The position numbers and the translations under genes are program-made. A stretch of 64,000 bases of DNA, taken from contig NZ_JACCFY010000001.1 of the NCBI RefSeq assembly GCF_013410745.1, positions 744,001 through 808,000 of the forward strand, given 5' to 3'. Below the pieces are notes generated by a model, which had not been told where the DNA came from, made no database searches, and saw only the letters and a program-made list of their open reading frames with translations. The stretch comes from Nesterenkonia xinjiangensis. Lineage in GTDB: Bacteria > Actinomycetota > Actinomycetes > Actinomycetales > Micrococcaceae. This document shows, in pieces, positions 1-64,000 of this stretch (position 1 is the stretch's first letter; each line of letters begins with the position of its first letter).

Positions 1-47
1 CCCCGGCAGGAACACCACCGGCCCCTCGGACGGCTGCACATCCCTCA
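1..47 (-). CDS. possible downstream gene of the ABC operon, 5' end only
   Basis: On the minus strand a GTG (47-45) directly follows the TAG stop of the permease and stays open for 15 codons to the window edge, reading VRDVQPSEGPVVFLP. Back-to-back placement fits a further member of the transporter operon, for instance an enzyme for the imported sugar. Too little is visible to assign a family, and the start is a guess. Confidence 0.3.
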
Positions 48-932
48 CTACTTGCCAGCCCCTTCTGAGAGGCCTGCCACCAGGTACTTCTGGGCGACGA
101 ACGCGAACAGGACGACCAGCAGGGTCAGAAGGATGGACGCCGCTCCGACCTGCTGCAGCATGGGCAGGGTCTGGCCCAGCTGCGAGGCGATGAACAGCGG
201 AACCGTCATGGCCTGGGAATCCGTCAGGATCAGCGGTGTCAGGTACTCCTGGAAAGCGAAGAGGAACATGAAGACCCCTGCCGTGAGGATTCCCGGTCCC
301 ATCATGGGGATGATGACCCTCCGCAGGGCTTGGAAGCGGGTGCACCCATCGATCATGGCGGCCTCATCCACCTCCTCCGGAAGCCTCACGAAGAAGTTTC
401 TCAGCAGCCAGATGCTGAATGGCTGGTTGATCGCCACCAGGGCCGCCGAGAGCGCCAAGGTCGTGTCGTGGATGCCGAACTATCGGGACAGCTCGTACAT
501 GGGCAGGACCACGGCCAGACGAGGCAGAGCCCGGAAGACGAGCGCGATGATGAGCAGGATCGCCGAGACGTACCCGGGCGCTCTCGCCAGGGCGTAGGCT
601 GCCGGCAGCCCGATGACCAGGGCCACGATCGTGCTGATCACCGCGACGCCGAAGGTGTTGAGCAGGTACTGATAGAAGTTGGTCGCCTGCCACAGATCGA
701 CGAACGCTTCCAGCGTCGGTTCGTAGGTCATGACAGGCGGGCTGACGAAAGCGACGTTCGTCGGCTTCGTCACTGACAGGATCGTCCAGATGAACGGCGC
801 CAACATCGCCAGACAGACGCCGGCGAGGAAGAGTCCGCTCATCATCGGCGTCGCGCTGCGTCGGTGCCCGGCACTCCGCTGCCTGGAGACTCTGGACTTC
901 CCCCTGACGATCATCTCTGCTGTGCCCGTCAT
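48..932 (-). pseudogene. carbohydrate ABC transporter permease (MalG type) interrupted by an in-frame TAG
   Basis: Inner-membrane permease of a CUT1-type sugar ABC transporter. The first half starts at the ATG at 932 and ends in LPMYELSR; the second half resumes in the same frame with FGIHDTTLALSAALVAINQP and contains the EAA loop region (EEVDEAAMIDGCTRFQALRR), which docks the ATPase. The only interruption is one TAG codon at 482-480, where the family commonly has Gln (CAG to TAG is one transition). No frame change is involved. Without the stop the protein would be 294 residues, the normal family length. The ATG overlaps the stop of the upstream permease by 4 nt (ATGA), so the pair was translationally coupled. 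As read, the transporter lacks an intact second permease, unless the amber codon is suppressed or is a sequencing error. Confidence 0.85.
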
Positions 933-1801
933 AGGCTCCTCGCCTCCTTGATCGTGTTGCGAAGGAAGGGGATGAGCATGATGAGCATGATCACGATCGT
1001 CAGCACATTGATGACGCTCCCCAGTCCCAGCTGCTGGCCACCGTCTTGGAAAGCCATGTTGTAGGTGTACAGGGCAATTGATTCATTGCCGTTGAGAATG
1101 GCGTTCGGAGCCAGCGGTATCAGATTGTCGAAGACTCTCAGGACATCCATGATGGAAATGATGGCGACGAACCCGACCATCCCTCTGATGCTGGGCAGAA
1201 TCACGTGGAAATGCTTTCCGAGGGTGCCTGCCCCGTCGATCTTCGCCGCCTCGATGATCTCCTGTGGGACACCTTGGAGACCCGCCAGAAGGATCAGCAT
1301 GGAGAAGGGAAGCATCGCCCAGATGACGTTCAGAGCGATCATGATCCGGTTGGGCCACCTGTCCGTGAACCACAGGAGATCGTCCTGGCCGAACCATCCG
1401 AGGATCAGGTTCGCCACACCTCCGAAGTTGGTGTCGAAGAGCCACGAGAACATCGTGGCGCCCACGACGTTGGGAATCACGTAGGAGATGAGGAGGATCC
1501 CCAGGACCAGGGGCCTCATGCGACCGAGGTTGTTCACGAGCACAGCCAGGATGTAGCCGAGGACGATGACGACGAGCATGACGATCAGCGTGAGACCCAC
1601 GGTGAACACCACAGATGCCGCGAATCGCGGATCCGTGAGTGCCAGCATGTAGTTGTCCAGACCGACGAACGTCCCAGGCTCCCCGTAGTTGACGTCTTTC
1701 AGGCTCCACTCGACCGTCCGATACATCGGTACGAGCAGGAGACCGAACATCACCAACAGGCTCGGCAAGATCAGAATCCAGTATTCGCGTCTACTCATCA
1801 C
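929..1801 (-). CDS. carbohydrate ABC transporter permease (MalF/UgpA type)
   Basis: Membrane permease of a sugar ABC importer, 290 residues, with about six hydrophobic segments. The first follows the N-terminal SRREYWIL. The cytoplasmic EAA loop is seen as EIIEAAKIDGAGTLGKHFHVILP, followed by the closing membrane helices. It lies between the substrate-binding protein upstream (39-nt gap) and the MalG-type permease downstream (4-nt ATGA overlap), which is the standard order for this family. The start is either GTG 1801 or the adjacent ATG 1798. No ATPase is encoded here; many actinobacterial CUT1 systems share an MsiK-type ATPase encoded elsewhere, so its absence is not unusual. Confidence 0.9.
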   Translation of the reverse strand: MMSRREYWILILPSLLVMFGLLLVPMYRTVEWSLKDVNYGEPGTFVGLDNYMLALTDPRFAASVVFTVGLTLIVMLVVIVLGYILAVLVNNLGRMRPLVLGILLISYVIPNVVGATMFSWLFDTNFGGVANLILGWFGQDDLLWFTDRWPNRIMIALNVIWAMLPFSMLILLAGLQGVPQEIIEAAKIDGAGTLGKHFHVILPSIRGMVGFVAIISIMDVLRVFDNLIPLAPNAILNGNESIALYTYNMAFQDGGQQLGLGSVINVLTIVIMLIMLIPFLRNTIKEARSL

Positions 1802-1840
1802 GGCCCTTCACAGATCGCCCCGAAAGCTCTTGGGGACCCT

Positions 1841-3151
1841 TCACTCGGCATCCAGCACGTCCTGAGCATCGTCCTGCATCCGCTCCGCACCATCCTCAGG
1901 AGTGAGGTCGCCGTTGAACACCTGCGCGATGATCGGCAGGATGGCGTTGCCGACGCGGGGGATGTACGGGTGCGGCTCCACTGGCGGCGCAGAGCCGATC
2001 GCATCATTCGCCGCATCGGCATACGGGCTGTTCTCCTCGGTGACGATGCCCTCTCGTGCCGGGTAGGCGTCCGGGATCGCTGCTTCTGAGGAGTCTTCGC
2101 CCACGGACGACGCGATCATGTGGAACAGCAGCTCGTCGTCGACATCCGTGTTGGCCGGGATCGACCAGCCGTCCACAGAGAGGGCGCTGTACTGATACTC
2201 GCCGTCACCGACGACGGGAGGGGCCGCGAAGCCGATGTCATCGAAGTACTGGCTGTTGCCTTCCTGCACCAGATCGTTCATCCGGCCAGAGAACATGATG
2301 GAGATGGCTGCCGACCCGTTGTACATCTGCTGCTGGACGGCAGGCTGATCGAATGTCGTCACCTGTGGGTCCAGGAAGGGCCGGAGCTCGAGCAGCGCCT
2401 CAAAGGCCTGGATGGCCTCGGGCTGGTCGAAGTTGGGCGTCTGGGCCTCATGGTCGACCAGGTCCACGCCCAGAGATCCCAGTGCCGAGTCATAGGCCGT
2501 CAGCAGATCCGAGCTGGTGTGCAGAGGCAGCGCGAGCGGGTAGGACATCTCCCCCTGGTCCTGGATCTCCTGGGCCACGTCGCCGAGCTCGTCGAACGTC
2601 GTGGGGGGCTCCAGGCCGAGGTCGTCGAAGATATCGGTGCGGTACGCCATCACGAACACCTGAGCCTGCATGGGAAGGGCGTACAGCGACCCCTCGTAGC
2701 TCATCGCCTCGATCATCTGCGGGTTCAGCTCGTCCAGTCCATACTGCGCGCTATGCTGTTCCACCAGGTCGTCCAGGGGGATGAGCCGTTCCGTCTCGGC
2801 GTTCTCCGGAATGATCATGCCGTAGGTCTCGATGATGTCGTACGTCCCGCTGGAACCGGCGAGGGTGGTGGTGGTCCGCTGGACCTGACCGGCGAAGTCC
2901 ACCGGCTCGTGGACGACCGAGACGTCATCCTTGGAACAGTTGGCGACCAGTGCGTTCGTGAAGGGATCGATGGCGGATGAGTTGTACGCCAGGACGTTGA
3001 CCGTCGTCGGGGAGGACGGCGCCTCGAAGTCGCATGCGACCTCCGGAGCGGTCTGGTCCGCGCTCCGCGAACCTGCTCCGCATCCGCTGACCAGCATCGT
3101 GGCTCCGATGCTTGCCGCCACGGCGGCCTTCGTCGATGATCGGTGGAACAT
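1841..3151 (-). CDS. carbohydrate ABC transporter substrate-binding lipoprotein
   Basis: Extracellular solute-binding protein of family 1 (MalE-like), 436 residues. Starting at the ATG at 3151 gives a signal peptide ending in the lipobox LVSGC, so the mature protein is lipid-anchored at Cys. An AGGAG ribosome site sits 8 nt upstream of this ATG, which is why I prefer it to longer upstream starts. The body shows family features such as the FTNALVANC region, YEGSLYALPMQAQV and the Trp/Tyr-rich ligand-cleft segments. It heads the transporter operon with the two permeases. Two identical 11-bp motifs in the 256-bp leader suggest repressor control. The ligand cannot be read from sequence; the neighbouring dehydrogenase suggests a polyol or sugar acid. 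Confidence 0.9.
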   Translation of the reverse strand: MFHRSSTKAAVAASIGATMLVSGCGAGSRSADQTAPEVACDFEAPSSPTTVNVLAYNSSAIDPFTNALVANCSKDDVSVVHEPVDFAGQVQRTTTTLAGSSGTYDIIETYGMIIPENAETERLIPLDDLVEQHSAQYGLDELNPQMIEAMSYEGSLYALPMQAQVFVMAYRTDIFDDLGLEPPTTFDELGDVAQEIQDQGEMSYPLALPLHTSSDLLTAYDSALGSLGVDLVDHEAQTPNFDQPEAIQAFEALLELRPFLDPQVTTFDQPAVQQQMYNGSAAISIMFSGRMNDLVQEGNSQYFDDIGFAAPPVVGDGEYQYSALSVDGWSIPANTDVDDELLFHMIASSVGEDSSEAAIPDAYPAREGIVTEENSPYADAANDAIGSAPPVEPHPYIPRVGNAILPIIAQVFNGDLTPEDGAERMQDDAQDVLDAE

Positions 3152-3183
3152 CTTGACACTCCTATGTGAGGGTGAGCTGGATT

Positions 3184-3194
3184 CATACGTATAC
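3184..3194. promoter_or_regulatory. operator candidate, copy 1 (CATACGTATAC)
   Basis: An exact 11-bp motif repeated at 3293-3303, in the leader of the substrate-binding gene. Read on the minus strand with its flank it gives ACTTGTATACGTATG. This shares ACTTGTATAC with 60012-60021 and resembles the perfect palindrome at 60881-60896. It fits a GntR/FCD-type site; which protein binds it is inference. Confidence 0.5.
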
Positions 3195-3292
3195 AAGTCT
3201 CGGAGCCTGACAGAGGAGCCCTGGATCCGGGAATATCTAGGCATCATTCGCAGGTGATGTGACTCGCAACACACTAATATCGTAGCCCAATG

Positions 3293-3303
3293 CATACGTA
3301 TAC
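3293..3303. promoter_or_regulatory. operator candidate, copy 2 (CATACGTATAC)
   Basis: Second exact copy, 109 bp from the first. An AT-rich stretch that could serve as the -10 (TATTAG on the minus strand, about 3274-3279) follows at a spacing that would place this copy over the -35 region of the ABC operon promoter. Two spaced copies suggest repression by looping or cooperative binding. The rest of the 3152-3407 gap shows no gene. Confidence 0.5.
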
Positions 3304-3407
3304 GCTATGGATTGGGTGAAGTGATCACGACGACGCGACGCCCGCCCGGGCCTCATCTGCGGAGGCTCGGCACCACCGGCTGCGGGATTGCGGGCAGCAG
3401 GGCTAGA

Positions 3408-4730
3408 TCACGAGAGATGGCGCTCCAGGCGCATCGTGGCCGTGACCCGGTGCGCCTCCATCCCCTCGTAGGTCGAGATGACCTCCACGTGCCGGGCGAC
3501 GTCCGGCGTCGCCTCCCTCTCCACGCGCTGATACGTCAGAGGCCTGAGGAATCGAGACACGGACAACCCGGCGCTCGAACGGGCACCGCCGCCCGTCGGG
3601 AGGACGTGGTTCGTCCCGGAGACGCCCTTGTCCGAATAGGCGACCGTCGACCACGGCCCCAGGAAGATCGACCCGTAGTTGCTGAGGTTGTCGTGGTAGT
3701 ACGAATCGTCGGCCGTCTGGATCTCCAGATGCTCCGGGGCCAGGACATCCATCAGCTCCACCGCCGCCTCACGCCCTTCCGCGACATAGACGGTGCCGTA
3801 GTCCCTCCAGGCCGGTCCGGCGATGTCACGAGTGGACAACGTCTCCAGCTGCCTCTCGATCGCAGCGATGACGGCCCGCCCGAAGGAGTCCGATGTCGTC
3901 ACGAGGGACGCAGGCGACTGTGGGCCGTGCTCGGCCTGCCCCAGCAGGTCGGCGGCCACGACCTCGGGGGACGCCGTGTCATCCGCGATGACAGCGACCT
4001 CGGACGGACCTGCAAGAAGGTCCATGCCGGTCCGCCCGAACAGCTGCCTCTTGGCCTCGGTGACATAGGCGTTCCCGGCACCGATCAGCATGTCGGCTGG
4101 CCGGTCTCCCAACAGTCCGAACGCCATGGCGGCGAGCGCCTGGACGCCGCCCAGCGCGAAGGCGCGGTCGGCGCCGGCCAAGTGGGCGGCATAGAGGACG
4201 GCGGGATTCCCGCCGATGGGGTCGTTCGTCGGCGGGGTGCAGGCGATCACGCTGGGCACTCCCGCAGCCTTGGCCACGCCCACCGTCATGAATGCGCTCG
4301 CGAGGATCGGGAATCGTCCGGCCGGAAGATACGCTCCGACCCTCGGCACCGGAGTGTAGCGCTGTCCGACGACGACGCCGGGGAGCAGTTCCTTCTCGAA
4401 GTCCACCAGGTGATCCTTCTGAGCCAGGGCGAACGCCCTTGTCCGATCCGCACCCGCCGCCAGCGCCTCGCGCAGCTCCGGGGAGAGTGCGCCCCCAGCC
4501 CGCTCAAGATCCCTTGCCTGCACCTCGATGTCCCGTTCATGCGAGTCATCCAGCTTCCGGGAGTACGCGAGAACGGCATCCATGCCGTTCGCCTCGATCT
4601 CCGAGAGCATCGCGGAGACGGTCTCCACGACTTCAGGGAGCCGCTGAGCCGGCTCGCCGCCGACTTCAGCCGACTTCAACGTGTAGAAGGACCCTTCGAT
4701 GAACCTGTGATCTGAGTCATTGATCTGCAT
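3408..4730 (-). CDS. histidinol dehydrogenase-family catabolic dehydrogenase
   Basis: NAD- and zinc-dependent dehydrogenase of the HisD fold, 440 residues from the ATG at 4730 (a TTG at 4754 is also possible). The zinc and catalytic motifs are all present: GQAEHGPQS (Gln and His ligands), LAPEHLE (catalytic Glu-His), SDKGVSGTNHVLP (Asp ligand) and a C-terminal EGMEAHR (His ligand). It does not sit in a his operon but between a LysR regulator and a sugar ABC transporter. The family includes catabolic paralogues such as sulfopropanediol 3-dehydrogenase (HpsN). I therefore read it as a two-step alcohol-to-acid oxidation of the transporter's ligand rather than histidine biosynthesis. The true substrate is unknown. 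It is transcribed in the same direction as the ABC genes, 256 bp upstream of them. Confidence 0.8.
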   Translation of the reverse strand: MQINDSDHRFIEGSFYTLKSAEVGGEPAQRLPEVVETVSAMLSEIEANGMDAVLAYSRKLDDSHERDIEVQARDLERAGGALSPELREALAAGADRTRAFALAQKDHLVDFEKELLPGVVVGQRYTPVPRVGAYLPAGRFPILASAFMTVGVAKAAGVPSVIACTPPTNDPIGGNPAVLYAAHLAGADRAFALGGVQALAAMAFGLLGDRPADMLIGAGNAYVTEAKRQLFGRTGMDLLAGPSEVAVIADDTASPEVVAADLLGQAEHGPQSPASLVTTSDSFGRAVIAAIERQLETLSTRDIAGPAWRDYGTVYVAEGREAAVELMDVLAPEHLEIQTADDSYYHDNLSNYGSIFLGPWSTVAYSDKGVSGTNHVLPTGGGARSSAGLSVSRFLRPLTYQRVEREATPDVARHVEVISTYEGMEAHRVTATMRLERHLS

Positions 4731-4925
4731 GGCAATGACCCTAGGAAACCTCAAGGATTAGGACAACCCGGTAGAACACGAAGCTTGCCAACGGCTTTCC
4801 CTATACCCCGTGAAGCCGTCCCCCAGGACGGAGTTCGTCGGCGCCTGAGACCGGGCCTGTTCAGCCCGTCACCGACACGCCGGGGCAGCCGGCGCGGCCA
4901 GGTGCGGACGCCATAGGGTTGAGCC

Positions 4926-5843
4926 ATGACGATCGCTCAGCTCAGAGCTTTTCTGGCCGCATGTGACCTGGGGTCCTTCACCGCGGCCGCCCGAGAGCTG
5001 GAGATCAGCCAGGCTTCGATGTCGGAGCTCATATCCCGTCTGGAGGAGGAGCTGGGCCTGCCGCTCTTCGTCAGAGGAGGACGGCGACTGATTCTGACGT
5101 CAGCCGCCGACGAGCTCCTGCCCCACGCCCGAGGCGCGGTCTCCGCGTTCCAGAACGGCTTCAACGCCGTCCGATCGATCTCGGCTCTCGAGGGCGGCGT
5201 CTGCACGTTCGGCGTGCTCCGCAACGCGAGCTACTACGACCTGTCCGACCTCGTCGAGCGGTTCCACACCCGCTATCCGAACGTGAAGGTGCGCATGGTC
5301 GGCCTGAACTCCGCACTCGTGGCCGAAGCCGTGGCCTCCGGTGAGCTGGAGGCCGGCCTCGTCGTGCTGCCGATCTCCGAGCCGGGCCTCCACATCCGGC
5401 CTCTCCTCCGGGATGAGGTGCTCTATGTCTCAGCAGCCAGGGACCCAGACAGCGGCCCAGCCACCATCGAGGAGCTGACGCGGAACAAGCTCGTGCTCTA
5501 CGACGCGTACGCGGGCTGGAGGGACTCCACCCGGAGACAGCTCTTGGAGCGTGCCAGGCGTCACGGACTGTCACTGGACCCGGACATTGAGGTCGAGCAC
5601 GTGGAGACCGCCCTCAGACTCGTCGCATCCGGGACGGTCAACACGATAGTGGCCCGCTCCGTCCTGGAGAGCCCGAGCTGCCCGGAGGGCCTGACGGCCG
5701 CACCCTTCGCCGAGCCGCTCCATGACACGCTCGCGCTCATCCGGAGAGAGTCCACTGCGCTGTCACCGGCGACGCAGAAGATCGTCGAATTCGCCGAACA
5801 GTCATTGAGGGACAGATCCCGACGTCTCCGCCGAAGAGCGTGA
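4926..5843 (+). CDS. LysR-family transcriptional regulator
   Basis: 305-residue LysR regulator. The N-terminal winged helix-turn-helix is clear (MTIAQLRAFLAACDLGSFTAAARELEISQASMSELI, residues 1-36, given here in parts: SFTAAARELEISQASMS is the recognition unit). An effector-binding domain of the periplasmic-protein fold follows from about residue 90. It is transcribed divergently from the HisD-family dehydrogenase across a 195-bp gap, the classical arrangement for a LysR activator and its target. The gap (4731-4925) holds no gene. I saw no unambiguous T-N11-A palindrome there. Confidence 0.9.
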   Translation: MTIAQLRAFLAACDLGSFTAAARELEISQASMSELISRLEEELGLPLFVRGGRRLILTSAADELLPHARGAVSAFQNGFNAVRSISALEGGVCTFGVLRNASYYDLSDLVERFHTRYPNVKVRMVGLNSALVAEAVASGELEAGLVVLPISEPGLHIRPLLRDEVLYVSAARDPDSGPATIEELTRNKLVLYDAYAGWRDSTRRQLLERARRHGLSLDPDIEVEHVETALRLVASGTVNTIVARSVLESPSCPEGLTAAPFAEPLHDTLALIRRESTALSPATQKIVEFAEQSLRDRSRRLRRRA

Positions 5844-5865
5844 CCCGCCGGACGGCGGCGCCGTC

Positions 5866-6081
5866 TCACCCCTCAGACCAGGACATCCCCTTCGCCGCGA
5901 GCGCCTCGGTGAGGATGCGGATGGCCTTGGGGCCCACTCCATGGATGGCCAGCAGCTCCTTGGGAGCATGCGAGGCGGCATCGGCGAGATTCCGGATGCC
6001 GTGGGAGGACAGCTCGCGGGCCGCGGTCTTGCCGATCGCGTCGGGAAGGTCTCCCACGGGGCGGACGTCAGGGGTGCTCAT
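5866..6081 (-). CDS. small helix-hairpin-helix protein
   Basis: 71 residues, almost entirely one helix-hairpin-helix unit. The hairpin is LLAIHGVGPKAIRIL (about residues 43-57), preceded by a helical stretch ELSSHGIRNLADAAS. Such units bind the DNA backbone without sequence specificity and resemble the RNA polymerase alpha C-terminal or RuvA-type folds. The ATG at 6081 lies 3 nt after the stop of the SRPBCC gene, so the two are probably co-transcribed. It converges on the LysR gene with a 22-bp gap. The exact function is not predictable. Confidence 0.75.
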   Translation of the reverse strand: MSTPDVRPVGDLPDAIGKTAARELSSHGIRNLADAASHAPKELLAIHGVGPKAIRILTEALAAKGMSWSEG

Positions 6082-6084
6082 CAG

Positions 6085-6825
6085 TCATTCCTCAGAGTCG
6101 GGGGTCGTGTAGAAACGCGTGGTGCGTCCTGCGGCGGCCGCGGCCGCCTCGGCAGGCGTCCCGGCCGCCTCCGAGGCCCTGCCCCACGCGGCGCTGCTGC
6201 CGGCGATGAACTCTTCAGCGCCCGCGGTGGTGACCCAGAGGGTCTGTTCCGCCGGCACCGTGCTGCCGGTGCGCAGGTGATGGGCCAGCCCGAGCAGCGC
6301 GAGGTCCCAGCCCACGCCCCCGGCACCTGGGCCGTATGTGGACCAGAAGTCCCAGGGGATCAGCCCGCGATGCTCCACGGTCAGCCGGGAGGAGCCCTCC
6401 GCCTCAGAGTCGTGGCTCGCCGATTCGCCGCGGTACGGTTCGGCGGCCTCACAGCGGACCACCACCTGGGAGACGTCCCGGCCGAACTCCCAGCTCAGCT
6501 GCATCTCCCCCGCCTGGCCTCCGCCGGGCGGCGCACAGCGCTCCACAGTGCCGGTGGCGTTGTCCTGCACGCTGAACCGGCCGCCCAGCCGCAGATCACC
6601 GGTGACCGGGGCGAACCATCGAGCCAGCCTGTCCTCCCGCACACAGCACTGCCAGAGCTCCTCCAGGTCCACGGCGAAGCTCTGCCTCACCCGGGTCGTG
6701 ACGGCGATGCCGCCGTCGGACTTGAGGATCTCCAGCTCCCGGTGGACAGCCTCCAGCTGACCTGCGGCCTCGATGATCCGCTCCCCTGAGCTCTGTTCCG
6801 CGTGACCTGCCATGGAGACATTCAT
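6085..6825 (-). CDS. SRPBCC/AHSA1-family protein
   Basis: About 246 residues, of the START-like (Bet v1) fold often annotated as activator of Hsp90 ATPase homologue. Typical landmarks are VTTRVRQSFAVDLEELWQCC, then RLARWFAPVTGDLRLGGRF, and a late Trp/His-rich block (GVGWDLALLGLAHHL). The domain binds hydrophobic ligands in a central cavity, and its cellular role in actinobacteria is mostly unknown. I use the ATG at 6825; the ATG at 6813 is equally possible and neither has a strong ribosome site. It ends 3 nt before the small HhH gene. Long antisense frames across this region are composition artefacts. Confidence 0.75.
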   Translation of the reverse strand: MNVSMAGHAEQSSGERIIEAAGQLEAVHRELEILKSDGGIAVTTRVRQSFAVDLEELWQCCVREDRLARWFAPVTGDLRLGGRFSVQDNATGTVERCAPPGGGQAGEMQLSWEFGRDVSQVVVRCEAAEPYRGESASHDSEAEGSSRLTVEHRGLIPWDFWSTYGPGAGGVGWDLALLGLAHHLRTGSTVPAEQTLWVTTAGAEEFIAGSSAAWGRASEAAGTPAEAAAAAAGRTTRFYTTPDSEE

Positions 6826-6967
6826 CCAGAGGACAGCCTCCGGCGGCAACTCCTCGAGGCCGAAGGACCGACGCTGTTCACCGTGAGGCCTATTCCTGTT
6901 CTCCACATTCTGTTTGGATGGACAACGATCTGAGCACCTGATCTGAGCACCTGATGAGGGAGAACAC

Positions 6968-9331
6968 GTGACCACACCGACTCGGCCTCCCGTGCCGCCG
7001 ACACCTCGTATCCGCAGCACCCGCGACATCCGCCTCCGTGGAGCCGCCGGGCTCTCTGCGGGCCTCGCCGTCGCCCTCCTGGCCCCGAGCAGCGCCCTGG
7101 CCGCACCCGCCGCCGAGGACAGCACGGCCGGTGAGGTCGTCGAGCTGAGCATCGTCGGAGTCAACGACCTCCACGGCCGGCTCGAGCCCGCCGGCGACGT
7201 CCCGGGGGCTGCGGTGCTGGCCTGCGCAGTGGACCAGGTACGCACCGAGAACCCGCACACCGTGTTCGTCTCCGCCGGGGACAACATCGGAGCCTCCACC
7301 TTCACCTCCTTCATCCAGCAGGACCAGCCGACCCTGGACTCCCTGGCGGCCATGGATCTGGAGGTCTCGGTGCTGGGCAACCATGAGTTCGACGCCGGCG
7401 CCGACGACGTGGACGAACGCGTCCTGCCTGAGGCCGGATTCCCCCATATCGGTGCCAACATCCGCGACGCCGACGGCGAGCACCTCTACGAGCCGTACCA
7501 CCTCACCGAGGTGGCCGGTGTGACGATCGGCTTCATCGGGATCATCACCGAGGACATGCCGGGCCTGGTCAACCCCGCCGGGATCGAGGGCATCGAGTGG
7601 ACCTCCATGAAGGAGGAGGTCGGCCGGTACGCCGAGCAGCTGACCAACGGGGACCCGGCCGACGGGGAGGCCGACGTCGTCGTCGTGCTCGCCCATGAGG
7701 GCCTACCCGGCACGGATCCCGCCAGCGCGCAGAGCCGCTCCTTCGGGGAGCTGGTGGATGATCCGCACCCGTCGGTGGACGCGATCTTCAGCGGCCACAC
7801 CCACCAGTCCTACGCCCATGACCTGGACGGGCTGCAGCTGGTGCAGGGCGGGGAGTACGGGGAGCAGATCTCCCGCGTGGACCTCTCCGTGGACACCAGC
7901 ACCGGCGAGGTACTCGTGAGCCATGCCGAGACCGTCGACCTGGTGGTCGACGGCGCCCCGATCTGCGAACCGGACGAGCATGTCTCCGAGATCGTCGCCG
8001 ATGCGGTGGAGGTCGCCGACGAGCTCGGGGCGGAAGTGGTCGCCGAGACCGCCGGCGAGGTGCCGTTCCGCCGCGCGGTGAACTCCGACGGCTCCGAGAA
8101 CCGCGGCGCGGCCTCCACTGTGGGCGAGCTGGTGGCCGACGCCCAGGTGTGGGCGGTGCGGCAGACCCAGCCCGACGTCGACTTCGCCATCACCAACTCG
8201 GGCGGGCTGCGTGCAGATCTGCCCAAGGGCGAGCTCGCCTACCGGGACCTGGCGGCGGTCCAGCCCTTCGCCAACACTCTGGTCACTGTGGAGCTCACCG
8301 GAGCGCAGGTGCGCGAGCTCTTCGAACAGCAGTGGCGCGAGGACGGCGGCTTCTCCAAGCATGCCCAGTCGGCCGAGGTCAGCTACGTCGTCGACCCCGA
8401 GGCACCTGCGGGTCAGCGCATCACCGAAGTGCGGATCGATGACGAGCCGGTGGATCCCGAGGCCACCTACCAGGTGGCGATGAACTCCTACATGGCGGCC
8501 GGAGGCGGCGGGGTCGACGTCGTCCTGGAGTCCCCGCAGGCCGTGGACACCGGGATGAATGACCTCGAGGCCTTCGTCAGCTACGCGGCCGAGCAGGAGA
8601 CCCTGGAGCCCGATCTGCGGCGCCGGGCCGTGGCGGTCAGCTGGGACGGCGACCCGGACGCGGTGCACGCCCCCGGTGATGAGATCTCCTTGGACATCGG
8701 CGGACTGGCCTACAGCGCCGAGCACGTCCCCACCGGAGAGACGCTGCAGGCCGAGCTGGGCGGCGTCGACGTCGGCGGGTTCCCGATCGACCTGACCACG
8801 GTGGACCACGAGGATCTGCGAGGCCAGGCCGAGGTCACCGTGACGGTGCCCGAGGGCGTGGAGGCCGAAGGCGGCATCGCCGAGCTGCTGCTCACCGAGC
8901 CGGTGACCGGCACCGAACTGGCCGTCCCGATACGGGTCACGGAGGATCTCACGACTGACGACTCCGCTGACGAGCGCACCGACGACGGGGTGGACGTGGA
9001 TCGTCCCGAGGAGGACCGGCCCGACTCCGACGACGGCGCCGAGACGCCCGGGGCTGAGACCGAGGCCGAGACCGCCGAGGACACCACCTCAGCCGGCAAC
9101 CTGACCGACGCATCAGGGGCGGCTCAGACGGCTGACCAGCCCGGCAGCGGCGCACCCACGGGCGACGCCGCCACAGGCGCGGACGCTCCGGGCTCCTCTG
9201 CGGCGACGCCCGGTGACCCGCTGGCGAGCACTGGGGCTCCCGGCATCCTCTGGCTCGGACTCGGCGCACTCGTGCTGCTGGCTGCGGGCATCCTGCTGGT
9301 GCGGCGAGGACGGCGCCGCCTGACCGACTGA
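6968..9331 (+). CDS. cell-wall-anchored 5'-nucleotidase/2',3'-cyclic phosphodiesterase (UshA type)
   Basis: 787-residue secreted metallophosphatase. The GTG at 6968 follows GAGGGA, and the signal peptide ends near ALAAPAAED. The calcineurin-like domain shows NDLHGR, SAGDNIGAS, GNHEFDAG, a late His in VLAHEG, and GHTHQS, i.e. the full dinuclear metal set. The 5'-nucleotidase C-terminal domain follows (NSGGLRADLP, YMAAGGGGVD). An acidic Asp/Glu/Thr-rich spacer (about residues 660-750) leads to a sorting signal: LASTG, a hydrophobic helix and RRGRRR, the LAxTG variant used by class E sortases in high-GC actinobacteria. It should release nucleosides and phosphate from extracellular nucleotides at the cell surface. 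A secreted nuclease follows in the same direction. Confidence 0.92.
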   Translation: MTTPTRPPVPPTPRIRSTRDIRLRGAAGLSAGLAVALLAPSSALAAPAAEDSTAGEVVELSIVGVNDLHGRLEPAGDVPGAAVLACAVDQVRTENPHTVFVSAGDNIGASTFTSFIQQDQPTLDSLAAMDLEVSVLGNHEFDAGADDVDERVLPEAGFPHIGANIRDADGEHLYEPYHLTEVAGVTIGFIGIITEDMPGLVNPAGIEGIEWTSMKEEVGRYAEQLTNGDPADGEADVVVVLAHEGLPGTDPASAQSRSFGELVDDPHPSVDAIFSGHTHQSYAHDLDGLQLVQGGEYGEQISRVDLSVDTSTGEVLVSHAETVDLVVDGAPICEPDEHVSEIVADAVEVADELGAEVVAETAGEVPFRRAVNSDGSENRGAASTVGELVADAQVWAVRQTQPDVDFAITNSGGLRADLPKGELAYRDLAAVQPFANTLVTVELTGAQVRELFEQQWREDGGFSKHAQSAEVSYVVDPEAPAGQRITEVRIDDEPVDPEATYQVAMNSYMAAGGGGVDVVLESPQAVDTGMNDLEAFVSYAAEQETLEPDLRRRAVAVSWDGDPDAVHAPGDEISLDIGGLAYSAEHVPTGETLQAELGGVDVGGFPIDLTTVDHEDLRGQAEVTVTVPEGVEAEGGIAELLLTEPVTGTELAVPIRVTEDLTTDDSADERTDDGVDVDRPEEDRPDSDDGAETPGAETEAETAEDTTSAGNLTDASGAAQTADQPGSGAPTGDAATGADAPGSSAATPGDPLASTGAPGILWLGLGALVLLAAGILLVRRGRRRLTD

Positions 9332-9504
9332 CCCGGCTGAACGCCTCCGAGAGCTGGCCGAAGGGTTCTCGAGCCGCCGTGTCAGAGCCCCGCCCTAAAC
9401 TGTGTGCCGGCGACCGACGATGACGTGGATCACACCCACGGGTCGGCGCACCGGACCACTGAAGACCGCACGACACGATCACCACACGATGAGGACTCCG
9501 CCCC

Positions 9505-12339
9505 ATGCATACACCAGGTGACACATCTGCCAGGAGACGCGCACCCCGCGTGCTCGCGGGGATCGCCTCCGCCGGCCTCGCCGCCTCACTGATCATCCCT
9601 ACGCCCGCGACCGCCGCCCCGGCCGAAGCCTCGACCACTCCATCCGTCGAACGTGCCGAGAGCGTCGTCATCAGCGAGGTCTACACCACCGGTGCCGGCC
9701 AGGACGCCGCCTTCGACGAACGGTTCATCGAGCTGCACAACCCCGGAGACGAGCCTGTGGACCTCGAGGGTTGGGCGGTGTCCTACCGCCCGGCATCCCG
9801 CGGCGAGGACGATCTGACGCCCTCGGGCCACGTGACCCTGTCCGGCGCCATCGAACCCGGCGGCCACTACCTGATCGCCAACCCCGGTCTGAGCGCCGGT
9901 GACGGAGAGCCCCTCCCCGAGCCCGACGCCCGGCTCAGCGGCGGCACCGCCATCCGTGACGGCGTCATCTGGCTGGCCTCCACACCTGAGCGCCTGGACC
10001 TCCCTCTCGGAGACGTGCGGGACCATGAGGACGTCGTCGACCTGCTGGGCTACGGCGGAGCGAACACCTCTGAGACCGCGGCCGCGCCGTCGCCGTCAGG
10101 CAGTGCCGACGTGCGCTCCATCGCCCGGGTGGACGAGGCCGTGGACACCGATGACAACTCAGCAGATTTCGCCCTCTCGGAGGCCATCACCCCGACCAAC
10201 AGCGCCGGGGAGCAAGCGGTCCATGAGCCGGAGGAGCCCGAGCGCCAGGAGCCGACGGACCTGGAGATCCATGAGATCCCGCGCAGCCTGGAGCCAGCGG
10301 AGAACCAGCTGCTCGAGCAGCCGGTCACCGTGCGCGGCGTGGTCACGGGCGCCTACCCGACCGGTGGCTTCAACGGGTTCACGCTGCAGACCGAGGGCAC
10401 CGGCGGCGACCTCGACCTGGAGACCCACGCAGCCTCCGACGGCATCTTCGTCTATTCACCCTGGCGGGCCGACGAGGTGGAGATCGGCGACTTCGTGGAG
10501 ATCACCGCAGATGTCACCACCTACTCGGGGCAGGTCCAGCTCTCGCTCTACCCGGGCTCCTCGCAGACCCCGGAGCATGAATTCGCCCTGATCACCGACG
10601 AGCCGCATGAGGCGGTCAAGCCGGCCGTGGTCGAGATCCCTGAGACCGATGCGGAGCGCGAGGCGCTGCTGGGCATGGTCATCGACCCGCAGGGCACCTA
10701 CACGGTCACCGACCACTACACGCTGAACCAGTTCGGGGAGATCGGCATCGTCCTCGGCGAGGAGCCGCTGACCACCCCGACCGCAGCCCACAGACCCGGC
10801 CCGGAGGCCGATGCCCTGGCGGAGGAGAACGCCGAGCGGATCATCTACCTGGACGACGCCGCCACCACCGACTTCTCCCGCTCCTCCGGATGGGACGAGG
10901 AGCTCCCCTATCTCACTGCTGAGGACCCGGTCCGGATCGGGGCGGAGGTCCAGTGGGAGAACACAGTGATCATGGACCGCCGCTTCGATGAGTGGCGCCT
11001 CCAACCCACCGCGCAGCTGACCCCGGACAGCGCCGAGGCGGTCCAGCCGGCTCGCGTCGAGAACACCCGGGAAGGCCGAGAGACCTCGGCCGAGCGTGAT
11101 GCGGACCTGCGCATCGCGGGTTTCAACGTGCTCAACTACTTCGTCACCCTCGGCGAGGACGAGGAGGGCTGCGAGTACCACGCCGACCGTGACGGGAACC
11201 CCACCACCGCTGATTGGTGTGAGGTGCGCGGCGCCTGGTCCACCGAGTCCTTCAAACGCCAGGAGGCGAAGATCGTCGACGCCATCACGACGATGGACGC
11301 CGACGTCGTCGCCCTGCAGGAGATGGAGAACTCGGCCCACTTCACCGACGACGCCGACCGCGATCTTGCCCACGAGCGTCTCGTCGAGGCCCTCAATCAA
11401 GACCTCGGCACCGACACCTGGGCCTACGTGGCCAGCCCGGAGACCGCACCCGCCCCGGAGGACGAGGACGTGATCCGCAACGGGTTCATCTACCGCCCCG
11501 AGGCTGTGGAGCCGGTGGGCGAGTCGGTCATCCTCTTCGACGGGGGCGTGGACGAGATCATGACCCCCGAGTTGGAGGACTTCGACCTGGTCGAGGTCTA
11601 CTCCAACGCCCGCGAGCCGCTGGCCCAGGAGTTCCAGCCAGTGGGCGGTGACGAGCAGGATCGCTTCATCGCCGTCGTCAACCATTTCAAGTCCAAGGGC
11701 TCCGCGCCCGACGGCGGACCGAACGCCGACTCCGGCGACGGACAGGGCGCCTGGAACGCCGACCGGGTGGAGCAGGCACGCGCCCTGGTGGCCTTCGCCG
11801 ACGCGCTGGAGGAGGACACCGGCACCGAGAAGGTCTACCTGATGGGTGACTTCAACTCCTATGAGATGGAGGACCCGCTGCAGGAGTTCCTCGGCGCCGA
11901 CTACACCAACGTCTCGGCGGAGACCGGCCAGCACAGCTACATGTTCGACGGCCAGGTCGGGTCCCTGGACCACCTCTTCGCCTCCGAAGCCGCCGCCGAG
12001 ACGATCTCCCAGGCGGAGATCTGGAACATCAATGCCGTGGAACCGATCGCCCTGGAGTACAGCCGGTACAACGGCAACGCCTCCGACCTGTTCAGCGCGG
12101 ACCTGTGGCGCTCCTCGGACCATGACCCGATCGTGGCCGACCTGCGGTTCGAAGCGACCGAAGCCCCCGGTGACGAGGACGGCTCAGACGAGGACGGCTC
12201 AGACGAGGACGGCGGGACCTGGCCCCCGCGCGGACCGGGGAACAACAACGGCCACGGGCATGGCTCGGGCGAGGACCGTGGCCATGAGCGAGAGGGTCAC
12301 CCCGGCAACGGCCCGGGGAGCACCCCCGGACGACGTTGA
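9505..12339 (+). CDS. large secreted ExeM/NucH-type endonuclease
   Basis: 944-residue extracellular DNase. A signal peptide (ending near TATAAPAEA) is followed by a lamin-tail domain (residues about 50-160: SEVYTTGAGQDAAFDERFIELHNPGD), an OB-fold-like middle (VTVRGVVTGAYPTGGFNGF) and an endonuclease/exonuclease/phosphatase domain from about 530. Catalytic landmarks are FNVLNYF, ALQEMEN, NHFKSKGS, MGDFNSY and SSDHDPIVADL. The C-terminus has a repeated DGSDE stretch and a Gly/His-rich tail but no sorting signal, so it is probably released or held by charge. The 173-bp gap from the nucleotidase contains TAAACT, a possible -10 (9397-9402). Its TGA stop lies inside the left arm of a 72-bp palindrome. 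Confidence 0.92.
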   Translation: MHTPGDTSARRRAPRVLAGIASAGLAASLIIPTPATAAPAEASTTPSVERAESVVISEVYTTGAGQDAAFDERFIELHNPGDEPVDLEGWAVSYRPASRGEDDLTPSGHVTLSGAIEPGGHYLIANPGLSAGDGEPLPEPDARLSGGTAIRDGVIWLASTPERLDLPLGDVRDHEDVVDLLGYGGANTSETAAAPSPSGSADVRSIARVDEAVDTDDNSADFALSEAITPTNSAGEQAVHEPEEPERQEPTDLEIHEIPRSLEPAENQLLEQPVTVRGVVTGAYPTGGFNGFTLQTEGTGGDLDLETHAASDGIFVYSPWRADEVEIGDFVEITADVTTYSGQVQLSLYPGSSQTPEHEFALITDEPHEAVKPAVVEIPETDAEREALLGMVIDPQGTYTVTDHYTLNQFGEIGIVLGEEPLTTPTAAHRPGPEADALAEENAERIIYLDDAATTDFSRSSGWDEELPYLTAEDPVRIGAEVQWENTVIMDRRFDEWRLQPTAQLTPDSAEAVQPARVENTREGRETSAERDADLRIAGFNVLNYFVTLGEDEEGCEYHADRDGNPTTADWCEVRGAWSTESFKRQEAKIVDAITTMDADVVALQEMENSAHFTDDADRDLAHERLVEALNQDLGTDTWAYVASPETAPAPEDEDVIRNGFIYRPEAVEPVGESVILFDGGVDEIMTPELEDFDLVEVYSNAREPLAQEFQPVGGDEQDRFIAVVNHFKSKGSAPDGGPNADSGDGQGAWNADRVEQARALVAFADALEEDTGTEKVYLMGDFNSYEMEDPLQEFLGADYTNVSAETGQHSYMFDGQVGSLDHLFASEAAAETISQAEIWNINAVEPIALEYSRYNGNASDLFSADLWRSSDHDPIVADLRFEATEAPGDEDGSDEDGSDEDGGTWPPRGPGNNNGHGHGSGEDRGHEREGHPGNGPGSTPGRR

Positions 12340-12406
12340 GCTGGTGAGTTTCCGCCGAAACCCGAGCCCTACGGGCCGGATTCGGGCGGAAACTCACCAG
12401 CTCAAC
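12335..12406. repeat. 72-bp perfect palindromic repeat, copy 1
   Basis: Perfect 22-bp inverted arms (left arm begins GTTGAGCTGGTGAGTTTCCG) around a 28-nt centre. Identical arms with the same total length occur at 21081 and 22243. The nuclease stop codon is the TGA of the first arm, and guaB3 ends 16 bp beyond the right arm, so it sits between convergent genes and may terminate both. The centre contains a further small hairpin (GCCC/GGGC). Confidence 0.95.
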
Positions 12407-12422
12407 GGGGCTGAGGACCGCT

Positions 12423-13565
12423 TCAGCGGGACTGCTGGCCCAACGGAGAGACGATCGCGTCCACCCGCTGGAAGGACTTCAGGTCCGAGTAGCCCGTGGC
12501 GGCCATCGCCCGACGCAGCCCGCCCATCAGGTTCGAGGATCCGTCCGTGTGATGGGCAGGCCCCCAGAGGACCTCCTCCAGCGGTGCCACGGTGCCCACC
12601 CGGGTGCGGTGTCCGCGCGGGAAGTCGGGGTGTACGGCCTCCTGGCCCCAGTGCCAGCCGCGACCCGGCGCCTCCTCGGCGCGGGCCAGGGTGGTGCCCA
12701 GCATGACGGCGTCCGCGCCCATGGCCAGGGCCTTGACGATGTCGCCGGATGAGCCCAGGCCGCCGTCAGCGATGACATGGACATACCGGCCCCCGGACTC
12801 GTCCAGGTAGTCCCGACGGGCCGCTGCGACATCGGAGATGGCAGTGGCCATCGGCACGCGGATGCCCATCGCGCGACGAGTGGTGGTGGAGGACCCTCCC
12901 CCGAAGCCGACCAACACGCCGGCGGCGCCTGTGCGCATCAGGTGCAGCGCCGGCGTGTAGCCGGCCGCCCCACCGACGATCACCGGGACGTCGAGCTCAT
13001 AGATGAACTCCTTGAGGTTCAGCGGGTCACCGTTCTGCGCGACATGCTCGGCCGAGACCGTGGTGCCGCGGATGACGAACATGTCCACCCCGGCCTCCAC
13101 CACGGTCTGGTAGAACTCCTGGGTGCGCTGGGGAGTCAGGGAGCCGGAGACCACCACCCCGGCCTGCCGGATCTCAGCCAGCCGTGCCTTGATCAGCTCG
13201 GCCTTGATCGGCTCCGAGTACAGCTGCTGCAGCCGCCGGGTGTTCTCCGGGGAGATCTCATCCTCAGCGAGATGCTCGATCTCCTCCAGCACCGGGGAAG
13301 GGTCCTCATATCGGGTCCACAGGCCCTCGAGGTTGAGCACACCGAGCCCGCCCAGACGCCCCAGCGCGATCGCCGTCTCGGGGGACATCACCGAGTCCAT
13401 CGGCGCCCCGATGACCGGGGTCTTGAACGTGTAGGCATCGATCTGCCAGTCCAGGCTCACGTCCTGGGGGCTGCGAGTCCTGCGGCTCGGAACGACGGCG
13501 ACGTCGTCCAGCGCCCAGGCGCGTCGCCCGCTCTTGGCCAGACCGATGGGGATCTCGTTGCTCAA
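12423..13565 (-). CDS. guaB3: GuaB3-family IMP dehydrogenase-related protein
   Basis: 380-residue TIM-barrel protein of the IMPDH/GMP reductase family without the CBS pair. The N-terminal SNEIPIGLAKSGRRAWALDD is characteristic of the GuaB3 group. GAPMDSVMSPE, the glycine-rich phosphate site (VIADGGLGSSGD) and MLGTTLARAEEAPG are visible. GuaB3 proteins are widespread in actinobacteria and cyanobacteria, where IMP dehydrogenase activity has been reported for a cyanobacterial member. The start is a TTG (13565) with AAGGAG at good spacing. It lies downstream of tenA and guaB on the same strand. Confidence 0.9.
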   Translation of the reverse strand: MSNEIPIGLAKSGRRAWALDDVAVVPSRRTRSPQDVSLDWQIDAYTFKTPVIGAPMDSVMSPETAIALGRLGGLGVLNLEGLWTRYEDPSPVLEEIEHLAEDEISPENTRRLQQLYSEPIKAELIKARLAEIRQAGVVVSGSLTPQRTQEFYQTVVEAGVDMFVIRGTTVSAEHVAQNGDPLNLKEFIYELDVPVIVGGAAGYTPALHLMRTGAAGVLVGFGGGSSTTTRRAMGIRVPMATAISDVAAARRDYLDESGGRYVHVIADGGLGSSGDIVKALAMGADAVMLGTTLARAEEAPGRGWHWGQEAVHPDFPRGHRTRVGTVAPLEEVLWGPAHHTDGSSNLMGGLRRAMAATGYSDLKSFQRVDAIVSPLGQQSR

Positions 13566-13651
13566 CTGGTGCTCCTTGCTCTCGCAGAGGTTGTCAGAAC
13601 GTGGTCAGCGGGACCCCGTGGGCCCCAGGTCTTCTCCGCCGGTGAATCTGC

Positions 13652-14431
13652 TCAGCCGACCGGTGCGGTGCGCCAGGACTCTCGGACGTGGGCCGCCGCC
13701 CAGAAGCGGTGCTCGTAGACGCAGCCCTGCTCGAAGGCCGCCAGCATCCGGGCTCGCAGCGCCCCGTCAGCACCCTCGTAGAGCTGCTCGAAGATGCCGA
13801 TGGCCTCCTCCACCGCCTGGTCGAACTCCGGATCCGAGTAGACCTGCACCCAGCTGCGGTAGGGATGATGCGCCATCGCCTCTCCGATGTCCTCCACCAG
13901 GTGTCGACCCACCTCGGCGTAGACCCAGAAGCAGGGCAGCACCGCCGCGACCGCCACCGCGTGATCGTCGACTGCGGCGGTGGCCACCAGCCAACTGGTG
14001 TACCCCTGGGTGGTCGGCGAGGGGCGCGGTGCGCCGTCCTCATCAGCCATCTCGGAGGCCAGGGCGGAGAACTCCGTCGAGCTCATCAGCTCGGCCTGCA
14101 TGGCCTGCTCCTCGGCAATCGTGTCCGAGGTGGCCCGCGCCCAGAACCGGCGGTGCGCGGCCGACGGAGCCCGAGCCGCCAGCAGGGTCATCGCCTGCCC
14201 GTATCCGGCGAGGTAGGCCGAGTCCTGCAGCAGATAATGCACGAAGGTCTCAGCCGGCAGGGTGCCGGCGGCCAGCTCGGCCAGGAACTCCAGGGACGAG
14301 ATCCGCGCCAACGCCTCACGGGAGTGCCGCCAGGCGGTCAGCCCGTGGTCTCCTGCGCACAGCGCCGGCGAGTCCACGTAGGGCGCCGGTCCGATCCGGT
14401 GCTGGTCTGCCCCGGGCTGGGTGGTGATCAT
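13652..14431 (-). CDS. TenA-family thiaminase II / aminopyrimidine aminohydrolase
   Basis: 259-residue all-helical TenA protein acting in thiamine salvage: it hydrolyses aminopyrimidine breakdown products, or thiamine, to HMP. The catalytic cysteine is in AVLPCFWVYAEVG. The QDSAYLAGYGQAM segment carries the conserved Asp and Tyr, and the C-terminal EQGCVYEHRFW holds the conserved Glu. It begins 11 nt after guaB and ends upstream of guaB3, so a thiamine salvage gene is inserted between the two IMPDH-family genes. I see no TPP riboswitch next to it. Confidence 0.85.
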   Translation of the reverse strand: MITTQPGADQHRIGPAPYVDSPALCAGDHGLTAWRHSREALARISSLEFLAELAAGTLPAETFVHYLLQDSAYLAGYGQAMTLLAARAPSAAHRRFWARATSDTIAEEQAMQAELMSSTEFSALASEMADEDGAPRPSPTTQGYTSWLVATAAVDDHAVAVAAVLPCFWVYAEVGRHLVEDIGEAMAHHPYRSWVQVYSDPEFDQAVEEAIGIFEQLYEGADGALRARMLAAFEQGCVYEHRFWAAAHVRESWRTAPVG

Positions 14432-14442
14432 CAGGCCCGCCG

Positions 14443-16239
<1,797 letters not shown>

Positions 16240-16249
16240 TCACCGCATC

Positions 16250-17443
16250 ATGAGCACCGAAGAGGCACCCACACCCGAAGAGAACCAGAGCTCAGGCCGA
16301 CGCTCCAGCGGCAAGCTGGCCGTGGCGTTCGTCGCCGTGGCGGCACTGGCCGCCACCGCCGGAGGCGTCGTCACCAGCAGCCTCAGCGGCGGCGACGAGG
16401 ACGGCTCCGCCTCCGCGGCCCCGGGGGGATCCGGCGAACAGGCCGCCACCGTGGCGAATGTTCAGGTCACCGGCGAGAACCGCGGCCAGGACGAGGTCCA
16501 CCAGGGCGGCGACGAGGACCTGGAGAACGTCCTGGTCTCCACCGACTGGCTCGCCGATCGCCTCGACGAGGGCGACCTCGCCGAACAGGGCATCGTGCTG
16601 ATCGACGTCTCCGAGGAGCTGCCCACCTCGGAGCTGACTCCCTACTCCGAGGCCCACATCCCCCAGGCCCAGTACGTGAACTGGTCCACCGAGTTCACCC
16701 AGCCCAACACCCGGGAGTTCATCTCCCAGGACGAGTTCACCGAGCTCACCCAGAGCCTGGGCATCGACGACGGCGACACCATCGTCCTCTACGGCGACAG
16801 CAACAACTGGTTCGCCGCCTACGCCGCCTGGGTGTTCAAGCTCTACGGCGCCGAGGACGTCCGGCTGCTCGACGGCGGCCTGCACAAGTGGGAGGCCTAC
16901 GACGAGCGTGAGCTCACCGAGGAGGTCCCCGACGTCGCTGAGGGCACCTGGGAGGCCCAGCCGCAGAACCTCGACATCCGTGCCCTGCAGCCGGAGGTCC
17001 TGGAGATCGCCGACGAGAACGTGGACGGCGAGTCCGACACCGCGCTGGTCGACATCCGCTCCGCCGACGAGCACGACGGCGCCGTCGGCGTGGACCCCGC
17101 GATCTTCGAAGGCGAGTCCACCTCCATCTGGGGCCACATCCCCGGCTCGGTGAACGTCTCCTGGGGTGAGATCGTCGACCCCGAGACCGGCCAGTTCCTG
17201 CCCGCCGACGAGATCCGTGCCATCTACGAGGACGCCGGCGTGGACCTCGACTCCCCGATCGTCACCTACTGCCGCATCGGTGAGCGCGCCTCGCATTCCT
17301 GGTTCGCCCTGAACCAGATCCTCGGCGCCGACGCCCAGGTCTACGACGGCTCCTGGACCGAGTGGGGCAACTCAGTCGGCGTGCCGGTGGCCAACAACAC
17401 CGACGAGCGGGCCGGCCTGTGGGGCAGCGGCAGCGGCTCGTGA
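16250..17443 (+). CDS. membrane-anchored tandem-rhodanese sulfurtransferase
   Basis: 397 residues: a short cytoplasmic N-terminus, one membrane segment (about 22-45, AVAFVAVAALAATAGGVV), a flexible acidic linker and two rhodanese domains. The first domain (about 95-215) has IVLYGDSNNWFAAY in place of a Cys loop, as in the non-catalytic half of thiosulfate sulfurtransferases. The second has the active-site loop CRIGERASHSW with the catalytic Cys near 341. It should transfer sulfane sulfur from thiosulfate outside the membrane. The stop overlaps the GTG of the next gene by 4 nt, coupling it to a thiosulfate-type transporter. An ArsR-like palindrome lies 88 bp upstream. Confidence 0.9.
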   Translation: MSTEEAPTPEENQSSGRRSSGKLAVAFVAVAALAATAGGVVTSSLSGGDEDGSASAAPGGSGEQAATVANVQVTGENRGQDEVHQGGDEDLENVLVSTDWLADRLDEGDLAEQGIVLIDVSEELPTSELTPYSEAHIPQAQYVNWSTEFTQPNTREFISQDEFTELTQSLGIDDGDTIVLYGDSNNWFAAYAAWVFKLYGAEDVRLLDGGLHKWEAYDERELTEEVPDVAEGTWEAQPQNLDIRALQPEVLEIADENVDGESDTALVDIRSADEHDGAVGVDPAIFEGESTSIWGHIPGSVNVSWGEIVDPETGQFLPADEIRAIYEDAGVDLDSPIVTYCRIGERASHSWFALNQILGADAQVYDGSWTEWGNSVGVPVANNTDERAGLWGSGSGS

Positions 17444-18741
17444 GCACCACCGCAGAATCCACGACGACGGAGCCCGCCCGCCGCACCGGCGGCCCGGGCT
17501 CCGTCTCGGTCCCCGCCGACCGTCCGCTGGGCTGGACCCGGGCGGACTCGGCGCGCACCGGCGTCGCACTGGGGGTGGCGGCCCTGCTGCTGGGCCTGGC
17601 CGCCTGGCTGGCCGTCACCGACGGCGAAGGCCTCGGCGGGTCGAACGCCTCCTTCGCCCTGCTGATCGGCGCCGGACTGGGCATCCTGTTCGAGCGCGGC
17701 CGGTACTGCTTCTTCTGCGTGTTCCGGGACTTCTTCGAGAAGGGCAGCTCCCGGGGCCTGTACGCCGTGCTGGTCTCCATCGCGGTGGGGATGATCGGCT
17801 ACGCCGTCGTCTTCTCCCTGCGGGTGTCCAACCCCACCGGCGGCACACTCCCCTCGGATGCGCACATCGCCCCGGTCTCGCTGGCGCTGGTGATCGCCGG
17901 GCTGGCCTTCGGGCTGGGCATGGTCATCTCCGGGGGATGCATCGCGGGGCATCTCTACCGCCTGCCCGAGGGGCATCTTCGCTCGATCCCGGCGCTGGCC
18001 GGTGTGGTGGTCGGCTTTGCCGCGGGCTTCCTCTCCTGGGACTTCATGTACTCCGGGTTCATCGCCGGAGCTCCAGTGCCCTGGCTGCCGGCCGGCGGCG
18101 GGTACACGGTGGCCATCCTGCTGCAGCTGGGCGTGCTGGCCGGCCTCGGGCTCTGGCTGCTGCGCTGGAACCCACCCGTGCAGGGACGCGGGGATCGCGT
18201 GGTCGACGGGACCGAGATCCGCAGGCTGCTCTTCTTCAAGCGCTGGCCCGCCCTGGCCACCGGGGCCGGCGTCGGGGTCCTGGCGGTGCTGGCCTACTAC
18301 AAGGACCAGCCGCTGGGGGTGACAAGCCAGATCTCCTCGCTGACGCGCACGAGCATGGACTCCGCGGGGCTGCTGCCGAACTTCATGCCTGGCCTGGACG
18401 AGCGGCTGGCCGGCTGCGTGGCGCTGGTGGTGCACACCGTGACCACCAACGGCTGGCTGATACTGGGGATCGTGCTGGCCTCCCTGGCGGCGGCGCTGCC
18501 CGGTCGCCGAGTCCGTGTGGAGCGGCTCACCGGGTGGAACTCCCTCACCGCGGCGATCGGCGGGGTGCTGCTGGGATGGGGTTCGATGATCGGGCTGGGC
18601 TGCACCATCGGAGTGCTGCTCTCCGGCACCCAGGCCATGGCGCTCTCCGGCTGGGTCTTCGGCGTGGCGGTCTTCGTCGCCGCCGGCGTCGGCTTCCGAC
18701 TGGGCCTGCATCGCCGGGCCAGCCCCGGCGTCTATCGCTGA
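17440..18741 (+). CDS. YeeE/YedE-family (TsuA-type) thiosulfate/sulfur transporter
   Basis: About 433 residues with at least ten hydrophobic segments, matching the double-length YeeE/YedE fold. The three Cys motifs typical of thiosulfate uptake proteins are present: GRYCFFCVFRD (near 89-92), SGGCIAGHLYRLPEG (near 167) and GLGCTIGVLLSG (near 387). In TsuA of Spirochaeta thermophila and E. coli YeeE such cysteines relay thiosulfate through the pore. The GTG at 17440 overlaps the stop of the rhodanese gene (GTGA); earlier starts would lie inside that gene. The operon likely takes up thiosulfate and passes its sulfur on. Confidence 0.88.
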   Translation: MSTTAESTTTEPARRTGGPGSVSVPADRPLGWTRADSARTGVALGVAALLLGLAAWLAVTDGEGLGGSNASFALLIGAGLGILFERGRYCFFCVFRDFFEKGSSRGLYAVLVSIAVGMIGYAVVFSLRVSNPTGGTLPSDAHIAPVSLALVIAGLAFGLGMVISGGCIAGHLYRLPEGHLRSIPALAGVVVGFAAGFLSWDFMYSGFIAGAPVPWLPAGGGYTVAILLQLGVLAGLGLWLLRWNPPVQGRGDRVVDGTEIRRLLFFKRWPALATGAGVGVLAVLAYYKDQPLGVTSQISSLTRTSMDSAGLLPNFMPGLDERLAGCVALVVHTVTTNGWLILGIVLASLAAALPGRRVRVERLTGWNSLTAAIGGVLLGWGSMIGLGCTIGVLLSGTQAMALSGWVFGVAVFVAAGVGFRLGLHRRASPGVYR

Positions 18742-18787
18742 GCGGAGCACTCCGCATCACCGGAATGGACCGACTCATAGGGCGGTC

Positions 18788-18814
18788 TTAGCACTCTGCT
18801 TGACCGAGTGCTAA
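18788..18814. promoter_or_regulatory. CIRCE element 1 (HrcA operator)
   Basis: TTAGCACTC-N9-GAGTGCTAA, a perfect match to the CIRCE consensus. It overlaps the -35 box of the groES promoter, consistent with heat-shock repression by HrcA. hrcA is not in this window. Confidence 0.97.
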
Positions 18815-18828
18815 GGCCGTCCTAAAGT
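18800..18828 (+). promoter_or_regulatory. groES-groEL promoter
   Basis: TTGACC (18800-18805), a 17-nt spacer and TAAAGT (18823-18828) make a good vegetative promoter embedded between the two CIRCE elements. Transcription would begin near 18835, giving a leader of about 205 nt before groES. Confidence 0.75.
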
Positions 18829-18833
18829 TTGTG

Positions 18834-18860
18834 TTGGCACTCGACGTCATCGAGTGCTGA
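18834..18860. promoter_or_regulatory. CIRCE element 2 (imperfect HrcA operator)
   Basis: TTGGCACTC-N9-GAGTGCTGA, with two departures from the consensus, placed just after the -10 box near the transcription start. A strong and a weaker CIRCE in tandem around one promoter is a known actinobacterial arrangement. Confidence 0.9.
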
Positions 18861-19041
18861 TTCGGCGCCGGTGTCACCGGTGTCGGAGCCTGACGGGGCG
18901 CCATCCGGCACCGCGACGACGGTTGGTCACTCCCAAGGCGCGCAACAAACCCGGCCTGCGGCACGACGTCGGCGTCACACGACGTACAGCCCTGGCCTGA
19001 GCACAGACCCGATTCGACTTCACGCAAAGGAGAGCACTGAC

Positions 19042-19338
19042 GTGTCAGTCTCTATCAAGCCCCTCGAGGATCGCATTGTTGTCCGCCCCCTGGAAGCTGA
19101 GCAGACCACCGCTTCCGGCCTCGTGATCCCGGACACCGCCAAGGAGAAGCCCCAGGAGGGCGAGGTCGTGGCAGTGGGCCCCGGCCGCTTCGACGACAAG
19201 GGCAACCGCGTCCCGGTCGACGTCTCTGAAGGCGACGTCGTCATCTACTCCAAGTTCGGCGGCACTGAGGTCAAGGTCGGCGGCGACGAGTTCCTCGTCC
19301 TGAACGCCCGCGACGTCCTGGCTGTCGTCGAGAAGTGA
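19042..19338 (+). CDS. groES: co-chaperonin GroES
   Basis: 98-residue Hsp10, the lid of the GroEL folding chamber. [20 protein letters not shown], the mobile loop [19 protein letters not shown] and the C-terminal [15 protein letters not shown] are all canonical. The GTG at 19042 follows AAAGGAG and gives the normal family length; longer frames upstream run through the CIRCE region and are not credible. groEL follows 59 nt later in the same operon. Confidence 0.98.
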
Positions 19339-19376
19339 TCGCGGACCTCCGCACACTTCTCGAGACCCGCATCTGA

Positions 19377-20999
<1,623 letters not shown>

Positions 21000-21018
21000 T
21001 TGCTCTGATCCGTCTCTG

Positions 21019-21060
21019 AGAGGGGCCCTGGCACGTCATCTGACGAGCCAGGGCCCCTCT
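21019..21060 (+). terminator. groEL operon terminator
   Basis: Perfect 14-bp stem (AGAGGGGCCCTGGC and its complement) with a 14-nt loop, 19 bp after the groEL stop and followed by TCTGTCCCC. The T tract is short, as is common in high-GC genomes. Confidence 0.85.
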
Positions 21061-21080
21061 TCTGTCCCCTCCCACTCCCA

Positions 21081-21152
21081 GTTGAGCTGGTGAGTTTCCG
21101 CCCGAAAGACGCGCTCTGGGGCCGTATTCAGGCGGAAACTCACCAGCTCAAC
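21081..21152. repeat. 72-bp perfect palindromic repeat, copy 2
   Basis: Same 22-bp arms and 28-nt centre length as the copies at 12335 and 22243. The right arm, read on the minus strand, supplies the TGA stop of the AbiEi/DUF559-type gene, just as copy 1 supplies the nuclease stop. With copy 3 it brackets that gene exactly. Confidence 0.95.
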
Positions 21153-22207
21153 TGAGCAGGAGGACGCTCACTCGGGCCACGACGCCGATGAAGTCCTCTC
21201 TGAAGTCCACGCGATTCGCCCGCACGACCGTCCACCCGTCCCGGCGGAACGCCCCGTCGCGCCACTCGTCGCTGGCCTGCTGCTCGGCCTCGAAGTGATG
21301 GGCTCCGTCATACTGGACCGCCACCTTCCGACGGCGGTACGCCAGGTCGGTCACGGGGCTGACGGGATCATCCGGGTCAAGTCTCGCCTGCAGCTCCGGC
21401 TCCGGATGGCCGGCCTCGACGAGTCGCAGACGAAGAAGGGTCTCCGGCGGGGAGTCCGCCCCGACGCGCACCCTCTCGAGAGCCTGCCGTGCGGCGACGA
21501 TCCCCCGGGTGTGGCCGTGCCGCGACAGACACTCCTCCAGCAGCTCACGCGTGCTCCAGGGGTGTTCCCCTGCCTTCGAAGACTGCTCGAGGCTCACGGA
21601 CCAACGCGTCGCCCAGCACCACGAGCTCGTCCGGTCGAAGGTGCGGCATGAGGTCGATGAACACACGCTCCGGTGAAGCGAGCCGCAGGCCCTCCTGCTC
21701 CAGCACCTCCCCCATGGTGTTCTTGATCGGACCGTGCTGACGCACTGCTCCGAGCCCGGCCACAGTCCTGCCCCTGAACCGGCCGCTGACATGGATCGCT
21801 GAATCCCCCGCGAAACGCGGAGGGAGGGGCAGGCCGTGCACCCGGGCGGCAGTCGCGTGGCTTAACCAGAGGCCCGGCGCACGAGAGCAGAGTGCCTGCA
21901 GCAGGGCGAGATCGATCGTCTCGGACGGCACCCCCTCCACATGCGGCCCTTCACCGTGCGGCCCTTCACCGTGCGGCCCACCCACACCCGCGGCGGGTGC
22001 GACGTCGGCGTCGCCCGGCACAGGACGATGGCGGTAGATGCCTCGGACGACCCGCTCGATGTCACGGGCCCGGAGCCGCTTCTCCGGCACTCCCGCGGCC
22101 AGGGCCTGTTGGCGGGTGAAGATGCGGCCGTAGAGCGACGGCGGGAGCGGGTCAGGTCGACGCATGAGGGCCAGCCTGCCCGATAGGCTTCCGCAGCACA
22201 GCCCCAC
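21148..22207 (-). pseudogene. AbiEi-antitoxin-domain/DUF559-type nuclease-fold protein, frameshifted
   Basis: A single family protein of about 330 residues is split over two frames. The upstream part (from the ATG at 22207, or 22165 at MRRPDPLPP) holds the AbiEi-like winged helix (SLYGRIFTRQQALAAGVPEKRLRARD, seen in two pieces) and the LWLSHATAARVHGLPLP domain, and ends at 21545. The downstream part resumes one frame over with HPWSTRELLEECL and continues into a DUF559/Vsr-like domain: ETLLRLRLVEAGHPEPELQ, VTDLAYRRRKVAVQYDGAHH and RDGWTVVRANR. The shift lies near 21550-21580, next to a GGGG run in an AGGGGAACACCCC stretch. The gene is common in Micrococcales, but its function is unproven. A 15-bp in-frame tandem repeat lies in the linker. 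Confidence 0.8.
21941..21980. repeat. 15-bp tandem repeat inside the AbiEi-type gene
   Basis: Units of (A/G)TGCGGCCCTTCACC at 21941 and 21956 plus a partial third unit from 21971. In the minus-strand frame they encode repeated GPHGE. A multiple of three keeps the frame, so this is not the cause of the frameshift. Confidence 0.8.
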
Positions 22208-22242
22208 GAGGCGCTTCTGTGGATAACCTTCCCCGGAGACGA

Positions 22243-22314
22243 GTTGAGCTGGTGAGTTTCCGCCTCAATCAGCCGTAGAACGACCTCTTTCAGGCGGAAA
22301 CTCACCAGCTCAAC
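22243..22314. repeat. 72-bp perfect palindromic repeat, copy 3
   Basis: Third copy with identical arms and a different 28-nt centre. It lies between the stop of the sodium symporter gene (22336) and the start of the frameshifted AbiEi-type gene, so it would be read as hairpin RNA by transcripts leaving the symporter gene. Confidence 0.95.
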
Positions 22315-22335
22315 CTAGAGGGTGGCGAAGGGTGC

Positions 22336-23907
22336 TCAGCGCACCGGGACCGGTGCCGGCTGGTCGCCGTCGCCGCCGCTGCCGGAGTCCTGCGGGCCCG
22401 ACTCGGGGTGGGTGCCGTTGGCGATGGCGTCGGCCCGCTCCTCCCAGAACTCAGCGTTGCGCACGCCCAGGGTGCGCGGGTCGAACTGCGGGTCCTTCCC
22501 CGCCTTCATCTGCGCCCGATAGTCCTTGAGCGCCTTGAACGCCGGCTGCTGGATGAGCAGGATTCCCACGATGTTCAGCCAGGCCATGATGCCCACGCCG
22601 ATGTCACCGATCGACCAGGCCCTGCCTTCAGCGCCCATCGCCCCGTAGAAGACCACGATGAGGATGACGACCTGCAGCACCGCCAGCAGCGCCCGCTGCA
22701 CACTGGTGCTCTTGACCTTGCGCATCGCGTAGGTCAGGTTCGTCTCGGCCATGTAGTAGTAATAGACCAGCGTCGAGAAGGCGAAGAACGTCAGCGCGAT
22801 GGCCACGAAGATCGATCCGGCCCCGGCGAAGACCGTGTCCAGCGCGTGCTGGGTGTACGGCGCACCGGCCTCCGCTCCCTCGGGCAGGTTCGTGGCGTGG
22901 TCGATGACGCCGTCGTCGGTCTCCACCTGGAACATGCCCGTCGAGAGGATCAGGAACGCGGTGGCCGAGCAGACGATCAGCGTGTCGATGTAGACCGCGA
23001 AGGCCTGCACCAGCCCCTGCTTGGCCGGGTGCGAGACTTCGGTCGCAGCGGCCGCGTGGGGCCCCGTGCCCTGACCGGCCTCGTTGGAGTAGATGCCGCG
23101 GCGCACACCCTGGTCGACGGCGTAGCCGAGGATGCCCCCGAAGACGGCGTGGGCGCCGAACGCGGAGTCGAAGATCAGTCGCAGCATGGACGGGATCTCG
23201 GAGGCGTTGGCCAGCAGGACGATCAGCGCGACGATGATGTAGCCGATGGCCATGATCGGCACCACGGTGGCGGTGAAGTGCGCGATGCGCTTCACACCGC
23301 CGATGATGATGATGCCCAGCACGATGGCCAGGAAGACACCGATCATCCAGCGGTCGAGCGCCGGGAAGGCGCTGGTCAGCGCACCGGACATCGTGTCCGT
23401 CTGAATGCCGGGCAGGAAGATGCCCAGGGCGATCACGGAGACCACCGCGAAGATCCAGGCGTAGATCTTCAACGGAACGCCCGCCCAGGTGTGCCGGTAC
23501 ACGCGCTCGAAGTAGAACGCCGGACCACCGCGATACTCTCCGGTGCGCGGGTCGCGCTCCTTGTAGATCTGGCCGAGGGTGGACTCCACGAAGGACGTCG
23601 CCGCGCCCAGCAGCGCCACGATCCACATCCACATCACCGCACCCGGGCCGCCGGAGGCGATCGCCACGGCCACACCGGCGATGTTGCCGGCACCCACACG
23701 CCCGGACAGGGACATCGTCAGCGCCTGGAAGGGCGAGATGCCGTCCCTCGAGCTGCCGCCCTGGACCAGGTTCCGGATCATATTGGGGATCTGGCTGAAC
23801 TGCACCAGCTTGGCGCGGATGGTGAAGAGCAGACCGGCGCCGAGGCACAGCCACACCAGGGCTGGGCTCCAGACGACAGTGTCCGCCCATTCGATGAAAG
23901 CGTCCAT
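22336..23907 (-). CDS. alanine/glycine:cation symporter (AGCS family), paralogue 1
   Basis: 523-residue sodium-coupled amino acid symporter with about eleven membrane helices. Family signatures are SLSGRVGAGNIAGVAVAIASG and GGPAFYFERVYR, with YSNEAGQGTGPHAAAA around the conserved substrate/ion site. The ATG at 23907 has GAAGGA 5 nt upstream and gives the usual length. The C-terminus is a polar tail (GSGGDGDQPAPVPVR). The 281-bp gap upstream (23908-24188) shows no gene and no glycine riboswitch that I can recognise. A second, divergent AGCS gene lies at 28246. Confidence 0.92.
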   Translation of the reverse strand: MDAFIEWADTVVWSPALVWLCLGAGLLFTIRAKLVQFSQIPNMIRNLVQGGSSRDGISPFQALTMSLSGRVGAGNIAGVAVAIASGGPGAVMWMWIVALLGAATSFVESTLGQIYKERDPRTGEYRGGPAFYFERVYRHTWAGVPLKIYAWIFAVVSVIALGIFLPGIQTDTMSGALTSAFPALDRWMIGVFLAIVLGIIIIGGVKRIAHFTATVVPIMAIGYIIVALIVLLANASEIPSMLRLIFDSAFGAHAVFGGILGYAVDQGVRRGIYSNEAGQGTGPHAAAATEVSHPAKQGLVQAFAVYIDTLIVCSATAFLILSTGMFQVETDDGVIDHATNLPEGAEAGAPYTQHALDTVFAGAGSIFVAIALTFFAFSTLVYYYYMAETNLTYAMRKVKSTSVQRALLAVLQVVILIVVFYGAMGAEGRAWSIGDIGVGIMAWLNIVGILLIQQPAFKALKDYRAQMKAGKDPQFDPRTLGVRNAEFWEERADAIANGTHPESGPQDSGSGGDGDQPAPVPVR

Positions 23908-24188
23908 GGGTTTCCTTCCCTCATCAACACACTCCTGACCGCGACGCACGGGATGGTGTGGCCTGCAGCCGGCAGCGCGGACGGCGGCTCCTGAGTGTTG
24001 CCGGCGTCCATGGAGTGTCGGAACTCACGTCGAGCTCCGGTCGCAAAGATTAGCACCGTCCTGTGTCGGCGAGGTGTCACCGAGGACGGCGCGGCGTGAT
24101 GCCGCTCACATCATGGCACACCGAGTATGAGATCACCGACTTCTGCCGAGACCGACTTCATCGCCCCACCATGACTATGCTGTGCTCC

Positions 24189-25019
24189 GTGACCAGCCCG
24201 ACGTCGTCGACTCCGGAACTCCCTGCCCCGGCACCTTCCCGCCGCTTCCTGGCATGGGAGGTCATCCTGGTGCTGGGCCTGTCCCTGGGCCGCTCGGCGA
24301 TCTACGCGATCCTACAGCTGGCCGAGCGGCTCTCCCTGGCCCCGCTGTCGGAGCAGTCGGCCACCGTGCACTCCAGCCGCTCCCGACATGAGCTCTTCGA
24401 CCTGACCTACCAGCTGCTGGACAGCCTCTTCGCCCTGGTGCCGGTGGCCCTGGTGATCTACCTGTTCCTGCTGCACGGGACGAACCCGTTCCGCCGCTTC
24501 GGCCTGGACCTGCGCCGCCCTGGACGGGACCTCGGGATCGGTCTCGGACTGTTCGTGCTCATCGGGGCCGGGACCCTGGTGGTCTACCTGGCCGGGCGCA
24601 CCGCTGGGCTGACCATGGAGATCGTCCCGTCCGACGTCACCGAACATTGGTGGACGACGCCGACGCTGCTGCTGGCCGCGGTGCGCCACGCCCTGGTGGA
24701 GGAGGTCATCATGATCGCGTACCTGTTCGACCGTGCGCGCCGCCTGTGGCCCGCCCTGGCGTCGTCGTCCTCGCGGGTCTCCCCGATGTGGTGGGTGATC
24801 GCCGCCGCCGCGCTGCTGCGTGGCGCCTACCACCTCTACCAGGGCTTCGGACCAGGGGTCGGCAATGCCCTGATGGGACTGATCTTCGGCGCGGTCTATC
24901 TCCGGTACGGCCGGGTGATGCCGTTGGTGATCGCCCACTTCCTGCTGGACGCGGTCGCCTTCCTGGCCTTCCCGCTGGTGCTTCAGCTCACCGGAATGTC
25001 GGGGCTCATCGGCGGATGA
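24189..25019 (+). CDS. CPBP-family intramembrane metalloprotease
   Basis: About 276 residues with several membrane segments. The CPBP (CAAX protease/bacteriocin-processing, Abi) motifs appear in order: EEVIM (motif 1, Glu-Glu), RGAYHLYQG (motif 2, Arg and His) and HFLLDA (motif 3, His). Such enzymes cleave within the membrane; substrates in actinobacteria are mostly unknown. I prefer the GTG at 24189 because TATGCT (24175-24180) lies at the right distance for a leaderless start, but the ATG at 24171 is an alternative. The 3' end overlaps the convergent phosphatase gene by 14 bp. Confidence 0.8.
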   Translation: MTSPTSSTPELPAPAPSRRFLAWEVILVLGLSLGRSAIYAILQLAERLSLAPLSEQSATVHSSRSRHELFDLTYQLLDSLFALVPVALVIYLFLLHGTNPFRRFGLDLRRPGRDLGIGLGLFVLIGAGTLVVYLAGRTAGLTMEIVPSDVTEHWWTTPTLLLAAVRHALVEEVIMIAYLFDRARRLWPALASSSSRVSPMWWVIAAAALLRGAYHLYQGFGPGVGNALMGLIFGAVYLRYGRVMPLVIAHFLLDAVAFLAFPLVLQLTGMSGLIGG

Positions 25020-25605
25020 CCGCGGCCAGCGCCTCGATCGGCTCGCTGATCTGCCGGAAGGACTCGTCGTAGACGTCCTCGGGCAGCATGTAGGGGTCGA
25101 CGACGTCGCCCTCCGGCCCCGGCCCCCCGGCCCCCCGGCGGGCCTCATCCAGCAGCGGGACGACGGCGGCGAGCCTGTCCCGGGACGAGGCACCCTCGCC
25201 GACCAGCTCGTCGATCCGCTCCTTCGCCTCTCCCAGACTCCGCAAGTGTTCGAGCAGCCGGCCCAGTTCACGCACCGTGAAGGTCCGGGCTCGGGCGCCG
25301 GGCACCTCGGCGAGGACATCGTCGACGTGCTCCCGGGTCGCAGTGAGGATCAGGTCCGCCTCCTCGACCATGGACGCGGTGACCTGCCGGGCGGTGAAAT
25401 CCCCAGCCTCCGCCCCGTACTCCTCGACGCGGCGCTTCATGGGCGGCTGCATGTCCTCGCCGTCATGGGCGAAGGTCCCCCCGGAGTGCACATGCAGTCC
25501 CTCCTCGACGGCGTCACCGAAGACATGGGCGATGAGCCGCTCCATGGCCGGGGAGCGGCAGATGTTGCCGGTGCAGACGGTCAGCACGGTGTAGTCCTGG
25601 GTCAT
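25006..25605 (-). CDS. low-molecular-weight protein tyrosine phosphatase family protein
   Basis: 199 residues. The N-terminal P-loop CTGNICRSP (Cys11 nucleophile, Arg17) and the late general-acid Asp in DVVDPYML are both present. The protein is longer than the usual 150-160 because of inserted segments (about 100-160). It lies 48 bp downstream of a fructosamine-kinase gene. In that context LMW-PTPs are known to act as phosphatases on ribulosamine 5-phosphates, so a deglycation role is a good alternative to tyrosine signalling. The actual substrate is inference. Confidence 0.88.
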   Translation of the reverse strand: MTQDYTVLTVCTGNICRSPAMERLIAHVFGDAVEEGLHVHSGGTFAHDGEDMQPPMKRRVEEYGAEAGDFTARQVTASMVEEADLILTATREHVDDVLAEVPGARARTFTVRELGRLLEHLRSLGEAKERIDELVGEGASSRDRLAAVVPLLDEARRGAGGPGPEGDVVDPYMLPEDVYDESFRQISEPIEALAAVIRR

Positions 25606-25653
25606 GGTCCTCTCCTGGCGAGGTCTCGCGGATCGATTCTGCTCAGGATCCTC

Positions 25654-26520
25654 TCATAGGGCCAGGGTCGTCTCGCAGCAGCGCAGGGTGGCGGCCGCAT
25701 AACCGTCCCCGAAGAGCACCCAGTGTCCGAGAAGGTAGAACAGCTGGTGGGCCGGCACACGATCCTCCCATCCCGGCGCGAGGGGCCACTGGGCCTGATA
25801 GCCCGCCACCACGGCATCCAGGTGGGGCAGGCCGAACAGCTGCATCATCGCCATGTCCGATTCCCGGTGGCCAGCGTGGGCGAAGGGATCGATGAGCACG
25901 CCCTCGACGTCGGCGTCGCGGCCCGGTGAGCCTGCGGCGGCGGGCTCCTCCGGGGAGGCCCGCCGCCACAGCAGGTTCCCGGACCAGAGGTCACCATGGA
26001 GGCGCGACGGCGGCTCCGCGTGATCCGTGGCCTGGTCGATCCCGCTTGCGCCGCTTGTGCCACCTGTCCCGCCACCGTCGAGGTCGCCGGACGCGATGCG
26101 GTCCCGGGCGGCACGCAGCACCGGCGGGACTGCCGTCAGGCGCTCCAGCAACGGATCCAGTCGCTCAGCGGCGAGAAAGGAGCCCCAGCTGAGATGCGTC
26201 CCCGAGCCCATGGGGAGCAGCTGGCCGGCCGGGCCGAACAGGGGCGGGTCCCCGGGCGGGTGCTCCGGGGGCAGGGCGCCGAAGGCCGTGCCGGCAGGCA
26301 GGCTCCGGTGGGTGCGGGCCAGGGCTGCACCGAAGGCCGCGGCTGACATCCGATCGGGCCGGGCCTCGACGATGGTCTCCAGAGTGAGCGCGTGCTCGTC
26401 GACGTCGAGCACGCGGGCCACGGCGGCTCCCCCATCCGGCACCGCTTCAGCGAGCCAGCGCAGCCCTTCCGCCTCGATCTGCGGCGCCGCCGTCGTCCCG
26501 CTGGTCTTGCGGAAGCTCAT
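25654..26520 (-). CDS. fructosamine/ribulosamine 3-kinase family protein
   Basis: 288 residues of the aminoglycoside-phosphotransferase-like kinase fold. The catalytic loop RLHGDLWSGNLLW and the metal-binding IDPFAHAGHRESDMAM are diagnostic of fructosamine kinases, as is the HLSWGSFLAAERLDPLL segment. These enzymes phosphorylate O3 of ketosamines on proteins or small amines, making the adduct fall off. The start is the ATG at 26520, which overlaps the stop of the upstream gene as ATGA; a GTG at 26529 is also in frame. The order is unknown protein, kinase, then LMW-PTP. Confidence 0.9.
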   Translation of the reverse strand: MSFRKTSGTTAAPQIEAEGLRWLAEAVPDGGAAVARVLDVDEHALTLETIVEARPDRMSAAAFGAALARTHRSLPAGTAFGALPPEHPPGDPPLFGPAGQLLPMGSGTHLSWGSFLAAERLDPLLERLTAVPPVLRAARDRIASGDLDGGGTGGTSGASGIDQATDHAEPPSRLHGDLWSGNLLWRRASPEEPAAAGSPGRDADVEGVLIDPFAHAGHRESDMAMMQLFGLPHLDAVVAGYQAQWPLAPGWEDRVPAHQLFYLLGHWVLFGDGYAAATLRCCETTLAL

Positions 26521-26930
26521 CGCGCCCACCCGAGGACATCATGTTCCTTACTCACGCTGAGCACTCGCGCTCCGTGCTCGCGGACCGGGCGCAACGTGTC
26601 CGGGGCGGGAAAGGGCAGGGTGTGCTCCTGAGGCCGAGCGCCCACTACGGAGGCCGTCCCCATCGCATCCTCGGCCACACGAATACGGTCCGGGCTGACT
26701 TCCACGATCCGGACCCGGACCTCGTCTCCCTCCGGCAGCCTCAGCAGCCAGGGACCCGCCAGGAAGGACAGGCCTCGCCCGTCCAGCGCCTCCTCAGCCT
26801 GGAGCCAGTCGACCGGTTCGGTGATCGGCCTGCCGAGGACGTCCACGGCGACGAAGCCGTCCCCGATCATACGGATCCATCCCACACGCTCACCGTCGTT
26901 CCGGCGATGGTCGATCCAGTTCTCGTCCAT
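26517..26930 (-). CDS. conserved-looking protein of unknown function coupled to fructosamine kinase
   Basis: 137 residues; I do not recognise the family. It is acidic and looks beta-rich, with segments GFVAVDVLGRPITEPVDWLQ, GRGLSFLAGPWLLRLPEGD and VRVRIVEVSPDRIRVAEDAMG. No signal peptide or membrane segment is seen. Its stop overlaps the kinase ATG by 4 nt, so the two are translationally coupled and probably act together. TetR lies 70 bp upstream on the same strand. Confidence 0.7.
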   Translation of the reverse strand: MDENWIDHRRNDGERVGWIRMIGDGFVAVDVLGRPITEPVDWLQAEEALDGRGLSFLAGPWLLRLPEGDEVRVRIVEVSPDRIRVAEDAMGTASVVGARPQEHTLPFPAPDTLRPVREHGARVLSVSKEHDVLGWAR

Positions 26931-27000
26931 GGCGCCACTCTACTCATGGCCATCGACACTGTCGCCGAGACGGCCACCGTCCCCGCAGACTCAGAGATCC

Positions 27001-27627
27001 TCACCCTGACCGCTGTGCTCCCCCGCCGTCGGCGGAATGTCCGGCGATCTCGCGGAGCTCGGCCCTGATGATGTCGAGCGCCCACGCGGAGTCGGCCTCC
27101 GGCGGCTGATGGAAGAGGTGGAAGGCGAGCCCGTCGATCAGCGCGTGGAGCCGCTGCGCCTTGGCGAGGACCGCCGGCGTCCCGGGCTCTGAGGTCAGCA
27201 TGTCGACGACGCGTCGACAGAGCCCGGCCAGCCGCTGGTGCGCCTCACCCCGGACACGATGAAGCTCCGGCACCGCGGCACGTTCAGCCAGGAGGGCGAG
27301 GTTGACCTCGAACTCCGCCCGGGTGTCCGGTGTGATCGGAAGGACCTCTCTGATGAGCGCGAGGGCACGCGCATGCGGATCACCGGAGGCCGCCTTCGGG
27401 TAGGTGGCGTACAGACGATCCGTGGCGCGCTGCACCATGAGCTCGGCGGAGAACTGCACGAGCTCCGCTCGGCTCGGGAAGACATGCCGAAGCGACCCGA
27501 CGGCGACGCCGGCCCGCTCCGCGACGGTGCGGACGGAGACCGCGGAGATGCCCTGGTCGAGGATCACCTGCCACACCGCCTCCGCGAGCTGGTTCTTGCG
27601 CGCGTCACGATCCATGGTCCGAGGCAT
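27001..27627 (-). CDS. TetR-family transcriptional repressor
   Basis: 208 residues. The N-terminal DNA-binding domain is typical: NQLAEAVWQVILDQGISAVS, then VRTVAERAGVAVGSLRHVFPS as the helix-turn-helix, followed by a helical ligand domain. The ATG at 27627 or 27615 could start it. Two palindromes, one right beside the start and one 34 bp further out, look like its operators. The divergent side that it should control now holds only a coding remnant without a start. Confidence 0.9.
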   Translation of the reverse strand: MPRTMDRDARKNQLAEAVWQVILDQGISAVSVRTVAERAGVAVGSLRHVFPSRAELVQFSAELMVQRATDRLYATYPKAASGDPHARALALIREVLPITPDTRAEFEVNLALLAERAAVPELHRVRGEAHQRLAGLCRRVVDMLTSEPGTPAVLAKAQRLHALIDGLAFHLFHQPPEADSAWALDIIRAELREIAGHSADGGGAQRSG

Positions 27628-27637
27628 GGACAGACAT

Positions 27638-27653
27638 TAGCACGACCGTGCTA
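27638..27653. promoter_or_regulatory. TetR operator 1
   Basis: TAGCACGACCGTGCTA: 7-bp perfect arms around a 2-bp centre, 11 bp upstream of the tetR ATG. Confidence 0.8.
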
Positions 27654-27671
27654 CACTCGCGGCGTCATATA

Positions 27672-27687
27672 TAGCACGACTGTACTA
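27672..27687. promoter_or_regulatory. TetR operator 2
   Basis: TAGCACGACTGTACTA, a second copy of the operator with two mismatches, starting 34 bp from the first. The pair covers the divergent promoter region. Confidence 0.75.
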
Positions 27688-27688
27688 G

Positions 27689-27808
27689 AACCGCTGGGCA
27701 CCCTGCACCACGGACGCCTCTGACGCCGACCCGGAGTCCAAGACCTTCGACTATGACGGCGACACCCTGGAGGTCGCCGACGAGCGCATCGACCTCGCAT
27801 CCCGCTGA
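27689..27808 (+). pseudogene. start-less coding remnant divergent from TetR
   Basis: The frame from 27689 to the TGA at 27808 reads as 39 codons with coding-like composition (DADPESKTFDYDGDTLEVAD). It has no ATG, GTG or TTG in frame and is preceded immediately by TAG. It looks like the 3' end of a gene whose front was deleted up to the TetR operators. I cannot name the parent family; the FDYDGDTLEV phrase resembles beta-strand repeats. Confidence 0.4.
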
Positions 27809-27873
27809 GCTTCTCGGCAGACCCCACAGCGGCACGCCCCCGATCGCCCCTTCACGGAACAGGAGACCCTTCC

Positions 27874-28128
27874 ATGCGCATTCTCATGGAGATCGTCGGC
27901 ATCATTCTGCTCATCAACGGCATCGGCGGCCTACGGAACGACGACTTCGGCCTCCTGGGCCGCTTCGCCGACGGCGCCGCACTCACCGCGCTCCAGGGAG
28001 CCGCCGTCCTGACCGGCGCAGCACTGACGGGAGGAAGCCTCTGGGGGCGCCGGTCCGCAAAGACGAGGCGGAAGAGATCCGGACCAGCCGATGACTGGAC
28101 CGACGACGTCCTCGACGAACTGCTGTGA
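27874..28128 (+). CDS. small membrane protein of unknown function
   Basis: 84 residues with AGGAG ahead of the ATG. Two hydrophobic segments (MRILMEIVGIILLINGIGG and ALQGAAVLTGAALTGGSLWG) are followed by a basic patch (KTRRKRS) and an acidic end (DDWTDDVLDELL). No family is recognised. It may be the surviving member of a TetR-controlled unit, because it lies directly downstream of the remnant and the two operators. Confidence 0.65.
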   Translation: MRILMEIVGIILLINGIGGLRNDDFGLLGRFADGAALTALQGAAVLTGAALTGGSLWGRRSAKTRRKRSGPADDWTDDVLDELL

Positions 28129-28176
28129 CCGGCGATCGGCAGGGAACCCACACATAAGGCCCCAGACATTGAGGAG

Positions 28177-28221
28177 GCCCGGGCTGACTGCGCATCCCCT
28201 CGATACGCAGACCGCCCGGGC
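28177..28221. terminator. bidirectional hairpin between convergent genes
   Basis: GCCCGGGC and CTGCG pair with CGCAG and GCCCGGGC around a 13-nt loop. It sits between the small membrane protein gene and the AGCS gene, which converge here, and could end both transcripts. Confidence 0.6.
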
Positions 28222-28245
28222 TCCCCAGCTCAACGCGCCACCGAC

Positions 28246-29916
28246 TCAGTCGCGCTGCTTCTCGAACGATGTGCCGTACGGCTTGTCCTGCAGAAACTCC
28301 AGGATGGCCATCTCTCGGGTGTCCGAGGGCAGCTCGTTCGGGTCCTCGAAGAGGCGTCCGGCGGCCCGGTCGGCGAGGTACTGCTTCATCTCCTCCTTGA
28401 CCTTCGGCGCCAGGATCACGCAGCCGACGACGTTGATGAAGATGCACAGGAACAGGGCCGAGTCGGCGAAATCGATGATGTTGCCGAAGGACACTATGCA
28501 GCCGATCACGATCATCACGCAGATGATGGCGCGGAAGATGAGGTCCTTGGTCTTCGACATGCCCACCAGGTAGCGCCAGGCCTGGATCCCGTAGTAGCTC
28601 CAGGTGATCAGGGTGGAGAACGCGAAGAGCGCCACACAGATCGCCAGGACCACGGAGAATCCAGGCAGGAAGGTCTCGAAGGAGGCGGCCGTCAGGCCCA
28701 CCGGGTTGTCGTGACCGACACCGATGGCCTCCTCGTAGTCGGCGGGCCAGGCAAAGATGATCACCAGTGCGGTCATAGTGCAGACCACCACAGTGTCGAT
28801 GAACGGCTCCAGGATGGCGTTGAAGCCCTCCGAGACCGGGCGGCGGGTCTTCACCGCAGAGTGCGCGATCGGGGCCGAGCCGATGCCGGCCTCGTTGGAG
28901 AACGCGGCACGCTGCACGCCGATGATGATCACACCGATGACACCACCGGTGATGCCCTCGGCCGTGAAGGCCCCGGAGAAGATGGCGCCGAACGCCTCAC
29001 CGATGTTGGTGATGTTCACCGCGATGACGATCAGGCAGGCCAGCACGTAGATGCCGGCCATCGTGGGCACGATCTTCGCCGTAGCGGAGCCGATCCGGCG
29101 GATGCCGCCGATGATGACCAGGGCCACCAGCCCCGCGAAGATCACACCGAAGATGAACGCCGAGGTGTCTGTGCCCAGGAAGGCGAACGTCGAAGTCCCG
29201 GTCATCTCGTCCAGCGTGCTGCCGGCGGACTCGATGGCGCCGTACGTCTGGTTGGCCTGGAACATGCCGCCACCGATGATGCCGAACAGCATGATCGAGA
29301 TCGCGAAGAGGCCGGTGATGATGAGCACCGGTACCCTGCCCAGCTTCCGGAACGCCACCGGCAGGTACTTGAACGGCCCGCCGTGGACGATGCCGTTCTC
29401 GTCGATGTGGCGGTACTTGACCCCCAAGGTGCACTCGACGAACTTGGTGCACATCCCGAACAGGCCGGCCAGGATCATCCAGAAGGTGGCGCCGGGCCCG
29501 CCGAGCGAGACGGCGGCGGCCACACCGGCGATGTTGCCGAGCCCCACGGTGCCGGAGACCGCAGCGGTCAGCGCCTGGAAATGGGTGACCTCCCCCGGGT
29601 CGTCCTCAGTGGTCCATTTGCCGCGCACGATCTCGAAGGTCACCGGAGCCGTGCGGAACTGGACGAAGCCGAAGTAGATGGTGAACCCGATGGCGGCCAC
29701 GATGGCCCAGAGGACCACCAGCGGCCCGTCCCACAGAGTGGCCCCTTCCGGGAACGGGGCACCGAGTGGAACCTCCACGTTGGTGCCGAAGATCAGATTG
29801 ACGAAGAACCCGGTGATCTCACCGAATCCTTCGTCGATGGTGTCAGCGATGCCCTGCAGGCCGTTGGCCGGTTCCTCAGCCTCGGCAGCCACAAGGACTG
29901 GGCTTCCTATGGACAT
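28246..29916 (-). CDS. alanine/glycine:cation symporter (AGCS family), paralogue 2
   Basis: 556 residues. The body has the same signatures as the first paralogue (AAVSGTVGLGNIAGVAAAVSLG, GGPFKYLPVAFRKLG, AFSNEAGIGSAPIAHSAVKT) but is otherwise divergent. It carries an extra N-terminal stretch of about 65 residues before the first membrane helix. The ATG at 29916 has GGGGGA 6 nt upstream. The 296-bp gap upstream (29917-30212) holds a large hairpin and no gene. The two AGCS proteins probably differ in amino acid preference or coupling; this is not readable from sequence. Confidence 0.92.
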   Translation of the reverse strand: MSIGSPVLVAAEAEEPANGLQGIADTIDEGFGEITGFFVNLIFGTNVEVPLGAPFPEGATLWDGPLVVLWAIVAAIGFTIYFGFVQFRTAPVTFEIVRGKWTTEDDPGEVTHFQALTAAVSGTVGLGNIAGVAAAVSLGGPGATFWMILAGLFGMCTKFVECTLGVKYRHIDENGIVHGGPFKYLPVAFRKLGRVPVLIITGLFAISIMLFGIIGGGMFQANQTYGAIESAGSTLDEMTGTSTFAFLGTDTSAFIFGVIFAGLVALVIIGGIRRIGSATAKIVPTMAGIYVLACLIVIAVNITNIGEAFGAIFSGAFTAEGITGGVIGVIIIGVQRAAFSNEAGIGSAPIAHSAVKTRRPVSEGFNAILEPFIDTVVVCTMTALVIIFAWPADYEEAIGVGHDNPVGLTAASFETFLPGFSVVLAICVALFAFSTLITWSYYGIQAWRYLVGMSKTKDLIFRAIICVMIVIGCIVSFGNIIDFADSALFLCIFINVVGCVILAPKVKEEMKQYLADRAAGRLFEDPNELPSDTREMAILEFLQDKPYGTSFEKQRD

Positions 29917-30112
29917 GTCTCATCCCCCAATGGATGGTAGTGCGAGCCAGATCACATGGATCTTGTGAACCGAGAGTACTACCCGGTCCACGCAACAATC
30001 TATAAGTGGGAGATTTCATGCGCTTTGCGCACAGCAATGATGATGTGTCCTGGATGTTTCCTATGACGTTTTTCTTGCGGCGGCCAGCCTGATCAGGGGC
30101 GCTGGGACGACA

Positions 30113-30153
30113 AAGGCCTCGTGCGGCACCGCAGAGGTGCCGCACGAGGCCTT
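30113..30153 (-). terminator. strong hairpin after the gatCAB operon
   Basis: Perfect 18-bp arms (AAGGCCTCGTGCGGCACC and complement) with a 5-nt loop, about 60 bp downstream of the last gene of the gat unit and upstream of AGCS 2. On the minus strand it is followed by TTGTCG. It probably terminates gat transcription. Confidence 0.8.
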
Positions 30154-30212
30154 CTCGGCGTGTCGTGCTCCGACGCCCATTGCCGGGCCCGTCCCGGCAG
30201 GGAGAGGCCGGC

Positions 30213-30425
30213 TCAGTGCGTGGTCGGAACGTCTGGTTCGGCCGGTTCGATCTGCGCCGGGGCAGACTCCTCAGAGCCGTACTCCCCCACATACTGGGTC
30301 CGGACATCCCGGATCAGGAAGAAGAGGAACACGAAGAGCAGGATGCAGATGACCAGGATCACCGGATGCAGCCCCCGTTGAGGGCTGCGGGCCGGCTCGT
30401 CGCCGTCCCGCCCCGGGTCCTTCAT
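30213..30425 (-). CDS. small single-pass membrane protein coupled to gatB
   Basis: 70 residues: polar N-terminus, one strong membrane helix ([20 protein letters not shown], about 22-41) and an acidic Pro-rich tail ([18 protein letters not shown]). The ATG overlaps the gatB stop by 4 nt (ATGA). No family is recognised; the topology suggests a cytosolic N-terminus. Co-translation with the amidotransferase does not prove a related function. Confidence 0.7.
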
Positions 30426-31939
30426 CCTTCGATGCCCAGCCTGCTCAGGACGATCTCGCGGACCTTGCCGGCATCGGCCTGGCCGCGGGTCTCCTTCATC
30501 ACCGGGCCGATCAGCGCCCCGATCGCCTTGAGCTTGCCGCCCTGGATCTTCTCCACCACGTCGGGGTTCTCCGCCATGGCCTTCTCCACGGCCGCGGTCA
30601 GCGCGCCGTCATCGGAGACGACCTCCAGGCCGCGTGCCTTCACGATCTCCTGCGGCGTGCCTTCCCCGTCGATGTGGTGCTCCAGCACCTGACGGGCGAT
30701 CTTGTCATTGATCCGCCCCTCCTCGATGAGGCCGGCCAGCTCGATGATCGTGGCGGGCTCCACACCCAGGGCGCCGGGGTCGACGTCGCGCGCATTGGCC
30801 AGCCGGGAGATCTCGCCCATCCACCATTTGCGCGCCACGGCTGGGCTGGCGCCGGAGGCCACCGTCTCCTCGACCTGGTCCATCAGACCGGCGGCGACGA
30901 CGTCACGGAACTCCGCCTCGGAGTAGCCCCAGGCCTCGCGCAGACGACGACGGCGCTCGGCCGGCGGCTCGGGCAGCTCGGCACGGAGCTTCTCGATCCA
31001 CTCCTGCGTGGTGACGATCGGCAGCAGGTCGGGCTCCGGGAAGTACCGGTAGTCATCAGCGTCGGACTTGGGCCGCCCGGACGTGGTGGTGCGGGTGCCC
31101 TCCTGCCAATGGCGGGTCTCCTGGACGATGCTCCCTCCGGCGGAGAGCACCCCGGCGTGACGACGGATCTCGTAGATCACCGCGTGCTCCACTGCCCGCA
31201 GGGAGTTCACGTTCTTGGTCTCAGACCGGGTCCCGAACTCTGTAGTGCCCTTGGGCATCAGCGAGACGTTGGCGTCGCAGCGGACGTTTCCACGCTCCAT
31301 GCGAGCGTCCGAGATGTCCAGGGCCCTGACGATGTCCCGCACGGCGGAGACATAGGCCCGGGCAATCTCCGGAGCGCGCTCCCCGGCTCCGACGATCGGC
31401 TTGGTGACGATCTCGATCAGCGGCACCCCGGAGCGGTTGTAGTCCACCAGGGAGTAGTCCGCGCCCTGGATGCGTCCGCTGGCGCCCGCGTGAGTCAGCT
31501 TGCCGGCGTCCTCTTCCATGTGGGCGCGCTCGATCTCCACGCGGAAGATCTCGCCGTCGTCGAGCTCCACATCCAGGTGGCCGTCGAAGGCGATGGGCTC
31601 GTCGTACTGCGAGGTCTGCCAGTTCTTCGGGGTGTCCGGGTAGAAGTACTGCTTGCGAGCGAAGCGGCAGGTCTCCGCGATGCGACAGTTCAGCGCCAGC
31701 CCCAGCTTGATGGCGTCCTCCACGGCCTGTCCGTTGACCACAGGCAGCGTACCGGGCAGGCCCAGGCAGACGGGGTTGACGTTGGTGTTCGGCTCGTCGC
31801 CGAAGGCGTTCGGCGCCGAGGAGAACATCTTGGTCTTGGTGTTGAGCTCGACGTGGACCTCAAAGCCGAGGACCGGGTCGAAGCGTGCCATCGCCTCCTC
31901 ATAGGACAGCGGCGATGCTTCTGCGAGCGTCTCAGTCAT
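30422..31939 (-). CDS. gatB: Asp-tRNA(Asn)/Glu-tRNA(Gln) amidotransferase subunit B
   Basis: 505 residues. GatB binds tRNA and performs the kinase/transamidation step that turns misacylated Glu-tRNA(Gln) or Asp-tRNA(Asn) into the amide form. The N-terminal [20 protein letters not shown], the zinc-region [12 protein letters not shown], the [13 protein letters not shown] block and the C-terminal YqeY-like domain ([20 protein letters not shown]) are all present. The ATG at 31939 has AGGA upstream and lies 8 nt after gatA. Its presence implies that indirect Gln and/or Asn tRNA charging is used. Confidence 0.97.
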
Positions 31940-31947
31940 GGAAGTCC

Positions 31948-33501
<1,554 letters not shown>

Positions 33502-33509
33502 GCTGGGCC

Positions 33510-33806
33510 TCACTCCTCGTCCAGGATCGCCGGAACCTTGAATCGCCCGTCCTGGGCGTCAGGGGCGTTGAGCAGGGACTGCTCTTCGGTGAAGACCTCG
33601 CCGACGACGTCCTCACGGAATACGTTGGTCAGCGGCAGCGGATGACTGGTGGCGGGCACCTCGGCGGAGACCGCCTCGGACACCGTCTTCACGGAGTCGA
33701 CGATGACGGCCAGCTCGCCGGCCATGGTCGTCAGCTCCTCCTCGGTCATGCTGATATGCGCAAGTTTCGCCAGATGCTCGACGTCGGCACGCGAGATCTC
33801 AGACAT
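33510..33806 (-). CDS. gatC: Asp-tRNA(Asn)/Glu-tRNA(Gln) amidotransferase subunit C
   Basis: 98 residues, the small linker subunit that wraps around GatA and stabilises the complex. [21 protein letters not shown] at the N-terminus and [21 protein letters not shown] near the C-terminus are canonical. It is the first gene of the unit; a TAGACT on the minus strand about 60 bp upstream could be its -10. Confidence 0.96.
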
Positions 33807-33905
33807 GCAGCTCCTACGGGATAGTGGCTTTCTCAGAGGGAAATCGAAGTCCGAGCCAGTCTAGTCGAGCCGGAGCGGGCCATGATGCGGGAGCCACACG
33901 CCGGC

Positions 33906-34495
33906 TCAGCCCGCCACAGGCCGCACGAAGGTCGGGAAGCGAGCGTCCTTGCCGTGCACCTCACGGGTGATCACCAGGTCTCGGGCGGGCGCCTCCACGA
34001 AACCCTCTGAGCGGTAGAGCGCATGGGCGGCGGTCATCGAGACCAGGCTGCACAGCACCAGGTTCTCGGCCTCCTCCGCCTCGGCGCGCCGGATCAGATA
34101 GCGCACCAGGGTCCGGGCGATCCCGCGGCCCTGGAACTCCGGGGCGACGGCGAGCATGCGGAACTCCATCTCCCCGGGGCCGGCCAGCTCGGCGAGCTCA
34201 TCACCGGGCCGGGCGATGACCGTCGAGGCGGCGGCGACTCCGTCTACCTCGGCCACCAGCAGTTCCCCGTGCGCAGCACGGGAGGCGACGTCGGTCAGCT
34301 GCGCGGTGTAAGGATCGTCCGGGGGCAGATGCCCACCCTCGACATAGGCGCCGAGGGTGATCTCGGCGATACGATCGTGCTCCTCGGCACGGGCAGGGCG
34401 GATCACGACGTCGGCGCGTGGGGCGGACGCGGCAGCACCGGTGCCCGGCTCGGCGGGCACCCGTGGGGTGTGGTCCTCTCCGGTGAGCTGGCCCG

Positions 34496-34499
<4 letters not shown>
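33906..34499 (-). CDS. GNAT-family N-acetyltransferase
   Basis: 197 residues. After a 30-residue low-complexity N-terminus comes a GNAT fold: VVIRPARAEEHDRIAEIT, then MEFRMLAVAPEFQGRGIARTLV with the acetyl-CoA-binding QGRGIA loop, then AAHALYRSEGFVEAP. The substrate is unknown. The ATG overlaps the stop of the inositol-phosphatase-family gene by 4 nt, making a ligA-suhB-like-GNAT chain. Confidence 0.85.
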
Positions 34500-38803
<4,304 letters not shown>

Positions 38804-38813
38804 GCTGCCGGCC

Positions 38814-39563
38814 TCAGCCGTCGCGGACGTCGACCACGATGACCGTGACGTTGTCCCGTCCGCCCTCGCGCAGCGACTGATGGATCAGCCAGTCCACGGT
38901 GTCCTGCGGGGACCGGCCGGCCGCGAGGATGTCGGCGATCTGGGCGTCGGTGAGCTCACCGGTCAGCCCGTCGGAGCAGACGAGCAGCCGCTGGCCGGCC
39001 GTGACAGGCGTCAGCGTGTAGTCCCCGCTCAACAGGTCCCCGGCGCCCAGGGCGCGGGTGATGACGTTGCGGTTCGGGTGGTCCCGGATCTCCTCGGCGG
39101 TGATGATCCCGGACTCGAACATCTCCTGGACCTGCGAGTGATCCCGGGTGAGCTGACGCAGCGTACCGTCCTGGTGCAGGTAGGTGCGCGAATCACCGAT
39201 GTTGAACACGAGCCACTGGAGCTGGTCCTGGGCCTCCACCAGCACGGCCCCGGTCAGCGTGGTCCCGGCCTTGGCGCCGGTGGCCTCCCGGATCCGCTCG
39301 TCGGCGTCGTCGAGGAAGGCCTGCAGATCGACCTGGCTGATCGGCCCGGGCGCCGCGTCCCAGCCCTCCGCGAGCGCCTGGACGGCCAAGGCGGAGGCCA
39401 CCTCTCCGGCTTCATGGCCGCCCATCCCGTCAGCGACGGCGAACAGCGAGTCTGTGACCACCGAGGAGTCCTCGTTGAGCTCCCGGCGCAGGCCGACATG
39501 AGAGCCGTACCCGTAGTCCAGGTACAGGCCGCCGTCGGGGCTCGGCTGCTGCTCGTCACTCAT
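38814..39563 (-). CDS. PP2C-family serine/threonine protein phosphatase
   Basis: 249 residues, soluble, with a complete PP2C catalytic core: LRRELNEDSSVV, FAVADGMGGHEAGEVAS (metal Asp and Gly), NIGDSRTYLHQDG, RDHSQVQEM, LVCSDGLTGELTD and GGRDNVTVIVVDV. It should reverse Ser/Thr phosphorylation, usually by Pkn kinases, none of which is in this window. Here it is a single gene rather than part of the usual fha-pstP-rodA-pbpA-pkn locus, and has no membrane segment. Confidence 0.93.
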   Translation of the reverse strand: MSDEQQPSPDGGLYLDYGYGSHVGLRRELNEDSSVVTDSLFAVADGMGGHEAGEVASALAVQALAEGWDAAPGPISQVDLQAFLDDADERIREATGAKAGTTLTGAVLVEAQDQLQWLVFNIGDSRTYLHQDGTLRQLTRDHSQVQEMFESGIITAEEIRDHPNRNVITRALGAGDLLSGDYTLTPVTAGQRLLVCSDGLTGELTDAQIADILAAGRSPQDTVDWLIHQSLREGGRDNVTVIVVDVRDG

Positions 39564-39870
39564 GGTCGTCGTCTGCCCTTCACCGAGTGGGTCGTCGAAG
39601 GCGCGGCTGTGCGCCAGAACACCAGACCATCATGTCACGGTCAGGTCACGCACCACAGCATTGCGACCTGCCCGCCTGCGGCCGCATCTCGGCTCGTCAC
39701 CGGGGTCACGGTCTCGCTGGGAAAGGTCGGCCGCCACAGCCGAGGCTCACGCACCCTCCGACTTGCAGAACATTGATTACATCTATTCTGATAAGGTCAC
39801 CCTTTGCTGCCAGCCTGTCTATTTCGCAACATATTCATGCGCAAAGCTTGCGAGCCACAGTGGAGGAACG
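39564..39870. other. divergent promoter region of PP2C and the siderophore operon
   Basis: 307 bp without a gene. The part from 39770 to 39850 is strikingly AT-rich (TTGATTACATCTATTCTGAT), unlike the surroundings, and ends in a small inverted repeat CGCAA-AGC-TTGCG. It probably carries the promoter and an iron-responsive site for the downstream operon. I could not match a DtxR/IdeR box convincingly. Confidence 0.5.
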
Positions 39871-40923
39871 ATGGACCGCACCGCGCCCGGCACCCGTGAG
39901 GCGCCTCCGCCCCGATTCGCCGAATCCCCGAACCGGCTCTTCCTCACCCGCGTGCACGGCACGACCCGACTCTCACCGGGCTTCCTCCGCATCACCCTGC
40001 GCAGCGAGTCCCTGCGCCGCTTCGCTCCCCTGGGGCTGGACCACCGGTTCAAGATCCTGCTGCCCTCCGAGGACGACGGATTCGCTCCCGAACTCGCGGA
40101 GGATCTGCTCCCGGAGTCCCGGTGGCGCCGACGCTGGCGGGACTTGCCTGCCCGCCGACGGCCCCTGCTCCGGAGCTACACGGTCAGCGCAGCCCGCCCC
40201 GCAGCCGGAGAGCTCGACGTCGACGTCCATCTCCACGCCCACCCCGGCCCTGCCGCACGGTGGGCGTCCCTGGCCCGCCCCGGGGACGCACTGGTCATCT
40301 CCGGCGCCGAAGCGTCACAGAGCCGGCTCGAGCGCTGCGTGCAGTGGACACCAGGCGGGGCCCGCAAGGCGTGGATCGGCGGCGACGAGTCCGCCGCCCC
40401 CGCAATCCTCGGCATCCTTGCGGGCCTCAGCCGCCCCCACGTGCACGACGACGCCTCCGCTCCGCACCGGCATCTCGGGACCCTGGAGGTGACCGTCACG
40501 GCGGAGGCTGAGGCGCCCGAGGACGCCGCCTGGATCCGCAGCTGCCTGCAGGCCCACACAGCGGCCCTCCCCGGCGCCTCGTTCGAGGTCATCTGCCGGC
40601 CGGATGCGGCTCGCGGCGAGGCGCTTCATCGTTCAGCGGCACACTGGCTCACCCGCGAGCTCGGTCCCGACAGTGCGTCGGAGGCCGCCGTCGGCCCTCC
40701 GGACATCGCCGACCTCTACGCCTGGGCAGCCACAGAGAGCTCCCAGGTCGCGGCGCTCAAGCGTCGGCTCCGCCTCGCAGGGCTCCCCGCGGCCCAGATC
40801 CAGGCGCAGGCCTATTGGACTCAGCGCCCGTCCCGCCCGTCCCTCCAGCCTTCGCCCGAGCCCGGCTTCCCATACCCCTCCGGCTTCCCATACCCCCTCC
40901 CACGACATCGAACAGAGGCATGA
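39871..40923 (+). CDS. siderophore-interacting protein (FAD-dependent ferric-siderophore reductase)
   Basis: 350 residues of the SIP/ViuB family: releases iron from imported siderophores by reduction. The FAD-binding motif appears as LLRSYTVSAARP, followed by LDVDVHLHAHPGPAARWA and AWIGGDESAAPAILGIL. The C-terminus has KRRLRLAGLPAAQIQAQAYW, typical of the family, then a Pro-rich end with an 18-bp tandem duplication (GFPYPSGFPYP). GGAGG precedes the ATG. Its stop overlaps the ATG of the binding protein, so it is the first gene of a five-gene uptake operon. Confidence 0.92.
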   Translation: MDRTAPGTREAPPPRFAESPNRLFLTRVHGTTRLSPGFLRITLRSESLRRFAPLGLDHRFKILLPSEDDGFAPELAEDLLPESRWRRRWRDLPARRRPLLRSYTVSAARPAAGELDVDVHLHAHPGPAARWASLARPGDALVISGAEASQSRLERCVQWTPGGARKAWIGGDESAAPAILGILAGLSRPHVHDDASAPHRHLGTLEVTVTAEAEAPEDAAWIRSCLQAHTAALPGASFEVICRPDAARGEALHRSAAHWLTRELGPDSASEAAVGPPDIADLYAWAATESSQVAALKRRLRLAGLPAAQIQAQAYWTQRPSRPSLQPSPEPGFPYPSGFPYPLPRHRTEA

Positions 40924-41906
40924 TGACCCACACCGACCTGTCCCGCACTCCCGTCGAGGAGGCCGTCCAGAGCTCTGACCCCGCTCGGCTCCGGCTGATC
41001 AGCGTCACGGTCGCCGTCGCGGCGCTCAGCCTGGTCACGGCGTGCAGCGCCTCACCCGAGGAACCCGCCTCCTCCGAGGAGGGCCCCGGAGCCGCCCAGA
41101 CGAGAACGATCGACCATGCCCGCGGCGAGACGCCCGTGCCCGACGACCCGGAGCGGATCGTCGTCCTGGAGCCGGTCCAGCTGGACACCGCCGTCGCCCT
41201 GGGACGGGCGCCGGTGGGTGCTGCCGTGCTGGATGAATCCACCGGTGCCCCCGAATACCTGGGCGACGACGTCGCAGACCTCACCACAGTGGGCACCGTC
41301 CCCGAGCCCGATGTGGAACGCATCGCCGCTCTGGAACCTGATGTCATTCTGGGCACCGAGTCCCGGCACTCCGCGATCTATGACCGCCTCTCCGACATCG
41401 CCCCCACCATCTTCATGGAGACCCAGGCGGACCCTTGGGAAGAGAACGTGAAGCTGATCGCCGAGACGCTGGGAGATGCCCAAGGAGGACGTGACCTGCT
41501 CGCCGACTATCGGGACCGCTGCGAAGAGATCGCCGACGAGCACGACACCGCCGGGGAGACCGCACAGCTGATACGCCCTCGAGACGCCCGGCTGACCCTC
41601 TACGGCCCGATCTCCTTCGCGGGCAGCACCTTGGAATGTGCCGGCTTCACCATCCCCGACCATGACTGGGAGGACATCTCGCTGGACATCTCCCCGGAGA
41701 ACGTCCGCTCGGGCACCGCCGACCTCGTCCTGGTGACCTCCATCGATGCTGAGGACCCCACCACCATGCCCGAGGCCGTCACGCAGAACTCGGACGCCTT
41801 CGAGGACGTGCACCTGGTGGACCAGTCGTTCTGGATCACAGGTGTCGGGCCGCTGGGCGGCCAGGTGGTGCTCGACGACCTCGACGCCATCCTCTCCGAG
41901 CGGTGA
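40920..41906 (+). CDS. ferric-siderophore ABC transporter substrate-binding lipoprotein
   Basis: 328 residues of the FhuD/FepB-like class III binding-protein fold. The lipobox LVTACS follows an unusually long 30-residue polar N-terminus. ERIVVLEPVQLDTAVALG, a short linking helix and DPWEENVKLIAETLG are typical; LTLYGPISFAGSTLECAGF is the siderophore-binding lobe. I start at the ATG at 40920, overlapping the SIP stop (ATGA); the next codon is also ATG. The next gene overlaps by 4 nt. The siderophore is not predictable. Confidence 0.93.
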   Translation: MMTHTDLSRTPVEEAVQSSDPARLRLISVTVAVAALSLVTACSASPEEPASSEEGPGAAQTRTIDHARGETPVPDDPERIVVLEPVQLDTAVALGRAPVGAAVLDESTGAPEYLGDDVADLTTVGTVPEPDVERIAALEPDVILGTESRHSAIYDRLSDIAPTIFMETQADPWEENVKLIAETLGDAQGGRDLLADYRDRCEEIADEHDTAGETAQLIRPRDARLTLYGPISFAGSTLECAGFTIPDHDWEDISLDISPENVRSGTADLVLVTSIDAEDPTTMPEAVTQNSDAFEDVHLVDQSFWITGVGPLGGQVVLDDLDAILSER

Positions 41907-42943
41907 CCGCGGCAGTCGGCACGGCCGCCAGGAGGCCCCGCTCGCAGCATCGGCGGAGGGGCGGCATGATCGCCATTCTGCTCACGGCCGTCCTGCTTCC
42001 CGGCGCACTCGTCGCGTCCCTGGCGGTGGGCGCCAATCCGCTGTCGCCCGACACCGTGCTGGCGACGATCACCGGAGGCGGCACCGCCGAATCTCACTAC
42101 GTGATCTTCGAGCAGCGGCTGCCCCGGACCGCGGCCGCCGTCGCGGTCGGCGCCGGGCTCGGGGCCGCCGGTGCGCTCATCCAGGCCTTCACCCGCAACC
42201 CGCTTGCGGATCCCGGGATCCTGGGCGTCAACGCGGGGGCGGCATTCTTCGTCGCCGTCGGCGTGGGTCTGTGGGGCATGACCGACCCGGTGGCGCACGG
42301 TTGGCTGGCCTGCGCCGGGGCCCTCCTCGCTGCCCTCGCCGTCCAGACGATCGGCACCTCCCGGAGGGGTCCGGCCGAGCCGACGCACCTGACGATGGTC
42401 GGAGTGGCGGTGGGGGCCGTGCTCTCCGGGCTCACCACCGCGCTGGTGCTGACCCATCCGCAGGCGTTCGACCATATGCGCAGCTGGAACGCCGGAAGCC
42501 TCCTGGACCGCGGCTTCGAGGTGAGTCTTCCGCTGATGCCGCTGATCGGGCTGGGCCTGCTGGGTGCTGTGCTGATGACCCGGGCGCTGAACTCCATGAG
42601 CCTGGGAGCTGACGTCGCCCGCGCCCAGGGAGTCGCGCCCCACCGGCTGCAGCACCTGGTCCTGGGCTGCCTGACGCTGCTCGCCGGCGGGGCGACCGCG
42701 ATCGCAGGGCCGATCGCCTTCGTGGGACTCATGGTCCCGCATGTGGCCCGCTGGACCTGGGGCACGGACCAGCGCACGATCATGACGGGATCCATCCTCC
42801 TGGGTGCGCTGCTGATGCTCCTCGCCGACGTCCTGGGCCGGCTCCTCGTCCCCGGGGAGATGCCCGTCGGACTGGTGACCGCCTTCGTGGGGGCCCCAGT
42901 GCTGATCGTTCTGGTCCGCAGACGTCGAGCGAGCACCCTGTGA
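41903..42943 (+). CDS. iron-siderophore ABC permease (FecCD family), first
   Basis: 346 residues with about nine to ten membrane helices. Family signatures are LPRTAAAVAVGAGLGAAGAL, FTRNPLADPGILGVNAGAA and the ATPase-contact region GPIAFVGLMVPHVARWTWG. It pairs with the next permease as a heterodimer. The GTG start overlaps the upstream stop (GTGA). Confidence 0.95.
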   Translation: MTAAVGTAARRPRSQHRRRGGMIAILLTAVLLPGALVASLAVGANPLSPDTVLATITGGGTAESHYVIFEQRLPRTAAAVAVGAGLGAAGALIQAFTRNPLADPGILGVNAGAAFFVAVGVGLWGMTDPVAHGWLACAGALLAALAVQTIGTSRRGPAEPTHLTMVGVAVGAVLSGLTTALVLTHPQAFDHMRSWNAGSLLDRGFEVSLPLMPLIGLGLLGAVLMTRALNSMSLGADVARAQGVAPHRLQHLVLGCLTLLAGGATAIAGPIAFVGLMVPHVARWTWGTDQRTIMTGSILLGALLMLLADVLGRLLVPGEMPVGLVTAFVGAPVLIVLVRRRRASTL

Positions 42944-43983
42944 GCATCACGCCGGGCCCGAGGAACATGCTGCTCCGCATCGGCGGAGCCCGCGTCGTGG
43001 CGGCACGCCGCGCCCTCACGACCACAGCCATCCTCTGCGCAGCCTCCGGGCTGCTGCTGATCGGCTCGCTGGCCTGGGGCGACTATCCGCTCAGCGTCAC
43101 CGAGCTGCTCCACGCTTTCGCCGGACAGGAGGACGGACTCACCCGCACCATCGTGATGGAATGGCGCCTCCCCCGCGCTCTGGCCGCCCTGGCCTTCGGC
43201 GCCGCACTGGCCGTCTCCGGCGCGATCTTCCAGACCTTGACGCGCAACCCCCTCGCCAGCCCGGACATCATCGGGCTCTCCCATGGATCCTTCACCGGGA
43301 TGCTGGTGGTCCTGGTGGTGCTCGGAGGCAGCTGGACCGGGCAGCTGGCCGGCGCGCTGCTGGGAGGTCTGGCCGCTGCGGCGATCATCCATCTGCTCGC
43401 CTGGCGAGGCGGTCTGCAGGGGTTCCGGCTGATCGTCGTCGGGATCGGAGTGTCCTCGATGCTCGCCTCGACGAACACCTGGCTGCTGCTGACCGCGGAC
43501 CTCGACACCGCGATGGCAGCCTCCGCTTGGGGCGCAGGGACGCTGAGCCGGCTGCCCCTGCACGCCCTCCCCGCGGCCCTGGCCCTGACACTGATGCTGC
43601 TGGGCCTCGGGCTGCTCGGGGTCCCCGCGCTGCGTCAGCTGAGCCTCGGCGACGACGTCGCCCGCAGCACAGGGCTGCGTGTGGAGAGGGCGCGGCTGCT
43701 GCTCATCGGGGTGGCCGTCGCGCTGATCGCCGTGGTGACCACGATGTGCGGGCCGATCTCCTTCGTCGCGCTGGCCGCACCGCAGATCGCTCGCCGCCTC
43801 GCGGGCACCGCGGAGATCCCCCTGACCACGACCGCCGCCTGCGGGGCGCTCCTCCTGCTGAGCTCTGACGCCGTCGCCCAGCATGTCCTGCCGATGACCA
43901 TCCCAGCAGGCGTGGTCACGGTGGCGCTGGGCGGCGCCTACCTGATCTGGCTGCTCATCCACGAGATCCGAAGGACCCCATGA
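42940..43983 (+). CDS. iron-siderophore ABC permease (FecCD family), second
   Basis: 347 residues. WRLPRALAALAFGAALAVSG, TLTRNPLASPDIIGLSHGS and GPISFVALAAPQIARRLAG are the paralogous signatures of the first permease. The order binding protein, permease, permease, ATPase is that of FepBDGC-type systems. The GTG start overlaps by 4 nt and its stop overlaps the ATPase ATG by 4 nt. Confidence 0.95.
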   Translation: MSITPGPRNMLLRIGGARVVAARRALTTTAILCAASGLLLIGSLAWGDYPLSVTELLHAFAGQEDGLTRTIVMEWRLPRALAALAFGAALAVSGAIFQTLTRNPLASPDIIGLSHGSFTGMLVVLVVLGGSWTGQLAGALLGGLAAAAIIHLLAWRGGLQGFRLIVVGIGVSSMLASTNTWLLLTADLDTAMAASAWGAGTLSRLPLHALPAALALTLMLLGLGLLGVPALRQLSLGDDVARSTGLRVERARLLLIGVAVALIAVVTTMCGPISFVALAAPQIARRLAGTAEIPLTTTAACGALLLLSSDAVAQHVLPMTIPAGVVTVALGGAYLIWLLIHEIRRTP

Positions 43984-44831
43984 CGACTCCCCGCCGCCGG
44001 AACGTCCCGACCGGCCCCGCCTCCCCGGCCGGGGCCGACCCGCTCGTGGCCGACACCGTGACTCTCCAGCCGGGAGATACCCCGGTCTCGTCCGGACTGA
44101 GACTGGAGATCGCCCGAGGCTCGTTCACCGTGATCATCGGCCCCAATGCCTGCGGAAAGTCCACGCTGCTGCGCGCCCTGGCCGGGCTGCTGACCCCCGA
44201 GGAGGGCCGGATCCTGCTTGACGGGTCCGACCTGCGCCGATGGTCCGCGCGGCAGGCGGCCTCCCGGCTGGGCCTGCTGCCGCAGACAGCCACCAGCCCG
44301 GACGGCATCGGCGTCAGCGAGCTCGTCGCCCGAGGTCGGTTCGCACACCAGCGGCTGCTGCGCCAGTGGTCCGCCGACGACCAGCACGCCGTGGACGAGG
44401 CGCTCCGCCTCACCGGCACGGAGCACCTGGCCGCACGCCGAGTCGACGAACTCTCCGGCGGCCAGCGGCAGCGCGTCTGGATCGCCATGGTGCTGGCCCA
44501 GCAGTCGCCGACGATCCTGCTCGACGAACCCACCACCTATCTCGACATCTCCCACCAGCTCGAGGTGCTCAACGTCCTGCACGCCCTGCATCTGCAGGGC
44601 CGGACGATCGTCGTGGTCCTGCACGACCTCAACCAGGCCGCCCGCTATGCCGACCGGCTGGTGGTGATGCGCCAGGGGAAGATTGTGGCCGAAGGAGACC
44701 CCCAGCGGGTGCTGACCACCGAGCTGGTGCGAGAGGTGTTCGAGCTGCCCAACCGCGTGGTGCCGGACCCCGTCACCGGCACCCCTCTGGTGGTGCCCGA
44801 GGATACCCGCGCGGGTGCCCCCGCCCCCTGA
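43980..44831 (+). CDS. iron-siderophore ABC transporter ATPase
   Basis: 283 residues. Walker A is GPNACGKST, the Q loop LGLLPQTATSP, the signature LSGGQRQRVW, Walker B TILLDEPTTYLD, and the switch His is in VVLHDLNQAARYADR. The GKIVAEGDPQRVLTTELVREVF end is typical of FepC/FhuC. It is the last gene of the operon and ends 7 bp from the convergent cyclase gene. Confidence 0.96.
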   Translation: MTTPRRRNVPTGPASPAGADPLVADTVTLQPGDTPVSSGLRLEIARGSFTVIIGPNACGKSTLLRALAGLLTPEEGRILLDGSDLRRWSARQAASRLGLLPQTATSPDGIGVSELVARGRFAHQRLLRQWSADDQHAVDEALRLTGTEHLAARRVDELSGGQRQRVWIAMVLAQQSPTILLDEPTTYLDISHQLEVLNVLHALHLQGRTIVVVLHDLNQAARYADRLVVMRQGKIVAEGDPQRVLTTELVREVFELPNRVVPDPVTGTPLVVPEDTRAGAPAP

Positions 44832-44838
44832 GGAGGGC

Positions 44839-46323
44839 TCAGGAGTTCTCGAGCACGATCCCGGTGCCGCCGGCGCGCAGCAGCATATGCGGCTGGACCT
44901 CCCCGAACCCGCGCACGATCCGCGGCGGCTGCGGGACCAGCAGGTAGTCGTCGTCGGGCTCCAGGGAGCGAGCCGTCACGGAGTCCACGAGGATGGTGCC
45001 GGGGTCTGCGAGCGCGGTGAGCCGTGCGGCCAGGTTGACCGTGGGCCCATAGATGTCACCCATGCGGGAGAGCACCCGGCCCCACACCACCGAGACACGC
45101 GCCTGCGGGAGGACGTCATCGGCAGCGATGCTCTCGGCCAGGGCCAGGGCGATCTCCGCTCCGGCCTCAGGGGTCTCCGCGTTGAACAACACCTCGTCCC
45201 CGACGGTCTTGACCAGCCGGCCGCCGCCGATGGAGATGATCTCCGCACAGGTGGACTCGAAACGTTGCACTGTGTGGGCCAGCGTGCGCTCGTTCATGGT
45301 CCGCGAGAGAGAGGTGTAGGAGACCAGATCCGCGAAGCCGACCGCACGGGCCAGCGGCAGGGGCGAGTCATGCTCGGAGCCGTCCCGACCCAGCGCGGTG
45401 GCCGCCAGACCGGACTCCACGCGTACGGTGAGCCGCTGCAGCGCGGCGGAGAGCTGCCGGCGCCAGGTGTAGCCCATCAGCTGCTGGATCGGTCCGATCA
45501 GCTCGGGAAGGGTCTCCACCACCTGCGTGCGGGCCTTGGCATCGGAGAGTCGCTGGTTGGCGATCTTGTCCTCCACCAGCGCCTCGATCTGCCACACCAC
45601 CATGCGATCGGTCATCTGCCCCACGGACCGGGTCAGGGAGATCGCCGTCTCCTCGTTGAGATGTCCTTCACGGACCAGGTCGATCATCGTGGACAGAGCT
45701 TCGACGTCGGCGTCGGTGAAGGCCTTGACGTCGTCATCCAGGTTGGGGAATCCCAGGGCGCGCCACAGCCTGCGGGCCGCATGGGTGGAGACCCCGAGCT
45801 CGGCGGCCATCTCCCGATAGGTCAGGGTCCGCTCGGCGCCGAGCAGACGATGCTCCAGATCCCGGATGTTGCGGTGCCAGCCCTGCTGCTCGACCGTGGG
45901 GATCGGGATGGCGGCCGTCTCGGGGGCACGCTCCCACTCGGGGTATTCGGCGTCACCGAGACCCTCCGGAGTCTCGTCATCGGCAGGGACCTGCTCAGCC
46001 TGCTCAGCTTGGCCGGTCTGCTGCGCCTCCTGCGGGGTCGCCGCCGTCGGGGCACCCGCGTCGAGGCGATCGCCCAGGTCCACGTTCTGCGGAGTGGGCG
46101 CGGTCGGGGGCGGACCAGCAGGCCTTGTGGCGGTGGGGCGGGGCAGGGTGATCTCACCGGTGTGGAGGCTGGGTGTCGTCGTCGGCCGTGGGGAGGGGAA
46201 GTCAGACCAGTCCGAGCGCGCCGCGGAGAGCTCATCGGCGGAGTAGGGGGCGGCATCTTCGCCGGTGCTCTCGCTGGGAGCCTCGACCCCCGCGCGGGTC
46301 CCTTCACCGTGCTGCTCAACCAT
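44839..46323 (-). CDS. class III adenylate cyclase with Rv1264-type regulatory domain
   Basis: 494 residues. A disordered Pro/Thr/Glu-rich N-terminus (to about 155) is followed by a helical domain with a helix-turn-helix-like part (ERTLTYREMAAELGVSTHAA) and VKAFTDADVEALSTMIDLVR, matching the pH-responsive inhibitory domain of mycobacterial Rv1264. The cyclase domain has both metal aspartates (GFADLVSYTSL; VKTVGDEVLF), the purine-selecting Lys in GGRLVK, and the transition-state Asn and Arg in YGPTVNLAARL. All catalytic residues are therefore kept and cAMP production is expected. It starts 3 nt after the PH-domain gene. Confidence 0.93.
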   Translation of the reverse strand: MVEQHGEGTRAGVEAPSESTGEDAAPYSADELSAARSDWSDFPSPRPTTTPSLHTGEITLPRPTATRPAGPPPTAPTPQNVDLGDRLDAGAPTAATPQEAQQTGQAEQAEQVPADDETPEGLGDAEYPEWERAPETAAIPIPTVEQQGWHRNIRDLEHRLLGAERTLTYREMAAELGVSTHAARRLWRALGFPNLDDDVKAFTDADVEALSTMIDLVREGHLNEETAISLTRSVGQMTDRMVVWQIEALVEDKIANQRLSDAKARTQVVETLPELIGPIQQLMGYTWRRQLSAALQRLTVRVESGLAATALGRDGSEHDSPLPLARAVGFADLVSYTSLSRTMNERTLAHTVQRFESTCAEIISIGGGRLVKTVGDEVLFNAETPEAGAEIALALAESIAADDVLPQARVSVVWGRVLSRMGDIYGPTVNLAARLTALADPGTILVDSVTARSLEPDDDYLLVPQPPRIVRGFGEVQPHMLLRAGGTGIVLENS

Positions 46324-46326
46324 GCC

Positions 46327-46923
46327 TCACACCGTCCGTCCTGCCGAATGGCCGAAGTTCTCCGGCCCGCGCGGAGCCTGCATGCCGGGCTGCTGGGAGT
46401 ACTGCCGGGCCACGGCCTGCCGGTAGGCCGCCAGCTCCTCGGCCATGACCGTGTGGAGATGCTCGACGTCGGGCATGTCCTCCAGCACGGTGCGCTGCTG
46501 CTGTCCATAGGCCCCGTGGATGAGCACCAGGTCCCCGGCCAGCTGCATGGACTGCACCCTCGACTGCTTGAGCTGCACCTCGGACATCAGCCCGAGCGGC
46601 ACCACGACCGGTTGGGGTGCGCCGAGCAGGTTCTTCTGCACCACGCGCAGGGTCGTCAGATAGGTGAGTCGCACCGCCCAGCGCAGCACCGGGCGGAGAG
46701 TCCCGAGCACCAGCCACAGTCCGCCGGCCACCCAGATCAGGAAGACCCCGATGTGGCTGTAATAGCGGATGAACTCAGGCTGGGATCCGCGGGAGACGTA
46801 GCCGAGCAGGAAGCTGATCACCGTCACGGCCAGGAGGAGGTTCAGCAACGCAGGGATCAGGGCGCGATGGTGGGCGCGGGTGCGCACGACGACCTGTTCG
46901 CCGTCCACGAGCTTCAGCTTCAT
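46327..46923 (-). CDS. PH-domain (YdbS-like) membrane protein
   Basis: 198 residues. Two membrane helices (ALIPALLNLLLAVTVISFLL and VFLIWVAGGLWLVLGTL) precede a bacterial PH domain: RLTYLTTLRVVQKNLLG, then VPLGLMSEVQLKQSRVQSM. The C-terminus is polar with Gln/Pro/His. It is immediately followed by the adenylate cyclase gene with a 3-nt gap, so the two are co-expressed. A TAGACT at 46993-47000 (minus strand) may be their promoter. Confidence 0.85.
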   Translation of the reverse strand: MKLKLVDGEQVVVRTRAHHRALIPALLNLLLAVTVISFLLGYVSRGSQPEFIRYYSHIGVFLIWVAGGLWLVLGTLRPVLRWAVRLTYLTTLRVVQKNLLGAPQPVVVPLGLMSEVQLKQSRVQSMQLAGDLVLIHGAYGQQQRTVLEDMPDVEHLHTVMAEELAAYRQAVARQYSQQPGMQAPRGPENFGHSAGRTV

Positions 46924-47008
46924 CGTGAGCCCTCGTCCTCCGCTCTGATCAGGTCAGACACCGGCCAGCAGGGGTTGGGCCGGGCACCGGGCCAGTCTAC
47001 CTGCGGGC

Positions 47009-48091
47009 TCAGCCATCGGCCCGTCGCAGGTGGACCACGTCTCCGGCGGAGAATCCGCGGCGTCGTTCCGCGGCAGGGCCGGGAGCCGGCAGCCAAGGCT
47101 CCTCGGCGCCGGAGCGGCGGTGGGTGACCTCCACCAGCAGCGAGCCGTCCTGCTCGAGCCCGACCGCGACGCCGCGCGCAGCGCTCCCGCCGGGCAGCTC
47201 CACCCGGACCTCCTGGCCGAGCGTGTCCATGGCCCGGCGGATGCGCTCACCCAGGTCGCTGTCCCGGATGCCGGATCCGGAGGCGGCCGTGCGCTCCAGC
47301 TCCGCGAGGTTCGCGGCGAGGCGTTCCAGCAGCCCGACGAGCACCTCGGTGCGCAGCCCGGTGATCAGGTCGGTCTTCTGCTGTGCTCCCGGCACGCGCT
47401 CAGCAGAGCCGTCCTCCCCGAGGCGGCGCAGTTCAAGGAGGACGGAGGTCGAAGTCGAGGTGGGCAGGTCCCGAGCCTGCAGCAGCACGTTGACCCCCAC
47501 ACCGAGCACCACGGTGATCCCTCCTCGGGAACCGGCAGGAACCGGAGCCAGCACCGAGAGGATCCCGGAGATCTTGCGCCCCGCGACGTGGACGTCGTTG
47601 GGCCACTTCAGTCGAGCCGGGATCCCGTGCCCGCCGCGCAGCGCCTCCACCAGGCTGAGCCCAGCGACCAGGGAGATCCAGGGCAGCTGGCGGGTGGGGT
47701 CGACGCCGTCCCGTCCAGGACGCAGCACCACGGAGGTGGACAATGAGGTGCGCGGCGGGGAGCTCCAGCCCCGACCGAGCCGACCGGTGGCACCGGTCTG
47801 CTCCTCTGCGGTGAGCACAGAGAGGTGGGGCCATGTCTCGGTGAATCCGGGCTCCCCGGCGGCCCGGGTGAGCTGGAGGTTGGTGGAGTCCACGGTGTCG
47901 AGCACCCGCAGCTGGGAGTAGGGCCCGGCGCTGACCAGCTCCTCGCGCAGCCGCGCAGTGTCGAGGGGCCCAGCGTCGAGGGGCCCAGTGTCGAAGGGCC
48001 CGGTGTCGAGGGGGCGTGCACCGGCGGGTGCCGCCGCCGTCGGGCTGCCTCCAGCGCCCTGATCATGGTCCTGCCCGCTGCCGTCTCCCAC
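47009..48091 (-). CDS. birA: biotin--[acetyl-CoA-carboxylase] ligase
   Basis: 360 residues; attaches biotin to the carboxylase subunit through biotinyl-AMP. RVLDTVDSTNLQLTRAA, EEQTGATGRLGRGWSSPPRT (the biotinyl-AMP loop, with LGRGWS), RLKWPNDVHVAGRKISGIL and the C-terminal capping domain (DTLGQEVRVELPGG) are present. There is no N-terminal helix-turn-helix, so it is not a repressor. The N-terminus (residues 25-45) is a fourfold 5-residue repeat. The GTG at 48091 is the only start upstream of that repeat that I can support. It lies close to accD-accE-accA3, its likely target. Confidence 0.93.
   Translation of the reverse strand: MGDGSGQDHDQGAGGSPTAAAPAGARPLDTGPFDTGPLDAGPLDTARLREELVSAGPYSQLRVLDTVDSTNLQLTRAAGEPGFTETWPHLSVLTAEEQTGATGRLGRGWSSPPRTSLSTSVVLRPGRDGVDPTRQLPWISLVAGLSLVEALRGGHGIPARLKWPNDVHVAGRKISGILSVLAPVPAGSRGGITVVLGVGVNVLLQARDLPTSTSTSVLLELRRLGEDGSAERVPGAQQKTDLITGLRTEVLVGLLERLAANLAELERTAASGSGIRDSDLGERIRRAMDTLGQEVRVELPGGSAARGVAVGLEQDGSLLVEVTHRRSGAEEPWLPAPGPAAERRRGFSAGDVVHLRRADG
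47958..48017. repeat. 15-bp tandem repeat in birA, four units
   Basis: Units of GTGTCGAGGGGCCCA at 47958, 47973, 47988 and 48003, with small differences. They encode (L/F)D(T/A)GP repeats near the BirA N-terminus. In-frame length; a candidate for strain variation. Confidence 0.85.
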
Positions 48092-48142
48092 TCCGCTCCT
48101 CCCGATGATCCTGCGCCACCCTGATGCCCGGAAGATCGCCCC

Positions 48143-49069
48143 TCAGAGGAAGATGTCCGGGATCAGCTCGCGCCCGTGCTCCACAGCGTAGTCGGAGAGG
48201 TCCTCCACCCCCGCGGCGGCGAGCACCTGCTCATCGGTGAGGAACTCCCCGCTGCGCCGTCCGGCCGCACCCGAGAGCAGGGCCAGTGCCGCGTGGGCGA
48301 CGACGGCGGGGGTCCGCGCCGCGCGGACCATCTCCTCGCCGCCGGGCATGGCACGGATGGCGGCGGTGTCGATGAGCGTGGCGGGCCACAGCGAGTTCAC
48401 ATCCACCCCTGTCCCGGAGAGTTCCTGGGAGAGCCCCAGAGTGGTCATCGACATCCCGTACTTGGCCATCGTGTAACCCAGATGACGGCCGAACCACTGC
48501 GGATCCAGGCGACCCTCGGCGTCGGTCAGCGGCGGCGACAGGGTCAGGACCTGCGCGTGCCGTCCCGCGGCGGCGGCCTCACGCAGATGCGGCATGGCGG
48601 TCTTGGAGAGGTGGAAGGTGCCCCGGACGTTGATGTCGTGCATCAGGTCGTAGCGCTTCATGTCCAACGCCTCGATGGTGGAGAGATCGATCGCCGAGGC
48701 GTTGTTGATGATGATGTCCACGCCGCCGAACTCCGCCTCGGTGGTCTCCACGGCACGGACGACGTCGGCGTCCTCCCGCAGGTCCCCGACGATCGCCAGT
48801 CCACGGCCTCCTGCGGCCTCGACGTCGGAGACCGCCGAATGCACGGTCCCGGCGAGCTTGGGATGCGGGGTGTCGGTCTTGGCGAGCATGGCGATGTGTG
48901 CACCTCGGCCGGCCAGGGCGACGGCGATGGCGTGACCGATGCCCCGGCTGCCGCCGGACATCAGCACGCGGGCGCCGTCCAGGTCTCGGTCGCCGAGGAT
49001 CTCAGCGGGGATCCCGGTGAGGGCGTCTGCGGGGGCGTCTGCGGGAGTGGATGCTGCGGACTCAGTCAT
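48143..49069 (-). CDS. short-chain dehydrogenase (HSDL2-like)
   Basis: 308 residues with a Rossmann fold: VLMSGGSRGIGHAIAVAL (cofactor loop), INNASAIDL, and the catalytic YTMAK with an upstream Ser in VLTLSPP. The DIIINNASAIDLSTIEALDM and SLWPATLIDTAAIRAMPGG stretches are typical of hydroxysteroid-dehydrogenase-like proteins 2, which act on acyl or lipid substrates. The ATG at 49069 sits 7 nt after TAGAAT, so it is probably leaderless. It is divergent from accD and could share a lipid role. Confidence 0.88.
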   Translation of the reverse strand: MTESAASTPADAPADALTGIPAEILGDRDLDGARVLMSGGSRGIGHAIAVALAGRGAHIAMLAKTDTPHPKLAGTVHSAVSDVEAAGGRGLAIVGDLREDADVVRAVETTEAEFGGVDIIINNASAIDLSTIEALDMKRYDLMHDINVRGTFHLSKTAMPHLREAAAAGRHAQVLTLSPPLTDAEGRLDPQWFGRHLGYTMAKYGMSMTTLGLSQELSGTGVDVNSLWPATLIDTAAIRAMPGGEEMVRAARTPAVVAHAALALLSGAAGRRSGEFLTDEQVLAAAGVEDLSDYAVEHGRELIPDIFL

Positions 49070-49076
49070 GCCCCCA

Positions 49077-49082
49077 ATTCTA
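49077..49082 (-). promoter_or_regulatory. -10 box of a leaderless SDR transcript
   Basis: TAGAAT on the minus strand, ending 7 nt before the ATG at 49069. The transcription start would fall at or next to the start codon. Confidence 0.5.
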
Positions 49083-49142
49083 CTCATGGGTAACCCTCAT
49101 ATGTCACCTGCGTCACACTCGCGTTCCGCCCCGGGCCCAGCC

Positions 49143-49210
49143 TTGTAGGGTTCCTACAGCCGTCGGCCGACCTGAGCGGGCTAGACTGGCCGCTGGATTG
49201 TAGAGTTCCT
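49143..49210. promoter_or_regulatory. candidate operator pair upstream of accD
   Basis: TTGTAGGGTTCCT (49143-49155) recurs as TTGTAGAGTTCCT (49198-49210), 55 bp apart. The first copy also forms the palindrome TGTAGG-GTT-CCTACA (49144-49158). A TAGACT (49182-49187) that could be the accD -10 lies between them. The arrangement suggests a regulator binding on both sides of the promoter; the protein is unknown. Confidence 0.5.
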
Positions 49211-49300
49211 GAAGGATCCGGCAGCGACGCGACCGCGCACCAGCGCACCCTGTGACGCTGCCGTCCGCCGACCGCCGGAGAAAAGGGTTCCCCACGGACG

Positions 49301-50950
<1,650 letters not shown>

Positions 50951-50996
50951 ACGGGCGGAGCGCACAGGCATCGACGTCGCGGAAGGAGACCCGAGC

Positions 50997-51260
50997 ATGA
51001 CGGTCGTCCCAGAGGACCCCGGCAGCGAAGAACCGGTGCAGGAGCAGGCTGTCCTGCAGGTCGGCGGCACCCCGCTGAGCATCGAGGAGCTCGCCGCGGT
51101 CACCGCCGTCATCGGGCGGCTGGCCACTGCGGAGCCGGTGGCCGACGTCAGCGCCGGCACCACCGGCCCGCGCGACCGCACCCTGCAGCGCCGCCGCCAC
51201 CTGGGTCTGTGGGGCCGCCCGGGCACAGACTCCTGGCAGCACGCGGCAGGACTGAGGTGA
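50997..51260 (+). CDS. acyl-CoA carboxylase epsilon subunit
   Basis: 87 residues, too small to be obvious by itself. LQVGGTPLSIEELAAVTAVI in the middle, a Gly/Arg-rich linker and the terminal WGRPGTDSWQHAAGLR are the hallmarks of AccE-like epsilon proteins found only in actinobacteria, where they stabilise the biotin and carboxyltransferase subunits. GGAAGGAG precedes the ATG. It lies between accD and maf. Confidence 0.88.
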   Translation: MTVVPEDPGSEEPVQEQAVLQVGGTPLSIEELAAVTAVIGRLATAEPVADVSAGTTGPRDRTLQRRRHLGLWGRPGTDSWQHAAGLR

Positions 51261-51264
51261 CCCG

Positions 51265-51972
51265 ATGAGCAGCGCACATCGTGACCGAGCGCCCCGGCTG
51301 ATCCTCGCCTCCGCCTCCCCGAGCCGCCGCCAGATCCTCGAGGCGGCCGGCCTCGACTTCGAGGTGGTCGTCTCCGAAGTGGACGAACCCGCCGTCGTCG
51401 CCTCCGCCGTGGAGGCCCTGGGGCCGCTCTCCCCCGCCGAGGAGGCCCTGCTGCTGGCCCGCACCAAGGCCGAAGATGTCGCCTCCCGGGGCGCGGCCCG
51501 CGGCGCCCTGGTGCTGGGCTGCGATTCGGTCTTCGAGCTCGACGGCGTGGCCTACGGCAAGCCCTATGAGATCGAGGTCGCCGTGGAGCGCTGGCGGCAG
51601 ATGCGCGGGTCCACCGGCACACTGCACACCGGCCACTGGCTGGTCGACGCCGCGAGCGCCACCCGCACCACCGGCTCCAGCTGGCTGGGGCAGCAGCCCG
51701 GCCATGACGGAGAGCTGCAGGCCGCAGGAGAGACGGTCTCCACCCGCATCACCTTCGGCCGCCCCACCGATGAGCAGATCCGCACCTATGCGGAGTCCGG
51801 AGAGCCCCTGAACTGCGCCGGCGCCTTCACTCTGGAGGGTGCGGCGGCGGAGTTCATCGAGCACGTCGACGGCGACCGGGAATCGGTCATCGGCGTCTCA
51901 CCCGCCGCGCTGGCCCGGCTCCGTGCCCAGCTGGAGAACGGGCCGGTCCCCCAGCCCGGATCCAGCAGCTGA
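51265..51972 (+). CDS. maf: Maf-family nucleoside triphosphate pyrophosphatase
   Basis: 235 residues. [21 protein letters not shown] is the Maf signature (SxSPRR loop), with [15 protein letters not shown] later. These proteins hydrolyse non-canonical or canonical nucleotides to monophosphates and have been linked to septum formation. The C-terminus ([18 protein letters not shown]) is complete. It begins 4 nt after accE and is followed 46 nt later by the biotin carboxylase gene. This order is common in actinobacteria. Confidence 0.92.
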
Positions 51973-52018
51973 AGTTTTTGCCGCGTCCACCCCGACTACC
52001 AGGAGTGCAGAAGAGACC

Positions 52019-53824
52019 ATGACCGAGTTCAGCAAGGTGCTGATCGCCAACCGCGGCGAGATCGCGGTCCGCGTGATCCGTGCGGCCCGCGACGAGGGGC
52101 TGTCCACTGTGGCCGTCTATGCCGATCCGGACCGCGACGCCATGCACGTCACCATGGCCGACGAGGCCTACTCCCTCGGCGGGGCCACGGCCGCGGACAG
52201 CTACCTGGTGGTCGAGAAGCTCCTGGAGGCCGCCCGCGCCACCGGCGCCGACGCCGTCCACCCCGGCTACGGGTTCCTCTCCGAGAATGCCGACTTCGCC
52301 CGCGCCGTCACCCGGGCCGGGCTGACCTGGATCGGACCCACCCCGGAGGCGATCGAGACCCTCGGCGACAAGGTCTCCGCCCGGCAGCTGGCCGAGAAGG
52401 TGGGCGCACCGATGGCACCCGGCACCAAGGAACCGGTGAAGTCCGCCAAGGAGGTCATCAAGTTCGCAGACAAGCAGGGGCTGCCCATCGCGATCAAGGC
52501 CGCCCACGGCGGCGGCGGACGCGGCATCAAGGTGGTCCGCGAGCACGAGGAGATCGTGGAGCTCTACGACTCCGCCGTGCGTGAGGCCACCGCCGCCTTC
52601 GGCCGCGGAGAGTGCTTCATCGAGCGGTTCCTGGACGCCCCGCGCCACGTGGAGACCCAGTGCCTGGCCGATGAGCACGGCAACGTCGTGGTCGTCTCCA
52701 CACGTGACTGCTCCCTGCAGCGCCGCAACCAGAAGCTGGTCGAGGAGGCCCCGGCCCCATTCCTGAACCGCCAGCAGAACCGGCAGCTCTACCGAGCATC
52801 CAAGGCGATCCTGCGCGAGGCGGGCTACACCGGTGCCGGCACCTGCGAGTTCCTGGTGGGCCGGGACGGCACAATCAGCTTCCTGGAGGTCAACACCCGC
52901 CTGCAGGTGGAGCATCCTGTCTCCGAGGAGGTCACCGGCATCGACCTGGTCCGTGAGCAGTTCCGGATCGCCCGCGGCGAGCGGCTGGGCTACGACGACC
53001 CGGAGATCCGCGGTCACAGCATCGAGTTCCGCATCAACGGTGAGGACGCCGGTCGCAACTTCATGCCCGCCCCGGGCAAGCTCGAGCGCTTCGACCTGCC
53101 CACCGGGCCCGGTGTGCGCGTCGACTCCGGAGTGCGTGCCGGCGAGACCATCTCGGGGGCCTTCGACTCCATGGTCGCCAAGCTCATCGTCACCGGCGCC
53201 ACCCGCGCCCAGGCCGTCCAGCGTGCGCGTCGGGCGCTGGCGGAGATGACCATCGAGGGCATGCCCACCGTGCTGCCCTTCCACCGCCGGGTCCTCGAGG
53301 ACCCGGCCTTCGTCCCGGAGCTCGCGGCCGAGGAGGGCGGGCACGGACACCGGAGGGCGCCGGCGTCGTTCTCCGTGCACACCCGGTGGATCGAGACCGA
53401 GTTCGACAACACGATCCCTCCGTACAATCCGCTCTCCGCCCACGCCGACCCGGATCACGAGGAGGAACGTGCCTCGGTGGTCATGGAGGTCAACGGCAAG
53501 CGGGTGACCGTCGGCCTGCCGGCGTCGCTGGCCGCCGGGAAGCTCGCCACCCAGGCGGGCAGAAAGCGACGGCGCAAGTCGCGCAGCACCGCGGCCGCCG
53601 GAGCCTCCGGTGACCAGCTCACCTCGCCCATGCAGGGCACCATCGTGAAGGTGCAGGCCAAGAACGGGGACAAGGTCGCCGAAGGCGACCTGATCCTGGT
53701 CCTCGAGGCCATGAAGATGGAGCAGCCGCTGACGGCCCATAAGGCCGGCAAGATCAAGGGGCTCAAGGCCGAGCCGGGCGCCTCCGTCGGTGCCGGGGAG
53801 GTCCTGGCCACGATCGAGGGCTGA
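52019..53824 (+). CDS. acyl-CoA carboxylase biotin carboxylase/biotin carrier (alpha) subunit
   Basis: 601 residues of the AccA3 type. The biotin carboxylase part runs from [18 protein letters not shown] through [14 protein letters not shown], the ATP-grasp glycine loop [13 protein letters not shown], and [20 protein letters not shown]. The C-terminal biotinyl domain carries the target Lys in [11 protein letters not shown]. The ATG at 52019 is preceded by AGGAG about 15 nt upstream and a weaker AGAGA nearer. With accD, accE and birA near by, this is a complete acyl-CoA carboxylase locus. Confidence 0.96.
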
Positions 53825-54106
53825 GCACGGCGCCTCATCCCGTTGACTCCGGAGGGATTGTCGCTAGACGTCGCGTCAGCGCGTGTGTTCCGACCGTTCC
53901 TCCGGGGTGGCGCTGTCTCTGGTCTGGGCAGGGCGGGGCGTGGTCTCCACGTCTCGCGCAAGCTCTCCGAGGATCGGAGACACTGACCTCGACAGGTTCA
54001 GCCACAAGTCAGACGCTGTCGAGTCGACGTGCATTTTCCGGGACAAGTCTTGTGACAGGAACATTCCCGCTTGATGCCTGTGTCGACACGAGAGGAGCTC
54101 CGGCTC

Positions 54107-54484
54107 ATGAAAACTCCAGCACGTCTTGCTTGCACGTTCGCCGCCCTCGGGATGATGTCATGGGGAATCGCGCTTTCAGCTCCTGCTGCTTCCGCGTCGA
54201 GCTGCCATGGAGTCAGTGACCGGGAACAAGTGGCCGCGAGTGAAGCACATGTCTGGGCTGACTCCTGCGCTGTCGACGGTCTCATCGATGACTACAGGCT
54301 CGTGAGTCAGACGACCGGTGACGTCACCTCGATCCTCAAGAACCCCATAGGGACCGTCACCACTCAGGCCTACGGCTGGTGGGCCGACTGGAACGCAAGC
54401 AAGCTCGAAGACTGCGCCGCTGCCGGCACTGGGGTCAAGTGGTGGGAAGCCAATGGCATCATCGGCAGCTGCGAAGCACAGTGA
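54107..54484 (+). CDS. small secreted four-cysteine protein of unknown function
   Basis: 125 residues. A signal peptide (MKTPARLACTFAALGMM through SAPAASAS) is cleaved near residue 30, leaving about 94 residues with exactly four Cys (SSCHG, DSCAV, EDCAA, GSCEA), likely two disulfides. The mature part is Trp-rich near its end (YGWWADWN, VKWWEANG). No family is recognised; toxin, bacteriocin or inhibitor are possible but unproven. An AGGAG lies about 12 nt upstream. The flank 53825-54106 has no gene but contains a perfect ACAAG-T-CTTGT palindrome (54043-54053). Base composition here is lower in GC than the neighbours. Confidence 0.65.
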   Translation: MKTPARLACTFAALGMMSWGIALSAPAASASSCHGVSDREQVAASEAHVWADSCAVDGLIDDYRLVSQTTGDVTSILKNPIGTVTTQAYGWWADWNASKLEDCAAAGTGVKWWEANGIIGSCEAQ

Positions 54485-54539
54485 GGCCCCAAGGGCCGTC
54501 ATCGGCGCCTCCTTCGGCGTCTGACTCAATGCCGGGTCC

Positions 54540-54775
54540 ATGGGAACCGGTGAGGATCTCAACCTGTGGCAGATGCTGCTCTTCCTCAGTGTCGGCATGA
54601 CCCGGATGGGGCTCTTCCCCACCACCACCCGGTACACCGGCTCCGGTGTGCACTACTACGCCTGCTCGGGGCCGCGCTGCCCCCTGTTCGCCGCGACCTG
54701 GCTGGTCCAGAATCATGGGATCCACCCCGTCGGTCTCTATCTGGCGACCCTCGGGGCGCTCACGCTCACCGCGAG
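54540..54775 (+). pseudogene. remnant of an MFS (metabolite:H+ symporter) gene, C-terminal part
   Basis: The frame from 54540 contains LFPTTTRYTGSG, then after a garbled stretch FAATWLVQNHGIHPVGLYLA and TLGALTLTA, a pattern typical of the last membrane helices of MHS-group MFS transporters. The garbled stretch reads LRLLGAALPP in another frame, so two compensating frameshifts are present. No upstream two thirds of the gene exist. It overlaps the 3' end of the PAP2 gene on the other strand. A decayed leftover of a deletion or replacement. Confidence 0.65.
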
Positions 54776-55608
54776 TCCGTGTCGGCCCCTGCGGAGCGCG
54801 CCGCAGGTGCGACGTCACGTCGGTGCCACAACCCCCAGAAGGAGAGGATGGAGAGTCCCGCGAAACCGAGCGACAGCACACTCGCCCCCAAGTAGGCGTT
54901 GTAGTCCCACACCTCGTCGGGTGCGGAGAAGTCGATGCCGCGACTGAAACCTGCGCCCCAGAGGAGTCCACCCATCGCCAGGGTCAGCGCGGTCAACCCC
55001 ATGATCAGGACGGCGAGGATGACACGTCCCCGGAACGTCCTGCCTCGGTATCGGACCACGCGGCCGCGGCGGGCAAGCCACCACGAAGACAGGCAGGCAC
55101 ATAACAGTGCGACCGCCATGGCACCGAGGGTGTCGCTGAACCTGTGCCACTGGGCGGTGATGGTGTACGCGCCGATGCTGAGGGCCCACGGCGCTGCGAA
55201 GAACATCATGATCCCGCGCATCCGGTAGGGCACGACAAGGATGAGCGCGAAGATCACCGTGAGCGCGATGGTGGTGTGGCCGCTGGGAAAACTGTTGTGC
55301 GCATGGCCGGCGGCGTCCACCAGTTCTGGCCGAGGCAGGATGAACCGCTTCAAGAGCTGTGTGATCGCCTGGCTCAGGACGATCAGCCCGGCACCCGCGA
55401 CCGCCAGGTCCACCCTCCTCCGCACCAGCGCGATCGTCGCCACAAGGAGCGTCAGCGCCGCGAGAGAGACCATGGTGATGGCGTGCAGTTCCACGTTGGC
55501 GCTGACGAAGTCCTGGCCGCTGACCTGGTCCGCACCGCGCAGCGCGGCGTTCTCCAGGGCCTGGCCCTGTGGCGTCCACACCGCGAGCAGATAGCTGCCT
55601 GCCAGCAC
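54766..55608 (-). CDS. PAP2-family membrane phosphatase
   Basis: About 280 residues with six membrane segments. The acid-phosphatase motifs are present: KRFILPRPELV (motif 1), SFPSGHTTIALT (motif 2) and AQWHRFSDTLGAMAVAL (motif 3). It likely acts on undecaprenyl or other lipid phosphates. The start is a problem: the family sequence continues upstream of the GTG at 55608 (RLRSWAGAV), but that stretch has no ATG, GTG or TTG in frame before it runs into the KDPG aldolase gene. The N-terminus may have been lost when the neighbouring cluster was joined here, or a CTG may be used. Confidence 0.8.
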   Translation of the reverse strand: MLAGSYLLAVWTPQGQALENAALRGADQVSGQDFVSANVELHAITMVSLAALTLLVATIALVRRRVDLAVAGAGLIVLSQAITQLLKRFILPRPELVDAAGHAHNSFPSGHTTIALTVIFALILVVPYRMRGIMMFFAAPWALSIGAYTITAQWHRFSDTLGAMAVALLCACLSSWWLARRGRVVRYRGRTFRGRVILAVLIMGLTALTLAMGGLLWGAGFSRGIDFSAPDEVWDYNAYLGASVLSLGFAGLSILSFWGLWHRRDVAPAARSAGADTDSR

Positions 55609-55628
55609 GACCGCTCCGGCCCAGGATC

Positions 55629-56258
55629 TCAGCCGCCGAGCTTGGCGGCCTCGGCTGCTCGGCGCCTGATATCGTCCCAGTCCCCTGCGGCGAGCGCGGC
55701 CTGCGGTGTCAGCCAGCTGCCTCCGACGCAGGGCACGTTCTTCAGCTGGAGATACTCCCGCACGTTGCCCAGGCCGATCCCGCCGGTGGGACAGAAGGTG
55801 ACCTCCGGCACGGGCCCGGCGACGGCTTTGAGATAGGGCACGCCGCCGGCGGCTTCCGCCGGGAAGAACTTGAGCTCGGTGATCCCGGCGTCCAGCGCGT
55901 CCATCACCTGACCCAGGGTGGAGACGCCGGGCAGGCACGGGACACCGGAGCTGGGGATCCATGTCAGGAGACTCTGTGAGAGACCGGGAGTCACCAGGAA
56001 CTCCGCCCCGGCCTCCAGCGCGTCCTCCGCCTGCTGCGGATTCAGGACCGTGCCGGCCCCCACCAGCATGGAGGGCACATCCGCCGCGATGCGGCGCAGG
56101 GCCTGCAGACCCTGGGGCGTGCGCAGAGTGACCTCGATGATCGGCACGCCACCGTCCACCAGCGCCTGCGCCACAGGCACCGCCGCCTCGACGTCGTCGA
56201 TCGTCACCACGGGGATCACCGGCGACGCCGCCAGGACCTCTCGAGTGTTCTCAACCAT
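55629..56258 (-). CDS. eda: KDPG aldolase (2-dehydro-3-deoxy-phosphogluconate aldolase)
   Basis: 209 residues of the class I TIM-barrel aldolase family: splits KDPG into pyruvate and glyceraldehyde-3-phosphate. The Schiff-base Lys is in ITELKFFPAE, the proton-shuttling Glu in IIEVTLRTPQG and the phosphate site in CPTGGIGLGNV. It is the last gene of the minus-strand hexonate operon, overlapping the mannonate oxidoreductase gene by 8 bp. Confidence 0.95.
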   Translation of the reverse strand: MVENTREVLAASPVIPVVTIDDVEAAVPVAQALVDGGVPIIEVTLRTPQGLQALRRIAADVPSMLVGAGTVLNPQQAEDALEAGAEFLVTPGLSQSLLTWIPSSGVPCLPGVSTLGQVMDALDAGITELKFFPAEAAGGVPYLKAVAGPVPEVTFCPTGGIGLGNVREYLQLKNVPCVGGSWLTPQAALAAGDWDDIRRRAAEAAKLGG

Positions 56259-57762
56259 CTGCGCTGCTCCTCTCCTCTGACCTGCGTATGATCTCGGATC
56301 TCAGGGCCTCGTCACCCGTGCGCAGGATCCTCACCCATTCGACGATGACGCGCAGCAGCTCATCCCGCTCCAGCAGGTCCTCGAACAGACCGGCGACCCG
56401 GAGGACCTCTGAGACGGAGCTCTCAGCGCCCTCCGCCGCCAGACCCTGCCGACGCATCTGTTCGGCGAGCGGGTCCGCGACATCCTCTTCGCGGCCATGG
56501 AGGACGTGGTGGACCCAGGCGCCCACTGCCAACGACGCCCACTGCGGTGTCAGGCCGCGGTCCAGGCACCGTGTGATGGTCTCGCCCAGCCGGGGACCGA
56601 TCTTCAAGGAACCGTCGGAGCCGACCTTGGCCGTCGTGTGGCCCAGCGACTCGTTCGCGAACCGGTGGAGCACCTCCTCGCCGTAGGCCTCTCCGTCGAC
56701 GCCCTGCGGGAGCTCCAGTGTGGGCAGGACCTCCAGCCGATACATCTCGCGGCAGGCACGAGCGAAGGCCTCCTCCTGCACGGCATCGTTGATCGTCGGC
56801 GCCCCGACGCACAGCCCCAGGGAGGCCAGCAGGGTATGTCCGGCGTTGAGCATCCGCAGTTTGGTGTCCTCCCACTGCCTCACCTGATCACTGAACGTGG
56901 CTCCGGCGAGCTCCCACTGCGGCCTCCCACCGGGGAAGTCGTCCTCGATGATCCATTGGGTGAAATGCTCACCGGGCACGGCACCTTCATCGGTGAAGCC
57001 GAGGGCCCGAGCCGCCTGCTCCACGGTCTCGGCCGTCGGCTGAGGCACCATCCGGTCCACCATCGTGTTGGGGAAGCTCACCGAATCCTGGACCCCGGCC
57101 AAGAGCTCCTCAGTCCCGTCCTCGGGCAGGGCCCGGATGAACGAACGCACGGCCTCACGCGTCAGCTCCCCATTCCCGGGGAGATTGTCGCAGGACAGCA
57201 CAGCCAGTGGCCCGGCATCGCGCCGGTGGCGCAGCTGCAGCCCCCGGACGATCTGCCCGACGGCGGTCCCAGGGGCGCGACCAGCCAGGTCAGCCTGGAT
57301 CTCCGGGTCGGCGCAGTCGATCCCGTGCCCCGCGGCGTCGAGGCGATAGCCCTTCTCCGTGATCGTCAGGCACACGATCCGCGTCTGCGGATCGGCGATC
57401 AGGGCGACCACCGCATCGGACTCGTCCGGGCCGGAGAGCACCTCGTCGACGCAGGTCACCAGCTGGACTCCGGTAGCGCCGGGGCCGACGTCGACCACGC
57501 TGTACAGCCCGTCCTGCGGGTTCAGCTGCTCGGCGACGGTGTTGGACCGCTGAGTGACTCCGACGACCCGCCACTGCTGACTCGGGTCCTGCGAGCGCAG
57601 CTCGGCCAGTTCGGTGTACAGGGCAGTGTGGGCACGGGCGAACGCCCCGAACCCGAGATGGACGATCCGCAGGCTCTGCTGCCCCTGGACGCCTGCGGCA
57701 TCAGGTGTGAGGGGCAGGAGACCTTCCTCACGGGCGGCGGGACGACTGAGCCGCGGCATCAT
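56251..57762 (-). CDS. uxuB: mannitol-dehydrogenase-family mannonate oxidoreductase (fructuronate reductase)
   Basis: 503 residues. The Rossmann start IVHLGFGAFARAHTALY, SCDNLPGNGELTREAV, SFPNTMVDRMVPQPT and KLRMLNAGHTLLASLG (catalytic Lys and His) match the polyol-specific long-chain dehydrogenases. The context (mannonate dehydratase, KDG kinase and KDPG aldolase in one operon) indicates D-fructuronate to D-mannonate with NADH rather than mannitol or altronate oxidation. The start is ATG 57762, overlapping the kinase stop by 4 nt. Confidence 0.9.
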   Translation of the reverse strand: MMPRLSRPAAREEGLLPLTPDAAGVQGQQSLRIVHLGFGAFARAHTALYTELAELRSQDPSQQWRVVGVTQRSNTVAEQLNPQDGLYSVVDVGPGATGVQLVTCVDEVLSGPDESDAVVALIADPQTRIVCLTITEKGYRLDAAGHGIDCADPEIQADLAGRAPGTAVGQIVRGLQLRHRRDAGPLAVLSCDNLPGNGELTREAVRSFIRALPEDGTEELLAGVQDSVSFPNTMVDRMVPQPTAETVEQAARALGFTDEGAVPGEHFTQWIIEDDFPGGRPQWELAGATFSDQVRQWEDTKLRMLNAGHTLLASLGLCVGAPTINDAVQEEAFARACREMYRLEVLPTLELPQGVDGEAYGEEVLHRFANESLGHTTAKVGSDGSLKIGPRLGETITRCLDRGLTPQWASLAVGAWVHHVLHGREEDVADPLAEQMRRQGLAAEGAESSVSEVLRVAGLFEDLLERDELLRVIVEWVRILRTGDEALRSEIIRRSEERSSADG

Positions 57763-58739
57763 GGGGCTCCTTCCTCAGTGATCGACGCAGTGCGGAGGTG
57801 CTCCCGGGTCTGAGCGGCCGTGGGGACGAATCCGGTCCCGCCTCGGCCACCCACCACCAGGGACGCGACGGCGGCACCCCAGCGAACCGCGTCGGGCAGG
57901 GTGTCCCCCAGCACAGCACGGGCCGTCGTGGACCCGAGGAACGCATCGCCGGCCCCTGTCTGGTCGATGACGTGGGGAGCCGGAACAGAGGAGATCCACC
58001 GCGTTTCTCCGTCATGGAGCAGGTAGATTCCGTCGGCACCACAGGTGACCGCGACGTTGCTCGCTCCCATCGAGGTCAGGGCCTGTGCCGCGGCGTCGGG
58101 GGACTCGGCGTCGAGCAGATCTGAGGTCTCACCCGGAGAGGAGGGGGTGACCAGCCAGCTGAGCGGGGCGAGCTCCCGGAGCCGTCGCCGCGCATCCTCC
58201 AGGCTGCTCAGCCGGGGACGGTGGTTCGGGTCGTAGACGAATCGCCGGGCGGCGGCAGCCGCGACGTCGACGGCCTGCGCCGCAGTGTCGGAGATCGCTG
58301 CTATGATGCCGCTGGCGATCACCGCCCCCGCGTTCCGAAGGACTTCCAGGTCGAGGTCTTCGGGCGAGAGCGTCGACCCGACGCTGTGCGAGCGGGCGTA
58401 GGAGAACTCTCGGTTCCCCTCAGGATCGCTGTGGACGAAGTATGCCCCCTGCTGTCCCGGCCGCTGGCGCAGCAGGTCTGTGGAGACGCCGAGCTCTTCG
58501 ATCCTGCGCCGCACGGCCTGCCCGAGCTCATCCTCACCCAGGACTGAGATGAGCCCGACCTCAGCACCGGCCGCCGCCGCAGCGGCCGCCACGTTCAGGG
58601 CGTCGCCGGAGACGCCCAGGCGGGCCTCCACGCCGTCGTCGAAGGCAGCCTCCGTGGCCACCTCCACCAGGACCTCGCCGAGGACGACGACGTCATAATG
58701 CCTCCGGCCGCTGGGCGCAGCTGCTGTCATGTCGTTCAC
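57759..58739 (-). CDS. kdgK: PfkB-family 2-keto-3-deoxygluconate kinase
   Basis: 326 residues of the ribokinase fold. The N-terminal [32 protein letters not shown] and the catalytic [12 protein letters not shown] (general-base Asp) are present. It has the substrate-lid region between. Placed between mannonate dehydratase, which makes KDG, and KDPG aldolase, which uses KDPG, it is best read as KDG kinase. It overlaps both neighbours by 4 nt. Confidence 0.88.
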
Positions 58740-59947
58740 CAGTCGTGCACCGTCCCGTCCAGTCGACGATTGATCGGCAGATACTTCGGGTCGTAGGGAT
58801 GCCGCGCGGCGGCCTCCTCGTCGAAGGTGACCCCGATGCCCGGCGCGTCCCCGGGGTGCGCGTGCCCCTCGGAGATCGAGTAGGAGACCGAGAAGACCTC
58901 ATCCGCCGGGGGCCGATGCCCCATGTACTCCTGGACACCGAAGTTCGGGATGCTCATGTCGACGTGCAATGCGGCTGCGAACGAGGCCGGGGAGAGGTCT
59001 CCGGCTCCGTGGGAGCCGGATCTGACCCCGTAGAGGTCGGCCAGGGCGAAGATCCTGCGCAGGTGGGTGATGCCTCCGGCGTGTGAGACGGAGGCCCGGA
59101 TGTAGTCGATGAGGCGCTCGGTGATCAGCTGCTGGCAGTCCCAGATGGAGTTGAAGACCTCTCCCACGGCCAGCGGGGTCGTCGTGTGCTGCCGGATGGT
59201 GCGGAAGGCGCTCTGGTCCTCTGCCGGTGTGGGGTCCTCGATCCAGAACATCCGGTGGGGCTCCAGCGCCTTGCCCAGACGAGCCGCCTCGATGGGACTC
59301 AGCCGGTGGTGCACGTCGTGGAGCAGGTGGGTCCCGTAGCCGAACTCCTCACGGATGGAGGCCACCATCTGCGGCGCGAAGTCCAGATAGGGAGCCGTGT
59401 CCCAACGATCCTCCTGGGGGCGGCTTCCGCTCGCCGGCTCATAGATTTCTCCGCCCGGAGCAGGGATGCCGTAGGTCTTCTCCAGCCCGGGGATCGCCGA
59501 CTGGACGCGGATGGCTTTGAAGCCCTGGTCCAGATGGGCCTGGAAGTCTTCGTGGAGGTCGGCCAGAGTCTCCCCGCTGGCGTGGGTGTAGAGCATGACG
59601 CCGTCCCGTGCCGCACCCCCGAGCAGCTGGTAGACGGGCATGTCGGCAGCCTTGCCCTTGATGTCCCACAGGGCCACGTCGACGGCGGCGACGGCGGTCA
59701 TCGTCACCGGGCCACGCCGCCAATAGGCCCCTCGGTACAGGCACTGCCAGGTGTCCTCGATGCGGCGCGCGTCCCGCCCGATCAGCAGCGGGCACACATG
59801 GTCCCTCAGGTAGGAGGCGACCGCGAGCTCCCGGCCGTTGAGCGTGGCGTCACCGATGCCGGTCAGCCCGTCCTCGGTCTCCACGATCAGCGTGACGTAG
59901 TTCCGACCGGGGGAACTGACCACCACCCTGGCGTCGATGATTCTCAT
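58736..59947 (-). CDS. manD: D-mannonate dehydratase (enolase superfamily, ManD)
   Basis: 403 residues of the mandelate-racemase/enolase superfamily. Metal and acid/base positions of D-mannonate dehydratases are present: [14 protein letters not shown] (Asp ligand and catalytic His), [11 protein letters not shown] (Glu), [11 protein letters not shown] (Glu), the Tyr of KTYGIPAPG and the late [12 protein letters not shown]. It dehydrates D-mannonate to KDG. It is the first gene of the minus-strand catabolic operon. A half-palindromic GntR-type site lies about 65 bp upstream. Confidence 0.93.
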
Positions 59948-60011
59948 GCTTCAACTCCTCATAGGGGCAGGGCATCGGCGCCAAGAGACCACCGACGCCT
60001 TGTATGTCAGC

Positions 60012-60026
60012 ACTTGTATACCAGAC
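60012..60026. promoter_or_regulatory. GntR-type operator candidate upstream of manD
   Basis: ACTTGTATACCAGAC, with a near-palindromic core CTTGTATACCAG, in the 116-bp gap between the GntR gene and manD. It shares ACTTGTATAC with the minus-strand reading of 3184-3199. Confidence 0.55.
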
Positions 60027-60063
60027 GTGTCAAGGTGACCCCTCCCGAAAAGGAGGGCAGGAC

Positions 60064-60795
60064 TCAGCCCTGGGGAGACTCCCAGACGTACGCGGGACGC
60101 CGCACCGGACGGGCTGTGCTGTCCCCGATGAAGAGCTCCGGAGACTTCGCACGGATCGCCTCGATGTCGTCGAAGACCACGCGCAGATGAGCAGCCAGCC
60201 GTCGCCCCGCCTCCTCGAACCGACCGGCCACCACGGCATCGAAAATCGACCGGTGCTCCTCGACGAAGGAGTCGACCCGTGGCATCTCCTGGATCCCCAG
60301 CATGCGGGCTCGATCCAGGTGCCCCTTGGCGCTCGCCACGGTGGACCAGGAGCCCTCATGGCCGGCCAGCGCCATGAGTCCGCGGTGAAACTCCTCATCC
60401 AGCACGAAGAAGCGCCGCACATCTCCTCCGACGTCCGACTGGTCCGCAAGGTTCTGCCGCAGCCGCTCCAGCACGCCGTCGTCGAAGGGCTCGACGAGAG
60501 TCCGGAGCGAGGCAAGCTCCACGGCCTCCCTCAGGAACTGGGCCTCCGCCACTCGCCGCGGATCGACCCGAGAGACGAAGGTCCCGACCTTCGGGAAGAC
60601 CTCGACGAGGCTCTCCTTGGTCAGCAGGAGGAGCGCCTCGCGGATCGGGGTGCGGGAGACCCCCAGCGCACGCGACAGCTCATTCTCGGAGATCGCCGCC
60701 CCTGGAAGCAGCTCCAGATCGATGATCCTGCCGCGGATCTGGTCGTACACGTGATGTCGCTCAGACCGACTCATACCCTGCTTCACCATTGCCAC
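60064..60795 (-). CDS. GntR-family (FadR/FCD subfamily) transcriptional regulator
   Basis: 243 residues. The N-terminal winged helix is VYDQIRGRIIDLELLPGAAI followed by SENELSRALGVSRTPIREAL; a long helical FCD ligand domain follows (FVLDEEFHRGLMALAGH and the late histidines in LAAHLRVVFDDIEAI). FCD regulators of uronate genes usually sense the sugar acid or an intermediate. It sits between the manD operon (same strand) and the dehydrogenase-TRAP operon (divergent). The conserved palindromes on both sides are its likely sites. Confidence 0.92.
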   Translation of the reverse strand: MAMVKQGMSRSERHHVYDQIRGRIIDLELLPGAAISENELSRALGVSRTPIREALLLLTKESLVEVFPKVGTFVSRVDPRRVAEAQFLREAVELASLRTLVEPFDDGVLERLRQNLADQSDVGGDVRRFFVLDEEFHRGLMALAGHEGSWSTVASAKGHLDRARMLGIQEMPRVDSFVEEHRSIFDAVVAGRFEEAGRRLAAHLRVVFDDIEAIRAKSPELFIGDSTARPVRRPAYVWESPQG

Positions 60796-60880
60796 AGTCT
60801 ACGACTCACCACCACTCACCCATTCCTCCCGACCGACTTGACATCCCGATGACTCACGTCACATCATTCTTCCATACTAG

Positions 60881-60896
60881 AACTTGAATACAAGTT
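60881..60896. promoter_or_regulatory. GntR-type palindromic operator
   Basis: AACTTG-AATA-CAAGTT, a perfect 6-bp inverted repeat in the divergent region between the GntR gene and the dehydrogenase-TRAP operon. The best-formed member of the site family found at 3184, 3293 and 60012. Confidence 0.7.
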
Positions 60897-60970
60897 CGAG
60901 GAGGAGTCTCCGCGCCGTGCAGAGAGCGCCACGAGACGACCCCGCCCGCATCAAAGCACAGAGGAGCCAC

Positions 60971-62008
60971 GTGAAAGCAGCAGTCGTACACGGCACCCGG
61001 GACCTGCGCGTCGACGAGCGTCCCTCTCCCACTCCGGGCCCCGGAGACGTGCTGATCGCTGTGGAGTGGGGCGGGATCTGCGGATCTGACCTGTCCTACT
61101 TCTCCCGGGGCGCCTCAGGGACAGCCGTCCTGCGGCACCCTCTGGTGCTGGGCCATGAAGTCGCCGGGCGCGTGGTGGATCGAGGGCAGGACGTACCGAC
61201 CGCGCTGGACGGCCAGCGCGTGGCCGTGATGCCGGCGTCCCTGCCGGACGGGGTCGAACTCGATGACGTGTGGGCGCACCGCAGCAACCTGCACCCCGAA
61301 CTCCGCTACCTGGGCTCGGCGGCCCATGATCCGCACACCGACGGAGGCTTCCGTCAGCTGCTGAGCGTGCCCGCCGATCAGGCGCTGCCGCTCCCGCACT
61401 CGGTCGACACCCGGCGAGGCGCTCTGGCAGAGCCGCTGGCCGTGGCCCTGCACGCCATCAATCGGGCGCGCGAGGCCTCCGGAGCCCTCTTCGAATCGGC
61501 CGACGTGGTCGTCAACGGCTGTGGCCCGATCGGCCTGCTCCTCATCGCGGCGTTGACCAGACGAGGAGCTGGGCGCGTCGTCGCCGCGGACATCTCCTCC
61601 TCGAGTCTGGCCCTGGCGTCACAGATGGGTGCCGACGAGCTCATCGACCTCTCGCAGGGGCTCTCGACGCCAGAGGCTCCGGTCGTCTTCGAGGCCTCCG
61701 GCGCACCTGCGGCGCTCGAAGGCGCCCTCGCAGGCACCTCACGAGGAGGAACCCTGGTCCAGGTGGGCAACCTCCCCAAGAACCCCGCCCCCGCAGTGCT
61801 CGGCGATCTGATCTCCCGGGAGATCACCTGGATCGGTTCGTTCCGCTTCCGCGACGAGATGCCAGACGCGATCGAGCTGCTGGGTGACGGCCTCGATGTG
61901 GACCCGCTCATGACCCATGAGTTCGACCTCTCGGAGGCGCATCGGGCCTTCGAGACCGCGCTGGATCCAGCAGTGGCCTCCAGCAAAGTCATGCTTCGGA
62001 TCCAGTGA
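60971..62008 (+). CDS. zinc-type alcohol dehydrogenase, L-gulonate/L-idonate 5-dehydrogenase-like
   Basis: 345 residues of the medium-chain dehydrogenase family. The catalytic zinc site is intact: ICGSDL, LGHEVAGRVVD, and AEPLAVALHAI. The cofactor loop is VVNGCGPIGLLLIAAL, and LRYLGSAAHDPHTDGGF matches the L-idonate 5-dehydrogenase branch. Unusually, the structural-zinc lobe has no Cys at all: the segment MPASLPDGVELDDVWAHRSN replaces the four-Cys loop. The start is GTG 60971 with GAGGAG upstream. In this cluster the most economical role is oxidation of L-gulonate to D-fructuronate. Confidence 0.85.
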   Translation: MKAAVVHGTRDLRVDERPSPTPGPGDVLIAVEWGGICGSDLSYFSRGASGTAVLRHPLVLGHEVAGRVVDRGQDVPTALDGQRVAVMPASLPDGVELDDVWAHRSNLHPELRYLGSAAHDPHTDGGFRQLLSVPADQALPLPHSVDTRRGALAEPLAVALHAINRAREASGALFESADVVVNGCGPIGLLLIAALTRRGAGRVVAADISSSSLALASQMGADELIDLSQGLSTPEAPVVFEASGAPAALEGALAGTSRGGTLVQVGNLPKNPAPAVLGDLISREITWIGSFRFRDEMPDAIELLGDGLDVDPLMTHEFDLSEAHRAFETALDPAVASSKVMLRIQ

Positions 62009-62041
62009 CAGCCCCGGCCCGTCAGACCTAGAGGAGCCACC

Positions 62042-63043
62042 ATGAAGAAGTCAGCGTCCGCGATGGCTGTGCTGGCGATCGTCGTACCCCTCGCAGCCTG
62101 CGGCGGAGGGGACGACGAGACCACCACCATCACCCTCGCCAATGTGTGGGACATCGACCACCCGATGTCCCAGGCGGTGGACGAGGTGTTCACCGCCCAG
62201 GTGGAGGAACGCTCGGGAGGCGCGCTCCAGGTCGACACCTTCCACGGGGGAACGCTGGGCAGCGAGGATGAGCTGTGGGACAGCGTCCGGAACGGCTCCA
62301 TCGACGCGGCCATCATCGGCTCCGGGATGAACCAGGAGTATCCCACCATGCTGATCTCCGACTGGCCCTTCCTCTACCGGGATCTCGAGCACGCCCAGAC
62401 CGTCTGGACGACGTCGGACGTGGCGACAGACCTCGCGGAGGACTTTCACGACCAGTTCTCCTCCACTCAGGTCCTGGCCTGGGGGCCGAACAGCGCCAGG
62501 ACGTTCTCCTCGAACCGGCCGCTGGAGTCCGTCGAGGACTTCGCCGGTCAACGGATCCGCATGCCCGGGAACCCGATCCACCTCGAGATCGCCGAGCTCT
62601 TCGGGGCCAACCCTCAGGTCATCCCCTTGGGGGACCTCTTTACGGCCTTGGAGACCGGCGTGGTCGACGGGCAGGACAACGGAATGGTCACTCTCATCGG
62701 CGAGGCACTCTACGAGGTCCAGGACTACGTCTACGAGACGAACCACATCACCGCGGTGCTGCCCTTCGTCACGAACGACCATTTCCTGGAGGAGCTCTCG
62801 CCCGATCACCGGGAGATCGTGAGGGAGGCCGCCGCCGACACGGCCGCGGCCGCGTGGCAGAACTATCTCGACGGCATCGAGCACGAGGTCGAGTTCCTGG
62901 AGGAGAACGGCGTCACCGTCACCCAACCCACCGAGGAGGAACGGGAGCAGATGATCGACAGACTCGCACCTCTCTACGAGGACCTCTACGACGAGCACGA
63001 GTGGGCCGAGGACCTGGTCCACGAGATCGAGGCGGTGGAGTGA
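62042..63043 (+). CDS. dctP: TRAP transporter solute-binding lipoprotein (DctP family)
   Basis: 333 residues. The signal peptide ends in the lipobox LAACG, so it is an anchored form of the extracellular binding protein. QVDTFHGGTLGSEDELWDSV, FAGQRIRMPGNPIHLEIAEL (the carboxylate-binding Arg) and LGDLFTALETGVVDGQDN are DctP signatures. The conserved Arg fits an acidic sugar ligand. The gene follows the dehydrogenase by 33 nt and is followed 4 nt later by dctQ. Confidence 0.94.
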   Translation: MKKSASAMAVLAIVVPLAACGGGDDETTTITLANVWDIDHPMSQAVDEVFTAQVEERSGGALQVDTFHGGTLGSEDELWDSVRNGSIDAAIIGSGMNQEYPTMLISDWPFLYRDLEHAQTVWTTSDVATDLAEDFHDQFSSTQVLAWGPNSARTFSSNRPLESVEDFAGQRIRMPGNPIHLEIAELFGANPQVIPLGDLFTALETGVVDGQDNGMVTLIGEALYEVQDYVYETNHITAVLPFVTNDHFLEELSPDHREIVREAAADTAAAAWQNYLDGIEHEVEFLEENGVTVTQPTEEEREQMIDRLAPLYEDLYDEHEWAEDLVHEIEAVE

Positions 63044-63047
63044 GCCC

Positions 63048-63596
63048 ATGACCTTCAGAGCCGCCACAGAACGCGCGATGAGCACCCTGTTCCGCGCGAT
63101 CGAGATCATGATGGTGATCTTCCTGATCTCGATGGTCCTCTTCGTCTTCCTGAACATGGCACTGCGGTATCTCTTCGACTCCGGACTGGTCTGGTCAGAA
63201 GAGATCGCCCGGCTGTGCTTCATCTATCTGGTCTATCTCGGTGCCGTGGGCGCCTTCAGGGAGAACCGGCATCTGGGCATGCACACCCTGTTGGAACGCG
63301 TGCCCCTCCCCGCGCAGAAGACCCTGTACACCATCGTGCAGCTGATCATCATCTGGGTCATGGTGCTCCTGGTCAGCGGCAGCTGGGACCTGGTGGTGCA
63401 GAGCATGGGCGATCGCTGGGTCGCGACTCAGTATCCCCGGCCGCTGATCTACGCCATCGGTCTCATCACAGGCCTGGCCATCTCGCTGATGGCGCTGATG
63501 AACATCCTCAGGCTGTTCGCCTTCAAACTGACGGTCGCTGAGCTTCTGGCCATCCCCGATGACGACACCGACCTGCTCCGGCAGGCGGCGAACTAG
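63048..63596 (+). CDS. dctQ: TRAP transporter small permease (DctQ family)
   Basis: 182 residues with four membrane helices. IEIMMVIFLISMVLFVFLNM, LVWSEEIARLCFIYLVYLGA and FRENRHLGMHTLLERVP are typical of DctQ. It forms the stator half of the sodium-driven transporter with DctM. The ATG at 63048 lies 4 nt after dctP. Confidence 0.92.
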   Translation: MTFRAATERAMSTLFRAIEIMMVIFLISMVLFVFLNMALRYLFDSGLVWSEEIARLCFIYLVYLGAVGAFRENRHLGMHTLLERVPLPAQKTLYTIVQLIIIWVMVLLVSGSWDLVVQSMGDRWVATQYPRPLIYAIGLITGLAISLMALMNILRLFAFKLTVAELLAIPDDDTDLLRQAAN

Positions 63597-63609
63597 GACA
63601 AGGAGTTCC

Positions 63610-64000
63610 ATGCCTGCTCTGGCACAGATGTTCGGGTACCTCTTCGGTGCCATCGCCATCGGAGTCCCCATCGCCTTCGCCCTGCTCTTCTGCGCGATGG
63701 TCACCGGCATGCAGCTGGGCAGCGCCGCTGACTCCCAGGTCATGGCGGCCCAGCTCATGCGAGGCACCGACTCCATCGCCATGATGGCTCTGCCGTTCTT
63801 CATCCTGACCGGCGAGCTCATGAATCGCGGCGGACTCACCCACCGCATCATCGACCTCTGCAAGGCCACGGTCGGCCGGGTCCGTGGCGGGCTCGGCTAC
63901 GTCACGATCATCGCCTGTCTTCTGTTCGGAAGCCTGGTGGGTTCAGCCGTCGCCAGCACCGCGGCCCTCGGTGCCATCCTCATCCCCATGATGGCCAAAG
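63610..64000 (+). CDS. dctM: TRAP transporter large permease (DctM family), 5' part
   Basis: The first 130 codons, open to the window edge, with AAGGAG 5 nt before the ATG at 63610. Reading: FGYLFGAIAIGVPIAFALLF, then ALPFFILTGELMNRGGLTHR and GGLGYVTIIACLLFGSLVGS. These are the first helices and the conserved substrate-path loop of DctM. The full protein should be about 430 residues. It completes the TRAP transporter begun by dctP and dctQ. Confidence 0.95.
   Translation, partial: MPALAQMFGYLFGAIAIGVPIAFALLFCAMVTGMQLGSAADSQVMAAQLMRGTDSIAMMALPFFILTGELMNRGGLTHRIIDLCKATVGRVRGGLGYVTIIACLLFGSLVGSAVASTAALGAILIPMMAK

Follow-up and report, generated by a model that had tools for sequence, protein, structure and literature searches.

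Why would a bacterial chromosome hold long palindromes with nearly identical arms and dissimilar centres, and why do two of them enclose a single gene? This question is raised by a 64,000-nucleotide stretch of Nesterenkonia xinjiangensis DNA (contig NZ_JACCFY010000001.1, positions 744,001 to 808,000), referred to here as the window, in which a preliminary description had pointed out three such elements. We have followed these palindromes through their own genome and its relatives, and the gene enclosed by two of them through the actinobacteria.

Palindromes of the window

All three palindromes lie where they had been reported, and each is 72 bp long in total. Palindrome 1 (12335..12406; like the others, assigned to neither strand) is a solo copy with 22-bp arms. 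It sits between an LTD/Exo_endo_phos gene (9505-12339, + strand), whose stop codon falls inside its arm, and an IMPDH-family gene (12423-13565, - strand). Palindromes 2 (21081..21152) and 3 (22243..22314) have the same arms and stand on the 3' and 5' sides, respectively, of a DUF559 gene. Identical 22-bp arms with 28-nt spacers, originally claimed for all three, hold for palindromes 1 and 2, but the perfect arms of the third are 23 bp long and its spacer is therefore strictly 26 nt. In two cases the arm does supply a TGA stop codon, at 12337-12339 (+) and, for the DUF559 gene ending in palindrome 2, at 21148-21150 (-). The window contains six arm matches compared with none in 100 shuffles, and no Rfam family matched it at gathering scores.

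The centres had been described as free, and they are variable, with 34% identity between copies compared with 91.5% for the arms. They are not wholly free, as residual similarity is kept: inward of the arms, one free base is followed by a mostly conserved GAA/TTC, and the 20-nt centres have a mean pair score of 9.18 (shuffled mean 7.68, sd 0.18). This residual similarity, together with the far more alike arms, makes the copies look like drifted descendants of one ancestor. When 16 copies are aligned (15 from this genome and one from the sister species G008), 5 of 25 pairs have changed on both sides, a count reached in 9 of 500 shuffles, and the covariation score is 0.112 versus 0.037 for shuffled alignments, with 0 of 500 shuffles as high. 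The predicted stems range from -37 to -61 kcal/mol (14 copies of this genome).

The window also holds other inverted repeats. A terminator-like 20-bp hairpin with a 2-nt loop (21019-21060) lies directly behind groEL and adjoins palindrome 2. Ahead of a small ORF and groEL is a 19-bp inverted repeat with a 9-nt spacer, TTAGCACTC-N9-GAGTGCTAA (18778-18824), which resembles a CIRCE/HrcA operator. A perfect 18-bp inverted repeat with a 5-nt loop (30113-30153) falls outside the 72-bp family.

A dispersed palindrome family

The search for further copies that the preliminary description had suggested brought the total in this genome (3.57 Mb, single contig) to 15, of which 13 are solo and all are 72 bp long except one of 73 bp; two further model matches of 70 bp have different arms. 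Searched with a covariance model (R1, E 0.01), 245 genomes of the taxonomic family yielded matches in 16, this genome included, several of them single weak matches. An exact-pattern scan of GTDB contigs, a set from which this genome is possibly absent, gave no match. The 10-bp flanks of the elements contain no conserved adjoining base. As the arms in this genome occur as 72-73-bp pairs, their being ends of a longer IS is not supported. Integron attC sites were also rejected: the ends of this family fit, resembling GTTRRRY ... RYYYAAC, presumably the attC core, but elements of other families with this layout start with GCCGA, GATTCG or CGTCGA.

The elements had been judged unlike ordinary terminators, and their flanks bear this out, with a T-tract (at least 5 T in 9 nt) on 1 of 124 sides. 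For 62 solos (one per fetched locus), the gaps are convergent, tandem and divergent in 21, 28 and 13 cases, near the background of 38, 82 and 27 at the same loci, and we rejected terminators because of the T-tract count and the gene orientation. A broader alternative is that the palindromes act as RNA hairpins at gene ends, either terminating transcription in both directions or stabilising 3' ends, perhaps after trimming by a nuclease. The strong predicted stems and the compensatory pairs would suit this role, as would the nearness of stop codons to solos (median 22.5 nt, 70 distances). However, the rarity of T-tracts, the near-background orientation with 13 of the 62 solos between divergent genes, the lack of an Rfam match in the window and the separate terminator-like hairpin that groEL already has all count against such hairpins, and a terminator role leaves the matched pairs around one gene family, described below, unexplained. 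We regard this alternative as quite unlikely.

The bracketed gene

The gene between palindromes 2 and 3 (21148-22207, - strand) is frameshifted into two overlapping ORFs, 21545-22207 for the N-terminal part and 21148-21792 for the DUF559 part. The DUF559 part matches PF04480 over that family's cut-off (E 1.7e-4) and MTES_1575 below its cut-off (E 1.5e-4), and the N-terminal ORF matched no Pfam family. In the proteins of this group, a half with AbiEi-like DNA-binding domains is joined to a Vsr/I-Bth0305I-like domain, which has a Vsr/EDxHD-like catalytic fold and, as a nuclease-type domain, invariant acidic residues. Of 15 members, 14 are matched by PADLOC's AbiEi models, and a DUF559/MTES_1575 alignment made here has matches (E 1e-10) in 123 of the 396 actinobacterial species sampled. 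This genome contains at least five genes of the AbiEi/DUF559 type (in the window and at 541, 1016, 1671 and 1910 kb), and more are possible because at most five candidates were scored per genome. The five that were identified all have palindrome pairs, which differ in sequence from gene to gene; the gene that matches the 72-bp family is the frameshifted copy in the window.

Association of gene and palindromes

For each gene, we asked whether a palindrome lies on each side and whether the two resemble each other, expressed as a pair score. A PF04480 search gave 29 matches in 12 genomes, and 28 of these were scored, leaving out the window's own. Matched pairs (score at least 18) surround 20 of the 28 genes, compared with 0 of 170 control genes under the same procedure, the top control scoring 13. 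The eight genes below 18 comprise L090, L096 and L103, which from their motifs we assume to be true Vsr; L095, a differently built ORF; L085, L098 and L100, which have a palindrome on one side only; and L108. PF04480 also misses members of the group, the DUF559 genes of L076, L077, L079 and L136 having come from neighbourhood inspection.

Wider surveys gave the same layout. Among the best 80 of 255 named relatives from GTDB contigs, 37 reach 18 under strict settings and 45 reach 16 under relaxed settings, compared with 0 of 111 control genes from the same loci, five of which scored 14 or 15; 35 of the 80 are without a matched pair. In an Actinomycetota sample, 20 of 30 best-match loci reach 16 versus 0 of 21 controls, which amounts to 19 of 29 new loci because one of the 30 is the gene at 541 kb in this genome. 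From the same list, 15 of 19 additional hand-picked loci (including the gene at 1016 kb) have pairs, with no new controls. Pairs were also present in 5 of 6 records of a plasmid collection, two from Tsukamurella among them, and the single phage record had no matched pair. In one Tsukamurella record filed as a plasmid (L355, NZ_LR134464.1), purB and a phosphoribosylaminoimidazolesuccinocarboxamide synthase gene flank the DUF559 gene, and this record may be a chromosomal piece instead. The gene and its matched palindromes co-occur far above chance, and the layout of a gene between matching palindromes recurs in many actinobacteria.

Distinct genes carry distinct palindromes. Across 25 pairs (20 of them chosen for passing 18), the left and right palindromes of the same gene score 18-67 against each other, compared with a median of 8 across genes, and the 7 of 300 cross-gene pairs that reach 18 each fall within one genus. 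For the 37 loci of the named survey, chosen likewise, the within-gene median is 35 and the between-gene median 7, with 19 of 1332 reaching 18. Solo copies, in turn, have arms in common with copies around a gene.

These observations bear on what kind of unit the palindromes form. They had been proposed to be REP-like or hairpin-based, with a RAYT-type transposase to be looked for. The family is indeed dispersed and of hairpin type, but a Y1/RAYT enzyme was found neither in this genome nor in 11 related ones: PF01797 is absent from 12 of 12 genomes at E 0.001, with control matches in 5 of 14 named genomes, and RAYT/Y1 was rejected as the cognate enzyme. A REP/RAYT family of the classical kind, or one of MITEs derived from an IS, with the DUF559 gene as a passenger, would account for 15 dispersed palindromes with drifted centres. 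It is nonetheless highly improbable given the missing Y1 transposase, the lack of a conserved adjoining base, the arms that form 72-73-bp pairs rather than ends of a longer element, and a DUF559 gene bracketed too often for a passenger.

The palindromes might instead be operators or other regulatory sites, through which the AbiEi-like protein controls its own gene and dispersed genes with no movement involved. AbiEi antitoxins repress their own promoters via 23-bp inverted repeats, the upstream palindrome ends a median of 81 bp ahead of where the tblastn match begins (37 named loci), and an operator of two half-sites suits a fixed arm spacing with a variable centre. A regulatory role is harder to reconcile with the second palindrome behind the gene, with solos between convergent (21 of 62) as well as divergent genes (13 of 62), with the acidic residues of the nuclease-type domain, and with a sister species in which solos are missing or belong to a different family. 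We consider operators unlikely.

Related genomes

In genus g40, two family copies start 1128 bp apart in G069 and G096 with a DUF559 relative between them, G119 has the same layout over 1166 bp, and G138 has the gene with a palindrome found on one side only. Thus, the dispersed palindromes flank the enzyme gene in G069, G096 and G119 as palindromes 2 and 3 do in the window. The g40 gene, which stands between what we take to be an scpB- or scpA-like gene and a pseudouridine synthase gene, is oriented in G119 opposite to G069, G096 and G138. Among 12 orthologous palindrome sets compared (11 of solos), the centre is inverted in place in three (L145 vs L112; L122 and L146 vs L114; L126 vs L118), with flanks 93-99% identical, and other sets show paired changes in both arms.

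Further palindrome families, of about 57-80 bp, are likewise dispersed in g40 genomes, ATCGACTGCTCC... being one example (L113, L116, L129, L131, L148, L149, L150, L143). One solo, at L113:87 (TTGCGTGCTCAGTAG...), is similar to the palindromes around another DUF559 gene (L091, L092, L104). L078 has two palindromes, 286 bp apart (G096:C1:63443 and 63729), that are nearly identical and have similar flanks, and a palindrome of different sequence lies between them.

The sister species G008 belongs to the same genus as the window. Across 29 genus loci, a symporter gene and a DUF559 gene within 1.5 kb downstream of groEL occur only in G008; in G007 the symporter match is about 3 kb away from groEL. 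G008 has a palindrome family of its own, 66 bp long, with 29 exact arm matches in G008, one in G000 and none in G024, G028 or G002, and this family brackets G008's groEL-locus DUF559 gene. The preliminary description had asked whether arms vary freely in relatives, as those of simple terminators do. They do differ between species, but in the two cases compared, G008 and g40, they follow that species' own version of the gene.

At all three loci common to both genomes (groEL; L207/L100; L209/L085), the DUF559 gene has opposite orientations. This gene segment, like some palindrome centres, occurs inverted in place. L097 and L085 are each other's best match, with 60% identity. L100 matches L109 best (59% over 225 residues), although L109 scores higher with L088, from its own genome. 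The groEL-locus pair, compared at the DNA level only, is 64% identical over a part. The proteins at two common loci are thus about 60% identical, compared with 94% for groEL DNA. Such fast divergence, together with the PADLOC matches, would fit a defence or toxin-antitoxin-like nuclease, with the palindromes serving to label self DNA or to shield the gene as insulators. We find this very unlikely, as it leaves the solo palindromes far from the gene unexplained.

Twelve solos were traced in G008, and nine of them (all but L033, L038 and L040) could be assigned an outcome. Five gaps carry the G008 family instead (L028, L031, L032, L034, L035), three are uninterrupted and have no full element (L037, L041, L057), and in one (L039) an own-type copy lies together with a G008-type arm in 2.4 kb of different sequence; for a thirteenth solo, L036, the orthologue is own-type. 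In the same gaps of sister species, palindromes are thus missing or from a different family. The chance of sharing gaps to this extent was put at 4e-10, a rough guide only because the input figures were assumed (20 sites among 3000 gaps, with 6 of 15 in common). At seven loci compared with empty sites, the sequence is too diverged for reading target duplication. G008 lacks an element at L037, and nine bases kept at the junction, GTTGAGCTG, equal those with which the arm begins, perhaps as a remnant, perhaps by chance.

Two further features were seen in G008. At L201:3232-3317, one palindrome arm beside the DUF559 gene contains about 20 consecutive T, which are missing from its partner, and at G008:C118:4078-4584 (L388) two G008-type arm sites flank a small open frame that is not DUF559 and is presumably cutA.

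Discussion

Our comparisons suggest, with a probability of roughly 60%, that a small nuclease element has these palindromes as its cognate sites. The element would consist of an AbiEi/Vsr-like (DUF559) gene between two palindromes together with dispersed solos, and would work in a REPtron-like way with an unrelated enzyme. For the family in the window, the likely cognate gene is the AbiEi-like and Vsr-like (DUF559) gene between palindromes 2 and 3. Binding, cutting and movement are steps that we infer. Two AbiEi-like domains would bind both 22-26-bp arms as inverted half-sites, and the Vsr-like domain would then nick or cut the palindrome, either in the duplex centre or as an extruded hairpin. 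Repair of the break could copy, invert, replace or delete palindromes, sometimes carrying the gene, and solos would be insertions or footprints of such repair.

The weakest points of this nuclease-element reading are the 35 of 80 relatives without pairs, the frameshift in the gene matching the 72-bp family, a solo family in G002 with no matching gene among its PF04480 matches, the persistence of own-type copies in G008, and the fact that none of the loci compared offers a clean insertion site. A wider proposal, which we advance tentatively and at slightly less than even odds, is that AbiEi-Vsr fusion nucleases form a class of selfish elements across Actinomycetota. Each nuclease would recognise and cut its own long palindrome, repair would spread, flip and replace palindromes at scattered intergenic positions with or without the gene, and the nuclease and most of its sites would change together between species.

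Such an element would give a DNA context to DUF559/MTES_1575, a large family of unknown function. It also suggests that the REP problem, namely how short palindromes spread and stay alike within a genome, has a second answer that does not depend on HUH enzymes. The many natural protein-site pairs make the recognition code testable. No Vsr- or AbiEi-type protein with cognate dispersed palindromes was found in the open-licence literature searched, though one may be described elsewhere.

Among known systems, intrinsic terminators have a U-tract, which is almost entirely missing beside these palindromes. AbiEi antitoxins of type IV toxin-antitoxin systems differ in that the AbiEi-like half is here fused to a nuclease-type domain, and the candidate sites flank the gene on both sides and are dispersed. 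Unlike I-Bth0305I-type (Vsr-like/EDxHD) homing endonucleases, the gene is free-standing and intergenic, has an AbiEi-like N-terminal half and is flanked by matched palindromes. TIRtrons are described as a Y1-transposase gene between long terminal inverted repeats that also form dispersed families (PMC3733652), a layout shared here, except that both ends are complete palindromes and the enzyme is of a type other than Y1. REPtrons are described as dispersed palindromes that also flank the enzyme gene, with co-evolution of enzyme and palindrome (PMC8266576, PMC3733652). They differ in their HUH Y1 transposase, where this element has an AbiEi-like and Vsr-like protein; in the length of REP (20-40 bp, compared with about 50-80 bp here); and in their GTAG (or CGTC) end tag, the 72-bp family being without a conserved tag. 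The element thus resembles REPtrons in its dispersed palindromes and in an enzyme gene flanked by the same palindromes, yet the defining Y1 transposase is missing, which sets it apart as a REPtron-like arrangement built around a different enzyme.
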